Part shown: one piece after another, positions 1 through 58,411 of the stretch
Layout: every line of letters begins with the position of its first letter
Position numbering within the stretch: position 1 is the stretch's first letter
Source of the DNA: Burkholderiales bacterium
GTDB taxonomy: Bacteria > Pseudomonadota > Gammaproteobacteria > Burkholderiales > Burkholderiaceae_E
Assembly: GCA_003818495.1 (NCBI GenBank)
Contig: RPRK01000009.1
Location: forward strand, 1-58,411
Direction of reading: 5' to 3'
DNA: 58,411 bases
Notes under the pieces: generated by a model
Told to the model about the DNA's origin: nothing
Databases searched by the model: none
The model's input: only the letters and a program-made list of their open reading frames with translations
Made by a program: the position numbers and the translations under genes

Positions 1-584
1 TCGTTGGTGCGGATGCGCAGCAGCTGCACCAGCGTCGCGGTCAGCGTCAGCGGGTGGAGCAGGAAGCAGGCGGCCTCGCCGACCGCGGCGATCAGCAGTC
101 CGCCGATCGCCGGTCCGATGAACCGTGCGGTGTTGAGCGCGCTCGAGTGCAGCGCGACCGCGTTCGGCAGCGATGCGCGCTCGGGCACGATGTCGGCGAG
201 GAACGCGTTGCGGATCGGGATCTCGAAGGCGAACGCCAGGCCCCGCAGCAGCGCCACCGCGACCAGCACCGTGGGCGTCACCCATCCGGTGGCGGTCAGC
301 GCGGCCAGCACCAGCCCGAGCAGCGCCACCGCCGCGAGGAGACCGATCAGCATCCGGCGACGCGGGTAGCGGTCGGCGAGCAGGCCGGCGATCGGCGAGA
401 CGAAGAAGGTGGGTGCGGCCTGCGCGAAGCCGAGCACGCCGAGCACCGCGACCGAGCCGGTCAGGCGGTACGCGAGCCAGGCCATCGCCACGTTGTGCGC
501 GAAGCCGCCGACGAGCGCGATCGCCTGGCCGGTGAAGTAGCGACGGAACTCGCGGTGGGCGAGGGCGGGGAAGCGGCCGGGCAT
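1..584 (-). CDS. MFS exporter, N-terminal part (runs off window edge)
   Basis: The reading frame starts with MPGRFPALAHREFRRYF and continues without a stop to the left edge, so only the first ~194 residues are present. It shows alternating hydrophobic segments, beginning with a helix containing GQAIALVGGFAHNVAMAWLA, and the MFS loop 2-3 motif LLADRYPRRR at roughly residues 64-73. This arrangement is typical of the EntS/MFS_3-like drug or siderophore exporters. The ATG is the first plausible start after the stem-loop region that separates it from cydB. No Shine-Dalgarno of note is visible. Substrate cannot be inferred from the half that is visible. Confidence 0.85.
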   Translation of the reverse strand, partial: MPGRFPALAHREFRRYFTGQAIALVGGFAHNVAMAWLAYRLTGSVAVLGVLGFAQAAPTFFVSPIAGLLADRYPRRRMLIGLLAAVALLGLVLAALTATGWVTPTVLVAVALLRGLAFAFEIPIRNAFLADIVPERASLPNAVALHSSALNTARFIGPAIGGLLIAAVGEAACFLLHPLTLTATLVQLLRIRTN

Positions 585-613
585 CGGGCGATGATGCCCG
601 AGCCCGCACCACA

Positions 614-667
614 CGCCCGCTGCGCGGGCGTGTTAATGGTCTGTGCCCGCCCGCTGCGCGGGCGTGT
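614..667. terminator. Tandem 20-bp hairpin repeats after cydB
   Basis: The 20-mer CGCCCGCTGCGCGGGCGTGT occurs twice, at 614-633 and 648-667. Each copy is an inverted repeat around a TGC loop; the first has a 10-bp stem (611-620 with 624-633), the second about 7 bp. There is no T-tract, as is common for terminators in very G+C-rich genomes. Placed between cydB and the MFS gene on the same strand, they probably end or attenuate the oxidase transcript. Termination itself is inferred. Confidence 0.5.
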
Positions 668-718
668 GGTCCGCACCCGCCCGCGGCGGGGGCGCGTCCG
701 TGGTCCGCGCCCGTCCGC

Positions 719-1714
719 TCAGGCGTAGTCCAGCGGCGAGGCCTTGCCCCGGAACACCCGGTAGGAGAACACCGTGTAGCCGGCGATCACCGGCACCGTG
801 ATCGCGCAGCCGACGGCGATCACCACCAGCGCCTCGGTCGCGCTCGCCGCCTCCCAGATGGTCAGACGATCGATCACGACGTACGGGAAGAGGCTGTAGG
901 CCAGACCGACCGCGCCGAGGACGAAGACGAGCACGACCAGCGCGAACGGCACCCAGCACCAGCGCGATTCGGCGGTGCGCGGCTCGAGCGTGGCGCGCGC
1001 GCCCAGCAGCGCGGCGACGGTGACCAGCGGGATCGGCAGCAGCGCGATGAATTCGGGCATCGCGAACCAGCGTGCCCGCACCGTCTCGCTGGCCAGCGGC
1101 GTCGCCAGCGAGATCAGCGCCATGCCGACCGCCACCGCCGGCCAGGCCGTGCGCGCCCAGCCGACCGCGCGGCGCTGCAGCGCGCCCTCGGTCTTGAGCA
1201 CCAGCCAGCAGGCACCGAGCAGCACGTAGGCCGCGGGCAGCAGCACCGCGATCACCGCCGCGAAGGCGGTCGAGACCCACCCGTCCTGCAGGCCGGTGAC
1301 GTAGCGCCCGAGCATCCAGCCCTGCGCCGCCGCGGCCATCAGGCTGCCGGCGAAGAACGCCCGGTTCCAGAGCGGCTTCCAGCGGTCCTGCGCCTTGACC
1401 CGGAAGTCGAAGGCGACGCCGCGCAGCACCAGCCCGACCAGCATCAGCGCCACCGGCAGGTACAGCGCGCCCAGCACCATGCCGTGGGCGCGCGGAAAGG
1501 CGATCAGCAGGATGCCGACGCCGAGCACCAGCCAGGTCTCGTTGGCGTCCCAGAACGGGCCGATGCTGGCGATCATCGTGTCGCGCTCTGCGGCGTCCGC
1601 GTTCGGCAGCAGCATGCCCACGCCGAGGTCGTAGCCGTCGAGGACGACGTACACCAGCATCGAGGTCCCCATCAGCGCGAGGAAGACCACCGGCAGCCAT
1701 TCGGCCAGGCTCAC
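719..1714 (-). CDS. cydB: Cytochrome bd-type (CIO) ubiquinol oxidase subunit II
   Basis: A 331-residue multi-pass membrane protein with the subunit II signature GYDLGVGML near residue 27 and about nine hydrophobic helices. The length fits the short CioB/CydB of cyanide-insensitive oxidases (~335) better than E. coli CydB (379). It pairs with CydA to form the quinol:O2 oxidoreductase of the inner membrane. The GTG start overlaps the cydA stop as GTGA, so translation is coupled. The frame is open further upstream through cydA, but that is a shadow. No small CydX-like ORF follows; the downstream gap holds only hairpins. Confidence 0.93.
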   Translation of the reverse strand: MSLAEWLPVVFLALMGTSMLVYVVLDGYDLGVGMLLPNADAAERDTMIASIGPFWDANETWLVLGVGILLIAFPRAHGMVLGALYLPVALMLVGLVLRGVAFDFRVKAQDRWKPLWNRAFFAGSLMAAAAQGWMLGRYVTGLQDGWVSTAFAAVIAVLLPAAYVLLGACWLVLKTEGALQRRAVGWARTAWPAVAVGMALISLATPLASETVRARWFAMPEFIALLPIPLVTVAALLGARATLEPRTAESRWCWVPFALVVLVFVLGAVGLAYSLFPYVVIDRLTIWEAASATEALVVIAVGCAITVPVIAGYTVFSYRVFRGKASPLDYA

Positions 1715-3066
1715 GTCGTCACCCCGGCGCTGGTCGGACGCACGGCCGGGCGCGGACTCAGGTCCACCGGCTTCTCGGCCATGTGCTTGACCACGCTGAC
1801 GTAGGCGACCAGCAGCGCCGTGTAGAGCACCACGTACAGCGCGAGCGTGAAGGCCACGTGCGCGGGCGGCACGCTGGCGGCGACCTCGTCGACCCGCAGC
1901 AGCCCGTAGACGATGTAGGGCTGGCGGCCGATCTCGGTGACGTACCAGCCGGCGACCGTCGCGATCCAGCCCGAGGGCGCCATCGCAGCCAGGCTCCAGA
2001 GCACCGGACGCGGCAGCCCCGCGGGCGACCAGCCGCGGCGACGCAGCAGCCACAGCGCCACCCAGCTCGCGACCAGCATCGCCATCCCGGTGCCGACCAT
2101 GATGCGGAAGGCCCAGAACACCGGCGCGACGGGCGGGTGGCGACCCTCGAACTCGTCGAGGCCGCGGATCTCGCCGTCGGGATCGTGCTTGAGGATCAGG
2201 CTCGCGCCCTTCGGGATGCCGAGCTCGAAGCGGTTCTCGCGTGCCGCCTCGTCGGGCAGCGCGAACAGCAGCAGCGGCGCGCCGCGCTCGGTCTTCCAGA
2301 TGCCCTCCATCGCGGCCACCTTCGCCGGCTGGTGCTCGAGGGTGTTGAGCCCGTGCAGGTCGCCGGCGATGATCTGCACGGGCATCAGCACCGCGCCGAG
2401 CGTCAGCGCGAAGCGCAGGGCGGGGCGGGTGCTCGGGTTCTCGTGTTTCGAGAGCACCTGCCAGGCACTGACGCCCGCGATCAGGAACGCGACGGTCAGG
2501 CCCGAGGCGAGCAGGACGTGCACGAGCCGGTACGGGAAGCTCGGGTTGAACACCACGTCGAACCAGCTCGTGACGAAGAACTGCCCGTCGCGCAGCACCA
2601 CGCCGTCCGGGGTCTGCATCCAGGAGTTCAGCGCGAGGATCCAGAACGCGCTCATCGTGGTGCCGAAGGCGACCAGCGCGGTGGCGATCAGGTGCGCACG
2701 TTCGCCGACGCGGCCGTGGCCGAACAGCATGATCCCGAGGAAGGTCGCTTCGAGGAAGAACGCGGTCAGCACCTCGTACCCGAGGAGCGGGCCGGCGACG
2801 TTGCCCGCGCGCTCCATGAAGCCCGGCCAGTTGGTGCCGAACTGGAAGCTCATCACGATGCCGCTGACCACGCCGAGCGCGAAGGTCAGCGCGAACACCT
2901 TCGTCCAGAAGCGGTAGGCGGCGAGCCATCCGATGTCGCGGGTCTTGAGCCAGCGCAGTCGGAAGAACAGCAGCGACCAGCCGAGCGCGATCGTGATCGA
3001 GGGGAACAGGATGTGGAAGGTGATGTTGGCGGCGAACTGCATCCGCGCCATCAGGAGGGCGTCCAT
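1711..3066 (-). CDS. cydA: Cytochrome bd-type (CIO) ubiquinol oxidase subunit I
   Basis: A 451-residue subunit I that carries haem b558, b595 and d. Ligands and proton-path residues line up with the known family: His18, Glu98, Glu106, His183 and Met328, plus the quinol-loop motif QPAKVAAMEG (residues 246-255, Lys249 and Glu254) and GRQP at 380-383. The segment between the quinol loop and Met328 is about 65 residues shorter than in E. coli CydA. That short Q-loop marks the CioA-type enzymes, which are often cyanide tolerant and use mainly haem b in place of d; that part is family knowledge, not visible here. It lies 16 nt downstream of the GbsR-like gene and is coupled to cydB. Confidence 0.94.
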   Translation of the reverse strand: MDALLMARMQFAANITFHILFPSITIALGWSLLFFRLRWLKTRDIGWLAAYRFWTKVFALTFALGVVSGIVMSFQFGTNWPGFMERAGNVAGPLLGYEVLTAFFLEATFLGIMLFGHGRVGERAHLIATALVAFGTTMSAFWILALNSWMQTPDGVVLRDGQFFVTSWFDVVFNPSFPYRLVHVLLASGLTVAFLIAGVSAWQVLSKHENPSTRPALRFALTLGAVLMPVQIIAGDLHGLNTLEHQPAKVAAMEGIWKTERGAPLLLFALPDEAARENRFELGIPKGASLILKHDPDGEIRGLDEFEGRHPPVAPVFWAFRIMVGTGMAMLVASWVALWLLRRRGWSPAGLPRPVLWSLAAMAPSGWIATVAGWYVTEIGRQPYIVYGLLRVDEVAASVPPAHVAFTLALYVVLYTALLVAYVSVVKHMAEKPVDLSPRPAVRPTSAGVTT

Positions 3067-3082
3067 GGTGTGTGCCTCGTGT

Positions 3083-3643
3083 TCAGCGGCGCCCGCCGGG
3101 CACCAGCTTGATCTTGTCGCGCAGCTCGAGCAGGCGCTGCACCTGCGCGCCCATCCGCATCAGCTGGCTGAGCGTCCCCGCGTCGAGCTTCTGGACGTCG
3201 CCGAACCAGGTGGTGAGCAGCTCGATCAGGTCGTGCATCTCGCGCATGCGGGACTGCGCATGGCGGTCCTCGTCGGTGCGCGGCGCCTCGAGCAGCGCAT
3301 TGCGCAGCATCGACAGCGTCGGCTCGATCTCGCGTCGTCGCCGCTCCTCGGCGAGGGTGCGGAACACCTCCCACGCATCGCCGGGGGCGTCGAAGTATTC
3401 GCGGCGGTCGCCCGCCCGATGGCTCAGCTTCACCAGCCGCCAGGACTGCAGCTCCTTCAGGCCCATGCTGACGTTGCTGCGGCTGAACTCCAGCGCCTCG
3501 GCGATCTCGTCGGCGTTGAGGGGCTCCGGCGAGACGTAGATCAGCGCGTAGATCTGGCCGACGGTGCGGTTGATGCCCCAGCGGCTGCCCATCTCGCCGA
3601 AGTGGGCGACGAAGGCGCTGACGAGCGGTGACATGGGGGACAT
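3083..3643 (-). CDS. GbsR/MarR-family transcriptional regulator
   Basis: A 186-residue winged-helix regulator of the GbsR/COG1510 type. The N-terminal half has the helix-turn-helix (…NADEIAEALEFSRSNVSMGL…) where residues around 45-65 form the recognition region. The C-terminal half is a helical dimerisation arm ending in a basic stretch. The first of two in-frame ATGs is chosen because an AGGAGG Shine-Dalgarno sits 7 nt before it; the second ATG is three codons on. It is the first gene of the operon with cydA and cydB, so it most likely controls the oxidase and itself through the palindrome 56 bases upstream. Effector unknown. Confidence 0.88.
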   Translation of the reverse strand: MSPMSPLVSAFVAHFGEMGSRWGINRTVGQIYALIYVSPEPLNADEIAEALEFSRSNVSMGLKELQSWRLVKLSHRAGDRREYFDAPGDAWEVFRTLAEERRRREIEPTLSMLRNALLEAPRTDEDRHAQSRMREMHDLIELLTTWFGDVQKLDAGTLSQLMRMGAQVQRLLELRDKIKLVPGGRR

Positions 3644-3698
3644 CGGACACCTCCTGCGGCCGGTCGGGGCCGGGGCTTCGGTGTGAAGCGTTGTCGTA

Positions 3699-3718
3699 TT
3701 TTCAGTAATTAGTGAAAA
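3699..3718. promoter_or_regulatory. AT-rich palindrome, probable GbsR-like operator
   Basis: TTTTCAGTAATTAGTGAAAA is a 20-bp near-perfect palindrome: only one base pair in each half fails to match. It stands out as a run of A+T in a region otherwise near 70 % G+C. It lies 56 bases before the start of the gbsR-like gene and also ahead of the convergent amidase 3' end, so it can only serve the gbsR-cydA-cydB promoter. MarR/GbsR dimers bind palindromes of this size. Binding is inferred. Confidence 0.6.
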
Positions 3719-3765
3719 TTCGAAAGGTTCGACCGTGGCGGCAGCAGGGGTATCCGAAGGTCCGT

Positions 3766-5088
3766 TCAGCCCAGCGCGTCGCGCAGCCGGATGGCGAGCG
3801 CGATCAGCGTCCGATCCGAACCCGCCGGGCCGAGCAGCGACACCCCGATCGGCGGGCCGTCCGGGCGCGGCCACGGCAGGCTGACCTGCGGCAGCCCGGC
3901 GATGCCGGCGATGCAGGTGATCGCCTGCGTGCGCATGCGGATCGCGTCGACGGTCGGCGCGTCGTCGTCGCGGCGCGGCGCGGCCGTCGCCGCCGAGGGC
4001 AGCACCGCGACCGCGTCGCCACCGAGCATCGCGCGGACCCGTGCCCGGATGGCGGCGATCCGCCCGCGCGCCGACTCGGCCTCGCCGGCGCCGACCCGGC
4101 GGGCGACGTCCCAGCGGGCCGCGATCGCGTCGCCGAAGCGCGGCTGGTGCCGTTCGATCCAGTCGCCGTGCACCGACCAGGCCTCGTGGCTGCTGGCGGT
4201 CACGAAGGCGCGTCGCCACGCGTCCAGCGTGTCGTCGGCCCCGTCGCCGGCGGCCCGCGTCGCCTCGATCGGGGCGCCCAGTTGCGCGGCCAGCGTCGCG
4301 AGGGTCCGTGCGAGCGGCGCCTGGAACGCGTCGTCCGCGAGTGCCCAGGCATCGTCCAGCCGCAGCACGCGGCGCGGCTGCCAGGCGGACGCGCCGTTCG
4401 GCGCATCGGCGCCCAGCAGCACGTCGGCGACGCGGGCGAACGCGGCCGCGTCGTCGGCCATCCAGGTCGGCGTGTCGAACGACGGGCACAGCGGCACCAG
4501 TCCGTCCGACGACAGGCGTCCGTGGGTCGTGCGCAGGCCCCAGAGGCCGCAGTAGCTCGCCGGCACGCGCGTGGAGCCGCCGGTGTCGGTGGCGAGCGCG
4601 ACGTCGACCAGCCCCGCCGCGACCGCGCTCGCCGAGCCGCTCGAGGAGCCGCCCGGCACCCGGTCCGGCGCACGCACGTTGAGCGGCGTGCCGTAGTGCG
4701 CGTTGGCCCCGTGCAGGCTGAACGCGAGCTCGTCGGTCAGCACCTTGCCGGCGAGGGTGGCGCCCGCCGCCGACAGCGCCGCGACCAGCGGGCTGTCGGC
4801 GGACGCGGCGGCGTGCGTGTCGAGCCAGGTCGGGTTGCCCGCGCCCGTCACGCGGCCGGCCACGTCGAACAGGTCCTTCGCCGCGAAGCGCAGCCCCGCG
4901 AGCGGGCCGCCGGGCGCACCGGCACGCACGAAGCGACCGTGCGGCACCCACGCGCCGACCGTGTCGTCGATCGGGAAGGCCGCCTCGGCGGGGGCCGGGC
5001 CCGTCGGCAGCGGGCGCTGCGACGGGCTCGGCAGGGAGTCCGGAGCGGGGGAGGTGGCGGAGGTGGGGCGGATCGGGGCATCGGGCAT
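3766..5088 (-). CDS. Amidase signature family hydrolase, AMI1 (indole-3-acetamide hydrolase)-like
   Basis: A 440-residue amidase with a Ser-cisSer-Lys triad: Lys71 (AAKDLFD), Ser148 in GGSSSGSA and nucleophile Ser172 in DTGGSTRVPASYCG. The spacing Lys+77 to Ser and +24 to Ser equals that of plant AMI1 (Lys36/Ser113/Ser137). The flanking text (FDVAGRVTG, NAHYGTP, APDRVPGG, SFDT) also resembles AMI1 more than GatA, and the protein is short like AMI1. It probably hydrolyses a small aryl- or alkyl-acetamide to acid and ammonia in the cytoplasm. The first ~45 residues are low-complexity Pro/Ser, so a later start is possible. It is divergent from a RidA-family gene. Confidence 0.85.
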   Translation of the reverse strand: MPDAPIRPTSATSPAPDSLPSPSQRPLPTGPAPAEAAFPIDDTVGAWVPHGRFVRAGAPGGPLAGLRFAAKDLFDVAGRVTGAGNPTWLDTHAAASADSPLVAALSAAGATLAGKVLTDELAFSLHGANAHYGTPLNVRAPDRVPGGSSSGSASAVAAGLVDVALATDTGGSTRVPASYCGLWGLRTTHGRLSSDGLVPLCPSFDTPTWMADDAAAFARVADVLLGADAPNGASAWQPRRVLRLDDAWALADDAFQAPLARTLATLAAQLGAPIEATRAAGDGADDTLDAWRRAFVTASSHEAWSVHGDWIERHQPRFGDAIAARWDVARRVGAGEAESARGRIAAIRARVRAMLGGDAVAVLPSAATAAPRRDDDAPTVDAIRMRTQAITCIAGIAGLPQVSLPWPRPDGPPIGVSLLGPAGSDRTLIALAIRLRDALG

Positions 5089-5214
5089 CGGGGACTCCGT
5101 CGGCGCGGGGGCGGCCGCGCGTATCGTAGCGGTCCGGCTTCGCCGTTCGACTGCATGTCCGTGCGTCGCGACGCGCCGCTTCCCCGATCCACCCGAACGA
5201 CGGAGAGACCCGCC

Positions 5215-5688
5215 ATGGGCCGCATCGACGACCGACTGAAGACGCTGGGACTGACGCTGCCGCCGCCATGGACGCCGCGCGGCGACTTCCTGCAGTTCCG
5301 CCAGGAGGGCAACGTCGTCTGGCTGTCGGGGCAGGTCTGCGAATGGGATGGCCGGATCGTCTGCGAAGGGCCGGTCGGCGACGGCGGCACGGGCATCGAG
5401 GCGGCGCGCGACGCGGCCCGCGTGTGCGCGCTGAACCTGCTCTACACGCTGCGCCTGGCCTGCGGAGGCGACCTCGACCGGGTCGACCGTGTGCTGCGGA
5501 TCGGCGGCTTCGTGAACTGCGTGCCGGGGTTCCCGTGGTCGCCGCGCGTGATCGACGGCGCGACCGCGGTCTTCGTCGACGTCTTCGGGGACGCCGGCCG
5601 GCATGCGCGGACCGCGGTGGGCGTGGCGGGCCTGCCGGGCAATGCCGCGGTCGAGGTCGACGCGGTGGTGTCGCTGCGCGCGGACTGA
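5215..5688 (+). CDS. RidA/YjgF-family protein
   Basis: A 157-residue protein of the RidA (YjgF/YER057c/UK114) superfamily, in the larger Atu1372-like subgroup that has an N-terminal extension. Conserved features are WLSGQV near residue 36, FVNCVPGF near 99 and the C-terminal block RTAVGVAGLP…VEVDAVV, where Arg132 aligns with the active-site arginine of RidA imine deaminases. The start is fixed by GGAGAG 8 nt upstream. Family members hydrolyse reactive enamines/imines or have unknown catabolic roles. Divergence from the amidase gene, with 126 bases between starts, suggests a shared control region but does not show a shared pathway. Confidence 0.85.
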   Translation: MGRIDDRLKTLGLTLPPPWTPRGDFLQFRQEGNVVWLSGQVCEWDGRIVCEGPVGDGGTGIEAARDAARVCALNLLYTLRLACGGDLDRVDRVLRIGGFVNCVPGFPWSPRVIDGATAVFVDVFGDAGRHARTAVGVAGLPGNAAVEVDAVVSLRAD

Positions 5689-6177
5689 TCAGTGCCGGCG
5701 GCCGGCCGGCGGGCTCGTCGGCAGCGGCAGCGCGGTCTTGTAGCGCACCTGCTTGAGCGTGAAGCTCGAACGGATCTTCTCGACCCCGGGGATCGGCGAC
5801 AGCCGCTCTAGGATGAAGCGCTCGAGCGAGCGGATGTCGGGCACCACCACCCGCAGCAGGTAGTCCGCGTCGCCGGTCATCAGGTAGGCCTCCATGACCT
5901 CCTCGTGCGCACCGATCCGCCGCTCGAACTCGGCCAGCGTCGCGGTGTTCTGCTCGCGCAGGCTGATGGAGATGAACACCGAGACGCCCAGGCCGAGCGC
6001 CTCGGGGTCGACCAGCGCCACGTAGCGTCGGATCGTTCCCGACTGCTCGAGCGCGCGGACCCGCGCCAGGCACGGCGAGGGCGACAGGTTCACCCGCCGG
6101 GCGAGCTCGACGTTCGACAGCGAGCCGTCGCGCTGCAGCTCGGAGAGGATCGCGAGGTCGGTGGCATCCATCGGCAT
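5689..6177 (-). CDS. Lrp/AsnC-family transcriptional regulator
   Basis: A 162-residue regulator: an N-terminal AsnC helix-turn-helix (DLAILSELQRDGSLSNVELA then NLSPSPCLARVRALE) and a C-terminal RAM/ligand-binding αβ domain containing AYLMTGDADYLLRVVV. Lrp-type proteins are octameric regulators that respond to amino acids. It is divergent from the 2-oxoacid dehydrogenase E1 gene with 127 bases between starts. Its stop follows the RidA stop directly, tail to tail. In-frame ATGs exist at 6177 and 6171 and neither has a clear Shine-Dalgarno. By analogy with mdeR-mdeB of Pseudomonas it probably regulates the neighbouring dehydrogenase. Confidence 0.9.
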   Translation of the reverse strand: MPMDATDLAILSELQRDGSLSNVELARRVNLSPSPCLARVRALEQSGTIRRYVALVDPEALGLGVSVFISISLREQNTATLAEFERRIGAHEEVMEAYLMTGDADYLLRVVVPDIRSLERFILERLSPIPGVEKIRSSFTLKQVRYKTALPLPTSPPAGRRH

Positions 6178-6304
6178 ATCGTGTCGGAGAAGATCGGTCG
6201 GTAAGCAGGAAATGCTGCCACGGGTCCTTCTGCAAGCCAAGTGCGGCACCTTCAGCGGCCGAGTGCGGCATACCATCGGAGGATTGCCGCGGAGACTCCC
6301 CCCG

Positions 6305-9115
6305 ATGAACGCCCCGTTGCGCCTCGATGCGCTGCACACCCCCGCCAGCGGCGTCGCCCCGCGCGAGCCCCGGGCCGATGCCGATCCGCAGGAGACCGCC
6401 GAGTGGGTCGAGTCGCTGGTCGCCGTCATCGAGCACGCCGGACCCGAACGCGCGCGCTTCCTGCTGGACGCGCTGCAGCGGCATTGCGCGCGCAGCGGCG
6501 TGCGCTGGCGCCCCGCGCTCGTCACCCCCTACGTCAACACCATTCCGGTCACCGAGCAGCCGGCGTTCCCCGGCGACCTCGAGCTCGAGCGCGAGCTGTC
6601 CGCGCTGATGCGCTGGAACGCGCTCGCGATGGTGGTGCGCGCCAACCGCGCGCACGGCGAGCTCGGCGGCCACATCGCGTCCTACGCGTCGGCGGCCGAC
6701 CTGTTCGAGACCGGCTTCAACCACTTCTTCAGGGCACGCCGCGACGGCTTCCACGGCGACCTCGTCTACTACCAGCCGCATTCGGCGCCGGGCGTCTATG
6801 CCCGCGCCTTCCTCGAAGGGCGCCTGCGCGCCGAGGACCTCGAGCACTACCGCCGCGAGCTGGCCGCGCCGGCCGCCGGCGCGCGCGGCCTGTCGAGCTA
6901 TCCGCATCCGTGGCTGATGCCCGACTTCTGGCAGTTCCCGACCGGCTCCATGGGCATCGGCCCGATCAGCGCGATCTACCAGGCCCGCTTCATCCGCTAC
7001 CTCGAGACGCGCGGGCTGCTCGCGCACGTCGGCTTCGCCGGGCAGGACGGGCACGCGGCGCAGCGCAAGGTCTGGGGCATCTTCGGCGACGGCGAGATGG
7101 ACGAGCCGGAGTCGATGAGTGCGCTGACGCTCGCCGCGCGCGAGCGGCTCGACAACCTGGTGTTCGTCGTCAACTGCAACCTGCAGCGCCTGGACGGACC
7201 GGTGCGCGGCAACGGCCGCATCGTCGACGAACTCGAGGCCCTGTTCCTCGGCGCCGGCTGGAACGTCGTGAAGCTGGTGTGGGGCAGCGACTGGGACGGG
7301 CTGCTCGCGCGCGACGTGCACGGCGCGCTGATCGACGCCTTCGACGGCACGGTCGACGGCCAGTTCCAGACGCTGGCCGCCACCGACGGCAAGTTCAACC
7401 GCGAACGCTTCTTCGGCCAGAACGAGGCGCTGCGGGCGCTCTCGCAGGGCATGACCGACGAGCAGATCGACCGGCTCACCCGCGGCGGCCACGATCCGGT
7501 CAAGCTCTACGCCGCCTACCATGCGGCCGCGCACCACGTCGGCCGGCCGACGGTGATCCTCGCGCACACGAAGAAGGGCTTCGGGATGGGCAGCGCCGGC
7601 CAGGGCCGGATGACGACGCACCAGCAGAAGAAGCTCGATCGCGACGCGCTGCTCGAGTTCCGCGACCGGTTCCGCCTGCCGATCACCGATGCGCAGGCCG
7701 AGGCGCTCGAGTTCGCGAAGCCCGCCGCCGACGCCCCGGCGATGCGCTATCTGCGCGAGCGCCGCGAGGCGCTGGGCGGCGCGATGCCCGCGCGCATCGC
7801 GGCCTGCGAACCGGTGCCGGTGCCGCCGCTGGGTCGCTGGGGCGAGTTCGCCCTCGGCGCCGACGGCCGCGAGATGTCCACCACCATGGCCTTCGTGCGG
7901 ATGCTCGGCAACCTGCTGAAGGATCCGGCGCTGGGCCCGCGCATCGTCCCGATCGTCGCCGACGAGGCACGCACCTTCGGCATGGCGAACCTCTTCAGGC
8001 AGGTCGGCATCTGGTCGTCGGTCGGCCAGCGCTACGAGCCCGAGGACATCGGCTCGATGCTCTACTACCGCGAGGCGACCGACGGCCAGATCCTCGAGGA
8101 GGGCATCACCGAGGCCGGCGCGCTGGCCTCGTGGACGGCGGCGGCGACTTCGTACTCGGTGCACGGCCTCGCGATGATGCCGTTCTACATCTACTACTCG
8201 ATGTTCGGATTCCAGCGGGTCGGCGACCAGATCTGGGCCGCGGCCGACCAGCGCGCGCGCGGCTTCCTGATCGGCGCGACCGCCGGCCGAACGACGCTCG
8301 GCGGCGAAGGTCTCCAGCATCAGGACGGCAGCTCGCACCTGGTCGCGGCCACCGTGCCGAACTGCCGCGCCTGGGATCCGGCCACGGCGGGCGAGCTCGC
8401 GGTGATCGTGGAGCACGGCATGCGCGAGATGCTCGAGCAGCAGCGCGACGTCTTCCACTACGTGACCGTCGGCAACGAGAACCAGGCCCAGCCCTCGCTG
8501 CCCGCGGGCGTCGAGGCGGACCTCCTGCGCGGCCTGTACCGCATGCGTGCGGCGGCGGTCGGCGCCGCGCCCGACGTGACGCTGCTGGGCAGCGGCGCGC
8601 TGCTCGCCGAGGCGCTCGCCGCGGCCGACCTGCTCGCCGCCGAACACGGCGTGGCCGCCGAGGTGATGAGCGCCACGAGCTGGAGCGAGCTCGCGCGCGA
8701 CGGCATGGCCTGCGAGCGCCGGGCGAGGCTGGGTGGCACCGGGGGCATCGACGGGGACGGGGAGGGTGGGATGCCGCACGTCGCCCGCCTGCTGGCCGGC
8801 TCCGACGCACCGGTGATCGCGGTCAGCGACTACGTCCGTGCGGTGCCCGAGTCGATCCGCGCCTTCGTGCCGCGCTCGCGCGCCTACGTGACGCTCGGCA
8901 CCGACGGCTTCGGTCGCAGCGACACCCGCGCGGCACTGCGGGCGTTCTTCGAGGTCGACGCGGCCTCGATCGCGCTCGCCGCGGTGCATGCGCTGCATGC
9001 GCAGGGGCGGGCGGACGATGCGAGCCTGGCGCGGGCGCGCGCCCGGGTCAAGGGTACGGGCACGGGCACGGGCACGGGCACGGGCACGGGCGACGATGCG
9101 CCCTGGACGCGATGA
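6305..9115 (+). CDS. Homodimeric pyruvate/2-oxobutyrate dehydrogenase E1 (AceE/MdeB type)
   Basis: A 936-residue thiamine-diphosphate enzyme of the homodimeric E1 family. The TPP motif begins at GDGEMDEPE (~residue 261) and ends with NCNLQ about 27 residues on; the transketolase-like central and C-terminal domains follow (GRTTLGGEGLQHQDGSSH near residue 660). E1 decarboxylates the 2-oxoacid and passes the acyl group to a lipoyl E2. No E2 or E3 gene follows, so this is not the housekeeping aceEF operon. An orphan E1 beside an Lrp-type gene matches the mdeR-mdeB pair of Pseudomonas putida methionine catabolism, where MdeB acts on 2-oxobutyrate; no methionine gamma-lyase gene is present here. 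The C terminus carries an unusual Gly-Thr repeat. Confidence 0.9.
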   Translation: MNAPLRLDALHTPASGVAPREPRADADPQETAEWVESLVAVIEHAGPERARFLLDALQRHCARSGVRWRPALVTPYVNTIPVTEQPAFPGDLELERELSALMRWNALAMVVRANRAHGELGGHIASYASAADLFETGFNHFFRARRDGFHGDLVYYQPHSAPGVYARAFLEGRLRAEDLEHYRRELAAPAAGARGLSSYPHPWLMPDFWQFPTGSMGIGPISAIYQARFIRYLETRGLLAHVGFAGQDGHAAQRKVWGIFGDGEMDEPESMSALTLAARERLDNLVFVVNCNLQRLDGPVRGNGRIVDELEALFLGAGWNVVKLVWGSDWDGLLARDVHGALIDAFDGTVDGQFQTLAATDGKFNRERFFGQNEALRALSQGMTDEQIDRLTRGGHDPVKLYAAYHAAAHHVGRPTVILAHTKKGFGMGSAGQGRMTTHQQKKLDRDALLEFRDRFRLPITDAQAEALEFAKPAADAPAMRYLRERREALGGAMPARIAACEPVPVPPLGRWGEFALGADGREMSTTMAFVRMLGNLLKDPALGPRIVPIVADEARTFGMANLFRQVGIWSSVGQRYEPEDIGSMLYYREATDGQILEEGITEAGALASWTAAATSYSVHGLAMMPFYIYYSMFGFQRVGDQIWAAADQRARGFLIGATAGRTTLGGEGLQHQDGSSHLVAATVPNCRAWDPATAGELAVIVEHGMREMLEQQRDVFHYVTVGNENQAQPSLPAGVEADLLRGLYRMRAAAVGAAPDVTLLGSGALLAEALAAADLLAAEHGVAAEVMSATSWSELARDGMACERRARLGGTGGIDGDGEGGMPHVARLLAGSDAPVIAVSDYVRAVPESIRAFVPRSRAYVTLGTDGFGRSDTRAALRAFFEVDAASIALAAVHALHAQGRADDASLARARARVKGTGTGTGTGTGTGDDAPWTR
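9053..9088 (+). repeat. Hexanucleotide tandem repeat (GGCACG)n inside the E1 gene
   Basis: Six consecutive in-frame copies of GGYACG (first GGT-ACG, then five GGC-ACG) encode six Gly-Thr pairs near residues 917-928 of the E1 protein, just before the final six residues. Because the unit is six bases, slippage would lengthen or shorten the tail by Gly-Thr pairs without a frameshift. The tail lies beyond the conserved enzyme domains. Confidence 0.9.
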
Positions 9116-9203
9116 GGCCGGCGCACGCGCCGTTCCGATGACCTGACGCAACATCGGGTACTCGGGCGTGGGGCATCATCCAGCCTCCTACAAGAGGCTC
9201 CCC

Positions 9204-9296
9204 ATGTCCGCTCTCCTCGCGCAACTCGACCGCCGGCTCGAACGGCTCTTCGCCCTGCTCTCCAAGGGCATCCTGTCGCGTCGCCGGGACCGCTGA
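9204..9296 (+). CDS. Possible 30-residue small protein
   Basis: An ORF starting at an ATG with AGAGG about 6 nt upstream encodes MSALLAQLDRRLERLFALLS followed by a basic tail KGILSRRRDR. The first 20 residues form an amphipathic helix (Leu at i/i+3/i+4 positions) and the tail is strongly basic, a composition seen in membrane-associated or nucleic-acid-associated microproteins. A short inverted repeat (9182-9187 with 9194-9199) overlaps the putative ribosome-binding site. It lies between E1 and a terminator-like repeat. I do not recognise a family, and chance ORFs of this length are common at this G+C. Confidence 0.4.
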   Translation: MSALLAQLDRRLERLFALLSKGILSRRRDR

Positions 9297-9309
9297 CGTC
9301 CACGCGTCC

Positions 9310-9346
9310 ACGGCCGGTCCGGGCGGGGCCGGACCCGACCGGCCGT
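9310..9346. terminator. Terminator-like inverted repeat between convergent genes
   Basis: ACGGCCGGTC (9310-9319) pairs perfectly with GACCGGCCGT (9337-9346), and the 17-base interior can pair further. It sits between the plus-strand E1/small ORF and the end of the minus-strand dioxygenase gene. No T-run follows. A bidirectional terminator role is inferred from position. Confidence 0.5.
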
Positions 9347-9357
9347 CAGAGGCTCGG

Positions 9358-10545
9358 TCAGATGCTCAGGTCCAGCCGGTTGTAGTCGCGCATCGAGGCC
9401 CGCGCCGCGTCGTCCCACCGGTAGGTCTCGCCGGCCTCGGCGTGCGGCCGGTAGACGAACGGCGTCTCGTCGGGACGGTGCCGGCGCCGCGCATCGATGC
9501 CATACCCGATCACGCGCGCCCGCTCGCGGATGCGCGCGTCGTCGAAGATCGCGGGCGCCGCGTGGATGCCGCCGCCCTGGACGCCGAGCACCGAGCGGCG
9601 GCGATGGAAGCCCAGGTTCAGCGTCAGCCGCCAGTCGGGGCTGGTGTTGGCGAACGAGCCGTGCACCGCCTGCCGGTTGGTGATCGCGACGTCACCGGGT
9701 GCGCAGACGATCGGCACCGCGTCGGGCAGGCGCTCGGAGCCGGCGGCCGCGCACATCGCCTTGATGTCGACCCGGCGCATCTTGTGGGTGCCGGGCACCA
9801 CCCAGACACCGTTGGCCGGCGTGCAGCCGTAGACCTGCGCCATGAAGTTGAAGCCGTGCGTGCCCTCGTCCCAGTCGGGGCTGTCCCAGTGGGTGACGCC
9901 GTCGCGGTGCCAGGCGACCGATGCGCCGAGCCCGGGCGCCTTGATGAACATCGCCTCGTTGAAGGGCACGAAGTCGTCGCCGTTCACGGCGGCCGCGACC
10001 GCGAGCAGGTCGGGGTGACCGTAGACCCGCAGGTGCGTCTCGGAGAACTGCATCGAGCCGAGGATCAGGTAGACGATCTCGTCGGGCGCGTCGGTGGCGG
10101 CGGTCGGCTCGTGCATCTTCACCGGATGGCGGCCATTGGCGAGCGCGGTGCCGCCGAACGGATCGGCCAGCGGCTTCGACCAGAACAGCGTCGGCGCCTC
10201 GTGGCCGACGCCGATCGCGGGCCGGCCGCGTGCGTCGACGGTGGCGTCGTGGCGCACCGGCAGGCGCTCGAGCACGTTGGCGCGGATGTCCGCGTCGATC
10301 TCGGCGAGTTCCGCCTTCGACAGCACGCCCTCGAAGACGTAGAAGCCGCAGCGCCAGTAGGCCTCGAGGATCTCCGGGTGGATGCCGCCGTCGGCGGTGC
10401 GGCGGATCGGGCCGCGGTTGCCGAGCGAGTAGGCGCGGGCCTCGCCCTCGCGCAGGTAGGCGCGCATGGCGGCGTCGTGGGCGTCGGCGGCGTCGTCGGC
10501 CGCGCGGGCGTCCTGCGCCGCCGTCGTATGGGTGTCGGTCTGCAT
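9358..10545 (-). CDS. Phytanoyl-CoA dioxygenase (PhyH)-family Fe(II)/2-oxoglutarate oxygenase
   Basis: A 395-residue protein with the facial triad of the PhyH family: His213-x-Asp215 in AWHRDGVTHW and distal His295 in RQAVHGSFANTS, followed by Arg306 (DWRLTLNLGFHRR), which normally binds 2-oxoglutarate. Such enzymes hydroxylate carboxylic acids or CoA esters at the expense of O2 and 2-oxoglutarate. AGGAGG lies 9 nt before the ATG. It is the last gene of the gntR-led acyl-CoA operon, 44 nt after pirin, which suggests a hydroxylation step in the same catabolic route. About 50 residues of Ala/Asp-rich sequence precede the fold. Substrate unknown. Confidence 0.87.
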   Translation of the reverse strand: MQTDTHTTAAQDARAADDAADAHDAAMRAYLREGEARAYSLGNRGPIRRTADGGIHPEILEAYWRCGFYVFEGVLSKAELAEIDADIRANVLERLPVRHDATVDARGRPAIGVGHEAPTLFWSKPLADPFGGTALANGRHPVKMHEPTAATDAPDEIVYLILGSMQFSETHLRVYGHPDLLAVAAAVNGDDFVPFNEAMFIKAPGLGASVAWHRDGVTHWDSPDWDEGTHGFNFMAQVYGCTPANGVWVVPGTHKMRRVDIKAMCAAAGSERLPDAVPIVCAPGDVAITNRQAVHGSFANTSPDWRLTLNLGFHRRRSVLGVQGGGIHAAPAIFDDARIRERARVIGYGIDARRRHRPDETPFVYRPHAEAGETYRWDDAARASMRDYNRLDLSI

Positions 10546-10589
10546 GGGTCGTCTCCTCCTCGTGTCGTCAGCTGCGCCCCGCCGGCCGT

Positions 10590-11453
10590 TCAGTCCGGCA
10601 GCGGGATCCTCTCGGTCTCGCCCGCGATCGGCTCGAAGCGGTCCGCCGCCCAGCGCGCCTTCGCCGCCTCGATGCGCTCGCGATCGCTCGCGACGAAGTT
10701 CCACCAGACGAAGCGCGGACCGTCGAGCGGGGCGCCGCCGAACACGGCGATGCGAGCGTCGCCGGCCGCGCGCATCACGGCGGGCGCGCCGGGCTCGACC
10801 GTCGCCAGGACGCCCGCGGCCACCGCCGTGCCGTCGAGGTCGACCGCGCCGTCCACGACGTAGAGCGCGCGCTCGGCGTGATCGGCCGGCATGGCGAGCG
10901 TCGAACCGGCGGCCAGCGTGCCGACCGCGTACAGCGTGGGGCTCGCCACCGGCACCGGCGAGCGCAGGCCCCAGGCGTCGCCCGCGACGATCGCCAGCCT
11001 CGCACCCGGCGCCTCGAAGACCGGCACCTCGGCGGCGGGCACGTGCACGAACGAGGGCGCGTCGTCCTCGTGCGCCCGCGGCAGGCCGACCCAGACCTGC
11101 AGCCCGTGCGAGCGCGCGGGCCCGCCGCGCCGGGCCTCGGGCGCGCGTTCGGAGTGCACGATGCCGCGGCCGGCCACCATCCAGTTGACCTCGCCCGGTC
11201 GGATCGACTGCACGCTGCCGACGCTGTCGCGGTGCAGGATCTCGCCCTCGAACAGCCAGGTGACGGTGGCGAGCCCGATGTGCGGATGCGGCCGCACGTC
11301 GGCGAGCTCGGCGCGCGGCAGCGCGACCGGGCCGAAGTGATCGAAGAACACGAAGGGCCCCACCGTGCGGCGCGTCGCGACGGGCAGCGCGCGGCGCACC
11401 GCGAAGCCGGGCGCCAGCTCGCGGCGCGCGGGGTCCAGCAGCGTGACGGTCAT
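10590..11453 (-). CDS. Pirin-family bicupin
   Basis: A 287-residue pirin. The N-terminal cupin keeps the metal ligands His56 and His58 (RPHPHIGLATVTWLFEGE) and His100 and Glu102 (GRGIVHSE), almost the same numbering as human pirin. The C-terminal cupin (APALYAVGT-like, here PTLYAVGTLAAGS) is degenerate and ends in WWNFVASDRERI. Bacterial pirins range from quercetin dioxygenase activity to modulation of the pyruvate dehydrogenase E1; no inference between these is possible from sequence. AGGAGG precedes the ATG by 7 nt. It is embedded between the acyl-CoA dehydrogenase genes and the PhyH gene. Confidence 0.9.
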   Translation of the reverse strand: MTVTLLDPARRELAPGFAVRRALPVATRRTVGPFVFFDHFGPVALPRAELADVRPHPHIGLATVTWLFEGEILHRDSVGSVQSIRPGEVNWMVAGRGIVHSERAPEARRGGPARSHGLQVWVGLPRAHEDDAPSFVHVPAAEVPVFEAPGARLAIVAGDAWGLRSPVPVASPTLYAVGTLAAGSTLAMPADHAERALYVVDGAVDLDGTAVAAGVLATVEPGAPAVMRAAGDARIAVFGGAPLDGPRFVWWNFVASDRERIEAAKARWAADRFEPIAGETERIPLPD

Positions 11454-11485
11454 CCGGGCGCCTCCTCGTGGACGGGACCCCGAGT

Positions 11486-12649
11486 CTATGCCGGTGCCAG
11501 CCGTTCGAGGTGCCACGCTTCGTCGCCGAGCAGGTTCGCGAAGCCCACCAGCCGCCGGGCGAGGTGCCCGATCACGACTTCGTCGGTCATGCCGATCGCC
11601 CCGTGCAGCTGGATGCCTTCCTCGCCGCAGCGGCGAGCCGCCGGGGTGACGAAGGCCTTGGCGAGCGAGACCGCGCGGCGGCGCACGTCGGGCGCGTCGT
11701 CCAGGCGCGCCACCGCGGCGCCGGCGATCGCCCGAGCCTGCTCGATGTCGGCGTACAGGTCGACCAGCCGATGCCGCAGCACCTGGTTCGCGGCGAGCGG
11801 ACGGCCGAACTGGCGGCGCTGCTGCAGGTAGGTCCGCGTCGTCTCGAGCACGGCCTGCATCGCGCCCACCGCCTCGGCGCAGGCGAGCGCCGTCGCGGTG
11901 TCGACGGCGCGCTCGAGGGCCGGCCAGGCGTCGCCCGCGCCGCCGAGCCGCGCCGTCGAAGGCAGGCGCACGCCGTCGAGCCGCAGGTCGGCGGTCTGGC
12001 GGCCGTCGTAGGTCGGCAGCGCGTGCCGCGCCAGGCCGGGCGCGTCGGCGGGCACCTCGAAGACGCCGAGGCCGCCGGTGTCGCGCGAGGCGCCCGACTC
12101 GCGGGCCGCCACCAGCAGCACGTCCGCCGTACCGCCGCCGAGCACCAGCGTCTTGACGCCGTCGAGGCGCCATCCGTCCGCGTCGCGCCGCGCACGGGTC
12201 TCGACGTCGAACGCATCGTGCCGGCCCTGCGGCTCCCAGGCGGCGACCGCCAGCAGCCGCTCGCCGGTCGCCAGCGACTCGAGCAGCGCCGCGCATCGGT
12301 CGGTGCCATCGCCGGGCCCCGTGCCCGCCCGCAGCCCGACCAGCAGCGGCGCGGCCAGCCCGACGTTGGCCAGCCAGGGCTCGAGCGCCAGCGCGCGGCC
12401 GAGGGCGTGCGCGACCACCTCGGCATCGCCGGCGTCGCCCAGCCCGCCGCAGTCCTCGGGCAGGCCGAGCGCCAGCCAGCCCATGTCGGCGAACGCGCGC
12501 CAGCGTTCGCGCGAGAAGCCCTCCGGCAGGGCGAGCGCGGCGCGGCGCGCCTCGAAGGTGTAGTCGCGCTCGACGTAGCGCGCCGCCGCGTCGCGCAGCA
12601 TGGCGCGCTCGGCCGAGTCGCGGGCGTCGGTCTCGGTGGTGAAGCTCAT
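11486..12649 (-). CDS. Acyl-CoA dehydrogenase family protein (third paralogue)
   Basis: A 387-residue FAD-dependent acyl-CoA dehydrogenase, the most divergent of the three here. The N-terminal helical domain contains WLALGLPEDCGGLG. The middle β-domain is weakly conserved (VKTLVLGGGTADVLLVAA). The C-terminal helical domain has RQFGRPLAANQVLRHRLVDL and the CGEEGIQLHGAIGMTDE motif typical of the small-subunit-like ACADs found in steroid and side-chain degradation clusters. In such clusters two unlike ACADs can form heteromers; a similar pairing with the ACAD gene 13 nt upstream is possible. It ends in TAG 32 nt before pirin. Confidence 0.88.
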   Translation of the reverse strand: MSFTTETDARDSAERAMLRDAAARYVERDYTFEARRAALALPEGFSRERWRAFADMGWLALGLPEDCGGLGDAGDAEVVAHALGRALALEPWLANVGLAAPLLVGLRAGTGPGDGTDRCAALLESLATGERLLAVAAWEPQGRHDAFDVETRARRDADGWRLDGVKTLVLGGGTADVLLVAARESGASRDTGGLGVFEVPADAPGLARHALPTYDGRQTADLRLDGVRLPSTARLGGAGDAWPALERAVDTATALACAEAVGAMQAVLETTRTYLQQRRQFGRPLAANQVLRHRLVDLYADIEQARAIAGAAVARLDDAPDVRRRAVSLAKAFVTPAARRCGEEGIQLHGAIGMTDEVVIGHLARRLVGFANLLGDEAWHLERLAPA

Positions 12650-12662
12650 GCTCGGCGTCCCC

Positions 12663-13883
12663 TCACAGCCCGAGAACCTGCTTGGCCAGCAGCTCGTGCT
12701 GGATCTCGCTGCTGCCGCCGGCGATCGTGTAGCCGCGGGTGACGAAGCGGCGCGACGATGCGGCGGGCGCGTACGGATGCCGCTCGACGATCGGCGGCCG
12801 CGCCGACGGATCGGGCAGCTCGAAGTGCGCGGCACGGTCCCAGGCGAGCGTCTGCGGGCCGAGCGCATCGACCGCCAGGTTCTCGATGTCCTGGATCAGG
12901 CGGCTGCCGGTCAGCTTCAGCATCCCGGTCTCGGGGCCCAGCCGCCGGCCGGCATCGGCCTGGAGCCGGAACCGCATCACCGTGGCCGCGAGGGCCTCGA
13001 GCCGCACGTCGAGCTCCGCGAACCGACGACGGAACCAGGGCCGCTCGAACAGCGGCACGCCGGACTCGCGGACCTGCTCGCCGATGGCGCGGACCTTGGC
13101 GAGGCGGCGCCGGTTCTCGGCGACCCGCGCCAGGTTCAGCCGCTCGAACTCCAGCAGCGACTTGGCGATCGTCCAGCCCTGGTTCTCCTCGCCGACACGC
13201 TGCGCGACCGGCACCTTCACGCCGTCGAGGAAGACCTGGTTGAACAGGTGCCAGCCATGGATGCCGATGATCGGGCGCAGCGTGACGCCGGGCGTCTTCA
13301 TGTCGATCAGCAGGAAGGTGATGCCTTCCTGCGCGCGCGCCTCGACGTCGGTGCGCACCAGGCAGAAGATCCAGTTCGCGTAGTGCGCGGACGATGTCCA
13401 GATCTTGCTGCCGTCGACCACGTAGTGCTCGCTGCCGTCGGCGTCGCGCGTGCGGACCGCGCGGGTCTTGAGCGACGCGAGGTCCGAGCCCGCCTCGGGC
13501 TCGGAATAGCCCTGACACCAGACGTGGTCGAGAGCGACCATCCGCGGCAGGAAGATGCGCTTCTGCGCCTCGTCGCCGAAGCGGATCAGCACCGGGCCGA
13601 TCATCTCGAAGGTCAGGCCGCCGAGCTCGGGCGCGTGGCCGAGCACCAGCTCCTCCTGGAACACCGCGCGCTGCGCGGGGCTCCAGCCGGTGCCGCCCCA
13701 TTCGATCGGCCAGTGCGGCACCAGCCACCCGCGGTCGCGCAGCACGCGCTCCCAGGCGATCGTGTCGGTCTTGTCGGGCTCGATGCCCAGCCGGACCTTC
13801 TCGCGCACGGTCGGGGGCAGGTGCTCGCGCACGAAGGCGCGGACCTCGGCGCGGAAGGCGTCCATCGACGTGTCGGCGCTCAT
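12663..13883 (-). CDS. Acyl-CoA dehydrogenase family protein (second paralogue)
   Basis: A 406-residue ACAD with the full fold: PIEWGGTGWSP in the N-terminal domain, CQGYSEPEAGSDLASLKT for FAD/substrate contact, DGSKIWTSSAHYANW in the β-domain and the C-terminal TIAGGSSEIQ. In the last motif the position of the medium-chain catalytic Glu is Gly. Instead EFERLNLARVAEN provides a Glu at the position used by isovaleryl- and long-chain-type enzymes. Its ATG overlaps the stop of the upstream ACAD as ATGA, so the two are co-translated and may be partners. Likely electron acceptor is ETF. Substrate not deducible. Confidence 0.92.
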   Translation of the reverse strand: MSADTSMDAFRAEVRAFVREHLPPTVREKVRLGIEPDKTDTIAWERVLRDRGWLVPHWPIEWGGTGWSPAQRAVFQEELVLGHAPELGGLTFEMIGPVLIRFGDEAQKRIFLPRMVALDHVWCQGYSEPEAGSDLASLKTRAVRTRDADGSEHYVVDGSKIWTSSAHYANWIFCLVRTDVEARAQEGITFLLIDMKTPGVTLRPIIGIHGWHLFNQVFLDGVKVPVAQRVGEENQGWTIAKSLLEFERLNLARVAENRRRLAKVRAIGEQVRESGVPLFERPWFRRRFAELDVRLEALAATVMRFRLQADAGRRLGPETGMLKLTGSRLIQDIENLAVDALGPQTLAWDRAAHFELPDPSARPPIVERHPYAPAASSRRFVTRGYTIAGGSSEIQHELLAKQVLGL

Positions 13884-15082
13884 GCCCGGGCTCCGCGCTG
13901 GAAGACGCGCTTGCCGATGGCCGCGCGGTGCACCTCGGAGGCGCCGTCGTAGATGCGGAACGGTCGCAGCCGTTGCGCGATCATCGCCAGCGGCTCGTCG
14001 GTGCACATGCCGAACGCGCCGGTCATCTGGCAGGCCCGGTCGGCCACCCGGTTCAGGGCCTCCGAGACGAACACCTTCGCCATCGACGAGTGATGGCGGA
14101 TCGACTCGCCCTCGTCGAGGCGCCGCGCGACGTCGGCGGTCATCAGGCGGCACGCGTACAGGTCGATGTGGGCGTCTGCGACCATCGCCTGGATCTGCTG
14201 GTGCTCGGAGAGCTTCGCGCCGAACGAGTCGCGCCGCGCCGCGTAGCCCTGGGCGATCTCGATCGCCCGCGAGGCCAGTCCGATGCCGCGCATGCAGTGG
14301 AAGAGCCGGGCGCCCTCCAGGCGCATCTGCGCGTAGTCGAAGCCGCGGCCGGCCTCGCCGATCAGGGCGTCGGCGCCGACGCGGCAGTCGCGCAGCAGCA
14401 CCTCGCCGTGTCCGCCGGGCGCGAAGCTGTCGATCGAGGGGATGTCGCGCACCAGTGTCCAGCCCGGGTTGGCGGTGTCGACGATGAACCAGCTCGCACC
14501 CTCGTCGCTGCGCGCGACGACGATCGCGAACGCCGCGCCGACCGCGCCGGAGGCGAACCACTTGTGGCCGTCGAGCACCCAGCCGTCGCCGTCGCGGCGG
14601 GCGCGGGTGGCGAGCATCCTCGGATCGGAGCCGACGCCCGGCGCGGGCTCGGTCATCGCGAATGCCGAGCGGATCTCGCCCCGCATCAGCGGCTCGAGCC
14701 AGCGCTCGCGCTGCGACGGCGCCGCCAGGTGCATCAGCGTGTCGATGTTCGGCTGGTCGGGCGCCTGGCAGCCGAGCGCGCCGGCGCCCAGCACGCTGCG
14801 TCCGCATTCCTCGAACACGCGCGCGCAGTCCTGCCAGCACAGCCCGAGACCGCCGGCCTCGACGGGCAGCTGCGGGGCGACGAGGCCGCGGGCGGCGGCC
14901 TCGGCCCGCAGCCCGCGCGTGACGGTGTCGAGCCAGGCGACGTCGTGGCCGCGCGCGAGGTCCTCGCGCGGGATCACGACCTCGTCGACGAAGGTCCGCA
15001 CGCGGGCGCAGAGCGCGTCGAGTTCGGCGGCGGGCAGACGCGGGCGCGGCGCGGTCGTGGAGGCGGGCAGGGGTGTGGCCAT
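13880..15082 (-). CDS. Acyl-CoA dehydrogenase family protein (first paralogue, ACAD10/11-like end)
   Basis: A 400-residue ACAD. Recognisable blocks are FAMTEPAPGVGSDPRMLATR, LDGHKWFASGAVGAAFAIVV, RRDSFGAKLSEHQQIQAMVA and the C-terminal RIYDGASEVHRAAIGKRVF. The usual Tyr-Glu-Gly-Thr of the catalytic loop is Tyr-Asp-Gly-Ala here, a D-for-E change known in the ACAD10/11 group, which acts on branched or hydroxylated acyl-CoAs. The first ~16 residues are low complexity. It follows the enoyl-CoA hydratase gene by 13 nt and is coupled to the next ACAD. Confidence 0.92.
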   Translation of the reverse strand: MATPLPASTTAPRPRLPAAELDALCARVRTFVDEVVIPREDLARGHDVAWLDTVTRGLRAEAAARGLVAPQLPVEAGGLGLCWQDCARVFEECGRSVLGAGALGCQAPDQPNIDTLMHLAAPSQRERWLEPLMRGEIRSAFAMTEPAPGVGSDPRMLATRARRDGDGWVLDGHKWFASGAVGAAFAIVVARSDEGASWFIVDTANPGWTLVRDIPSIDSFAPGGHGEVLLRDCRVGADALIGEAGRGFDYAQMRLEGARLFHCMRGIGLASRAIEIAQGYAARRDSFGAKLSEHQQIQAMVADAHIDLYACRLMTADVARRLDEGESIRHHSSMAKVFVSEALNRVADRACQMTGAFGMCTDEPLAMIAQRLRPFRIYDGASEVHRAAIGKRVFQRGARA

Positions 15083-15095
15083 CGATGGGTCCGGT

Positions 15096-15827
15096 TCAGG
15101 TGCGCAGCGGCGCGAGCGTCGCCGCCGGGGTCGCGAACGATGCGAACCAGGCCTCGGGCGTCGTGCCCATCCAGGCCGCGCGCAGCGCCGGCTTGATCGC
15201 GGCGACACCGGCGGCGGGAAAGGCGGCGATCTCCGCGGCGCGCTCCCGACAGCGGGCGAGCACCGCGTCGTCGGCGACCACCTCGCTCACCACCCCCAGC
15301 CTCAGCAGCTCGGCGGCGCCGACGCGATCGCCGGTGAGCGCCAGCCGCGCGGCCACCGATTCCGGATGCCGCAACCGCAGCCAGGCGAGGTTGTTCGGCG
15401 CGGCCATGCCGAGCCGGATCTCGGCGATCTGCAGGAACGCACCCTCGCCGCAGACCGCGAGGTCGCCGGCCAGCACGAGCGCGGCGCCGCCGTTGATCGC
15501 GAAGCGCTCGAGCGCCACCAGCAGCACCGGGCGCAGCGAGGCGAGCGCCACGTGCACCGAGCGCCAGTGCGTCCCGAACCCGGGCACCCAGGCCGGCACG
15601 GGTGTCGCGCCGAACGCCTTGAGGTCGAGCCCCGAACAGAACGCGCCGCCCGCGCCGCGCAGCACGACCGCGCGCAGCGTCGCGTCGGCCTGCACGGCGG
15701 CGAGCGCATCGAGCAGCCCGTCGGCGAGCGCGCCGTCGATCGCGTTGCGCCGATCGGGCCGGTTCAGCACGATCTCCGCCCATCCTTCGTGGCGCTCGAG
15801 CAGCACCGCGGCATCGGTTCCCGTCAT
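15096..15827 (-). CDS. Enoyl-CoA hydratase/isomerase (crotonase) family protein
   Basis: A 243-residue crotonase. The first oxyanion segment is FCSGLDLKAFG near residue 63; the second is ERFAINGGAALVLAGDLAVC around residue 108. Family members hydrate or isomerise enoyl-CoA, or cleave C-C bonds. At the usual Glu/Asp positions I see LQIAEIRLGMAAPNN, so one glutamate is retained. The length is slightly short for the family (~255-260). It is the first enzyme gene of the gntR-led operon, 38 nt after gntR, and fits the step after acyl-CoA dehydrogenation. Confidence 0.9.
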   Translation of the reverse strand: MTGTDAAVLLERHEGWAEIVLNRPDRRNAIDGALADGLLDALAAVQADATLRAVVLRGAGGAFCSGLDLKAFGATPVPAWVPGFGTHWRSVHVALASLRPVLLVALERFAINGGAALVLAGDLAVCGEGAFLQIAEIRLGMAAPNNLAWLRLRHPESVAARLALTGDRVGAAELLRLGVVSEVVADDAVLARCRERAAEIAAFPAAGVAAIKPALRAAWMGTTPEAWFASFATPAATLAPLRT

Positions 15828-15865
15828 GTCTCCGTCCTCATGTCCCCGTCCTGCTGTCCGCCGCG

Positions 15866-16627
15866 TCAGCTGCGCAGCGTGACCCTGTAGTCCATCATGT
15901 CCGCGCGACAGTCCGTCTCGCTGTGGGCGATCGGCCGCTGGTCCCAGCCGATCGTGGTGGTGAGCACGCGCAGCACCGGGGCACCGGGGGTGTAGTCGAG
16001 GCGCCGGGCGAGCCTGGCGTCGGCCAGCGTCGCGAGCACCCGCACCCGGGTCGAGGCGCTGCGCAGCCCCAGCCCGGCCTCGATCGCGGTCGCCACGTCG
16101 AGGTCGGTCAGATCGTGCGCGGCCAGCCGCTCGGCGACCTCCGGCGCGCACCAGGTCGTGCCGACGACGAAGGGCACGTCGTCGCGGTAGCGCAGCACGG
16201 TCACCGCGCCGAGCGGCGCGCCGACCGCCACGTCCAGCTCGCGCGCGAGCGCGCGGTCCGCCTTCACCGTGCGGTGCGACAGCAGGCGACCGCGCGCGCG
16301 GTGGCCGCGCTTTCGCATCGCCTCGAGCACGCCGACCAGCGGGCCCTGGGCCTCGCCGCGGCCGGGCCGCGTCACGAACGAGCCCTTGCCGTTGACGGTC
16401 TGAACGAGTCCGCTCGACTGCAGCTCGGCGAGCGCCTGGCGCACGGTGATGCGGCTGACGTGGAAGCGCTCGATCAGCGCCGACTCGGAAGGCAGCCGGT
16501 CGCCGGGACCGAGCGCGCCCCCGAGGATGTCGGCGCGCAGCGCGTCGCGGACCTGCACGAAGAGCGGTGCCGGAACGGCGGCCTGGGTGGCCGCGGAACG
16601 GGGGCTTGCGTCGGCCATCTGAGCCAC
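15866..16627 (-). CDS. GntR-family (HutC/UTRA subfamily) transcriptional regulator
   Basis: A 253-residue regulator. The N-terminal winged helix has RLPSESALIERFHVSRITVR followed by QALAELQSSGLV and the wing GKGSFV. The C-terminal UTRA domain is a chorismate-lyase-like sensor pocket (GVLEAMRKRGHRARGRLLSH onward). HutC-type proteins are repressors released by a pathway metabolite. The chosen start is a GTG; an internal ATG three codons on is equally possible and neither has a clear Shine-Dalgarno. It heads the minus-strand acyl-CoA operon and is divergent from the nitronate monooxygenase operon, with a palindromic operator in the 56-base gap, so it likely controls both. Confidence 0.9.
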   Translation of the reverse strand: MAQMADASPRSAATQAAVPAPLFVQVRDALRADILGGALGPGDRLPSESALIERFHVSRITVRQALAELQSSGLVQTVNGKGSFVTRPGRGEAQGPLVGVLEAMRKRGHRARGRLLSHRTVKADRALARELDVAVGAPLGAVTVLRYRDDVPFVVGTTWCAPEVAERLAAHDLTDLDVATAIEAGLGLRSASTRVRVLATLADARLARRLDYTPGAPVLRVLTTTIGWDQRPIAHSETDCRADMMDYRVTLRS

Positions 16628-16647
16628 TATGCTTGCGTCTGCATCCG

Positions 16648-16665
16648 GACCTATTATGATAGGTC
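16648..16665. promoter_or_regulatory. GntR operator candidate in the divergent promoter region
   Basis: GACCTAT-TATG-ATAGGTC is a perfect 7+7 inverted repeat with a 4-base spacer, AT-rich against its surroundings. Its centre includes a TATTAT/TATGAT element that could be the -10 box of either gene. It lies about 18 bases before the rightward GTG start region and about 20 before the leftward start, so a bound dimer would block both. The GntR identity of the binder is inferred from position and symmetry. Confidence 0.65.
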
Positions 16666-16683
16666 AGGACAGGAGGAGGTCAA

Positions 16684-17877
16684 GTGGAGACAATTCGTTC
16701 CGCCGCGAAGGCGGCGACCGGGGGCGGCACGTCCGCCCCGACCGGACCGCGGGACGGCCCGCCCGACACGCCGCGGGGCGGCCCCCTCGCCACCCCGGTC
16801 TGCGCGCTGTTCGGCCTGCGGCAGCCGATCTTCGCGTTCTCGCACTCGATCCCGGTCGCGGCCGCGGTGTCGCGCTGCGGCGGGCTCGGCACCTACGGCG
16901 CGACGCGCCGCACGCCCCAGGAGATCCGCGACGAGCTCGCGCTGCTGCGTCGGCTGGCCGGCGACGCGCCGATCGGCGTGAACCTCGTGCTGCCCCCCGG
17001 CATGCCGGAGGACGACGATCCCGATGCGATCGAGCGCGAACTGCCCGAGCGTCACAAGGCCTTCGTGCGGGGTCTCTACGACAAGTATTCGGTGCCGCCT
17101 CCCAAGCGACGCGGCATGCGCACGCGCTTCCTGCGCTCCAACGAGATCGCGCGCGGCCAGATGGAGGCCGTGCTCGAGTCCGACGTCGAGCTGGTCGCCT
17201 GCGGCATCGGCATGCCGGCCGACTTCGTCGAACGCTGCAAGCGCAGCGGCAAGCGGATCCTCGCGTTGTGCGGCTCGCCCAAGCACGCGCGTCGCGCGAT
17301 CGACTCGGGCGCCGACCTGCTGGTCGCGCAGGGGCACGATTCGGCCGCGCACACCGGCCCGATCGGCACCTTCTCGCTGGTGCCGCAAGTGGTCGAGGCG
17401 GCCGGCGACGTGCCGGTGCTGGCCGCCGGCGGGGTGATGACCGGTCGCCACGTCGCCGCCGGGCTGGCGCTCGGCGCGCAGGGCGCCTGGACGGGCAGCC
17501 TGTGGCTGGCCACCGACGAGTATGCGATCCACCCGCTGCTGCTGAAGAAGCTGATCGCCGCCGGCAGCGACGACACGGTGGTCACCCGCTCCGAGAGCGG
17601 CAAGACCTTTCGCCAGTTGCGCTCGGCATGGAGCGACGAGTGGTCCGCGCCGGACGCGCCCCGTCCGCTCGCGATGCCCTACCAGGACGTCCTGGTCGGT
17701 GACCTGCTCGGTGCGATCGACGACCACGAGATCGAGCCGCTGATGCACTACGCGGTGGGGCAGGGCGTCGCCTGGATCCGTGATCGACGACCGGTCGCCG
17801 AGGTCTACGCACGGCTGGTGGAGGAGACGCTCGCCGCGCTCGGTGCGGTGGCCGCGCTGGCAGGGGGTGCGCGATGA
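16684..17877 (+). CDS. Nitronate monooxygenase-family flavoprotein (NMO/2-nitropropane dioxygenase)
   Basis: A 397-residue TIM-barrel FMN protein. Key blocks are GGLGTYGATRRTPQEIRDEL near residue 75, DLLVAQGHDSAAHTGPIGTF near 214 and the phosphate-binding VLAAGGVMTGRHVAAGLALG (~residue 245), then GAWTGSLWLAT. NMOs oxidise nitronates; many NMO-like genes in catabolic clusters instead act as enoyl-reductase-like flavoenzymes. The GTG start is set by the AGGAGGAGG Shine-Dalgarno 4-5 nt upstream. The first ~33 residues are low-complexity Gly/Pro/Thr. It is the first gene of the plus-strand operon facing gntR. Confidence 0.88.
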   Translation: METIRSAAKAATGGGTSAPTGPRDGPPDTPRGGPLATPVCALFGLRQPIFAFSHSIPVAAAVSRCGGLGTYGATRRTPQEIRDELALLRRLAGDAPIGVNLVLPPGMPEDDDPDAIERELPERHKAFVRGLYDKYSVPPPKRRGMRTRFLRSNEIARGQMEAVLESDVELVACGIGMPADFVERCKRSGKRILALCGSPKHARRAIDSGADLLVAQGHDSAAHTGPIGTFSLVPQVVEAAGDVPVLAAGGVMTGRHVAAGLALGAQGAWTGSLWLATDEYAIHPLLLKKLIAAGSDDTVVTRSESGKTFRQLRSAWSDEWSAPDAPRPLAMPYQDVLVGDLLGAIDDHEIEPLMHYAVGQGVAWIRDRRPVAEVYARLVEETLAALGAVAALAGGAR

Positions 17878-18893
17878 GCCCCGCCGCGCCGCGCCGCGCA
17901 TGGCTTCGATCGGGGGCGGCGCTGGGTGCCGCGTGGGCGGGGGCCGCGGTCGGCGGCGCGTGGCCGGTGGCCGCGCGCGCACAGGCTGCCGTGCCCTGGC
18001 CCTCGAAGCCGGTGAAGATCGTCTCGCCGTATCCCGCCGGCGGCTCCAACGACGCGGTCGCCCGCGTGCTCGCCGCACGGCTCTCGGACATGTGGAGCCA
18101 GCGCGTCTACGTCGAGAACAAGCCCGGCGCGAACAACCGCATCGCGACGCAGGAACTCGCCCGTGCCGCGCCCGACGGCCATCACCTGATGCTGGCCGCC
18201 GCGCCGCACGGCGCGAACCCGGGCCTCTACGACGGCAAGCTGCCCTACGACACGCTGCGCGACTTCACGCCGATCATGCGGGCGACGGTCTCGCCGGTCG
18301 GCTTCTGGGTGCCGGCCGCGTCGCCGTTCCGGACGCTGCGGGACCTCGCGGAGGCGGCGCGCGCGCAGCCGGGCAAGCTCTTCGCGGGCTCGCCCGGCAA
18401 CGGCAGCGGACCGCACATGGTCGTCGAGCTGTGGAACTGGAAGACCGGCGCCAAGCTCGAGCACCTGCCGATGAAGGGCGATGCGCCGCTCGCCGTCGAG
18501 ACGGTGGCCGGGCGTGTCGATGTCGGCGTCACCGGCCTGACGGTGATGAAGCCGCACTTCGAGTCGGGCCGGCTGCGGCTGCTCGCGGTCTCGTCGGATC
18601 GGCGCTTCCCCGCCGTCCCCGACGCGCCGACGCTGGCCGAGGCGGGGTTCCCGGCGGTCGACGGCTATGCCTGGTTCGGACTGGTGGGGCCCGCGGGTCT
18701 GCCCGCCGAGGTGGTGGCGAAGGTCAATCGCGACGCGAACGCGGTGCTCGCCCTTCCCGAGGTGCGCGCCCCGCTCGAGGCGGGCGGCACCTTCGTGTCC
18801 GGCGGCACCGCGGAGCAGTTCGGCGCGTTCATCGCCGCCGAGGTCGAGAAGTGGTCCCAGGTCGCGCGTGCGACCGGCATGCGGCCCGACTGA
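17874..18893 (+). CDS. Bug/TTT-family periplasmic substrate-binding protein (first)
   Basis: A 339-residue Bug protein with a twin-arginine-like signal (PRRAWLRSGAALG … AARAQA, cleavage near residue 37). The mature start WPSKPVKIVSPYPAGGSNDA carries the family's P-x-G-G-x-D loop that binds carboxylates, and VENKPGANNRIA follows. The ATG overlaps the NMO stop as ATGA. Bug proteins capture organic acids for tripartite tricarboxylate transporters or act as sensors. No TctA or TctB membrane subunit is in this window. Confidence 0.92.
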   Translation: MSPAAPRRAWLRSGAALGAAWAGAAVGGAWPVAARAQAAVPWPSKPVKIVSPYPAGGSNDAVARVLAARLSDMWSQRVYVENKPGANNRIATQELARAAPDGHHLMLAAAPHGANPGLYDGKLPYDTLRDFTPIMRATVSPVGFWVPAASPFRTLRDLAEAARAQPGKLFAGSPGNGSGPHMVVELWNWKTGAKLEHLPMKGDAPLAVETVAGRVDVGVTGLTVMKPHFESGRLRLLAVSSDRRFPAVPDAPTLAEAGFPAVDGYAWFGLVGPAGLPAEVVAKVNRDANAVLALPEVRAPLEAGGTFVSGGTAEQFGAFIAAEVEKWSQVARATGMRPD

Positions 18894-18918
18894 GCGTCGG
18901 GTGCGAGGAGAGTCGTCC

Positions 18919-19911
18919 ATGATGTCCCCCACTCGCGCGGTCCGCCGCGCCGTCCTCGCGACGCTGGCGGCCGGGGCGCTGGCGCCCGCCGCCGCGTTCG
19001 CGCAGCAGGCCCCGTGGCCTTCGAAGCCGATCCGCGTGATCGTCCCGTATGCCGCCGGCGGCGTCGTCGACGTGATGACCCGGGCGGTCACCGCGCGGAT
19101 GTCGGTCGACCTCGGACAGCCGATCGTGGTCGAGGCCAAGCCGGGCGCCAATGCGAACATCGGCGCGGACACGGTCGCCGGCGCGCCCGCCGACGGCTAC
19201 ACGCTGCTCGTGAGCGCGCCCTTCCTGGTCGCCAACCCGATGCTCGAGACCGGGCTGCGGTGGAAGCCCGCGGACTTCGTGCCGGTGGCGCGCTTCGCGC
19301 TGTCGCCGAGCTACTTCGTCGTGCCCGCCGACTCCCAGGCGCGCAGCGTGCGCGACTACGTCGAGCTGGCGCGCCGCTCGCCCGGGCTGCAGTACGGCGA
19401 CGGCGGCACCGGTTCGACGCAGTCGATGGCGATCGAGATGTTCAAGTCGATCGCCGGCATCCGGCTCGAGCCGGTGATGTACAAGGGCGCGCCGCCGATC
19501 GTGCCCGACCTGGTGACCGGCACGCTGACGATGTCGGTGCTGCCCTCCACCGTCGCCATCCCGCACCTGCGGTCCGGCAAGCTGCGCGCGCTCGCCAACA
19601 CGAGCGACAAGCGCTCGCCCGGCTTTCCCGACATCCCGACGATCGCCGAGGCAGGCTTCCCCGACGTGACCGTGATGTCCTGGTACGGCTTCCACGTGCC
19701 CGCGGGCACGCCGCCCGAGATCGTGCGTCGCCTCGCGGAGGCGACCGGCGCGGCCGCCGCGCAGCCCGAAGTCCGCGAGCGGCTGGCTTCGGCCGGCGGC
19801 GAGGCGGGCTTCCTCGGTGGCGCCGATCTGGCGGCCTTCCTGCGGGAGGAGCAGGCCCGCTGGCCCCGCTTCGTCGAGGCCGCGAAGAAGAACGCGCAGC
19901 ACGCGCGCTGA
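18919..19911 (+). CDS. Bug/TTT-family periplasmic substrate-binding protein (second)
   Basis: A 330-residue paralogue of the preceding gene, 25 nt downstream. It has a Sec-type signal (VRRAVLATLAAGALAPAAAF, cleaved after FAQQA) and the mature motif WPSKPIRVIVPYAAGGVVDV, followed by EAKPGANANIGAD. Conserved C-terminal blocks include FPDIPTIAEAGFPDVTVMSW. Two tandem ATGs exist; AGGAG lies 8 nt before the first. Bug1 and Bug2 differ in the ligand loop (AGGSND versus AGGVVD), so they probably bind different carboxylates of the same route. Confidence 0.93.
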   Translation: MMSPTRAVRRAVLATLAAGALAPAAAFAQQAPWPSKPIRVIVPYAAGGVVDVMTRAVTARMSVDLGQPIVVEAKPGANANIGADTVAGAPADGYTLLVSAPFLVANPMLETGLRWKPADFVPVARFALSPSYFVVPADSQARSVRDYVELARRSPGLQYGDGGTGSTQSMAIEMFKSIAGIRLEPVMYKGAPPIVPDLVTGTLTMSVLPSTVAIPHLRSGKLRALANTSDKRSPGFPDIPTIAEAGFPDVTVMSWYGFHVPAGTPPEIVRRLAEATGAAAAQPEVRERLASAGGEAGFLGGADLAAFLREEQARWPRFVEAAKKNAQHAR

Positions 19912-19963
19912 GCGCCCCGCGCATCCCGATGCTTCGACCCCCGCATCCGCCCACGAGCCCCGC

Positions 19964-22087
19964 ATGACCGATCCGACCCTCGACGCCCTGTTCTCGCCCC
20001 GTTCGATCGCCGTCGTCGGCGCCTCGGCCACCCCCACCAAGATCGGCGGGGTGCCGATCGACCTGCTGCTGCGCTGCGGCTACACCGGCCGCATCGTGCC
20101 GATCAACCCGAAGGCCGACGAGATCCAGGGCCTGCCCGCGTTCCCGAGCCTGCGTGCCGTCGGGCAGCCGGTGGACCTGGCGGTGTTCGCGATCCCGGAG
20201 TCGGCGGTATCGGCCGCGATCGACGACGCGATCACCGCGGGCACTCGGGCGGTGGTGCTGTTCTCCGCGGGGTATGCGGAAGTCGGCCCCGAGGGCGAGG
20301 CCGCGCAGGTCCGGCTGGCCGCGCAGGCGCGCGCCGGCGGGCTGCGGCTGATCGGCCCCAACTGCCTCGGCGTGATGAACGTGCGCGAGCACGTCTACGC
20401 GACCTTCAGCCCGGCGCCCGGCATCGGGCTGGCGCGCCCCGGCTCGATCGGTCTGGTCAGCCAGAGCGGCGCGTTCGGCGCCTATGCGTACTCGCTCGCC
20501 CGCGAGCGCGGCATCGGGCTGTCGGTGTGGGCGTCGACGGGCAACGAGGTCGACGTGCAGGTCGCGGACGTGATCGAGTGGATGGCACACGATCCGCACA
20601 CGCAGGTCATCATGGCCTACATCGAGGGCTGCCGCGACGGCGACCGGCTGCGCCGCGCGCTCGCCGCGGCGCACGCCGCCCGCAAGCCGGTGGTCGTGGT
20701 CAAGGTCGGCCGCACCGCGCTCGGCGCCCAGGCCGCGCGCTCGCACACCGCCTCGCTCGCGGGCGACGACGCGGTCTACGACGCGATGTTCCGTCAGTAC
20801 GGTGTCTACCGTGCGCGCGACATCCAGGAGTTCTTCGACGTCGCGCACGGCGCGGCGGTCGCGGGCCTGCCCCGCAACGACCGGATCGCGCTGTTCACGC
20901 TGTCGGGCGGTGTCGGCGCCTTCATGGCCGACGAGGCGGCCGGCGTCGGTCTCGACGTCGCCGAGACCTCGGCCGCCGCGCAGCGGCAGATCCTCGAGTG
21001 GGTGCCGTTCGCGGCGCCGCGCAATCCGATCGACATCACCGGCCAGGTGAGCAACGACCGGTCGCTGATCGATCGGGCGACGCGCGTCGTGCTCGAGGGC
21101 GGCGACTACGGCGCATGGCTCGGCTTCATGGCGGCGGCGGGGGCGGGGGACGGCTTCTGGCCGGTGCTCGAGGACCTCGCGATCGGGCTGCGCCGCGACC
21201 ACCCCGACACCTTCCTCGCGGTCAGCACGCTGCTCGGCGACGCGCGGCGCGACCGTCTCGCCGAGCTCGGCGTGCTGACCTTCGCCGAGCCCTCGGCCGG
21301 CGTGCGCACGATCGGCGCGCTCGCGCGGATCGGCGCGGGCTTCGAGCGCCCGGTGCCGCCCGCCGCCGGCGACGCGCCGGCGCCGAGCGTGCGGCTCGCT
21401 GCGGGCGCGCTGGACGAGCCGGCCTCGCTCGCGCTGCTCGCCGCACACGGCGTGCCCGCGGTCGATGCGCGCGTGGCGCATGACGCGGCCTCGGCCGCGG
21501 CGATCGCGGCCGCCGCGCCGGCCGGATCGCGGTTCGCGGTCAAGGTGGTGTCGCCGGACATCCTGCACAAGACCGACGTCGGAGGCGTGCGTCTTGGCGT
21601 GTCGGCCGAGGACGCGGCGGCGGCCTACGAGGCCGTCACCGGCGCCGCGCGGCGCGCGCTCCCCTCGGCGCGCATCGACGGCGCGCTGCTGGCGCCGATG
21701 GTCGCCGGCGGCGTGGAATGCATCCTCGGGGCGCGCGACGATCCGGTCTTCGGTCCGGTGGTGATGTTCGGGCTGGGGGGCGCCTTCGTCGAGGTGCTGC
21801 ACGACGTGTCGATCCGGGTCGCGCCGCTGACCCGCGACGACGCGATGGCGATGATCCGAGAGGTCAGGGCGTTCCCGCTGCTCGACGGCGCACGCGGTCG
21901 CGCCCGGTGCGACCTCGATGCCCTGGCCGACGCGCTGCTCGCGCTGTCGCGCCTCGCGATGGCCGCCCGCGGCACGCTCGACAGCATCGACGTGAACCCG
22001 TTCGTGGCGTTCGCGCCGGGTGCGGGGCCGGGCGGCGCGTCGGCGCTGGCGCTGGATGCGGTCGTCATCGGCCGGGACGCCGGCTGA
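19964..22087 (+). CDS. ADP-forming acyl-CoA synthetase (acetate-CoA ligase family)
   Basis: A 707-residue single-chain NDP-forming CoA ligase. Domain order is CoA-binding Rossmann (residues ~5-125, FSPRSIAVVGASATPTKIGG), succinyl-CoA-ligase-like domain (GLVSQSGAFGAYAY near 165, catalytic His in RSHTASLAGDD near 261), a second flavodoxin-like domain, and a C-terminal ATP-grasp (FAVKVVSPDILHKTDVGGVR near 525). It activates a carboxylic acid to its CoA ester, or runs in reverse. In this operon it is the best candidate for feeding the imported acid to the acyl-CoA dehydrogenases encoded on the other strand. No Shine-Dalgarno is obvious. Confidence 0.92.
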   Translation: MTDPTLDALFSPRSIAVVGASATPTKIGGVPIDLLLRCGYTGRIVPINPKADEIQGLPAFPSLRAVGQPVDLAVFAIPESAVSAAIDDAITAGTRAVVLFSAGYAEVGPEGEAAQVRLAAQARAGGLRLIGPNCLGVMNVREHVYATFSPAPGIGLARPGSIGLVSQSGAFGAYAYSLARERGIGLSVWASTGNEVDVQVADVIEWMAHDPHTQVIMAYIEGCRDGDRLRRALAAAHAARKPVVVVKVGRTALGAQAARSHTASLAGDDAVYDAMFRQYGVYRARDIQEFFDVAHGAAVAGLPRNDRIALFTLSGGVGAFMADEAAGVGLDVAETSAAAQRQILEWVPFAAPRNPIDITGQVSNDRSLIDRATRVVLEGGDYGAWLGFMAAAGAGDGFWPVLEDLAIGLRRDHPDTFLAVSTLLGDARRDRLAELGVLTFAEPSAGVRTIGALARIGAGFERPVPPAAGDAPAPSVRLAAGALDEPASLALLAAHGVPAVDARVAHDAASAAAIAAAAPAGSRFAVKVVSPDILHKTDVGGVRLGVSAEDAAAAYEAVTGAARRALPSARIDGALLAPMVAGGVECILGARDDPVFGPVVMFGLGGAFVEVLHDVSIRVAPLTRDDAMAMIREVRAFPLLDGARGRARCDLDALADALLALSRLAMAARGTLDSIDVNPFVAFAPGAGPGGASALALDAVVIGRDAG

Positions 22088-22092
22088 CGAGG

Positions 22093-22140
22093 GAACGGAC
22101 CGCTCGGTCCGATGACGCGAACGGACCCGACGGTCCGATG
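22093..22140. promoter_or_regulatory. Two tandem palindromic sites before the DUF1254 gene
   Basis: A 22-base unit GAACGGACC-4-5 bases-GGTCCGATG occurs twice, at 22093-22114 and 22119-22140. Each holds the palindrome CGGACC-N4-GGTCCG (22096-22111 and 22122-22137), with different spacers (GCTC and CGAC). Centre-to-centre distance is 26 bases. The second copy abuts the likely start codon. This may be a double operator, or a pair of RNA hairpins that occludes the start. Confidence 0.55.
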
Positions 22141-23517
22141 GATGTTCCAATGGTCACGAACGATACGACTGCCGCCGATCCCACCCAGGCCTGGGCCGAC
22201 GCGATCGCCCTGCAGGCGTGCCTGTGGCTCTATCCGCTCTACGAGATGGCGCGCATGCGCGCGGCGACCGCCACGCGGCGCGACGCCCAGGGACGCTTCG
22301 CCGATGCCGATCCGGGCTCGACCAAGCGCTGGGTCAACACCTTCATCCACGCGCGCCGCCTGCTCGGTGCGGGCGGCAGCCGGGTGGTGACGCCGAACAA
22401 CGACACGCTCTACAGCAACGCCTGGCTCGACCTCTCGCGGGGGCCGGTGGTCATCGAGGTGCCCGACACCGCCGATCGGTACTACGTGCTGGGCTTCCTC
22501 GACTTCTGGACGAACCCGTTCGCCCACGTCGGTCGCCGGCTCAACGGCACGGGCGCCGGCACGTTCCTCGTCACCGGACCGCGCTGGTCGGGCGCGGTGC
22601 CGGCCGGCATGACCCGGGTGGCCGCGCCGACCGATCACGTCTGGATCATCGGCCGCATCATGGTCGAGGGGCCGGAGGACGTGCCGGCGGTCAACGCGCT
22701 GCAGGACGGCTTCCGGATGGCGCCGCTGGCGGCCTGGGCGCGCGGCGAGCGGATCGCGCCCGATGTCGTCGACACCGGTCTCGATCCGAAGGCGCCGCGC
22801 GACGCCGCCCGCTTCGTCGAGGTCGTCGGCCGCGCGCTGCGCGAGAACCCGCCGCCCGCCGAGGAGCGCGCGCTGCTCGCCGACGCCGCCCGCCTCGGAC
22901 TGGACGGCGGTCTCGCCGGCGACGTGCCGCGGCTGCCCGAGGACCGGGCACGGCGCGCGATCGAGCGCGCGCTCGCGACCGCCGACGCGCTGCTCGACCT
23001 CGGCGACTCCGGCGAGACCGTGGCCGCACGCGGCGGCTGGAGCGTGCCCCTGGTGCTGGGCGAGTCCTTCGGGCACGACTGGCACCGGCGCGCGGTGGTG
23101 GCACGGCGCTACATCGGTGCGCTCGCCAGCGCCGAGGCCTTCTACCCGATGGCGCACGCCGACTCGGCCGGCCGGGCGCTGTCCGGCGAGCACCGGTATA
23201 CCATCCGGTTCCCCCCGGGCGGCGAGCCGCCCGTCGACAGCTTCTGGTCGCTCACGATGTACGACAGCCGGGACTGCATGCTGGTGCCCAACGAGATCGA
23301 GCGTTACCGGATCGGCGACCGCTCGCGCGGACTGGTCCGGGACGCCGACGGCGGGCTGACGCTGCGCCTGCAGCATGCCTCGCCCGGACCGGCGCTCGAG
23401 CCGAACTGGCTCCCCGCCCCCGAGGGGCGGTTCTACCTGTGCCTGCGTGCCTACCAGCCGCGGCCCGAACTGCTCGACGGGCGCTGGCGGGCGCCGGACA
23501 TCGTGCGTGGCGGCTGA
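22138..23517 (+). CDS. DUF1254/DUF1214 domain protein
   Basis: A 459-residue protein with an N-terminal DUF1254 (YPLYEMARMR; TPNNDTLYSNAWLDLSRGPV near residue 84) and a C-terminal DUF1214 (SFWSLTMYDSRDCMLVPN near 370, then PAPEGRFYLCLRAYQP). Proteins with this architecture are usually exported; here no signal peptide is visible, so it may be cytoplasmic or mis-started. Function is unknown in general, though members often sit in catabolic clusters. Two in-frame ATGs (22138, 22150) exist and neither has a Shine-Dalgarno; the first lies in the palindrome repeat. Its stop overlaps the MATE start by 11 bases. Confidence 0.85.
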   Translation: MDVPMVTNDTTAADPTQAWADAIALQACLWLYPLYEMARMRAATATRRDAQGRFADADPGSTKRWVNTFIHARRLLGAGGSRVVTPNNDTLYSNAWLDLSRGPVVIEVPDTADRYYVLGFLDFWTNPFAHVGRRLNGTGAGTFLVTGPRWSGAVPAGMTRVAAPTDHVWIIGRIMVEGPEDVPAVNALQDGFRMAPLAAWARGERIAPDVVDTGLDPKAPRDAARFVEVVGRALRENPPPAEERALLADAARLGLDGGLAGDVPRLPEDRARRAIERALATADALLDLGDSGETVAARGGWSVPLVLGESFGHDWHRRAVVARRYIGALASAEAFYPMAHADSAGRALSGEHRYTIRFPPGGEPPVDSFWSLTMYDSRDCMLVPNEIERYRIGDRSRGLVRDADGGLTLRLQHASPGPALEPNWLPAPEGRFYLCLRAYQPRPELLDGRWRAPDIVRGG

Positions 23518-24940
23518 GCCCGTCCGCGGCGAGCCGGACCGGCTGCCGGCCCGGCGCGTCGACGCGCAGGGCCGGGCACGGGTCGACGGTCGGGCCATCG
23601 TCGCGCTGGCACTGCCGCTCTTCGTCAACTCGAGCCTGCAGGCTGTCCTCAACCTCACCGACACCTGGTTCATCGGCCGCATCTCGGCGCAGGCGGTCGC
23701 GGCGGTCGGCGGGGTCTACTGGATCGTGCTCGGCTCGCTGCTGCTGCTCGGCGGCGTCGGCATGGTGGTGCAGGCGTTCGCCGCGCAGGCCTACGGCGGC
23801 GGACGCCGCAGGCGCGCCGCGCTCGCCACCTGGTCCGGCCTGTGGGCGTCGCTCGCGCTGGTGCCGGTGTTCGCCGCGCTCGCGGCGGCCGGGCCGTGGG
23901 TGGTGCCGATGCTCGGCATGCCGCCCGAGCTGCGGCCCATGTCGATCGACTACTGGGTTCCGCGGATGCTCGGCGGCGGAGCCGCGATCGCGCTGTGGTC
24001 GGTGCTGTCGTTCTTCAACGGCGTGGGCCACGTGCGGCGCGCCCTCGTGGTCAACGCGGTGGTCGCCGTGCTCAACGCCGGTCTCAACGAGTGGCTGATG
24101 TTCGGGCTCGGCCTGGGCGTCGCGGGCGCGGCCTGGGCGTCCACGCTGTCGATCTGCGCCGGCCTCGCGCTGGCGATGGCGATGTTCGCCGGCGCTCCGT
24201 ACCGGCGTGTCTATGCGTCGACGCGCATGTGGCGCCCGCGCCTGCGATCGGTGGTCGCGACGGTGAGCACCGGCCTGCCGGTCGGACTGTCGATCGCCTT
24301 CGACGTGCTCGGGCTGGCGGCGTTCCAGGCGATGCTGACCCGACTGGGCGCCGTGCCCGGCGCGGCGAGCCAGATCGTGATGATGCTGACCTCGATCGCC
24401 TACATGCCGGCGGTCGGCCTGGGCATGGCCGGCACGACACTGGTCGGGCAGTCGATCGGTGCCGGCGACCGCGACTGGGCGCGGCGGGTCGGCAACCGGA
24501 CGATCGTGCTGGCCGTCGGCTACATGTTCCTCACCGGCATCGCACTGGCGGCCGCGGGGCCGTGGCTGCTGCCGCGCTTCGTGGCCGCCGCCGATCCGCA
24601 GGCCGCGGCGGTGGTGTCGCTCGGCATCACGCTGCTCTGGATCGCCGCCGCCTACCAGTTCTTCGACGGCCTCAACATCGGCTGCGGGTTCTGTCTGCGC
24701 GGTGCCGGCGACACCCGCTTCCCGGCCTATGCGCTGCTCGCCCTCGCCTGGGGCGTGTTCGTGCCGCTGGTGCACCTGCTGGCGTTCGCGCCCGGGCAGG
24801 GCTGGGTCGAGTCGGCACCCGGCGCGGGCTGGGGGGCCGTGGGCGGCTGGATCGCCGCGGTGGTCTACGTCGGGCTGCTCGGCGCGACCCTCGCATGGCG
24901 ATGGCGCTCGGGGCGCTGGCAGCGGTTCTCGCTGCGCTGA
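23507..24940 (+). CDS. MATE-family efflux transporter
   Basis: A 477-residue transporter with about twelve hydrophobic helices in two related halves. Helix 1 is ALALPLFVNSSLQAVLNLTD followed by TWFIGR, the MATE signature; the second half begins at GLPVGLSIAFDVLGLAAFQA and has VGLGMAGTTLVGQSIGAGD. MATE proteins expel cationic or organic solutes using H+ or Na+. The start is a GTG lying inside the end of the DUF1254 gene, so the two are probably coupled. As the last gene of the operon it may export a toxic intermediate. Confidence 0.9.
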   Translation: MAAEPVRGEPDRLPARRVDAQGRARVDGRAIVALALPLFVNSSLQAVLNLTDTWFIGRISAQAVAAVGGVYWIVLGSLLLLGGVGMVVQAFAAQAYGGGRRRRAALATWSGLWASLALVPVFAALAAAGPWVVPMLGMPPELRPMSIDYWVPRMLGGGAAIALWSVLSFFNGVGHVRRALVVNAVVAVLNAGLNEWLMFGLGLGVAGAAWASTLSICAGLALAMAMFAGAPYRRVYASTRMWRPRLRSVVATVSTGLPVGLSIAFDVLGLAAFQAMLTRLGAVPGAASQIVMMLTSIAYMPAVGLGMAGTTLVGQSIGAGDRDWARRVGNRTIVLAVGYMFLTGIALAAAGPWLLPRFVAAADPQAAAVVSLGITLLWIAAAYQFFDGLNIGCGFCLRGAGDTRFPAYALLALAWGVFVPLVHLLAFAPGQGWVESAPGAGWGAVGGWIAAVVYVGLLGATLAWRWRSGRWQRFSLR

Positions 24941-24959
24941 CGCCGGCCGCCCGACGGCG

Positions 24960-24978
24960 GCACGGACTCGGGCCGTGC
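24960..24978. terminator. Hairpin between convergent MATE and MFS genes
   Basis: GCACGG (24960-24965) pairs with CCGTGC (24973-24978) in the 49-base gap between convergent genes. The 11-mer TCGGGCCGTGC is repeated directly at 24968 and 24979, giving alternative pairing. Weak by stem length; the call rests on position. Confidence 0.35.
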
Positions 24979-24989
24979 TCGGGCCGTGC

Positions 24990-26231
24990 TCAGGCCGACC
25001 GGGAGGCGATCCACAGCCAGACGCCGACCACCAGCGGGGCGGCCGCCATCACGACGTAGCTCGCACCGTGGCTGCCGGTCACGCCGACCAGCGTCGCGAA
25101 GGCGACGGGGCCTGCCATCGCGCCGCAGAAGGTCAGGAACTGCGTGCCGCCCGTGACCGCCCCCAGCTCCTCGGCGCGCACGCGGTGGGCGAGCTCGGCG
25201 AAGTACACGCCGTTCCAGGCCATCGAGGTCGCCGCGCAGGCGAGGGCGGCCGTCATCAGCGACCAGCGCGGTGCGTCGGCGGGCAGCAGGCCGAGCAGCG
25301 TGGCGGAGCCCGCCATCGTGAGGCCGAGCACCGCCAGCAGCCGCAGCGGCGCGACCCAGCGGTCGGCGACCTGGCCCCACAGCACGCGGCAGGCGACGCT
25401 CAGCACCTGCGAGATCGACAGCACGCCGGCCGCCGCGGCCAGGCCGAGACCGTGCTCGAGCTTGAGCGTGGACACCAGGAAGGTGACGAAGCAGAGCTGT
25501 GTCATCGAGAACGCGAGCGACGCCACGCCCAGGCGTCGCAGCGCCGGCTCCCGCCACACCCGGCCGAGCGGCGCCACCGCCGCCCGCAGCGCGGCGGCCG
25601 CCGAGGCGGTGGCCACCCGCGTGTCCGGCAGGCGTCGCTCGAGCACGGCGGCCGGACCGAGCGCCGCCGCGAGCGCGACCGCCCCGAGCGCGAGGACGAC
25701 GAGGGCCCAGGTCCACGGCATCACGGCCAGCAGCGCCGGCAGCAGCAGGCCGGCCAGTCCGACGCCGACCGGCACGCCGGTCTGCTTGATCGAGAAGTAC
25801 AGGCCGCGGCGGGCCGGCGGGGCGTGCGTGGCCAGCACCATCGAGGCCGCGGGGTTCGGCACGCCGTAGCCGGTGCCGATGGCGATCGCGGCCAGTCCGA
25901 GCATCGGCAGCCAGGCCGCGGTCGATGCGCCGGCGGCGGCGAGCCCGAGGCCGAGCGCCCCGGCCAGGAGCGCGGCCCGGCTCAGCCGGATCGCGCCCAG
26001 ACGCGCGATGTGCGGGCCGACCACCAGGCCCGAGAACATCGCGGCGAAGTAGGCCAGGCCGACGAACCAGCCGACCCGCTGCGGCGGCACGTCGAGCATC
26101 GGCGCGACCACGGGCGCGAGCACCGACGGGGCGGTCATGGCGATGGTGGCCATCGCCTGGACCGCGAGCGTGGCGGCGAGTGCGAGCCGCGGCCGGGTCG
26201 TCGGCGCCGGCGTGCCCGTCGCCGCGCTCAC
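24990..26231 (-). CDS. MFS transporter (CynX/NimT- or oxalate-antiporter-like)
   Basis: A 413-residue, 12-helix MFS permease. Recognisable points are LAYFAAMFSGLVVGPHIARL (helix 2 and loop), YGVPNPAAS in helix 4 and SIKQTGVPVGVGLAGLLLPA at helix 5, typical of aromatic-acid or small-anion carriers. The GTG start overlaps the stop of the upstream hydrolase gene as GTGA, so the pair is translationally coupled. It probably imports the substrate of the hydrolase, or exports its product. Confidence 0.9.
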   Translation of the reverse strand: MSAATGTPAPTTRPRLALAATLAVQAMATIAMTAPSVLAPVVAPMLDVPPQRVGWFVGLAYFAAMFSGLVVGPHIARLGAIRLSRAALLAGALGLGLAAAGASTAAWLPMLGLAAIAIGTGYGVPNPAASMVLATHAPPARRGLYFSIKQTGVPVGVGLAGLLLPALLAVMPWTWALVVLALGAVALAAALGPAAVLERRLPDTRVATASAAAALRAAVAPLGRVWREPALRRLGVASLAFSMTQLCFVTFLVSTLKLEHGLGLAAAAGVLSISQVLSVACRVLWGQVADRWVAPLRLLAVLGLTMAGSATLLGLLPADAPRWSLMTAALACAATSMAWNGVYFAELAHRVRAEELGAVTGGTQFLTFCGAMAGPVAFATLVGVTGSHGASYVVMAAAPLVVGVWLWIASRSA

Positions 26232-28045
26232 TCGCGGAACAGCCGCAGCGTCGAGATCAGCGCGACCGGCGAGCCTTCGAGACGCGCCTCGCCGGTGGCC
26301 AGCGCCGCCGGCAGGCCCCGCAGCCCGGCGGCGATCTCCTTCCAGCGCATGGCCGACACCGCGAGCCGCGCGTCGGCCTGCTCGGTTCGGCCTTCGCGGA
26401 CCTCGGCGACGCCCCGCCGCACGATCAGCGTCCAGTGGCGCCCGAGGTCGGTGAACTCGAAGCCGATGGTGCGCTCGGTCTCGAGCGCCTCCTCGGCCCG
26501 CAGGCGCACGGTCAGGCCGCGCATGAAGCCGTCGATCGGGAACGCGTGCAGCTGCTCGAGCGGCAGCTTGGACGGGTCGCGGCGCGCGATCGCGATCTCG
26601 CCGCTCAGTTCGCCGGCGGCGGTCAGCAGGTAGTTGCGCGCGTTGGCGCTCTCCTGGCGCCCGGCCATCGCGGTGAGCGCGCGCGCCTTGATGCCGCGCA
26701 GCGCCGCGTCGCCCGGGGCCAGCCTCAGTGCGGCATCGGCCATCTCGGCGGCCCACTGCAGCTCGCCCGCGGCGAGCGCGCGGCCGGCTTCCTCGGCGAG
26801 GCTGCGGCCGCTGCCGGCGAGCGCCTGCAGCAGGCGTGCGCGCTCCTGCGGCGGGACGGGGAACAGGCGTGCCGCGTCGCCGTCGAACCAGCCGACCTGG
26901 CCGGCGTGGATGGCGCGCACGCTCCAGTCGACGCGGCCGTAGTGCTGGGCCAGCCACGGGCTCGCGGCCAGGTGCGGCGGCAGCGTCACGCGCTCGACGA
27001 TCTCGTCGGGCGTCAGGCCGGCGTTCATCCAGCGGATCGTCTGGTCGTGCACGTACTGGATCGCGTCCCGGTAGTCGGTCAGCACCCGCATGACTTCGGC
27101 TTCGCCCGAGATCGGCCGGGTATGGCTCGGCACGAGGTGGGCGGGCCGCAGCGCACGCATCGCGTCGAGGCTGGCGATCCAGCGGCGCACGTCGCGGTAG
27201 GGCGTCCCGCGGATCGCGTACAGGTTGGGGAACGAGCGGTACAGGTTGTCGGCCGGCAGCAGCACGCGCGACTCGGGCAGCCACACGAAGAGCTGGTCCT
27301 CGGTCTCGCCGGGCGCGTGGCGCAGCTCGAGCCGCACGCCGGCGACCTCGAGGTCGAGCGATTCGGCGAACGTGCGCGTCGGACGCAGCAGCGCGATCCG
27401 GTTGCGGCCTTCGACGTAGTCCAGCCTGGGGCCGATGCCGGCGTTCGGCACCGCGGCGGGCGGCAGGTGCGTGCCGAACTGCCGCATGCTGCGCGGATAG
27501 ATCGTGGGCGACACCACGTCCATCACCTCGTCGAGCAGCGCGTCGGTGCGCCGGTGCGCGATCACCTCGACCGGGCGGCCCTCGGCGAACACCGACGCGC
27601 CGAAGGTGTGGTCGGGGTGGAAGTGCGTGTAGACGATCGTGCGGACCGGCTTGTCGGTGACGCCGCGGAACAGCGCGAGCACCTTCGTCGCGGCCTCGGC
27701 GCTCTCCATCGTGTCGACGACGATGGCGCCGTCGGTGCCCTCGATCAGGATCGAGTTGGCCAGGCCCTCGCCGATCGCGACGTGCACGCCGCCGACGACG
27801 TTGATCAGGGCCGGCTCGAACTCGCGCGAGTGCGCGCGCAGGCGTGCCAGCGCCGGGTGCTCCACCCCCGCATCGGGCTGGACCGCGGCGGGGGACGGGG
27901 GCTGCGGACGCGGACCGCGATCGCGATGCGGCCAGCCGAGCAGCGAGGCGACCGCCGCGATCACCGCGGCCGCGCCGAGCAGCAGTGCGCCCGCCCGGGC
28001 GAGGCCGGGGGCGATTCGGGGCGTGCGCAGGCGGCGGGGGCTCAT
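26228..28045 (-). CDS. MBL-fold hydrolase of the alkylsulfatase (SdsA1/BDS1) family
   Basis: A 605-residue protein. A single hydrophobic N-terminal segment (residues ~13-36) anchors it or serves as a signal. The MBL domain has Thr140-His141-x-His143-x-Asp145-His146 (THFHPDH), and later RHAPGETEDQLFVWLP and ADNLYRSFPNLYAIRG. It is followed by the alkylsulfatase dimerisation domain (AGRALAAGELQWAAEMADAA, ~residue 430) and a C-terminal SCP2-like domain. The architecture matches class III alkylsulfatases that cleave sulfate esters, although SdsA1 has THSHVDH, so the exact substrate may differ. The start before the hydrophobic segment is preferred over an ATG 27 codons upstream. Divergent from the M20 peptidase gene. 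Confidence 0.85.
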   Translation of the reverse strand: MSPRRLRTPRIAPGLARAGALLLGAAAVIAAVASLLGWPHRDRGPRPQPPSPAAVQPDAGVEHPALARLRAHSREFEPALINVVGGVHVAIGEGLANSILIEGTDGAIVVDTMESAEAATKVLALFRGVTDKPVRTIVYTHFHPDHTFGASVFAEGRPVEVIAHRRTDALLDEVMDVVSPTIYPRSMRQFGTHLPPAAVPNAGIGPRLDYVEGRNRIALLRPTRTFAESLDLEVAGVRLELRHAPGETEDQLFVWLPESRVLLPADNLYRSFPNLYAIRGTPYRDVRRWIASLDAMRALRPAHLVPSHTRPISGEAEVMRVLTDYRDAIQYVHDQTIRWMNAGLTPDEIVERVTLPPHLAASPWLAQHYGRVDWSVRAIHAGQVGWFDGDAARLFPVPPQERARLLQALAGSGRSLAEEAGRALAAGELQWAAEMADAALRLAPGDAALRGIKARALTAMAGRQESANARNYLLTAAGELSGEIAIARRDPSKLPLEQLHAFPIDGFMRGLTVRLRAEEALETERTIGFEFTDLGRHWTLIVRRGVAEVREGRTEQADARLAVSAMRWKEIAAGLRGLPAALATGEARLEGSPVALISTLRLFRE

Positions 28046-28196
28046 CGTCGGTGGCGTGACGGCGCCGAGTATAGGCCCGCCGGGAGGCCGCCCCCGTTCC
28101 GGACGGGCCAGGATCCGGGACGGCATCCGTCGGAGGCCGGGCCGGCCGCTCCGGGATTGCCGCTATCATCGATCGATCCACTAGGAGCCCTCCGAG

Positions 28197-29636
28197 ATGA
28201 ACCTGTCCGACCTCCGCCCGATGATCGACGCCAAGTGGGACGAGGACCTCGTGCCCCGTCTCGTGGAGTACGTGCGGCTGCCCGCCAAGTCGCCGTCGTT
28301 CGACGCGAGCTGGGCCGAGCACGGCCACATCGCCGCCGCCGTCGAGGCGGCCGCGGCCTGGGCGCGGGCGCAGCCCATCGCGGGCCTGAAGGTCGAGGTG
28401 ATCTCGATCGAAGGCCGCACGCCGTGCATCTTCTTCGACGTGCCGGCCACGAACGGCCTCGGCGAGGACCGCACGGTGCTGTTCTACGGCCATCTCGACA
28501 AGCAGCCCGAGATGACCGGCTGGCGCGAGGACCTCGGTCCCTGGAAGCCGGTGATCGAGAACGGCCGCCTCTACGGGCGGGGCGCCGCCGACGACGGCTA
28601 TGCGCTGTATGCGGCGCTGACCGTGATCCAGGCACTGGTCGCCGGCCAGGTCGCCCGCCCGCGCTGCGTCGGCCTGATCGAGACCTGCGAGGAGAGCGGC
28701 AGCCCCGACCTGCCCGACTACCTCGCGCGGCTCGCGCCGCGCTTCGGCCAGGTGCAGCTCGTCGCGGGTCTGGACTCGGGCTGCGGCAACTACGAGCAGC
28801 TCTGGGTCACCACCTCGCTGCGCGGGCTGGTGGGCGGGGTGCTGACCGTCGAGGTGCTGCAGGAGGGCGTGCACTCGGGCACCGCGAGCGGCCTCGTGCC
28901 CTCGTCGTTCCGCATCGCCCGCAAGCTCCTGAACCGGCTCGACGACGTCGACACCGGCCGCCTGCTGCCCGAGGGGCTGCATGCCCCGATCCCGCAGGAG
29001 CGCATCGAGCAGGCGCACGCCGCCGGTGCGATCCTCGGCGACATCGTCTGGAAGCAGTTTCCCTGGGTCGGCTGCAACCACGGCCCGGACGCGCACGCGC
29101 ATGCCATGCCCACGACCACCGATCCGGTCGAGGCCATCCTGAACCGGACCTGGCGGCCCGCGCTGTCGGTCACCGGCGCGGAGCACCTGCCCGGCATCGC
29201 GTCCGCCGGCAACGTGCTGCGCCCGAAGACTTCGCTGAAGCTGTCGCTGCGGCTGCCGCCCACCGTCGACGGCGAGCGCGCCGCGGCGCTCATGAAGCGC
29301 GTGCTCGAGGCCGACCCGCCGTACAACGCGCGGGTGAGCTTCTCCGACGCGCACGGCGCCACCGGCTGGAACGCTCCGCCGACCGCGCCGTGGCTCAAGA
29401 CGGCGGCCGATGCGGCGTCCATGGCCGCCTGGGGGCGGCCGGCGGCATGGATCGGCGAGGGCGGGACGATCCCGTTCATGAACATGCTCGGCGAGAAGTT
29501 CCCCGACGCGCAGTTCCTCATCACCGGCGTGCTCGGACCGCAGTCCAACGCGCACGGTCCGAACGAGTTCCTGCACATCGACGCGGGCAAGCGTCTCACC
29601 GCCGCCGTCGCGGGCGTCGTCGCGTCGGTGCGCTGA
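28197..29636 (+). CDS. M20-family metallopeptidase (dipeptidase-like)
   Basis: A 479-residue M20 di-zinc hydrolase. Metal and catalytic residues are His99 and Asp101 (FYGHLDKQPE), bridging Asp132 (GRGAADDG), catalytic Glu165 with Glu166 (ETCEESGS), Asp193 (GLDSG) and a C-terminal His in NAHGPNEFL. The lid domain between is present (VEVLQEGVHSGTASG). This is the carnosinase/CNDP-like branch, which cleaves dipeptides or N-acyl amino acids in the cytoplasm. A TAGGAG box lies ~10 nt before the ATG. Specificity not deducible. Confidence 0.9.
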   Translation: MNLSDLRPMIDAKWDEDLVPRLVEYVRLPAKSPSFDASWAEHGHIAAAVEAAAAWARAQPIAGLKVEVISIEGRTPCIFFDVPATNGLGEDRTVLFYGHLDKQPEMTGWREDLGPWKPVIENGRLYGRGAADDGYALYAALTVIQALVAGQVARPRCVGLIETCEESGSPDLPDYLARLAPRFGQVQLVAGLDSGCGNYEQLWVTTSLRGLVGGVLTVEVLQEGVHSGTASGLVPSSFRIARKLLNRLDDVDTGRLLPEGLHAPIPQERIEQAHAAGAILGDIVWKQFPWVGCNHGPDAHAHAMPTTTDPVEAILNRTWRPALSVTGAEHLPGIASAGNVLRPKTSLKLSLRLPPTVDGERAAALMKRVLEADPPYNARVSFSDAHGATGWNAPPTAPWLKTAADAASMAAWGRPAAWIGEGGTIPFMNMLGEKFPDAQFLITGVLGPQSNAHGPNEFLHIDAGKRLTAAVAGVVASVR

Positions 29637-29643
29637 GCGCCCT

Positions 29644-29717
29644 GGCGCGCCGCTAGGCGGCGCGCCGCGTCCGTCCGCGCCGCCCGCCGTCAGGCGGCGC
29701 GCCGCGTCCGTCCGCGC
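29644..29717. repeat. Hairpin plus 26-bp direct repeat after the peptidase gene
   Basis: The 26-mer beginning AGGCGGCGCGCCGCGTCCGT occurs at 29655-29680 and again at 29692-29717. In addition 29644-29653 pairs with 29657-29666 (10-bp stem, TAG loop) just after the peptidase stop, which looks like a terminator. The remaining ~120 bases up to the diguanylate cyclase gene show no ORF or recognisable promoter. Confidence 0.55.
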
Positions 29718-29837
29718 GCGGCCGCGCGGCGACCCGAGCCGTCGATCGACCGGGGCGGTCCGCCCGCGCCGGTCCGTCTGTCCGGGCGCGGTCGCGGCGC
29801 TAGCATCGTTCGCGGGTCATTCCGGCCCGGATGCCCG

Positions 29838-30932
29838 ATGACCGCTTCGACCGTCCCCTCCGATGCACGTCCCGGTGCGAGCCAGCGGCTCGCCGGCGGT
29901 GCGTTCTGGTCGTTCATGCGCCGGACCGTCGTGGCGGCCGCGGCCGTCGACGTCGCGTTCTTCGTGCTGTTCTGGCTGCTCGACTCGCCGCTGCTCCAGT
30001 GGATGAACGTGGTCAGCGTCGGGCTCTACGGCGCGGCCTATGCGCTGCTGGCACGGCGGCGCAACCGGCTCGCGGTCGCTCTGGTCCGGCTCGAGGTCCT
30101 CGGTCATGCGACGGTCGGCACGCTGGCGCTCGGCTGGTCGAGCGGCTTCCACTACTACCTGCTGCTGTTCGTGCCGGCGATCTCGGCGAGCATCGCCCGG
30201 CCGCGCGATGCCGTCGTGCCGATGGGCCTGACCTTCCTCGCCTACGTCGGGCTCGAACGCATGGCGGCGATGACCGGACCCTGGGCGCCGGTCGGCGATG
30301 CCGGCCTGGCGGTGGTCCATTCGGTGAATGCCGCGATCGTCTTCGGCCTGCTCGCCGGCCTCACGCTGTTCTACGTCGGAAAGGTCCGCGAGGCCGAGCG
30401 CAGGCTCGAGTTCCTCGCCACCCGCGACCCGCTGACACGACTCTCCAACCGGCGGCACTTCGGCGCCGAGGCGGATCACGTCCTCTCGCGCGGGATCCCC
30501 GAAGGGCGCCGCTTCGCGCTGCTGCTCGCGGACATCGACCGGTTCAAGCAGATCAACGACACCTGGGGGCACGCGGCCGGCGACCAGGTGCTCGCCGACG
30601 TGGCGGCGCACCTCGTCGACGTGGCAGGCAGCGAGGCGCTGGTCGCCCGGTGGGGCGGCGAGGAGTTCCTCGTGCTGCTGCCGGATGCCGACGAGGCGGC
30701 AGGGGCCCGCGTCGGCGAGCGCCTGCGTGCGGCGCTGGCGAGCGGGCCGCTGCGGCCCGCGCCCGCGGCCCCGCCGGTCACCGTGTCGGTCGGCATCGCC
30801 GGGATCGGTCGGGACGAGACGCTTGCGGCGGCGATCGACCGGGCCGACCGCGCGATGTACCGGAGCAAGACCGGAGGTCGGGACGCGGTGAGCGTCGCGT
30901 CCTCGCCCGTATCCGCGCCCGTCACGGCCTGA
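29838..30932 (+). CDS. Membrane-bound diguanylate cyclase (GGDEF)
   Basis: A 364-residue protein with about five to six predicted transmembrane helices in residues 30-180 and a cytoplasmic GGDEF domain from ATRDPLTRLSNRRHF (~194) with an intact GGEEF at residues 273-277 and LADIDRFKQINDTWGH. It should make c-di-GMP from 2 GTP. The RxxD inhibitory site expected five residues before GGEEF is absent (the segment is SEALVARW), so product inhibition may be lacking. The membrane region has no named sensor domain that I recognise. It stands alone, convergent with the ABC operon. Confidence 0.92.
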   Translation: MTASTVPSDARPGASQRLAGGAFWSFMRRTVVAAAAVDVAFFVLFWLLDSPLLQWMNVVSVGLYGAAYALLARRRNRLAVALVRLEVLGHATVGTLALGWSSGFHYYLLLFVPAISASIARPRDAVVPMGLTFLAYVGLERMAAMTGPWAPVGDAGLAVVHSVNAAIVFGLLAGLTLFYVGKVREAERRLEFLATRDPLTRLSNRRHFGAEADHVLSRGIPEGRRFALLLADIDRFKQINDTWGHAAGDQVLADVAAHLVDVAGSEALVARWGGEEFLVLLPDADEAAGARVGERLRAALASGPLRPAPAAPPVTVSVGIAGIGRDETLAAAIDRADRAMYRSKTGGRDAVSVASSPVSAPVTA

Positions 30933-30942
30933 GCGCGGCGGG

Positions 30943-31755
30943 CTACCGGATGCGCCGGCTGATCCCGGTCAGGCGCTCCATGACGACGATGAGCACCAGC
31001 GTGACGCCGATCAGCACGCTCGAGACCGCGGCGATCGTCACGTCGAGCTTGCCCTCGAGGTCGGCCCACATGCGGATCGGCAGCATGTCGGTGTTCGCGT
31101 CGCGCAGGAACAGCGAGACCGGCACGTTGTCGAAGGACGACATGAACGCGATGAACGCGCCCGCCGCGACGCCGGGCGCGATCAGCGGCAGCGTCACGCG
31201 CCGGAACGTGTAGAGGCGGCTCGCGCCCAGGCTCTCCGAGCTCTCGAGCAGGGCACCCGGCAGCTGCGCGAGCGCAGCCACGGTGGTGCGCACCACGTAC
31301 GGCACGCACACCACGGTGTGCCCGATCACCAGCGTCGTCATCGAGACCTGCAGTCCGAGCCGCGAGAAGTAGATCAGTGCGGACAGGCCGAAGGCGAGGG
31401 CGGGCAGCACGAGCGGCGACATGAACAGCGAGTCGAGCACGCGCGCCGTCCAGGTGGGCGAACGCGCGATGCCCATCGCGCCGCCGACCCCGAGCACCAC
31501 CGACAGCACGGTGGTCGCTGCGGCGACCTTCAGGCTGTTGCCGGCCGCGAAGTGGAGCTGCCACGCATCGAGCAGGGCCTGGTACCACTGCAGCGAATAG
31601 CCCGGTGGCGGGAAGCGCAGCGAGTAGCCGCTGGTGAACGAGACGACGACCACGATCACCGTCGGCGCGAGCAGGAGCGCGATCGCACAGACGGCCAGGC
31701 CCCAGAGCACGCCGTGCAGCGCGAGGGTCTGGGAATCGATGCGGCGTCGGGCCAT
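30943..31755 (-). CDS. ABC transporter permease (PotC-like)
   Basis: A 270-residue inner-membrane permease with six helices. The EAA loop, ESSESLGASRLYTFRRVTLP (~residue 180), contacts the ATPase. This is the type I importer fold of the spermidine/putrescine and Fe(III) group. It is the last gene of a four-gene operon (ATPase, binding protein, two permeases). The C terminus ends ten bases from the convergent diguanylate cyclase stop. Confidence 0.93.
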   Translation of the reverse strand: MARRRIDSQTLALHGVLWGLAVCAIALLLAPTVIVVVVSFTSGYSLRFPPPGYSLQWYQALLDAWQLHFAAGNSLKVAAATTVLSVVLGVGGAMGIARSPTWTARVLDSLFMSPLVLPALAFGLSALIYFSRLGLQVSMTTLVIGHTVVCVPYVVRTTVAALAQLPGALLESSESLGASRLYTFRRVTLPLIAPGVAAGAFIAFMSSFDNVPVSLFLRDANTDMLPIRMWADLEGKLDVTIAAVSSVLIGVTLVLIVVMERLTGISRRIR

Positions 31756-31771
31756 GGCGCGCGGCGTCCGT

Positions 31772-32638
31772 TCAGGCGGGTGCGAGGCCGCGCGACAGGC
31801 GACCCAGCGCATTGAACAGCGACACGCAGAGCAGCACCGCGACCAGGAACAGGATCGAGATCGCCGCGGCGTAGGGCCAGTTCTGCAGTGTCGAGGCCTG
31901 CTGGTACAGGTACATCGGCATGAACAGCATCTGCCCGCCCCCGACCAGTGACTGGGTGATGAAGGCGGTGATCGCCGCCGCGTACGTCAGCAGGCAGCCG
32001 GCCAGGATGCCGGGCAGCGCCAGCGGCACGGTCACGCGCCGGAACGTGGTCCACGCACCCGCGCCGAGCGCCGCGGAGGCGTCCTGCAGGTTGGGGTCGA
32101 GCTTCTGGAGCGCGGTGATCAGCGGCAGCGTCATCAGGGGCAGCTGCACGTTGGCGAGCGCGACCACCAGTCCGCCGTCGGTGTAGAGCAGCTTGAGCGG
32201 CGCGTCGATCCAGCCGACCGCGGCCAGCACCGAGTTGACGATGCCCTGCCGGCCGAGGATCACGATCCACGCGAAGGTGCGCACCACCACGCTGGTGAGC
32301 AGCGGCAGCACGATGACGACGATCAGCGCGGTCTGCAGCCAGCGCGGGCAGCGCACGAACGCCCAGGCCAGCGCGAAGCCGATCACCAGGCACAGCGCGG
32401 TGACCTTGACGCCGAGCCACAGCGTCGATCCGAGCACGCGCCAGGTGAAGGCATCGCCCAGCAGCTTGTGCCACTGGGCGAGCCCCATCCGGGTCATCTG
32501 CGTGTCGTCGAACAGGCTGACCATGCCGAGCAGCAGCAGCGGCGCGACGAAGAACAGCACCGAGAACAGCGTCAGCGGCAGCGCCAGGCGAAGGGGCGAC
32601 GCGCCGCGACCCGCGACGCCGGACGCGGCCTGCCCCAT
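31772..32638 (-). CDS. ABC transporter permease (PotB-like)
   Basis: A 288-residue permease, partner of the PotC-like gene. It has six predicted helices, a periplasmic loop after helix 1 (SLFDDTQMTRMGLAQWHKLL) and the EAA loop DASAALGAGAWTTFRRVTVP near residue 185. Its ATG is one base beyond the stop of the binding-protein gene. The two permeases presumably form a heterodimeric channel. Confidence 0.93.
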   Translation of the reverse strand: MGQAASGVAGRGASPLRLALPLTLFSVLFFVAPLLLLGMVSLFDDTQMTRMGLAQWHKLLGDAFTWRVLGSTLWLGVKVTALCLVIGFALAWAFVRCPRWLQTALIVVIVLPLLTSVVVRTFAWIVILGRQGIVNSVLAAVGWIDAPLKLLYTDGGLVVALANVQLPLMTLPLITALQKLDPNLQDASAALGAGAWTTFRRVTVPLALPGILAGCLLTYAAAITAFITQSLVGGGQMLFMPMYLYQQASTLQNWPYAAAISILFLVAVLLCVSLFNALGRLSRGLAPA

Positions 32639-32639
32639 G

Positions 32640-33683
32640 TCAGACGCGGATCTCGCGGTTGAAGCGCTCGATCCAGGACGCGCGCTGCTCGTTGATCTTC
32701 TTCCAGTCCTGGAACACGAAGCTCTTCTTGAGATCGGCGTGGTCGCGGGCCAGCACCTTCTGGATATCGCCTTCCATCGCGACCTTGGTGTTGGTCGGGA
32801 CGATCAGGTAGGGGCTCTTCATCAGCCGGGACTGCACCTCGGGCGACATCGCCGACTCGATCAGCGCGGCGGCCAGCGCCTTGTTCGGCGAGTTCTTGAC
32901 GACGTGCGCGGTCGTCTTGAAGGCGATCGTGCCCTCCTTGGGCTTGACGAACTCGACCGGCACGCCGCGCGCCTTGAGGATCTGGATCGCGTTGAAGTTG
33001 CCCGGGCTGATGTCGATCTGACCCTGCTGGAACAGCGTGGCGAGCGCCCCCGGGTTGGCCGCGACCGCGGCGAGGCTAGGCTTGAGTTCCTGGATCGCCT
33101 TGAAGCCGGGCTCGACGTTCGATTCGGAGCCGCCGCGCATCTTCGAGACCTCGACGAGCCAGCCGGTGCCGAGCGTCGAGTTCAGGTTGGTGATGCCGAC
33201 GCGGCCCTTGTACTCGGGCTTCCAGAGATCCGCCCAGGAGGTGGGCGGCGTCTTGATCTTCTCGGGGTTGTACGTCAGGCCGACCGCCTGGAAGAAGATC
33301 GCCGGGCCCATCGGATCCTGCGCCTCGGCGATGAGGTCCTTGTAGTGCTTGCTGGAGGCGACGGGGAACGGATCGACCAGGTCCTGGCCGATCGCGACCA
33401 GGGCCGGACCCGGGTCGTGCAGCATCACGTCGATCGGGGGCGCGTTGCGGGCGGCGGTGACCTTCGCGATCTGGTCGACCGACAGCAACGGGTCGAGCGT
33501 CATCTCGGCGTTGTTGTTGTTGCGGCGGAAGTGCGGCACCAGCACGTCCCGGTGCGCCTCCTCCCAGCTCCCCGTGAAGGTGGCGAAGACCAGGCGTCGG
33601 GCCTGCGCGTGGGACAGGGCGGGGAAGAGCTGCAGCGCGCCCAGCGTGAGGGCGGCTGAGAGTGCATCGCGTCGGTTGGGCAT
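32640..33683 (-). CDS. ABC transporter periplasmic binding protein (PotD/family 1-like)
   Basis: A 347-residue extracellular solute-binding protein. The signal has twin arginines (PNRRDALSAALTLGALQLFP, cleavage after SHAQA), so export may be by Tat. The mature protein has the family 1 two-lobe pattern (LVFATFTGSWEEAHRDVLVP; TSWADLWKPEYKGRVGITNL). In a PotD-like context ligands include polyamines, opines and other cationic or aromatic solutes. No binding-site prediction is attempted. Confidence 0.92.
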   Translation of the reverse strand: MPNRRDALSAALTLGALQLFPALSHAQARRLVFATFTGSWEEAHRDVLVPHFRRNNNNAEMTLDPLLSVDQIAKVTAARNAPPIDVMLHDPGPALVAIGQDLVDPFPVASSKHYKDLIAEAQDPMGPAIFFQAVGLTYNPEKIKTPPTSWADLWKPEYKGRVGITNLNSTLGTGWLVEVSKMRGGSESNVEPGFKAIQELKPSLAAVAANPGALATLFQQGQIDISPGNFNAIQILKARGVPVEFVKPKEGTIAFKTTAHVVKNSPNKALAAALIESAMSPEVQSRLMKSPYLIVPTNTKVAMEGDIQKVLARDHADLKKSFVFQDWKKINEQRASWIERFNREIRV

Positions 33684-33756
33684 CGTGGGTCTCGCTTCGC
33701 GGGGGGAGGGTGGGAACGTCGTCGGGTGAAAGGGGGGCGGACCGCTGACGGACGGC

Positions 33757-34836
33757 TCAGGGCGCGGGGAAGAGGGACACGGCGTCGGGCGTCACCGGCG
33801 CGAGCCGCACCGCGGTGCCCGGGGCACGGGGTTCGAGGCCGGGGCGGCGCGGCTCGGCGAGCTTCAGGCGGCGGCCGTCGGCGGCGACGATCTCGTGCAC
33901 GACGATCGCCCCGAGCGGCATGCCGATCTCGACGGTGCCGCCCAGGCCGGTGTCGGCCTCGACGATCCGAAGGTTCTCGGGCCGCACGCAGGCGACGACC
34001 TCGGCGCCGATCGCGACCGGCATCGACGGCGCGCGTGCCTCGAGCCGCAGGCCGCCGGCGAGTTCCACGCTCGCGCGCGCGCCGTCGACCGATCGCAGCG
34101 TGCCGCGTACCGCGTTGACGCTGCCGACGAAGCTGTTGACGAAGAGCGTCGCCGGCCGGTCGTAGATCGCCGACGGCGTGTCGAACTGCTCGAGCCGGCC
34201 GCGGTTCAGCACCGCCACGCGGTCGGCCATGCTCAGCGCCTCTTCCTGGTCGTGCGTGACGATGATCGCGGTGATGCCCGCGGCGCGCTGGATGCGCTTG
34301 ATCTCGATCTGCATGTCGAGGCGCAGATTCTTGTCGAGGGCGGCGAACGGCTCGTCGAGCAGCAGGATGCGCGGCTGCACGGCGAGCGCGCGGGCGAGCG
34401 CGACGCGCTGCTGCTGACCGCCCGACAGCTCGCGGGGCAGGCGCGCGGCGAGGGCCCCCATCTGCACGAGCTCGAGCATCTCGTTCGTGCGGGCGCGCTG
34501 GGCCGCACGGTCGACGCCGCGGGCGGCGAGCCCGTAGGCGACGTTGTCGGCGACGCTCAGGTGCGGGAACAGCGCGTAGTTCTGGAAGACGATGCCGACC
34601 TCGCGCTCGCGCGGAACCAGTGCATCGACGCAGCGCTCGCCGATGACGACGCGTCCGGAGGTCTGCGCGATGAAGCCGGCGACGATCCGCAGCAGCGTCG
34701 TCTTGCCGCAGCCGCTCGGTCCGAGCAGCGCCACCAGCTCGCCCGGCTCGATGTCGAGCGACACCCGGTCGACGGCGGTCGAACCGGCGTACCGGTGGAC
34801 CACGTCCTCGAGGGTCAGGCGTTGGGGCTGGTTCAT
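33757..34836 (-). CDS. ABC transporter ATPase (PotA-like)
   Basis: A 359-residue ATPase. Walker A is GPSGCGKTT (residues 39-47), Q-loop FQNYALFPHL, signature LSGGQQQR, Walker B ILLLDEPFAALD and H-loop THDQEE. A C-terminal TOBE domain starts near residue 275. The order ATPase, binding protein, PotB-like, PotC-like makes a complete importer. The start is the ATG giving MNQPQRLTLEDVV; an ATG 14 codons upstream is less likely since family members start near this point. Confidence 0.94.
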   Translation of the reverse strand: MNQPQRLTLEDVVHRYAGSTAVDRVSLDIEPGELVALLGPSGCGKTTLLRIVAGFIAQTSGRVVIGERCVDALVPREREVGIVFQNYALFPHLSVADNVAYGLAARGVDRAAQRARTNEMLELVQMGALAARLPRELSGGQQQRVALARALAVQPRILLLDEPFAALDKNLRLDMQIEIKRIQRAAGITAIIVTHDQEEALSMADRVAVLNRGRLEQFDTPSAIYDRPATLFVNSFVGSVNAVRGTLRSVDGARASVELAGGLRLEARAPSMPVAIGAEVVACVRPENLRIVEADTGLGGTVEIGMPLGAIVVHEIVAADGRRLKLAEPRRPGLEPRAPGTAVRLAPVTPDAVSLFPAP

Positions 34837-35032
34837 CGGGCGCTCCGCATCGCCCCGTCGAAGCACGAGCCGTGCCATCGGCCGATGCGGCCTGTATACG
34901 AGCGTCCGCCCCGATTGTCGGCAATCCGGCCGGTGCTTGTAGACAGGATCGGGGCGTGCGCTGCACGACGCGGGTGCGCCGCGGGCGCGCGGCGCGCCAC
35001 CGCGGTGCGCGTCCGCGCGCGCCGGCCGCGGA
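34837..35032. other. Intergenic region, 196 bases
   Basis: This gap separates the start of the minus-strand ABC operon from the end of paaZ. Near 34900-34950 there are AT-richer elements (CTGTATACGA; CTTGTAGACAGG) that may belong to the ABC promoter: on the minus strand TATACA could be a -10 box, but the best -35 candidate (TTGCCG) is 20 bases away. The paaZ-proximal half is a very G+C-rich run with overlapping inverted repeats that may terminate paaZ transcription. No ORF with support was seen. Confidence 0.3.
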
Positions 35033-37081
35033 TCAGCCGGGCGTGCGCTTCGCCACGAGAGTGAGAATGTCGTAAGAGGCGACCAGCGCGCCGTCCTGGT
35101 TCGTGACCTGCACGTCCCACGCGACGACGCCCTGTCCGGGTCCGTCGCCCTTGGCGGGCCGATCGGTCTTGCGCTTGCAGGTCAGTCGGGCCTGGATGGT
35201 GTCGCCGATGCCGACCGGCTTGACGAAGCGCAGGGTGTCGAGCCCGTAGTTCGCGAGGACCGGGCCGGGCGAGGGCCACACGAACAGTCCGGCCGCCGCG
35301 GACAGCACGAAGTAGCCGTGCGCGATGCGCTTGCCGAACGCGCTCGCGCGGGCCGCGGGCTCGTCGAAGTGCATGTAGAAGTAGTCGCCCGACAGGCCGC
35401 CGAACATCACGATGTCGGCCTCGCTCACCGTCCGCCGGTGCGTCAGCAGCGAATCGCCGACCGCGATGTCCTCGAAGTGCTTGCGGAACGGATGGATGTC
35501 CGACTCGGTGACCTTCGCGCCGCGCACGTACTCGCCGGTGATCGCGGTGAGCATCGTCGGCGAGCCCTGCACCGCGGCCCGCTGCAGGTAGTGCGTGACG
35601 GCGCGCAGGCCGCCGAGCTCCTCGCCGCCGCCGGCGCGTCCGGGGCCCCCGTGCTTCAGGCCGGGCAAGGGCGAGCCGTGACCGGTGGATTCGGCGGCGG
35701 ATTCCGCATCGAGCACGTGCAGGCGGCCGTGCCAGGCCGCGAGCCGGGGGACCGCCTGCGCGGCGATCTCGGTCGACGCGGTCACCAGCGTGGCGACGAG
35801 GCTGCCGCGTCCGCGGGCGGCGAGCTCGATCGCGTCGTCGAGGCCGTCGTACGGCATCAGCGTCGCGACCGGGCCGAAGGCCTCGACCTCGTGCACCGAC
35901 GCCGTCTCGCGCGGCCGGGCGCACAGCAGCAGCGTCGGCGCGAAGAACGCGCCGTCCGCGATGCGCTCACCGCGCGGCGCGAAGCCGTCCGCGGCGCCGA
36001 ACACCGTCTCGCAGTCGCGCCCGAGCGCGGCCACGCGGTCGGCCACGTCGGCCTGCTGCGCGCGCGAGGCGAGCGCCCCCATCTGCACGCCCTCGAGCGC
36101 GGGGTCGCCGACGACGACTGCGGCGAGCCGCTCGCGCAGCGCCGTCGCGACCGCATCGAGGCGCTCGCGCGGCACGATGGCACGCCGGATCGCCGTGCAT
36201 TTCTGCCCGGCCTTCGCCGACATCTCGCGCACCACCTCGTCGACGAAGAGTCCGAACTCGATGCTGCCGGGCGCCACGTCCGGGCCGAGGATGGCCGCGT
36301 TGAGCGAGTCCGCCTCCGCGTTGAACGGCACCGAGCAGCGCACCAGGTTCGGATGCGAGCGCAGCCGTGCGGCGGTGTCCGCCGAGCCGGTGAAGGTGAC
36401 GACGTCCTGGCCGTCGAGCCGCTCGAGCAGGTCGCCGACGCCGCCGACCACCAGCTGCAGCGCGCCCGGGGGAAGCAGTCCGGTCGCCTCGATCTCGCGG
36501 ACCAGCGCGCAGGTCAGGTAGGCGGTGGCGGTCGCCGGCTTCGCGATGCACGGCATGCCGGCGATGAAGGCCGGCGCGAACTTCTCGAGCAGGCCCCAGA
36601 CCGGGAAGTTGAACGCGTTGACGTGGACCGCGACGCCGCGCCTCGGCACCAGCACGTGGGTGCCGGCGAAGGTGTTGCGCTTGCCGAGCGAGCTCGGCGC
36701 GCCTTCGTGCAGGAGGTTGCCCGAGGGCAGTTCGGCGGCGGCGAGCGACGCGTAGGCGATCAGGGTCCCGATGCCGCCTTCGATGTCGACCCAGCCGTCG
36801 CGGCGCGTGGCGCCCGTCCAGGCCGAGATCTCGTAGAGGGCCTCCTTGCGCTCGGACAGGCGCTTGGCGAGCGCCCGCAGGATCGACGCGCGGCGCTGGA
36901 AGTCGATCGCCAGCAGGCCCCGCAGCCCGTCGCCGCGGGCGAAGGCGAGCGCCTCGCCGAAGTCGGGCTGTTCGCGGTGGGTGAACGCGACGACGTCGCC
37001 GGTGATCGCGTGCGCCAGCGGCGTCGCGGCGGTCTCGCCGATCCATCGTCCGGCGAGGTGGCTGCGCAGGATCTCGGGCAT
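35033..37081 (-). CDS. paaZ: Bifunctional oxepin-CoA hydrolase / 3-oxo-5,6-dehydrosuberyl-CoA semialdehyde dehydrogenase
   Basis: A 682-residue fusion of an aldehyde dehydrogenase (residues 1-~510) and a MaoC-like R-hydratase (~530-682), the architecture of PaaZ. ALDH catalytic residues Glu256 (FNAEADSLN) and Cys295 (AGQKCTAI) have exactly the E. coli PaaZ numbering. The hydratase Asp566 and His571 ([13 protein letters not shown]) are offset by five. In phenylacetate degradation it opens the oxepin-CoA ring and oxidises the aldehyde formed. No other paa gene is adjacent; the nearest co-directional gene is a class II aldolase 13 nt upstream. Confidence 0.95.
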
Positions 37082-37094
37082 GGGAAGCCTCCGG

Positions 37095-37832
37095 TCAGGG
37101 GGCGCGCCAGCCGGGCGCGTCCCGGTCGAGCAGGCGCTTGGTCGCCTCGAAGAAGAGATCGGACTGCTGGCGCTCGCCCTCGATCTGGGCGGCGACCGTG
37201 GTGCAGATCGCCTCCGGCACGCGGCGCAGCGGCCGGCCCCCGGCGGCCTGCACCGCGATCACCTGGTGCATGCAGGCGCGCTCGAGGTAGTACAGGTCGT
37301 CGAACGCCCAGGGGAGGGAGCGTCCGACCACGGTGACGCCGTGGCTCGCCATGAACATCACGTCGCGCCCGCCGTCGAGCTGGGCGGCGATGCGATCGCC
37401 CTCGGCGGTGTCGAGCGCCAGGCCGTTGTAGTCGTCGTCGTACGCGACGCGGCCGTGGAAGCGCAGCGCGCCCTGACCGCACCACTCGAGCCGACCGCCG
37501 TCTACGAGGGTCAGCGCGGTCGCGTACGGCATGTGGGTGTGCAGCACGGCCTTCGCGTGCCGATGCCGGCGGTGGATCCGGCTGTGGATGAAGAACGCGG
37601 TGGGCTCGAGCGGATGGCGGCCTTCGAGCACGCGGCCCTCGCCGTCGATGAGCAGCATGTCGCCGGCGGTGACCTCCGACCAGTGCAACCCCTGCGGGTT
37701 GATCAGGTAGCGGTCCTCGCCCACCTCCAGGCTGAAGTGGTTGCAGACGCCTTCGTTCAGCCCGTGGTGGGCGGCCCCGCGCAAGGCGGCGGCGAGGTCG
37801 ACGCGCAGGGCGTCGAGGTTCGGTCGGTCCAT
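37095..37832 (-). CDS. Class II aldolase/adducin family protein
   Basis: A 245-residue class II aldolase. The zinc site is His98-x-His100 (AVLHTHMPYATAL) with His164 (MASHGVTVVG), and Glu76 in HPLEPTAF aligns with the catalytic acid. In E. coli such proteins act on fuculose- or ribulose-phosphates; many members beside catabolic genes have no known substrate. It is immediately upstream of paaZ and likely co-transcribed. Its Shine-Dalgarno (GGGAG, 5 nt from the ATG) lies in the arm of a hairpin, so its translation may be regulated. Confidence 0.88.
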   Translation of the reverse strand: MDRPNLDALRVDLAAALRGAAHHGLNEGVCNHFSLEVGEDRYLINPQGLHWSEVTAGDMLLIDGEGRVLEGRHPLEPTAFFIHSRIHRRHRHAKAVLHTHMPYATALTLVDGGRLEWCGQGALRFHGRVAYDDDYNGLALDTAEGDRIAAQLDGGRDVMFMASHGVTVVGRSLPWAFDDLYYLERACMHQVIAVQAAGGRPLRRVPEAICTTVAAQIEGERQQSDLFFEATKRLLDRDAPGWRAP

Positions 37833-37835
37833 GTC

Positions 37836-37850
37836 GGCTCCCTGGGAGCC
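37836..37850 (-). promoter_or_regulatory. Hairpin covering the aldolase ribosome-binding site
   Basis: In the minus-strand transcript GGCTCC-CAG-GGAGCC folds as a 6-bp stem with a 3-base loop, and the right arm contains the GGGAG/GGAG Shine-Dalgarno. The ATG follows within a few bases. This would lower initiation unless melted. Short, so chance is possible. Confidence 0.4.
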
Positions 37851-37909
37851 GGGCAGTATGCCTCGCTCCGGCGCGCCGTGCATCGCGCATCGTGGCAGAA
37901 TCGGGCAGG

Positions 37910-37930
37910 CTTCCCGCACGTGGCGGGAGG
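37910..37930 (+). promoter_or_regulatory. Hairpin covering the sensor-kinase ribosome-binding site
   Basis: CTTCCCGC-ACGTG-GCGGGAGG forms an eight-pair stem (one G-U). The right arm holds the GGGAGG Shine-Dalgarno of the PAS kinase gene starting at 37943. It mirrors the arrangement in front of the divergent aldolase gene 60 bases away. Confidence 0.4.
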
Positions 37931-37942
37931 CCCCTCCTACCG

Positions 37943-40669
37943 ATGAGCGCGCTCCTGCCGAACCACCCCGCCACAGAGCCGCCGCCCGAGGCCGTCGCCG
38001 AGACGGCCCCCGTCGTGCCCGCGGTCGCAGCCCCGGTCGCGGCCGTGCGGGCCAGCGTGCCGGCCCCGGCCCTGGCCCCGGCGCGGCCGTCGGCCCGCCC
38101 TGCGCCGCTCGCCTCGGCGCTCGATGCGCTCGGCGTGATGCTGCTGCACGTATCGCTCGACGGTCGGGTGCTCGCCTGGAGTCGGGCGGCCCGCGAGCGG
38201 CTCGGCTGGGACGGCGGCGTGCGTGGCGAACGGCTCGATCAGGCGCTGTCGGCCGCGAGCGCCGGCGCGCTGGCCCGGCGCGTCGCCGCCGAGGGACCGG
38301 TCTCGTGGGAGGCGGCCTGGGGCTGCGCGGACGGCTCGCGGGTGCGGGTGAAGGTCGCGGTCGAACTCGAGATCCACGCCGACGGACAGCGGCTGCTGTG
38401 CGTCGCCACGCCGCTGCCCGACGCGATGCCCGCGCGCGCCGAGATCGACCTGCTGCGCCGCTGGCACGACGCGTTCTTCACCCGGTCTCCGCTGCCGTCG
38501 TGCGTGCAGGGCGCCGACCTGCGGATCATCGCCGTCAATCCGGCCTACTGCGCGATGATGGGCTACGAGCCCTCCGAGCTGATCGGCCGCGACCCGGTGT
38601 TCATGGTCGCCCCCGAGCACCTCGAGGACGCCCTGCGGATGCGCGCCGATACCGGCCAGTGGGCCCGGCTGGCCGCCGAGGGCACCGCCCGCACGATCGA
38701 ACGCCGCTACGTCCGGCGCGACGGCACCGCGCTGCTGCTGCGGCTGCGTGTCCGGGTCACGGCGGACCCGCGCGGCGGCTACTGGATCTGCTCGCTGACC
38801 GAGGACCTCACCGCCGATCGCCTGCGGGTCGACGAGGTCATCCGGGACAACGAGATGTTCCGGCTGCTGTTCGAGGAGTCGCCGTCGCCGAAGTCGATCC
38901 AGGATGCGAACTTCCGCATGCTGAAGGTCAACCGGTCGTACTGCGAGATGTTCGGCTACCGGCCCGAGGATCTCATCGGCCGCGACCCGATCGAGTGGAT
39001 GGCGCCGGAGGACCGCGAGATGATCGTCGAGCAGCGCCAGCGGGCGCTGCGCGGCGAGCACCTGCCGCTGACGCTGACCCGGCGCATCCTGCAGCGCGAC
39101 GGCACCGTGCGCATCTGCAGGCTGATGCGGCACACGACGCACGCCTCCGACGGTTCGCGCATCGAGCTGATCACGCTGCACGACGAGACCGAGGAGATCC
39201 GCATGCAGCAGCGGCTCCGCGCCTACTGGCAGCGCTTCGAGCGCTTCTTCGAGCAGGCGCCGGTCGGACTGATGATCTCCGACGCCGGCGGCCGCGTCGC
39301 GCTGGTCAACCGGACGCTCGAGGACATCGTCGGACGCTCCCGAGACCGGCTGATCGGCATGCCCGACGCCCTCGGCGAGGCCCGCTTCGAGGCCAACGGG
39401 CGCGGCGCGCGGCAGCGGACGATCTGGGCGCGCGACGACGGCTCGACGCGCTGGATCGACCGCATCGACCGCGAGCTCGAGGACCTCGACGGCCGACCGA
39501 TGCGCCTGACGGTCGTGCACGACGTCACGCGCGAGCGCACGCTGCGCGACGAGCTGATCGAGACCGAGGAGCGGTTCCGCCAGTTCGCCGAGCTGGTCGA
39601 CGACGCGATCTTCGTCGCCCAGCCGGGGCTGGCGACGGTGCACTACGTGAACGGCCGCTTCGAGGCCGTCTGGGGCACGCCGCTGGCCGACCTGGTCGCG
39701 CGGCCGCTCGCGCTGTTCGACAACGTGCTGCCCGAGCACCGGGGCGAGCTGGCCGCGATGTTCGATGCGCAGGCGCCCGGTCACGCGAACGAGACGGTGA
39801 TCCGCCTGCAGCCGCCGGGGCAGGGCGTGCGCGCGATCCGGCTGCGGGTCTTCGGCCGTGCCGCCGCCCCTGCCACGGCCCACGGCGAGGGCCCGTCCGG
39901 CGTCGACGAAGGTTGGCGCCCCACCGACGGCGCGGGCGGGCCCGGCGCCGATCGCCTGTTCGCGGTGGCCGAGGACGTCACCGAGACGCTGCGTCTCGAG
40001 CAGGCCCGGCTCGAGGATGCGATCAAGCAGCGCGACATGCTGGTCCGCGAGGTCCATCACCGCATCAAGAACAACCTGCAGGGCGTGGCCGGGCTGCTCC
40101 AGCAGAGCGCCTCGAGCCGGCCCGAGCTGGCCGAATCGCTGGTCGAGGTCGTGGGCCGGATCCAGGCGATCGCCCAGGTGCACGGGCTGCAGGTGAGCGA
40201 CGGCGAAGCGCTCGTCGCCCGCCGCGTCATCTGCGCGGTCTTCGAGAACCTGGGCCGCACCTTCGGCATCGCGATGCCGGTGACCGTCGACGACGACGCC
40301 ATCGACCGATGGCTGCTGCCCGAGCAGGAGGCGGTGCCGCTCGCGCTGGTCGTCAACGAGCTGGGCACCAATGCCATCAAGCACCGCAAGGCGGGCTCGC
40401 CGGTGACGGTGCGGCTCGGCACCCTCGAGGACGGCATCGCGCTCGAGATCACCAGCTCCGGCACCCTGCCCGAAGGCTTCGACTTCGCGCGTCTCGGCCC
40501 CTCGCCCTCGGGGCTGGGGCTGGTCAAGGCGCTGCTGCCCCGGCGCGGCGCCCGGCTCGATCTCGCCCAGAACGGCGAGCGCGTCACCGCGCGCGCCGAA
40601 CTCACCCGTCCTTCGCTGCGCGAGCGCGGCCAGGACACCGCCGAACCGATCTTCCCGAGGCCCCGATGA
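37943..40669 (+). CDS. Multi-PAS sensor histidine kinase, HisKA_2 type
   Basis: A 908-residue cytoplasmic kinase without transmembrane segments. After an Ala/Pro-rich N-terminal ~50 residues come about five PAS domains (cores near 60, 190, 315, 430 and 540; e.g. GYEPSELIGRDPVFMVAPEH and GYRPEDLIGRDPIEWMAPED). The HisKA_2 dimerisation box REVHHRIKNNLQGVAGLLQQ has the phosphoacceptor His at 705/706, followed by an HWE/HATPase_c domain with NELGTNAIKHR and a GLGLVKALLP box. HisKA_2 kinases commonly phosphorylate ANTAR response regulators, as EutW does EutV, and an ANTAR regulator overlaps its stop by ATGA. Confidence 0.92.
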   Translation: MSALLPNHPATEPPPEAVAETAPVVPAVAAPVAAVRASVPAPALAPARPSARPAPLASALDALGVMLLHVSLDGRVLAWSRAARERLGWDGGVRGERLDQALSAASAGALARRVAAEGPVSWEAAWGCADGSRVRVKVAVELEIHADGQRLLCVATPLPDAMPARAEIDLLRRWHDAFFTRSPLPSCVQGADLRIIAVNPAYCAMMGYEPSELIGRDPVFMVAPEHLEDALRMRADTGQWARLAAEGTARTIERRYVRRDGTALLLRLRVRVTADPRGGYWICSLTEDLTADRLRVDEVIRDNEMFRLLFEESPSPKSIQDANFRMLKVNRSYCEMFGYRPEDLIGRDPIEWMAPEDREMIVEQRQRALRGEHLPLTLTRRILQRDGTVRICRLMRHTTHASDGSRIELITLHDETEEIRMQQRLRAYWQRFERFFEQAPVGLMISDAGGRVALVNRTLEDIVGRSRDRLIGMPDALGEARFEANGRGARQRTIWARDDGSTRWIDRIDRELEDLDGRPMRLTVVHDVTRERTLRDELIETEERFRQFAELVDDAIFVAQPGLATVHYVNGRFEAVWGTPLADLVARPLALFDNVLPEHRGELAAMFDAQAPGHANETVIRLQPPGQGVRAIRLRVFGRAAAPATAHGEGPSGVDEGWRPTDGAGGPGADRLFAVAEDVTETLRLEQARLEDAIKQRDMLVREVHHRIKNNLQGVAGLLQQSASSRPELAESLVEVVGRIQAIAQVHGLQVSDGEALVARRVICAVFENLGRTFGIAMPVTVDDDAIDRWLLPEQEAVPLALVVNELGTNAIKHRKAGSPVTVRLGTLEDGIALEITSSGTLPEGFDFARLGPSPSGLGLVKALLPRRGARLDLAQNGERVTARAELTRPSLRERGQDTAEPIFPRPR

Positions 40670-41349
40670 GCGACGTCCGCGCGACGATCCTGGTGTGCGA
40701 CGACGACCGTCTGGTGCTGGCGACCCTCGTGCACGGCCTGAAGAGCGCAGGCTACGACGTGGTCGAGGCCGACAACGGCGACGACGCGATCCTGCTGGCC
40801 CGCGAGCGGCGCCCCGATCTCGCGCTGCTCGACATGCGCATGAACGGCAAGACCGGACTCGACGTGGCGGCCTACCTGCGCGACCACGTCGGCACGCCGT
40901 TCATGTTCCTGTCCGCCTTCAACGACGAACGGATCGTCCGCCAGGCCGTCGAGTTCGGCGCGCTCGCCTATCTGGTCAAGCCGCTCGACGTCCGCCAGAT
41001 CGTCCCGGCGGTGGAGTCCGCGCTGGCGCGCTCCGGGTCGCGCGGCGCACCGACGGACGTCGTCGACGCGCCGGCCCCCGAGCCGGAGGCCGTCCCGACG
41101 CCGCCGGTCTCGGATGCGTTCGGCGCCGCGGTCGACCTGATCGAGCGCGCCCGGAGCGCCAACGGCGAGCACTCGCCGGAGGCGGTCGCGATCGGCATCC
41201 TCATGGAACGCCATCGCCTGTCGCCGGTGGCCGCACGCAGGATGCTGGCCTCGATGGCGGCCGGGCGCGGCCGGTCCGAGAGCGCGCTGGGCGCCGAGAT
41301 CGTCGCCGCGGCCACGCTGCTCAGCGGGCCGCTTTCTCCCACAGCGTGA
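40666..41349 (+). CDS. Response regulator with C-terminal ANTAR (RNA-binding antiterminator) domain
   Basis: A 227-residue regulator. The REC domain (residues 5-120) has Asp12-14, phosphoacceptor Asp56 (LALLDMRMNG) and Lys104 (YLVKPLD). A Pro-rich linker (~123-145) leads to an ANTAR domain (~148-215) with AIGILMERHRLSPVAARRML, the conserved three-helix bundle that binds twin hairpins in nascent RNA to prevent termination. It is coupled to the PAS kinase by ATGA. Its last 29 bases overlap the end of the convergent kinase gene. RNA targets are not identified. Confidence 0.92.
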   Translation: MSDVRATILVCDDDRLVLATLVHGLKSAGYDVVEADNGDDAILLARERRPDLALLDMRMNGKTGLDVAAYLRDHVGTPFMFLSAFNDERIVRQAVEFGALAYLVKPLDVRQIVPAVESALARSGSRGAPTDVVDAPAPEPEAVPTPPVSDAFGAAVDLIERARSANGEHSPEAVAIGILMERHRLSPVAARRMLASMAAGRGRSESALGAEIVAAATLLSGPLSPTA

Positions 41350-43228
41350 AGTAGAAGCGGCTGCCGCGGCCCGGCTCGGATTCGGCCCACACCCGGCCGC
41401 CGTGGCGCCGGACGATGCGCTGCACCGTCGCCAGGCCGACGCCGGTGCCGGGGAACTCGCTGGAACTGTGCAACCGCTGGAACACGCCGAACAGCCGGTC
41501 GGCGAAGCGCATGTCGAAGCCCTCGCCGTTGTCCGCCACGCAGTAGACGGCGTCGGGGCCGACGCCGCTGCAGCCGAACTCGATCTGCGCGTCCGGCCGC
41601 TTGGAGGTGTACTTCCAGGCGTTGCCCAGCAGGTTCTCGAGCATCACCCGCAGCAGCGTCCGGTCGCCTTCGACGAGCAGCCCGGGCTGGACCCGCACCG
41701 TGGCGCGGCGCGCCGAGTCGCCGCCTCGCAGCTCCTCGGCGATGGTGTCCGCCAGTCGGGAGAGGTCGACCTGCTCGGGCACGATCGGCTGGCCCGACAG
41801 CCGTGACAGCCCGAGCAGCGCATCGATCATCTGCGTCATGCGCGAGGCGGCGCTCAGGATGCGCTGCAGGTGGTCGTGGCCGATGCGGTCGAGCCGATCG
41901 TCGTAGTCCTCCTGCAGGATCCGCGCGAATCCTTCGACGACCCGGATCGGCGCCCTGAGGTCGTGCGACACGGTGTAGGTGAACGACTCGAGCTCCTTGG
42001 CGGTCACCTCCAGCTCGAGCGAGCGCTCGCGCATCTTGCTGCGCAGGCGCTCGATCGCGCGGCCATCCTGCTGCAGCCGCTCCTGGTCGGCCGAGCGGTC
42101 GTGCATCAGCAGGGCCGCGCAGGGCCGCAGCGCGCTCTCGCCCGGCAGGGGTTCGAGCCGCAGCTCGACCGAGCGGGTCTCGCCGTACTTGCGCGCCACG
42201 TCGACGTGCATCCGCGCGTCGCGCCGCGCGCGCAGCGACTGCTCGAGCCCGGCGACCGCGCTCTGCGAATCGGGTCCGAACAGCGCGCGGCACGGGACCT
42301 GGCGCAGCTCGCGTTCGGTGCGGTCGAACAGCCGGCAGGCGGCGGCGTTGGCCCAGATCACGTGCCAGTCCGGGGTGCTGCCGGTGCCCGCCTCGATCCA
42401 GACGACCGGCTCGGCCGCGGCGAGCAGCGCGGCGACCGCGAGCCGGCGGGCCCGGTCGGCGACCGTCTCGGCGCCGGCGTCGCGCGACAGGCCGGCGTAG
42501 CCGACGAAGCGGCCGGAGGCATCGAAGCGCGGCACGCCGCTGTCGATCGCCACGCGGACGCGGCCCGCCGGGTCGACCCACACCCAGGCCAGGTCCGCGA
42601 ACGGCTCGCGTTGCGCGACCGTGCGCTGGTGGGCCGCCCAGTCGGGCGCGTCGAGGGGGGTCGCGCCGCCGTCCCAGCGACATGCCCCGAGCCGAAGCCG
42701 CAACGGCGAGCCGGCGACGCCCTCGTCGACGCGGGTCAGGACCCCGTGCTCGTCCTGCTCCCAGTACACGTCGCGGGTGAGTCGGCGAAAGACATCCAGC
42801 TCGCTGGTCGGCCGCATCCCGGCCGTCGGCGAGGGACCGGCTGGCGGGCGGTGAGCGGAGGGGAGGCCGGAGAGTGGGCCGGAGAGGGGGCCGGAGGGGA
42901 GGCCGGAGAGGGGGCCGGAAGGGGAGCCGGGGAGGGGCGCCTCGGTCGGCAGGGGCTGCGCGGCGTCGCGTTCGGGGGCAGCGACCCGGCGACCCGAAGC
43001 CAGCAGTCTGCGCGCCGCGACCAGTCCGAGCCCACCGAGCGCCGCCACCGTGGCCGCGATGACCGCCAGCGGCACGCCGACGTCGCCGGCACCCGACTGC
43101 CCGGCCCAGGCGCCGAACCCGGGCAGGACGGTGCCCACGACAGCGACGGCCGCCACCGCGCCGTTCGCGGTCGTGCGGCGCCGGCGTCGTCCGCGGTCGG
43201 ACACGATGCGGTGGGAGGGCTGGGTCAT
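41321..43228 (-). CDS. Membrane-associated PAS sensor histidine kinase (HisKA)
   Basis: A 635-residue kinase. Two hydrophobic segments lie near residues 24-42 and 50-72 and are followed by a Pro/Ser/Gly tetrapeptide-repeat linker (~98-125). One or two PAS domains follow (TRDVYWEQDEHGVLTRVDEG near 150; WANAAACRLFDRTERELRQV near 290), then a coiled segment, HisKA with His422 (YTVSHDLRAPI) of the bacteriophytochrome-like type, and HATPase with DNGEGFDMRFADRLFGVFQR and GTGVGLATV. No cognate regulator is coupled to it. Divergent from the REC-EAL gene. Confidence 0.92.
   Translation of the reverse strand: MTQPSHRIVSDRGRRRRRTTANGAVAAVAVVGTVLPGFGAWAGQSGAGDVGVPLAVIAATVAALGGLGLVAARRLLASGRRVAAPERDAAQPLPTEAPLPGSPSGPLSGLPSGPLSGPLSGLPSAHRPPAGPSPTAGMRPTSELDVFRRLTRDVYWEQDEHGVLTRVDEGVAGSPLRLRLGACRWDGGATPLDAPDWAAHQRTVAQREPFADLAWVWVDPAGRVRVAIDSGVPRFDASGRFVGYAGLSRDAGAETVADRARRLAVAALLAAAEPVVWIEAGTGSTPDWHVIWANAAACRLFDRTERELRQVPCRALFGPDSQSAVAGLEQSLRARRDARMHVDVARKYGETRSVELRLEPLPGESALRPCAALLMHDRSADQERLQQDGRAIERLRSKMRERSLELEVTAKELESFTYTVSHDLRAPIRVVEGFARILQEDYDDRLDRIGHDHLQRILSAASRMTQMIDALLGLSRLSGQPIVPEQVDLSRLADTIAEELRGGDSARRATVRVQPGLLVEGDRTLLRVMLENLLGNAWKYTSKRPDAQIEFGCSGVGPDAVYCVADNGEGFDMRFADRLFGVFQRLHSSSEFPGTGVGLATVQRIVRRHGGRVWAESEPGRGSRFYFTLWEKAAR
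42854..42937 (-). repeat. Seven 12-bp tandem units encoding a PLSG/LPSG linker
   Basis: Read on the minus strand, seven consecutive 12-base units of the type CCCCTCTCCGGC or CTCCCCTCCGGC encode PLPG-SPSG-PLSG-LPSG-PLSG-PLSG-LPSA. Slippage would alter the linker by four residues at a time. The repeat lies between the transmembrane pair and the PAS sensor of the histidine kinase. Confidence 0.85.
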
Positions 43229-43388
43229 GCGGCTCGGGAACGGCCCAACCTTACCCGAAATTCGCGGCCCGCACCCCTTCGGGCGCCACGCGCCGTCTGT
43301 CGGTCGGGAGCGTCCGCAGGCATCGAGATCGCGCCGGGGCGGCCGACAACCTGCTGGTCGACCCTCGTCCGCAGAACACGCCCCCCGC

Positions 43389-45545
43389 ATGCCCGCTGCC
43401 GCCGCCTCGTTCCAGACCGATGCCGAACCCGAAGCCCGGGTGATCCTCGTCGACGACGATCCGATGGGCCTCCTGCTGACCGCCCGCGCCCTGCGCGAGC
43501 GTGGCTTCGAGGTCCTCGACTTCGATCGGCCGGGCGACGCGCTCACCGCGATCGCCGCCGGCGGCGTCGATTGCGTCATCGCGGACGTGCTGATGCCCGG
43601 CATGGACGGCTTCGAGTTCTGCCGGCGGGTCCGTTCCACCCGCGACGGCGAGGGCCTGCCGCTGCTGATGCTGACCTCGCTCGACGAGGACGAGGCCACG
43701 CGCCGCGCCTACGAGGCGGGTGCCTCCGACTACTGCATCAAGTCGATCAACTGGACGCTCCTGGTGCATCGCATCCGCCAGCTGCTGCACCTCGGTCGAC
43801 TCGAGCGCGAGACGGGGCGCGGCCGAGCCGCGATCGGCCCCGTCACCCCGGCCGCGCCGGTCGGCGCGTTCGACTGGCAGCCCGCGGCGCGCCGGCTGCG
43901 CGGCAGCACCGACCTGTTCCGCCTGCTCGACTGGCGGGATCCCCCGGCGTCGATCCATGACCGCCACCTGCTGGCGCTGGCGTCGCCCGCGGATCGCCGC
44001 GCGCTGCGCCGGGCGATGGCCCGGATGCTGGACGGCGGGCCGGCGGTGCGGCGCGAGATCGAGGTGCGGACCCGCGGCGGGCGGCTGCGCCGGGTCCGCG
44101 TCGACGTCCATCAGGTCGTCAGCACCGTGGGCGGCGCACTGGAGGTGAGCGGCGCGGTGCACGACGTCACGCCGCGCGACGTCGCCGATGCGACCGTCTA
44201 CCGCCTGACCCACTACGACGGCCTGACCGGGCTGCCCAACCGGACGTGGCTGCTCGAGCGCCTGCAGCGCCCCCGGCCGACCGGTTCGACCGGCCGGCTC
44301 GGGCTCGCGGTGCTGGACATCGACCGGTTCCGCCAGATCGGCGAGGCGCTCGGGCAGGAGGCCACCGACCGGCTGCTGGTGGAACTCGCGCAGCGCCTGC
44401 GGCGGCTGACGGCGTCGGGCAGCTCGGCACGCGACAGCGCGGGCTGGATCGACGCCGTGGTGAACCTTCGGGGCGATGCGTTCGCACTGCTGCTCGACGG
44501 TCTGGCGGACGCCGACTCCGCGCTCGCGATCGGGCGGCGTGCGGTCGAGGCGCTGCACGAGCCGTTCCGCATCGCGGCGCGCGAGCTGTTCCTGCGCGCA
44601 TCGGTCGGCGTGCACCTGGGTGACGACGACGAGTCGGCCGCGCAGCGCATCGGCCATGCCGAGCTGGCTCGGCGCGCCGCGTCGGCCGCCGGCGGCAATG
44701 CCGCGCTCGCCTTCGATCCCTCGATGGCCGGCGCGGGCTTCGACCGGCTGGAGATGGAGCGCGACCTGCACTACGCGTTGGCCCGGCGCGAGATGTCGAT
44801 GCACTTCCAGCCCCAGGTCGATGCCACCGACGGCCGCGTGATCGGCTTCGAGGCCCTGATGCGCTGGGTGCGCGGCGGCCAGACCCAGCCGGCCGGGACC
44901 TTCATCCCGCTGGCCGAGGAGACCGGGCTGGTCGTGCCGCTCGGGGAGTGGGCGATCGTCGAGTCCTGCGAGGCCCTGGCGGCGCTGCGCCGACGCGGCC
45001 ATCGCGACTGCACGATGTCGGTGAACCTGTCGGCCCAGCAGCTGCGCACCGGTCAGCTGCCGCGGGTGATCAGCGCCGCCCTGCAGGCCAGCGGCGTGCC
45101 GGCCGGGTCCTTCGAGGTCGAGCTGACGGAGTCCGGGATGATGCGCGACGCCGAGGTGGCGGTCGCCGAGCTGACCGCGCTCCGGGCGCTCGGCGCCGGT
45201 CTCGCGGTCGACGACTTCGGCACCGGCTACTCGTCGCTCGCCTACCTGACGCGGCTGCCGCTCACCACGCTGAAGATCGACCGCTCCTTCGTGCAGGACA
45301 TCGACCTGTCCGACCGCAGCCGCGCGGTGGCGCGCGCGATCGTCGCGCTCGGCGCGAACCTGCAGCTGCGCGTCGTCGCCGAAGGCGTCGAGACCGATTC
45401 CCAGCGCCGCACCCTCGTCGAGCTCGGCTGCACCCTTCAGCAGGGCTGGCTCTACGGCCGTGCGGTGCCGCTCGACGAGGCACTCGCGTTCGCCGACGCC
45501 CACCGGATCCCGGCGGGCGTCGCCATGACGGAAGGCGACGAATGA
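43389..45545 (+). CDS. REC - degenerate GGDEF - EAL protein, c-di-GMP phosphodiesterase
   Basis: A 718-residue protein. REC is at residues 17-135 with phosphoacceptor Asp66 (CVIADVLMPG); a PAS-like segment follows (~155-265); a GGDEF-like domain (~275-430) has the signature replaced by LRGDAF, so cyclase activity is not expected. The EAL domain (~455-700) keeps the catalytic set: FEALMRW, NLSAQQL, ELTESGM, VDDFGTGYSSLAYL, LKIDRSFV and EGVET. It should therefore hydrolyse c-di-GMP in response to phosphorylation. The ATG at MPAAAASFQ gives the expected distance to REC. Its stop is coupled by ATGA to a diguanylate cyclase gene. Confidence 0.93.
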   Translation: MPAAAASFQTDAEPEARVILVDDDPMGLLLTARALRERGFEVLDFDRPGDALTAIAAGGVDCVIADVLMPGMDGFEFCRRVRSTRDGEGLPLLMLTSLDEDEATRRAYEAGASDYCIKSINWTLLVHRIRQLLHLGRLERETGRGRAAIGPVTPAAPVGAFDWQPAARRLRGSTDLFRLLDWRDPPASIHDRHLLALASPADRRALRRAMARMLDGGPAVRREIEVRTRGGRLRRVRVDVHQVVSTVGGALEVSGAVHDVTPRDVADATVYRLTHYDGLTGLPNRTWLLERLQRPRPTGSTGRLGLAVLDIDRFRQIGEALGQEATDRLLVELAQRLRRLTASGSSARDSAGWIDAVVNLRGDAFALLLDGLADADSALAIGRRAVEALHEPFRIAARELFLRASVGVHLGDDDESAAQRIGHAELARRAASAAGGNAALAFDPSMAGAGFDRLEMERDLHYALARREMSMHFQPQVDATDGRVIGFEALMRWVRGGQTQPAGTFIPLAEETGLVVPLGEWAIVESCEALAALRRRGHRDCTMSVNLSAQQLRTGQLPRVISAALQASGVPAGSFEVELTESGMMRDAEVAVAELTALRALGAGLAVDDFGTGYSSLAYLTRLPLTTLKIDRSFVQDIDLSDRSRAVARAIVALGANLQLRVVAEGVETDSQRRTLVELGCTLQQGWLYGRAVPLDEALAFADAHRIPAGVAMTEGDE

Positions 45546-47197
45546 AGCTCTCCCAGCCGCTGTCCGCGCCCGTGCGCTCGGACAACCTCGCACTGTCCGC
45601 CACCGACGCCGCCCGCGCGGCGATCCGGCACCTGGCCGAGCGCAAGCTCGTGCCGACACCCGGCAACTACCGCAAGGCCTGGAGCGAGATCGGGGGGCCG
45701 TCCAGCGGTGCCGACGCCGAGCAGGTCGCGCAGGCCGCGGTCCGCCTGCTGACGCAGCGCGCCGAGCCCGGCGAGGGCACCTACGCGGGCCTGTCCGCGT
45801 CGGTGCGCGAGCAGCGCTGGACCGAGGCGCTGTCGGCGCTGCTGCAGATCGGCAAGCAGGCACCGCGGGGCCGCTGGGGCGCGCTGCTGGCGACGGTGGT
45901 CGAGGCGGCCGGCCGCTCGGGCCGCGAGTGGCCGATGGCGCGCCGGCTGGACGCGATGGTGGCCGCCGCGCACGAGAACGAGGCCAACGACGCGGCGCTG
46001 CGTGCGCAGCTCGAGCTGCTGCTGGTGCAGTGGCGGATGGATCCTCCGGTGGCGGACATGGCCGCGGCGCAGCCCGAGGCCGCGGTCGTCCGCCAGGCCC
46101 CGGCGGCGCCCCCGTCGCAGGCCACCCCCGAGCCGGGCGACGCGCAGACGCTCGCGGAAGCCGGGCGCGCCGCGCTGGTCCTGCAGCGCGATCTGGCGAA
46201 GACCCGCAAGGTGAACGCCGAGCTCGTCGAGATCGTCATGTCGCTGTGCGGCAGCTTCGAGGCGGTCGCCGAGGAAGGCAGCTGGATCCAGACGCAGGTG
46301 CAGACGGTGCGCGACTCGGTCCGCGACGGCGCGGACCGGCGAACGCTCGCTGCCGCGCGTTCGCTGCTGCAGCAGGCGCTCGTCACCCAGCAGTCCATCA
46401 CCCGCAGCCGCCGCGACGCGGTGGCCGCGCTGCGCGACCTGCTGCCGCACCTGGTGCAGCAGATGACGCACCTGGGAACGCACACCGCCGAGTTCGGCGA
46501 CACGCTGAGCGGGCACCTGGAGGCGATCTCGACGGCCGACTCGCTCGAGGGGATCGCCGAGCGGGTCCGCGGGCTCCTGGCCGATGCGAACGAGGTGCAC
46601 CAGACCTTCGACGAGGCGCGCCGCGACCTCGACGAACGCTCCGAGCGCGCCCAGGCGCTGGAGAGCGAGGTCGAGCGACTGGAGCGGGAGCTCGCGCAGG
46701 CCAGCGAGCGGCTCCTCACCGACCACCTGACCCGCACCGCGAATCGGGCCGGGCTCGAGCGTGCCTTCGAGCGGGCGCTCCAAGCGTTGCGCGCCACCGG
46801 CGACCCGCTGGCGATCGCCCTGCTCGACATCGACGACTTCAAGAAGGTCAACGATGCGCTCGGCCACCAGGCCGGCGACGGGGCGCTGCGCCACCTCGCC
46901 GGTCTGCTGCAGGGCAAGGTGCGCCCGGGCGACACGGTCGCGCGCTACGGCGGGGAGGAGTTCGTGATCCTGCTGCCGGGCATGACCGACGTGCAGGCGC
47001 GCGAGCTGCTCGTGAGGGTGCAGCGCGAGCTGACCCGCGAGGTCTACCTGTTCGACGCGAAGCAGATCTTCATCACCTTCTCGGCCGGCACCACCCGCGT
47101 CGATCCGCAGGATTCGCTGGAGTCGGCGATCGGGCGGGCCGACGACGGGATGTACCAGGCGAAGAACGCCGGGAAGAACTGTGTCGCGATTGCTTGA
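45542..47197 (+). CDS. Diguanylate cyclase with long helical N-terminal region
   Basis: A 551-residue soluble protein. Residues 1-~385 are mostly helical without a named domain that I recognise, including a Pro-rich gap (~180-205) and a coiled coil just before the catalytic domain (ERSERAQALESEVERLEREL). The GGDEF domain starts at TDHLTRTANRAGL with ALLDIDDFKKVNDALGH and an intact GGEEF (~residue 469). No RxxD inhibitory site is visible at the canonical place. It is translationally coupled to a c-di-GMP phosphodiesterase, so opposing enzymes are made together. The architecture resembles SiaD/YeaJ-unlike soluble DGCs of Burkholderiales. Confidence 0.92.
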   Translation: MKLSQPLSAPVRSDNLALSATDAARAAIRHLAERKLVPTPGNYRKAWSEIGGPSSGADAEQVAQAAVRLLTQRAEPGEGTYAGLSASVREQRWTEALSALLQIGKQAPRGRWGALLATVVEAAGRSGREWPMARRLDAMVAAAHENEANDAALRAQLELLLVQWRMDPPVADMAAAQPEAAVVRQAPAAPPSQATPEPGDAQTLAEAGRAALVLQRDLAKTRKVNAELVEIVMSLCGSFEAVAEEGSWIQTQVQTVRDSVRDGADRRTLAAARSLLQQALVTQQSITRSRRDAVAALRDLLPHLVQQMTHLGTHTAEFGDTLSGHLEAISTADSLEGIAERVRGLLADANEVHQTFDEARRDLDERSERAQALESEVERLERELAQASERLLTDHLTRTANRAGLERAFERALQALRATGDPLAIALLDIDDFKKVNDALGHQAGDGALRHLAGLLQGKVRPGDTVARYGGEEFVILLPGMTDVQARELLVRVQRELTREVYLFDAKQIFITFSAGTTRVDPQDSLESAIGRADDGMYQAKNAGKNCVAIA

Positions 47198-47238
47198 CCA
47201 GGGGTTTCGAGCCGCACCGCGGCGAGCCTGGTCAAGGG

Positions 47239-47258
47239 GCGCCGCATCCTTGCGGCGC
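47239..47258. terminator. Terminator-like hairpin between convergent signalling genes
   Basis: GCGCCGCA-TCCT-TGCGGCGC is a perfect 8-bp stem with a 4-base loop. A second smaller stem, CCGCC-GAGA-GGCGG, lies at 47282-47295. Both are in the 109-base gap between the converging diguanylate cyclase and NarL-type regulator genes, so a bidirectional terminator is likely. Confidence 0.6.
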
Positions 47259-47306
47259 ACTGCTGCGTCGAGAACGGGAACCCGCCGAGAGGCGGCTGAT
47301 CAGAAC

Positions 47307-47939
47307 TCAATCGATCAGCCCATTCCTCAAGCAATAAGCCGTCAGATCCGCATTGGACTGCATCGACAGCTTCTCGAGCACGCGCGCGCGGTAGACCGAG
47401 ACGGTCTTGGGCGACAGGCTCAGCTCGGCGGCGATGTCCGAGAGGCGCTGGCCGGCCGCGAGCCGGATCAGCGTCTGGAACTCCCGGTCGGAGAGCCGTT
47501 CGTGAGGCTTCTCGGAATCGTCGACGGACAGCCGCGTGGCGAGCGCCTCGGCGATCGCCGGCGTGATGTACTTGCGGCCGGCATGCAGCGTGCGGATCGC
47601 CGCGATGATCTGGGACGGGTCGGCCGACTTGTTCAGGTATCCCATCGCGCCGGCCTTGAGCGCCCGGATCGCGTACTGGTCCTCGGGGTACATGGTGAGG
47701 ACCAGCACCCGGATGCGGGTGCTCTCCTCCGCCAGCGAGTGCAGCACGTCGAGGCCGCTGCGGCCGGGCAGGTTGATGTCCAGCAGCAGCACGTCGAACG
47801 CGGTCTCGCGCAGGAGCTGGCGCAGCTCGCCGTAGTCGCCGGCTTCGCCGACCACCCGGATGTCGCCGGCCTCGGTCAGGGAGTCCCGCAGGCCGCGCCG
47901 GATCAGCGCGTGGTCGTCGACGATCACCACATTGATCAT
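47307..47939 (-). CDS. NarL/LuxR-type response regulator
   Basis: A 210-residue regulator. REC has Asp8-Asp9, phosphoacceptor Asp54 (LLLDINLPGR) and Lys104 region (GYLNKSADP, the NarL-type 'NKSA' turn). A C-terminal LuxR helix-turn-helix is at residues 146-205 (LSDREFQTLIRLAAGQRLSD, then AAELSLSPKTVSVYRARVLE). It overlaps the upstream kinase stop by ATGA and so pairs with it. Target genes cannot be read here; the neighbouring chemotaxis operon, divergent from this pair, is a reasonable candidate. Confidence 0.94.
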   Translation of the reverse strand: MINVVIVDDHALIRRGLRDSLTEAGDIRVVGEAGDYGELRQLLRETAFDVLLLDINLPGRSGLDVLHSLAEESTRIRVLVLTMYPEDQYAIRALKAGAMGYLNKSADPSQIIAAIRTLHAGRKYITPAIAEALATRLSVDDSEKPHERLSDREFQTLIRLAAGQRLSDIAAELSLSPKTVSVYRARVLEKLSMQSNADLTAYCLRNGLID

Positions 47940-49075
47940 GCGTCGGTCTCGTCAAGGAGTCGCGACGCCGCCTGCTGCGTCAGGGGGATCGTGAGCATCA
48001 CCGCGCCGCGGCGCTCGCCGACGGCCACGTCGATCCAGCCATGCACCTGACGCACCCGCTCGGTCAGGCCGCGCAGCCCGAAGGAGCCCGGCTTGTCCAT
48101 GTCGGCGGCCCGGATGCCGATGCCGTCGTCGCTGATCTCGAGCGACAGCATGTCGTCCTGCACCACGAGGTCGACCCGGGCCCGGCGGGCCTGCGCGTGC
48201 TTGGCGACGTTGGTGAGCGACTCCTGCGCGACGCGGTAGACGGTGATCGCGATCTGCTCGGTGACCTCGATGCGATCGCGGTTGGACGTGAGCTGCGTGT
48301 CGACGCCGGTGCGGCTGGAGAACTGCTGCACCAGGAAGTCGAGCGCGGCGACGATGCCCGCGTCGAGCGCCGGCGGACGCAGGTTGCGCATGATCCGCTG
48401 CACCGCGAGGACGGCCTGGTTCAGGGTGTCCAGCCCCTGACGCGCCCGTGCCCGCACCGATTCCTCGCCGTGCCGTTCGATCCAGGACAGGTCGAAGCGC
48501 AGCGCGGTGAGCATCCCGCCGACGTCGTCGTGGACCTCGCGGGCGATCGCGGCGCGCTCGTCCTCGACCGCCTGCTGCAGATGGTCGGTCAGGGCGCGCA
48601 GCCGCCGCTCGGACTCGGCCAGGGCCTGCTGGGCGGCACCCCGCTCGCGGCGGGCCGACGCCGCCGACAGCGCGTTGCGAAGTGCCGGCCCGAGCCGCGC
48701 CAGGCGGCCCTTGATCAGGTAGTCGTCGGCGCCGGCCTGCATGGCGGCCACCGCGGCCTCCTCGCCGATGGTGCCCGAGACGATGATGAACGGCAGGTCC
48801 GAGCCGGACGTACGGACGACCCGCAGCGCCTCGCCGCTGGAGAACCGCGGCAGGTGGTGGTCGGAGATGACGGCATCCCAGCTGCGGGAGGCGAGGGCGG
48901 CCCGCAGGCCGGCCTCGTCCTCGACACGGACGGAATCCGGGGCGAGTCGCTGGCGGCGCAGCGAGCGCAGGAGCAGCTCGTAGTCGAGCTCCGAATCCTC
49001 GACGACGAGCAGCCGGATGGGCTCGTCGGCGGCATCCGGACCGTCGGTCGGCTCGAGGGAATTGGTCGGATGCAC
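47936..49075 (-). CDS. Receiver-containing histidine kinase, HisKA_3 (NarX/UhpB type)
   Basis: A 379-residue soluble hybrid. An N-terminal REC domain (residues 19-135) has Asp72 (AVISDHHLPRFSSGEA) and a Lys near 122 (DDYLIKGRLARLG). A coiled segment then leads to HisKA_3 with His182 (ERAAIAREVHDDVGGMLTAL) and a HATPase domain (VAQESLTNVAKHAQARRARV; SDDGIGIRA; GLRGLTERV). No membrane or PAS sensor is present, so its input is probably a phosphoryl group or a partner protein. The start is a GTG. It is coupled to the NarL-type regulator. Confidence 0.92.
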   Translation of the reverse strand: MHPTNSLEPTDGPDAADEPIRLLVVEDSELDYELLLRSLRRQRLAPDSVRVEDEAGLRAALASRSWDAVISDHHLPRFSSGEALRVVRTSGSDLPFIIVSGTIGEEAAVAAMQAGADDYLIKGRLARLGPALRNALSAASARRERGAAQQALAESERRLRALTDHLQQAVEDERAAIAREVHDDVGGMLTALRFDLSWIERHGEESVRARARQGLDTLNQAVLAVQRIMRNLRPPALDAGIVAALDFLVQQFSSRTGVDTQLTSNRDRIEVTEQIAITVYRVAQESLTNVAKHAQARRARVDLVVQDDMLSLEISDDGIGIRAADMDKPGSFGLRGLTERVRQVHGWIDVAVGERRGAVMLTIPLTQQAASRLLDETDA

Positions 49076-49196
49076 CCGGTCTTATCCGCAGTTGGGGCGG
49101 CGGCTCGACCGCACAGAATCAGTTCCTGTGTGCGGGCTTGCTCGCAACGATGTTAGCACGCGAAGAATCATCCGATTCCTACGGCGATCAGGCGCG

Positions 49197-49616
49197 ATGA
49201 GCGATCAAGAACCAGACGAAGTCAACGGGGCGGTCACCGCGAGGCTCGCGGCCGACATGCAGGACGAACTGCTGGCCGCGGGCACCGAGCTCGAACGGCT
49301 CGAGCGCCTGCTGTCCGATGCGGTGGACCAGCTGCTGGACCGGTTCGGGCGGGCGCACGCGCTCAGCGCGGACATCTCCGACCCGCGCCAGCCGGCGCTG
49401 GCCGGCGAGCTGCGCGCGGCGATGACCGCGCTGCAGTTCCAGGACATGGCGTCCCAGCTGATCGCGCACTCGCGGCGACGGCTGGTGTCGGTGGCCGACT
49501 GCCTCGGGAACGCGGCGATCGGTGGCGAGGAAGAGGGGTGCGAGGTTCAGTGGGTGAATCGCGCGTGCCCGGTCGCACAACGTGCAGTGGATGCGGGCTC
49601 GGTCGAGCTCTTCTGA
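49197..49616 (+). CDS. Short CheZ-like protein, candidate CheY-P phosphatase
   Basis: A 139-residue helical protein, first gene of the chemotaxis operon, 13 nt before cheY. Residues 15-55 form a long helix. The segment ALQFQDMASQLIAHSRRRL (78-96) reproduces the catalytic helix of CheZ, where Asp143 and Gln147 of E. coli in FQDLTGQVI correspond to Asp83 and Gln87 here (DxxxQ). It is shorter than CheZ (~214) and lacks the long hairpin. The C terminus ends in AGSVELF, the same seven residues that end CheD of this operon. The function is inferred from the motif and the position beside cheY; a plain scaffold role is possible. Confidence 0.75.
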   Translation: MSDQEPDEVNGAVTARLAADMQDELLAAGTELERLERLLSDAVDQLLDRFGRAHALSADISDPRQPALAGELRAAMTALQFQDMASQLIAHSRRRLVSVADCLGNAAIGGEEEGCEVQWVNRACPVAQRAVDAGSVELF

Positions 49617-49629
49617 GGATCCGAAAAAA

Positions 49630-50001
49630 ATGGCAATGCGTTCGATTCTTGCTGTGGACGATTCGGCCTCGATGCGCCAGATGGTCTCGTTCACCCTGCG
49701 CAGCTCGGGGTACGACGTGATCGAGGCGGTCGACGGGCAGGACGCGCTCGACAAGCTCGGTGACAAGCAGGTCGACCTGGTCCTCACCGACCAGAACATG
49801 CCGCGCATGGACGGGCTGACGCTGATCAAGCAGCTGCGCGTGCAGGAGCGCTTCAAGCGGACCCCGATCCTGGTGCTGACCACCGAGTCGAGCGACGAGA
49901 TGAAGCAGGCCGGCCGCGCCGCGGGGGCGACCGGTTGGATGGTCAAGCCCTTCGATCCGGCGCGGCTGCTCGAAGTCATCGGCAAGGTCCTGCCCCAGTG
50001 A
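49630..50001 (+). CDS. cheY: Chemotaxis response regulator CheY
   Basis: A 123-residue single REC domain. Asp10-Asp11 (AVDDSASMRQM), phosphoacceptor Asp54 (VLTDQNMPRMDGL), Thr at LTTESS and Lys in GWMVKPFDP are all present. A GAGG box lies 11 nt before the ATG, overlapping the stop of the CheZ-like gene. It carries the signal from CheA to the flagellar motor. It is the only cheY in the window, and its cognate dephosphorylating protein is probably the upstream CheZ-like gene. Confidence 0.95.
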   Translation: MAMRSILAVDDSASMRQMVSFTLRSSGYDVIEAVDGQDALDKLGDKQVDLVLTDQNMPRMDGLTLIKQLRVQERFKRTPILVLTTESSDEMKQAGRAAGATGWMVKPFDPARLLEVIGKVLPQ

Positions 50002-50017
50002 GCCCCACGAGGTCGCG

Positions 50018-52165
50018 ATGAGCGAAACACAGTCTCAAGACAACGGCGGCGCGTTCGACCTGTCGCAGTTCCACGGCGTCTTCTTCGAGGAGGCGGGCGA
50101 GAACCTCGCCAACATGGAGACGCTGCTGCTGGAACTCGACGTCGACAGCGCCGACGACGAGGCGCTGAACGCGATCTTCCGCTGCGCGCACTCGATCAAG
50201 GGCGGCGCCGCGACCTTCGGCTTCCAGGATGTCGCCGACCTCACGCACGTGATGGAGACGCTGCTCGACAAGCTGCGCCGCCACGAGCTGACGGCGACGA
50301 TCGGGATGGTCGACACGCTGCTCGAGTCGGGCGACGTGCTGCGGCACCTGCTGTCGCGCCACCAGGCCGGAGCCGCCGAGCACGAGGCGCTCGACTGTTC
50401 CGAACTGGTCGCCCGGATCGGTGCGCTGGCGCACGGCAGCGCGGCTGCCGCGCCGGTCCCGCCGTCGGCGCCGGCCCCTGCCGCCGCCGTCGTCGCGGCG
50501 CCGGTCGCCGTGCCGGCGCTGCCCGAACCCGTGCTCGCCGAGGGCGAGCGCCTGATCGAACTGGCGATCGGTCCGCTCGAGCGGCCGGACACCGCCGATC
50601 ACCTGGCCGAGCTGTTCACCGAGATCCCCGGCCTCGGCCGCATCGAGGCGACCGACGGCGGACAGGCCGACGCCGAGGGGATGCGCCGCTTCCGCGTCAT
50701 CACCTCGACCCCGGACAGCGACCTGCTCGACCTGTTCTCCTTCCACGTCGATCGCGAGCAGGTGCGCCTGGGTGCGCCGGCGGCAGCCGCCGCACCGGCC
50801 GCATCGCCCGCGCCCGCCGCGCCCGCCGCGCCGGCACCGAAAGCGGCGGCCGTCGAGAACGCCGACTACGGATTCTTCGTCGATCTTCCGAGCGAAGCCG
50901 CACCGGCCGCGTCGGCGACCGCCGCGACGGCGCCGGCTGCGGCCCCCGCGCCCAAGCCCGCCGCGAAGGCCGGCGACCGGCCGGCGACCGGCGCGACCGC
51001 CCTCGAGAGCACCTCGATCCGGGTGCCGATCGAGAAGGTCGACCAGCTGATCAACCTGGTCGGCGAACTCGTGATCACGCAGGCCATGCTCGCGCAGACC
51101 GGCCAGGCGCTCGATCCGGTCGTGCACCAGGGCATGGCCACCGGACTGACCGACCTCGAGCGCAACACCCGGATGCTCCAGGAAGCGGTGATGGCCATCC
51201 GGATGATCCCGATGGCGGTCGTCTTCAACCGCTTCCCGAGGATGCTGCGCGACCTGGCCGGCAAGCTCGGCAAGCAGGTCGAGCTGCAGACGATCGGCGA
51301 GGACACCGAGCTCGACAAGGGCCTGATCGAGAAGATCACCGACCCGCTGACGCACCTGGTGCGCAACGCGGCCGACCACGGCATCGAGATGCCCGAGGTG
51401 CGGATCGCGGCCGGCAAGCCCGCGCTGGGCACCGTCACGCTCGCCGCGGCCCACCAGGGCGGCTCGATCGTCATCGAGGTGCGCGACGACGGCCGCGGCC
51501 TGAACCGCGACAAGCTGCTGAAGAAGGCGATCGAACGCGGTCTGCCGGTGAGCGACCAGATGACGGACCAGGAGGTCTACGGTCTCATCTTCGAGCCCGG
51601 ATTCTCCACCGCCGCCGAGGTCACCGACGTGTCGGGCCGAGGCGTCGGCATGGACGTGGTCAAGCGCAACATCGCCTCGCTCGGCGGTTCGGTCGAGATC
51701 GACTCGACCGAGGGCCGCGGCATGCGGGTGTCGGTGCGACTGCCGCTGACCCTGGCGATCATGGACGGCATGTCCGTCGGCGTCGCCGAGGAGACCTACA
51801 TCGTGCCGCTCGCGTCGGTGGTGGAGTCGATCCACCTCTCGGCGGGCGACATCAAGTCGGTCGGCGGCACCGGCCGCGTGGTCGAGGTGCGCAACGAGTA
51901 CCTGCCCCTGCTGGCGCTCGACGAGCTGTTCGCCGTGCCCCGCAAGGAGCCGGTGTCGGGCGGAATCATGATCGTCGTGGAGGCCGAGGGCGGACGCATC
52001 GCGCTGATCGTCGACGAACTGATCGGCCAGCATCAGGTCGTCGTCAAGAACCTCGAGGCGAACTACCGCAAGGTGCCGGGCGTTTCCGGCGCGACCATCC
52101 TCGGCGACGGCCAGGTGGCATTGATCCTCGACGTGTCGTGGCTGGTCCGCCGCGCGCGTCACTGA
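50018..52165 (+). CDS. cheA: Chemotaxis histidine kinase CheA
   Basis: A 715-residue CheA. P1/HPt has His58 ([16 protein letters not shown]). A P2-like domain lies at ~175-250, flanked by Ala/Pro linkers. A short [10 protein letters not shown] segment sits inside the second linker. P3 dimerisation starts at [20 protein letters not shown] (~335). P4 kinase has [12 protein letters not shown] (N box), VRDDGRGLN (G1) and [21 protein letters not shown]5 is CheW-like to the end ([15 protein letters not shown]). The GAGG Shine-Dalgarno is 5-8 nt before the ATG. It is the core of the array with CheW and the MCP. Confidence 0.96.
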
Positions 52166-52188
52166 ACCCCCTTCGGACGGAGAGACCC

Positions 52189-52680
52189 ATGGCTGCACAC
52201 GATCGGGCGCACGACGCGGCAACGGCCGCACGGCCGCGCGAGTACCTGACCTTCAGGCTCGGCGAGGAGGAGTACGGCATCGACATCCTGAAGGTCCAGG
52301 AGATCCGAGGCTACGAGCAGCCGACCCGGATCGCCAACGCGCCCGCGTTCATCAAGGGCGTGGTCAACCTTCGCGGCGTGATCGTGCCGATCGTCGACCT
52401 GAGGCTGAAGTTCAACCTCGGCTCGGCCGAATACAACGACTTCACGGTCGTGATCATCCTGAACCTCGGGGCGCGCGTGGTCGGCATCGTCGTCGACTCG
52501 GTCTCCGACGTGATGGAGCTCGCGCCCGAGCAGATCCGGCCGGCGCCGGAGGTGGGGGCGGCCGTCGAGGCCGACTTCATCACCGGGCTGGGCACGCTCA
52601 ACGACCGGATGCTGATCCTGATCGAGATCGAGCGGCTGATGAGCGCAGCCGACATGGCCCTGGCCGAGCAGGCCGCCTGA
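52189..52680 (+). CDS. cheW: Chemotaxis coupling protein CheW
   Basis: A 163-residue SH3-like coupling protein: [38 protein letters not shown] near residue 60 and [13 protein letters not shown] near 100. It links the MCP to CheA. GGAGAG lies 7 nt before the ATG. A Gly-Leu-Gly loop ([20 protein letters not shown]) is intact. No second cheW is seen. Confidence 0.95.
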
Positions 52681-52766
52681 ACGGCGGACGGCCGCCGACC
52701 GGCGCGGACGCGCGGGCATCCCGCCCGCGTGCCGCATCCGGCACCCCCCCCGCGAGGAGCATCGAC

Positions 52767-53237
52767 ATGAAGCACACTGGTTCGATCAAGGCCTGCGTCG
52801 CCGCCTTCGTGGCGTGCTGCGCACTGGGAGTCGCCCACGCCAAGAGCGAGTTCGCCACGCCCGACGAGGCGACCGCGATGGTCAAGAAGGGCGTCGCCTT
52901 CATCAAGTCGAACGGCAAGGACAAGGGCTGGGCAGAGATCAGCAACAAGTCCGGCATGTTCAACGACCGCGACCTGTACCTGGTGGTCTACGGGCTGGAC
53001 GGAACGGTCCATGCGCACGGCGCCAACGAGAAGATGATCGGGCGCAACCTGATCGAGCTCAAGGACGTCGACGGCAAGCCCTTCGTGAAGGAGCGCGTCG
53101 AGCTGGGTCGGGCCAAGCCCAACTTCTGGCAGGACTACAAGTTCACCAACCCGGTGAGCAAGAAGGTCGAGCCCAAGCAGATGTACTGCGAGCGCCTGGA
53201 CGAGACCGTCGTCTGCGGCGGCGTCTACAAGAACTGA
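52767..53237 (+). CDS. Solo periplasmic single-Cache (sCache) protein
   Basis: A 156-residue exported protein: signal peptide KHTGSIKACVAAFVACCALG with cleavage after AHA (~residue 25), then a lone sCache fold of ~130 residues with LYLVVYGLDGTVHAHGANEK and GRNLIELKDVDGKPFVKE, the usual ligand-pocket strands. It has no transmembrane segment or output domain. GAGGAG is 7 nt before the ATG. It sits between cheW and the MCP gene, so it may bind a ligand and present it to the MCP, whose own periplasmic part is a plain helical bundle. The biological role is inferred only from location. Confidence 0.85.
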   Translation: MKHTGSIKACVAAFVACCALGVAHAKSEFATPDEATAMVKKGVAFIKSNGKDKGWAEISNKSGMFNDRDLYLVVYGLDGTVHAHGANEKMIGRNLIELKDVDGKPFVKERVELGRAKPNFWQDYKFTNPVSKKVEPKQMYCERLDETVVCGGVYKN

Positions 53238-53285
53238 TCCGGCCCGCGGCCGCCCCCCCCTTCACTCAAGACGATCGGCGATCCC

Positions 53286-55337
53286 ATGAAGCTTCGAGTC
53301 AAGTTGCTGCTGTTGCCCGCGATCGGCGGCGCATCCCTGGTGGCCCTGTGCGTGCTGGTCACCCTGATGCAGCTGCGCTCGAACCGGGAACTCTCGACCC
53401 TCGCCGACGTGAGGTTCGAGAACTACGCGTCGGCCTACCGCGTCGAGGGTGAGCTGGCCTCGATGCACGCCGAGGCCTACCGGACGATCCTGTGGATCGA
53501 CTCGCTGCAGGCGTCGGTGGTCAAGGGGCGGCGCGATGCGCTCGTCCAGCGCGGCAACGCGCTGGTCGAGAAGCTGGGCGCGATGCGCAACGGCGCCGAT
53601 GCGGACGGGGCGGCCCGCCTGGACACGCTGTCGGCGGCCGCCACGAAGTACGCGAAGGCGGTCGACGACGCGGTCGACATGGCCTCGGTCGATGCCAACA
53701 CCGGCCTCGCCGCGATGCAGACGGCCGATGCGCAGTACAAGGCGGCGTCGAAGGTCGCCGCGGAACTGCTCGAGGTCGAGCGCCGCCTCGCGACCGACTC
53801 GGTCGCCGCCGCCAAGTCGCGCGACGAACGCAACCTGATGATCCTCTGGATCGCCACGGCGGCGTCGCTGCTGGCTGCGTTCGGATTCTCGGTCGTCTTC
53901 AACCGCCGCCTGCTGGTGCCGCTCAACGCGGCCCGCGAGGCGGCCGACTCGATCGCCGCCGGTGACCTGAGGGTGCGCCTGCCCGAGCCGCCGAACGACG
54001 AGATCGGTCAGCTCATCTCGGCGCTGCGCCGGATGTCCGAGCACCTGAGCCGCACGCTCGGCTCGATCAAGGACTCCACCGAGCAGATCGCCACCGCCTC
54101 GACCGAGATCGCGGTGGGCAACAACGACCTCAGCCGCCGGACCGAGCAGCAGGCCTCGAACCTGCAGCAGACCTCCAGCAGCATGGAGCAGCTCACCGGT
54201 ACCGTGGCCACCAACGCCGACAGCGCGCGCCAGGCCAACCAGCTCGCGCTCGGCGCCTCCGAGGTCGCCCGGCGCGGCGGCGAGGTCGTCGAGCAGGTCG
54301 TCGCCACGATGGGCGAGATCAGCGACAGCTCGCGCAAGATCGCCGACATCATCTCGGTGATCGACGGCATCGCCTTCCAGACCAACATCCTCGCCCTGAA
54401 CGCCGCGGTCGAGGCCGCCCGTGCCGGCGAACAGGGCCGCGGCTTCGCGGTCGTGGCCGGCGAGGTGCGCAGCCTCGCGCAGCGCAGCGCCGAGGCCGCC
54501 CGCCAGATCAAGGGTCTGATCACCGACAGCGTCGAGCGCGTCGATTCCGGCAGCCGCCTGGTGAAGGACGCCGGCACCACGATGTCCGAGATCGTGACCT
54601 CGGTGCGCCGGGTGACCGACATCATCGGCGAGATCTCGTCGGCGACCGGCGAGCAGAGCGCCGGCATCGGACAGGTCAACACCGCCGTGAACCAGCTCGA
54701 CCGGATGACGCAGCAGAACGCGGCCCTGGTCGAGGAAAGCGCGGCCGCCGCCGAGAGCCTGAAGGAACAGGCGCGTCGCCTGGCCGAGGCGGTCGACGCC
54801 TTCCGCCTCGACGACGGATCGCGCGGATCGTCCGATCCGGTGTCGTCCTCGGCGCGTGCCGCGTCGATGCCCCCGGCCGCCAGCTCGGATCACGAGCCGT
54901 CCTGGAACGCCGAGGCCGTGACGGCGCCGAAGGCCGCGGGCCCTGCGGGCGGCGATGCGGGCGCCTGGAAGCCGGCGGCTGCCGCGAAGCCTGCGCCCGC
55001 CGCGAAGCCCGTCCAGGCCGCCAAGACGCCGGCGCCGGTCAAGGCCCCGGTCTCGAAGTCGCCTTCGGCCAAGGCTGCTCCGGTCCGTGCCGTGCCGTCC
55101 AGCCTGATGGCTGCGCCGACCCCGACGAGCGCCTCGGCGCCGACGCAGTCCCCGACGCCCACGCCGGCCAAGGCGGTGGCGCCGGCGACGAACGCCGCCC
55201 CGTCCCGGACCGAGTCGGCGCCGTCGCGTGCGGCGGCGGCACCGGCGGCCCGCGCGCCGGCTCCGGCACCCGCGCCGGCACCGGCACCGGCACCGAAGGC
55301 CGCCAAGGTCCCCGACGACGACTGGGAAGAGTTTTGA
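53286..55337 (+). CDS. Methyl-accepting chemotaxis protein with long C-terminal tether
   Basis: A 683-residue MCP. TM1 is at ~6-28, a four-helix-bundle periplasmic domain at ~29-185, TM2 at ~187-205 and HAMP to ~260. The signalling domain (to ~510) has the hairpin tip DGIAFQTNILALNAAVEAAR and flanking methylation helices (e.g. EQQASNLQQTSSSMEQLTGT). Residues ~511-677 are an Ala/Pro/Lys-rich, probably disordered tail ending in DDDWEEF, a CheR/CheB-docking pentapeptide of the WxxF type. This tail of about 170 residues is far longer than the ~35 of E. coli receptors. Confidence 0.95.
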   Translation: MKLRVKLLLLPAIGGASLVALCVLVTLMQLRSNRELSTLADVRFENYASAYRVEGELASMHAEAYRTILWIDSLQASVVKGRRDALVQRGNALVEKLGAMRNGADADGAARLDTLSAAATKYAKAVDDAVDMASVDANTGLAAMQTADAQYKAASKVAAELLEVERRLATDSVAAAKSRDERNLMILWIATAASLLAAFGFSVVFNRRLLVPLNAAREAADSIAAGDLRVRLPEPPNDEIGQLISALRRMSEHLSRTLGSIKDSTEQIATASTEIAVGNNDLSRRTEQQASNLQQTSSSMEQLTGTVATNADSARQANQLALGASEVARRGGEVVEQVVATMGEISDSSRKIADIISVIDGIAFQTNILALNAAVEAARAGEQGRGFAVVAGEVRSLAQRSAEAARQIKGLITDSVERVDSGSRLVKDAGTTMSEIVTSVRRVTDIIGEISSATGEQSAGIGQVNTAVNQLDRMTQQNAALVEESAAAAESLKEQARRLAEAVDAFRLDDGSRGSSDPVSSSARAASMPPAASSDHEPSWNAEAVTAPKAAGPAGGDAGAWKPAAAAKPAPAAKPVQAAKTPAPVKAPVSKSPSAKAAPVRAVPSSLMAAPTPTSASAPTQSPTPTPAKAVAPATNAAPSRTESAPSRAAAAPAARAPAPAPAPAPAPAPKAAKVPDDDWEEF

Positions 55338-55520
55338 GTTCCGCGCGGGGCGCACGGGCACCGATGTCGGTCAGGCCGACCGCCCCGTCCCCCCGCGCAG
55401 ACCGTTCCCCTCCGACCCGTCCCACCGAGCCCGACCCGCCGATGACCTGCCGTCCGATCCGCTTCGCTACACCCCGTCCGGCGCCTCACGGCGCCGAGGC
55501 GCGTTGACGGTGCCGTCCCG
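55338..55520. other. Intergenic region between mcp and cheR, 183 bases
   Basis: The longest gap inside the chemotaxis operon. It is C-rich, with runs such as CCCGACCCGCCGATGACC, and I see no supported ORF, strong inverted repeat or consensus promoter in it. The region could hold a C-rich Rho-utilisation site that lowers expression of cheRDB relative to the array genes; this is speculation from base composition. Confidence 0.3.
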
Positions 55521-56378
55521 ATGAGCGCCCCGTCACCGCTCGGCAACGAAGTCGCGATCTCTCCCGGCGACTTCGAGCGCGTGCGCCGCCTGATCAAGGA
55601 ACGGGCAGGCATCCACCTGCAGCCCAGCAAGCAGAGCATGGTCCAGGGACGGCTCGCGCGCCTGCTGCGCGAGCATGGCATCGCGACCTACGGCGCGCTG
55701 CTCGATACCGTCGAGCGCGCCGGCTCGCCGCTCTGGCAGCCGTTCGTCAACGCGCTCACGACCAACCTGACCTCGTTCTTCCGCGAGGCCTACCACTTTC
55801 CGTTGCTGGCCGAGTTCCTCAAGCAGCACCGTGGCCCCGTCCGGATCTGGTGCGCGGCCGCCTCCACCGGCGAGGAGCCGTGGTCGATCGCGATGACCGT
55901 GCTCGAGACCCTCGGCCCGAGCGCACAGGCCACGATCTACGCCTCGGACATCGACACCGACGTGCTGCGCACGGCGCAGGCGGGCGTGTATCCGCTGGAC
56001 AACGAGAAGGGCCTCGATGCCGGCCGCCTCAAGCGCTGGTTCCTCAAGGGCACCGCCGCGAACGCCGGCCTGGTGCGCGTGCGCCCCGAGCTCAAGCGGC
56101 TCGTGGAGTTCGGGCAGGTGAACCTGGTCCACGACCCGCTGCGTTTCCAGCAGCCCTTCGATGTCGTGTTCTGCCGCAACGTGATGATCTACTTCGACGC
56201 CCCGACGCAGCGCACCGTCCTCACGCGCCTGCACGCGTCCATGCGCCCCGGCGGCCTGCTGTTCGTCGGCCATTCCGAGAACTTCTCGGCCCAGAGCGAT
56301 CTCTTCTCGCTGCGCGGCAAGACCGTGTACGAGCGGCTCGCCGAGCGGCAGGCACGGGAACCCGAATGCATCCGATGA
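55521..56378 (+). CDS. cheR: Chemotaxis protein methyltransferase CheR
   Basis: A 285-residue CheR. An N-terminal helical domain ([20 protein letters not shown]) leads into the SAM-dependent methyltransferase fold with [17 protein letters not shown] (~residue 113), ASDIDTDVL and [11 protein letters not shown] β-subdomain that binds the receptor pentapeptide is included. It methylates MCP glutamates. Its substrate tether is the DWEEF end of the MCP encoded upstream. The stop overlaps the cheD start region. Confidence 0.95.
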
Positions 56379-57052
56379 ATCCGACGACCGCGGCATCGCT
56401 GCGCCAGACCGCCCCGGGCCTGTTCCCGAAGAGCTCGGACAAGATCCGGGCCCTGCGCGAGCGCCCGGCGCGCGAGTACGAGGCGCACACCTTCTACTAC
56501 GACGCGTCGTTCAAGACGGACGCGGTCAAGATCCTGCCCGGCGAGTACTACGTCCACGACGGCGACGACCTGCTGCTGATGACGGTCCTGGGCTCGTGCG
56601 TCGCGGCCTGCCTGGTCGACCGCAGCGCCCGGCTCGGCGGCATGAACCACTTCATGCTGCCCGACGGCGGCACCGCCGGTCGGTACGGCGCCTATGCGAT
56701 GGAGCTGCTCATCAACGAGATGATGAAGCGCGGCGCGCGTCGCGAACGGCTCGAGGCGAAGGTGTTCGGCGGCGGGCAGGTCATGCGCAACTTCTCGACG
56801 ATGAACGTCGGCGAGCAGAACGTGAAGTTCATCGAGCAGTTCCTCGCCGCCGAACGCATCCAGATCGTCTCGCGCGACGTGCTCGACATCCATCCCCGCA
56901 AGGTCTGCCTGTTCCCCGGCAGTGCCCGTGCGTTGTGCAAGAAGCTCGCCACGACCCAGGTCGATGCGATCGCGACCGAGGAGTCCGCATTCCGCGGACG
57001 TCTGAGCAAGCAGCCGGCTGCGGCCAGCGCAGGCAGCGTCGAGCTGTTCTAG
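56366..57052 (+). CDS. cheD: Chemoreceptor glutamine deamidase CheD
   Basis: A 228-residue CheD. Catalytic Cys78 ([13 protein letters not shown]) and His95 (GGMNHFMLP) are present, with GQVMRNF and NVKFIEQFL further on. It deamidates receptor Gln to Glu. The ~40-residue N-terminal extension and a C-terminal ~18-residue tail ending AGSVELF exceed the core; the tail is shared with the CheZ-like protein. Two starts are possible: 56366 (GGA 6 nt upstream) or 56375, which gives an ATGA overlap with cheR and a product three residues shorter. Confidence 0.92.
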
Positions 57053-57069
57053 GCGGCAAGGAGACTGAA

Positions 57070-58194
57070 TTGAGCAAGATACGCGTGGTGGTCGTCGACG
57101 ATTCGGCCCTGATCCGCAGCATGCTGTCCAGCCTCATCAATTCGCAGCCCGACATGGAGTGCATCGGCGCGGCCAACGATCCCTATCAGGCGCGGGAGAT
57201 GATCCGCAACCTCGATCCGGACGTGATCACGCTCGATGTCGAGATGCCGCGCATGGACGGGCTGGATTTCCTGGAGAAGCTGATGCGGCTGCGGCCGATG
57301 CCGGTGGTGATGGTGTCGACGCTCACCGAGCGCGGTGCCGAGACGACGCTGCGCGCACTCGAGCTCGGAGCGGTCGATTTCGTCGCGAAGCCGCGGATCG
57401 GCATCGCGACCGGCCTGCAGGAGATGGCGAACGAGATCGCCGACAAGCTTCGGATCGCGGCACGCGCGCGCATCACGCGACGTGCCGTCGCCCGCCCGGC
57501 GCCGCCCTCGGCGACGCCGCGGGCGGCCGGTTCGGGCACGACGGCCCCGGGCGCGCCGCCGCTGGTGAAGGCGGTTCCGATCAGCTACTCCCGCGCCAGC
57601 ACCGAGAAGCTCATCGCCATCGGCTCGTCGACGGGCGGAACCGAGGCGCTGCGCGAGGTGCTCACGCAGTTGCCGGCGGACTGCCCGGCGGTGCTCTGCA
57701 CGCAGCACATGCCGCCCGGCTTCACGAAGAGTTTCGCGGACCGGCTCAACGCGCTGTGCCGGATGCACGTGAAGGAGGCGGAGCACGGCGAGCGCGTGCT
57801 GCCGGGTCACGTCTACATCGCGCCGGGCGGCCGGCACATGCTGCTGGCGCGCAGCGGCGCGAACTACGTGATCGAACTGGACGACGGTCCGCCGGTGAAC
57901 CGGCACAAGCCGTCGGTGGACGTGATGTTCCGGACGGTGGCCAAGCATGCGGGCGCCAACGCGATGGGCGTGATGCTGACGGGCATGGGCCGGGACGGGG
58001 CGGACGCCATGAAGGAGATGCGCGACGCGGGTGCCTACAACATCGGGCAGGACGAGGCCACGTCGGTGGTCTACGGGATGCCGCGGGAGGCGTTCGCGGT
58101 CGGGGCGGTGCACGAGGTGCTGCCGCTGCCGCGCATCGCGGGGCAGCTGCTGCAGCACCTGCGGGCGGCGGGTCCGGTCCTCTCCCGGGTCTGA
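57070..58194 (+). CDS. cheB: Chemotaxis methylesterase/deamidase CheB
   Basis: A 374-residue CheB. REC has Asp10-Asp11 and phosphoacceptor Asp56 ([13 protein letters not shown]). The linker (~135-175) is longer than in E. coli and Pro/Ala rich. The methylesterase has Ser187 ([13 protein letters not shown]), His213 (TQHMPPGF) and Asp309 ([10 protein letters not shown]), with the same 26 and 96 residue spacings as the E. coli triad. The start is TTG ([12 protein letters not shown] is the usual N terminus), supported by an AAGGAG Shine-Dalgarno 6 nt upstream. Last gene of the chemotaxis operon. Confidence 0.95.
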
Positions 58195-58209
58195 GCACGT
58201 CGCTCCAGC

Positions 58210-58245
58210 ACGAAGCCCGCCGGATGCGAGTCCGGCGGGCTTCGT
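58210..58245 (+). terminator. Strong terminator hairpin after cheB
   Basis: ACGAAGCCCGCCGGA (58210-58224) pairs perfectly over 15 bp with TCCGGCGGGCTTCGT (58231-58245), with a 6-base loop, followed by a short T-containing stretch (CGTTCT). It begins 15 bases after the cheB stop, so the operon ends here and no cheY-cheZ pair follows in the same transcript. Confidence 0.85.
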
Positions 58246-58335
58246 CGTTCTGCGTGCTGCGTGCTGCGTTCTGCGATCGACGGTTGGCGCGGCCCGTCGT
58301 CGCCCGGGGGCGGGCATCGCTTCGCTGACCCCGCG

Positions 58336-58358
58336 CCCTCGGGCCTGCGGCCCGAGGG
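58336..58358. terminator. Second hairpin near the right edge
   Basis: CCCTCGGGCC-TGC-GGCCCGAGGG is a perfect 10-bp stem with a TGC loop. The loop matches that of the repeat after cydB. It may terminate a gene converging from beyond the window. The last 200 bases contain no supported ORF. Confidence 0.5.
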
Positions 58359-58411
58359 TCCCCGCGAGGCGGGGGGCCGCGACGGGCCGGCGAAAAAACT
58401 CGCCCCTTTCA

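Follow-up and report, generated by a model that had tools for sequence, protein, structure and literature searches.

Chemosensory gene clusters of the F7 type raise the question of how the signal carried by their CheY is ended. In the available part of a published survey, a CheY is encoded in F7 clusters of stages 1-2 and only F6 clusters include cheZ; the stage 3 systems of beta-proteobacteria have an F6 cheY-cheZ pair elsewhere and have lost the mcpA-like gene (PMC7184735, 2020). The window analysed here, i.e. the whole stretch of 58,411 nucleotides from a Burkholderiales bacterium (assembly GCA_003818495.1, contig RPRK01000009.1), contains a chemotaxis operon that opens with a gene for a short protein, designated ZL, which an earlier note on this DNA had proposed as a possible minimal CheY-P phosphatase replacing cheZ. 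The features of the locus are as follows.

47936..49075, - strand: divergent receiver-HisKA_3 histidine kinase (Pfam; upstream in 77 of the 80 related loci that are the best 80 of 373)
49197..49616, + strand: mini-CheZ-like protein ZL, 139 aa (translation, AlphaFold model, homologue alignments)
49428..49463, + strand: ALQFQDMASQLI, residues 78-89 of ZL, CheZ signature AxxFQ + DxxxQ (signature from the available part of PMC7750401)
49596..49616, + strand: ZL tail codons, GSVELF and stop (pattern search)
49630..50001, + strand: cheY, 123 aa, F7-type by its cluster (Pfam Response_reg, 1.3e-28)
50018..52165, + strand: cheA (Pfam)
52189..52680, + strand: cheW (Pfam CheW, 6.1e-41)
52767..53237, + strand: stand-alone sCache_2 protein, 156 aa (Pfam)
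53286..55337, + strand: chemoreceptor, HAMP-MCPsignal, C-terminus DDDWEEF (Pfam, translation)
55521..56378, + strand: cheR (Pfam)
56366..57052, + strand: cheD, 228 aa, C-terminus ...SAGSVELF (Pfam CheD, 9.4e-29; translation)
57032..57052, + strand: cheD tail codons, GSVELF and stop (the one further genomic match to the tail pattern)
57070..58194, + strand: cheB (Pfam CheB_methylest, 5.7e-69)
58211..58244, + strand: perfect 14-bp inverted repeat 3' of cheB, terminator-like with a weak T tract (no call by the terminator scanner)

Translation confirmed the 139-residue reading frame with D83 (base 49443) and Q87 (base 49455), the catalytic-type residues, in DxxxQ spacing. Residues 78-87 (ALQFQDMASQ) match the catalytic DxxxQ together with the adjacent AxxFQ, as in the CheZ signature AxxFQ-DxxxQ given in the available part of PMC7750401. 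In a single-chain AlphaFold model, in which 64 of the 139 residues have a pLDDT of at least 90, helix 1 (residues 15-57) and a kinked helix 2 (residues 65-79 and 82-108) are predicted to form a helical hairpin like that of CheZ, and no structure is predicted for the linker and the C-terminal tail. A CheZ-type N-terminal helix is absent from the model, residues 1-14 being non-helical and residues 1-9 having a pLDDT below 50.

The operon comprises, by Pfam assignments, ZL, cheY, cheA, cheW, the gene of the stand-alone sCache_2 protein, mcp, cheR, cheD and cheB, in that order. The cheY-cheA-cheW-mcp-cheR-cheD-cheB succession, with cheZ elsewhere in the genome, is that of the F7 stage 3 cluster in the available part of PMC7184735, and the F7 class is assigned from gene order alone. 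The locus differs from the published cluster in the slot before cheY, which is taken here by the ZL gene and in some genomes of the same order by a receptor that bears ZL. The ZL stop codon lies 13 bp from the cheY start, and this arrangement, described in the earlier note, is kept in relatives: among the best 80 of 373 confirmed relatives from a genome-contig search (titled Burkholderiales, member taxa or broader groups), cheY follows ZL directly in 79, the exception (L059) being a locus that ends before cheY, and the tail is present in 79, with GSITLF in the remaining one (L080). Since ZL is also matched in 22 of 61 related genomes searched (in two of these inside receptors), its reading frame is not a product of chance. 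The divergent kinase, which may regulate the che operon, is missing from three loci (L045, L046 and L111), in two of which (L045 and L111) the match lies less than 400 bases from the start of the contig. The "strong terminator" that the earlier note placed after cheB survives in part: the perfect 14-bp repeat at 58211 is there, but its T tract is poor and it was not among the calls of the terminator scanner. The sCache_2 protein, encoded between cheW and the receptor gene, has by eye a signal-like N-terminus; comparable proteins are encoded in related loci (e.g. L047, L056, L060, L090 and L097), which makes a separate periplasmic partner for ligand binding possible.

Alignment of 30 diverse stand-alone homologues left only L46, Q80, D83, Q87, G134, L138 and F139 as invariant columns. 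The family profile was then run against 276 genomes sampled from across the class (Gammaproteobacteria in GTDB), and loci with matches to about E 4e-5, together with a few weaker ones, were fetched. These contained 103 distinct frames, of which 80 also match MCP, 21 are stand-alone or other members and two are canonical CheZ. At the positions of Q80, D83 and Q87, 68/68 fused frames and 21/21 other members aligned have the same residues, in a sample conditioned on matching a profile in which these very columns weigh heavily. In the CheZ-like catalytic helix noted earlier, Q80, D83 and Q87 are invariant across three homologue alignments.

In many genomes the ZL module sits in receptors of about 400 aa, which are McpA-like by tail and gene neighbourhood; these fused forms, as well as the tail shared with CheD, had escaped the earlier note. 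The fused frames were split at the tip of the MCP hairpin, which could be located by pattern in 68 of the 80 (the other 12 were dropped). The helix-2 profile matched 68/68 C-halves (after the tip) and 0/68 N-halves at E <= 1, and the helix-1 profile matched the N-halves of 28/68 at E <= 0.01 and 43/68 at E <= 1, against C-halves of 0/68 at E <= 0.1 and 1/68 at E <= 1; helix 1 is therefore undetectable in a third or more of the receptors. At the level of sequence profiles, this places the receptor hairpin between the two helices of the ZL module. ZL itself has no MCPsignal match in Pfam.

The two forms also alternate at one genomic position. When 20 regions from further genomes of the order and family were compared at the slot directly before an F7-type cheY, this slot held a ZL-bearing receptor in six (L178, L179, L180, L181, L183 and L187) and a stand-alone family protein in five (L182, L184, L185, L186 and L193); the remaining regions had neither form at the slot or did not cover it. 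The source genome, too, carries such a ZL-bearing receptor (420 aa, tail EVTFF), on contig C59, before its own cheY and cheA; this second che cluster (L227, 4534-15152) encodes a CheD that lacks the tail. In a tree of the module (88 columns), stand-alone forms are scattered in several places among the fused ones, which is suggestive only. A further stand-alone form (L231, L238, L295, L296, L301 and L305), with a helix mostly of the FQFYD- or LQF.DRL-type, is encoded near cheR and mostly also cheD, and its proteins end in ELF or DLF in five of six cases (not L296). Searches of a plasmid collection with tblastn gave no match for ZL and none for a fused receptor; the latter result is surprising for an MCP and hence was unused as evidence.

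How close this family stands to CheZ was approached from both sides. ZL matched neither Pfam CheZ (PF04344) nor any other Pfam family at E <= 10, those of CheC, CheX and FliY included, and single-sequence scans against Pfam and NCBIfam returned nothing useful. BLASTP of ZL against the CheZ of its own genome gave a best E of 0.99, away from the motif. A profile search of solved structures reached a best E of 0.29 and contained no CheZ, and Foldseek against the PDB had no match at E <= 0.001; CheZ was absent from the 50 matches listed, at the head of which stood LOV-histidine-kinase structures. Weak Pfam CheZ matches appeared in 4 of 16 ZL orthologues at E <= 1 (best E 0.005), and hhalign against CheZ gave probabilities of 13.6 and 18.8, with 1 of 200 column shuffles scoring equally high.

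In the other direction, a profile of helix 2 was used; one built from the whole C-halves was set aside because these contain an MCP helix and match ordinary MCPs. Run against 6,133 sequences, the helix-2 profile ranked canonical CheZ next below the family members. The top score among 300 shuffled CheZ, 12.4 bits, was exceeded by ten of 15 CheZ and not by the other five, including that of the source genome; reversed CheZ reached at most 4.3 bits. Among 5,803 other frames, 20 lay above the shuffle line, namely 18 family members and two further canonical copies of CheZ. Moreover, 18 matches of the family profile in the class search fall within canonical CheZ genes, and the Pfam CheZ model, built independently, matches four family receptors at 9e-5 to 2.3e-4, under its cut-off; it gave 11 such below-cut-off matches in the class sample, the remaining seven lying in frames not identified as family. 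The profile comparison that the earlier note had called for hence yields a weak similarity in both directions, and neither the Pfam cut-off nor a high hhalign probability (13.6-18.8) was reached.

ZL and CheZ share an AxxFQ-DxxxQ helix in a (predicted) hairpin, followed by a linker and a short terminal segment ending in F, and the ZL gene, too, adjoins a cheY. They differ in length (139 aa for ZL versus 214 aa for CheZ), in the N-terminal helix, which is not predicted for ZL, in the hairpin, predicted to be shorter than that of E. coli CheZ, in the tail (GSVELF versus ...DDLLSSLGF in the CheZ of the source genome, with no likeness in letters beyond the final F), in the Pfam match, which ZL lacks, and in the coexistence of ZL with a canonical CheZ. 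Across family members, AxxFQ has a variable last Q and, two residues before it, an invariant Q. A shortened hairpin has been reported in one CheZ, according to the available part of PMC7750401. Judged by these comparisons of sequence, ZL is a distant relative of CheZ; it probably works like CheZ, yet it falls outside the Pfam family.

The canonical cheZ of the genome lies on another contig (C187; E 2.4e-58, C-terminus VDDLLSSLGF), where by eye a cheY frame precedes it. Because this is the sole Pfam CheZ match in the genome, the che operon indeed has no regular cheZ, as first noted. The assembly has an estimated contamination of 5.74%, and the presence of cheZ agrees with near relatives, 17 of the 18 other genomes of the same family with a ZL gene also carrying it (18 of 19 with the source genome, the exception being G010); cheZ was found in 35 of the 61 genomes searched. 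In the class sample, 85 genomes had a match to the family profile, 118 a CheZ match and 76 both; in 18 of the 85, the profile matches include the canonical CheZ, which in some of these genomes is the sole match. A replacement of cheZ by ZL in the source genome is contradicted by the gene on C187, unless that contig is contamination. As nine of the 85 profile-positive genomes lack a CheZ match, replacement may occur elsewhere. Two genomes without a CheZ match (G176 and G277) encode stand-alone family proteins 3' of cheB with the tail NKGDVTLF (L204, 1264-1968, and L205, 1288-1968), which are candidates for a true replacement of cheZ.

The ZL tail, G-x-[VI]-[ED]-L-F, links the protein to a second product of its operon. 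In the 5.3-Mb genome, the DNA pattern G-x-[VIM]-[ED]-[LF]-F-stop occurs twice, in ZL and in the cheD of the operon, and the reversed pattern once; across 61 genomes the tail pattern gave 79 matches versus 19 for the reversed one (sums made by hand, and some of the matches end in TGG rather than a stop). Over all the loci fetched, 172/198 family proteins and 46/54 CheD have the relaxed tail, compared with 1/179 CheY, none of 66 CheW, 122 CheB, 80 CheA, 116 MCP, 53 CheR, 90 RRHK, 14 Cache and 26 CheZ, and 11/14,937 background frames. Some loci had been fetched with the tail pattern, and the fair figure for CheD is therefore that of a CheD family search, in which 28 of 30 genomes had the tail on their best CheD by the relaxed pattern and 22 by the strict one; of the other two CheD, one ends ITFF and one runs on. 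Six of the 28 have one further residue behind the tail, and in these a free carboxylate is not a requirement. The search gave 22 further CheD matches, two of which were read: that of G049 on C63 has the tail and the second CheD of the source genome, on C59, does not.

A terminal peptide of this form may have been met before. The available part of PMC7184735 (2020) describes for McpA-like receptors a strikingly conserved C-terminus with valine as the second of the last five residues, of unclear role and without CheR binding; we take it to be the tail of ZL and CheD, an equation made by description. Receptors of this kind (a "24H" or 44H outlier type), with P. aeruginosa McpA/CttP, V. cholerae VCA1088 and S. 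oneidensis SO_2117 as examples (PMC7184735, PMC7534058, PMC9855816), are by description like ZL in this C-terminus and in their F7-cluster location: ZL has an xVxxF-type end (SVELF) and is linked to an F7 gene cluster by operon order. Unlike them, ZL has no MCP hairpin; in the receptors examined here, the ZL helices flank that hairpin. No phosphatase function is proposed for McpA-like receptors in the available sections of these three papers.

The reading that we favour, with a probability of about 0.6, sees in ZL a shortened phosphatase of CheZ-like type that stands alone and serves specifically the CheY of the F7 cluster, with a docking tail common to CheD. The two helices of ZL are predicted to form a hairpin, and pairing of two such hairpins would, as in CheZ, build a dimeric four-helix bundle. 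Like their counterparts in CheZ, the invariant D83 and Q87 would reach into the active site of CheY-P and assist water in removing the phosphoryl group. Less surely, the peptide GSVELF, at the end of a linker with no predicted structure, may dock on CheY-P like the C-terminal helix of CheZ. AlphaFold models of read-through ZL-CheY chains gave no sign of such docking (pTM 0.40; mean pLDDT 43 for residues 141-150 with the tail), a result of little weight in either direction. As CheD carries GSVELF too, CheD and the phosphatase may be drawn to the same partner, and such a common partner would couple signal termination to receptor adaptation. Receptors that contain the module, with the kinase-control hairpin between its two helices, would be CheY-P phosphatases embedded in the array, and the flagellar CheY would depend on the canonical cheZ on contig C187. 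A missing phosphatase of the F7 CheY seems to us the simplest account of ZL.

Other readings can be set against the same data. Short DxxxQ helices are also a feature of HisKA_3 kinases, and the likeness to CheZ could be a convergence on such a helix, leaving ZL possibly a phosphatase but unrelated to CheZ. The modest significance of the hhalign comparison, one of the 16 orthologues that matches HisKA_3 at 0.013 and the LOV-histidine-kinase structures at the head of the fold matches listed would all suit this; it is nevertheless unlikely given that, with the helix-2 profile, 10 of 15 CheZ outscore all unrelated frames of the 5,803, that the Pfam CheZ model recognises four family receptors, and that hairpin, linker and terminal segment follow each other in identical order in ZL and in CheZ (PMC7750401, in its available part). 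ZL might instead be an adaptor or localiser derived from CheZ that has lost phosphatase activity, its tail tethering it and CheD to the array (CheA/CheW or a receptor) and its DxxxQ serving only for binding. In favour of this, CheD, which shares the tail, is no phosphatase, the fused receptors place the module in a likely array component, and McpA-like receptors associate with the F6 array in the available text of PMC7184735 and PMC7534058; we regard it as rather improbable, since the strict invariance of D and Q (68/68 fused, 21/21 other aligned members) exceeds the need of binding.

The tail itself could be imagined as a tether for CheR or CheB, similar to the NWETF-type pentapeptide of receptors, which would make ZL a regulator of methylation. 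Its xVxxF form is near to the -x-[HFYW]-x(2)-[HFYW] tether, and both CheR and CheB are encoded in the operon. However, in P. aeruginosa McpA the valine prevents interaction with any of four CheR (PMC7184735, available in part), the receptor of the operon already ends in DWEEF, and the tail is carried by CheD and by a protein that is no receptor, so we consider a tether very improbable. Least credible of all is the earlier proposal of a minimal replacement for cheZ: the operon has no cheZ of its own and 9 of 85 profile-positive class genomes lack a CheZ match, but the canonical gene is present in the source genome, in 18 of 19 same-family ZL genomes and in 76 of the 85. A more fitting reading of ZL is that of a second phosphatase, acting on the other (F7) CheY.

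The proposed dedicated phosphatase has a partial parallel in the CheC-CheD pair of Bacillus subtilis (PMC3513319, in its available part), where a protein linked to CheY-P, there CheC, works with CheD; the present case differs in that ZL and CheD share a terminal peptide and ZL has no CheC match in Pfam. CheZ, McpA and CheD are each of known kinds, and a link between them was not met in the available parts of the open-licence PMC literature searched, in whose titles and abstracts a fusion of CheZ with a receptor was likewise not found. A wider reading, which we offer tentatively and at somewhat less than even odds, is that many unusual chemoreceptors, both McpA-like ones and their relatives encoded immediately before cheY-cheA in other clusters, form a large class of CheY-P phosphatases integrated into the array, with the kinase-control hairpin set in a CheZ-like hairpin. 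The stand-alone mini-CheZ would then be the module minus the receptor, an [VI][ED]LF code would recruit these proteins and CheD to one partner, most likely CheY-P, and canonical CheZ may descend from a receptor-like hairpin.

A CheZ-like module with a terminal peptide common to CheD offers a concrete and testable answer to two questions, that of the F7 CheY without a cheZ and that of the role of the McpA C-terminus. If true, a new family of phosphatases would be added, some receptors would remove the signal as well as trigger it, and signal termination would be linked to CheD-based adaptation. The finding thus suggests an off-switch for a poorly understood second chemosensory system.
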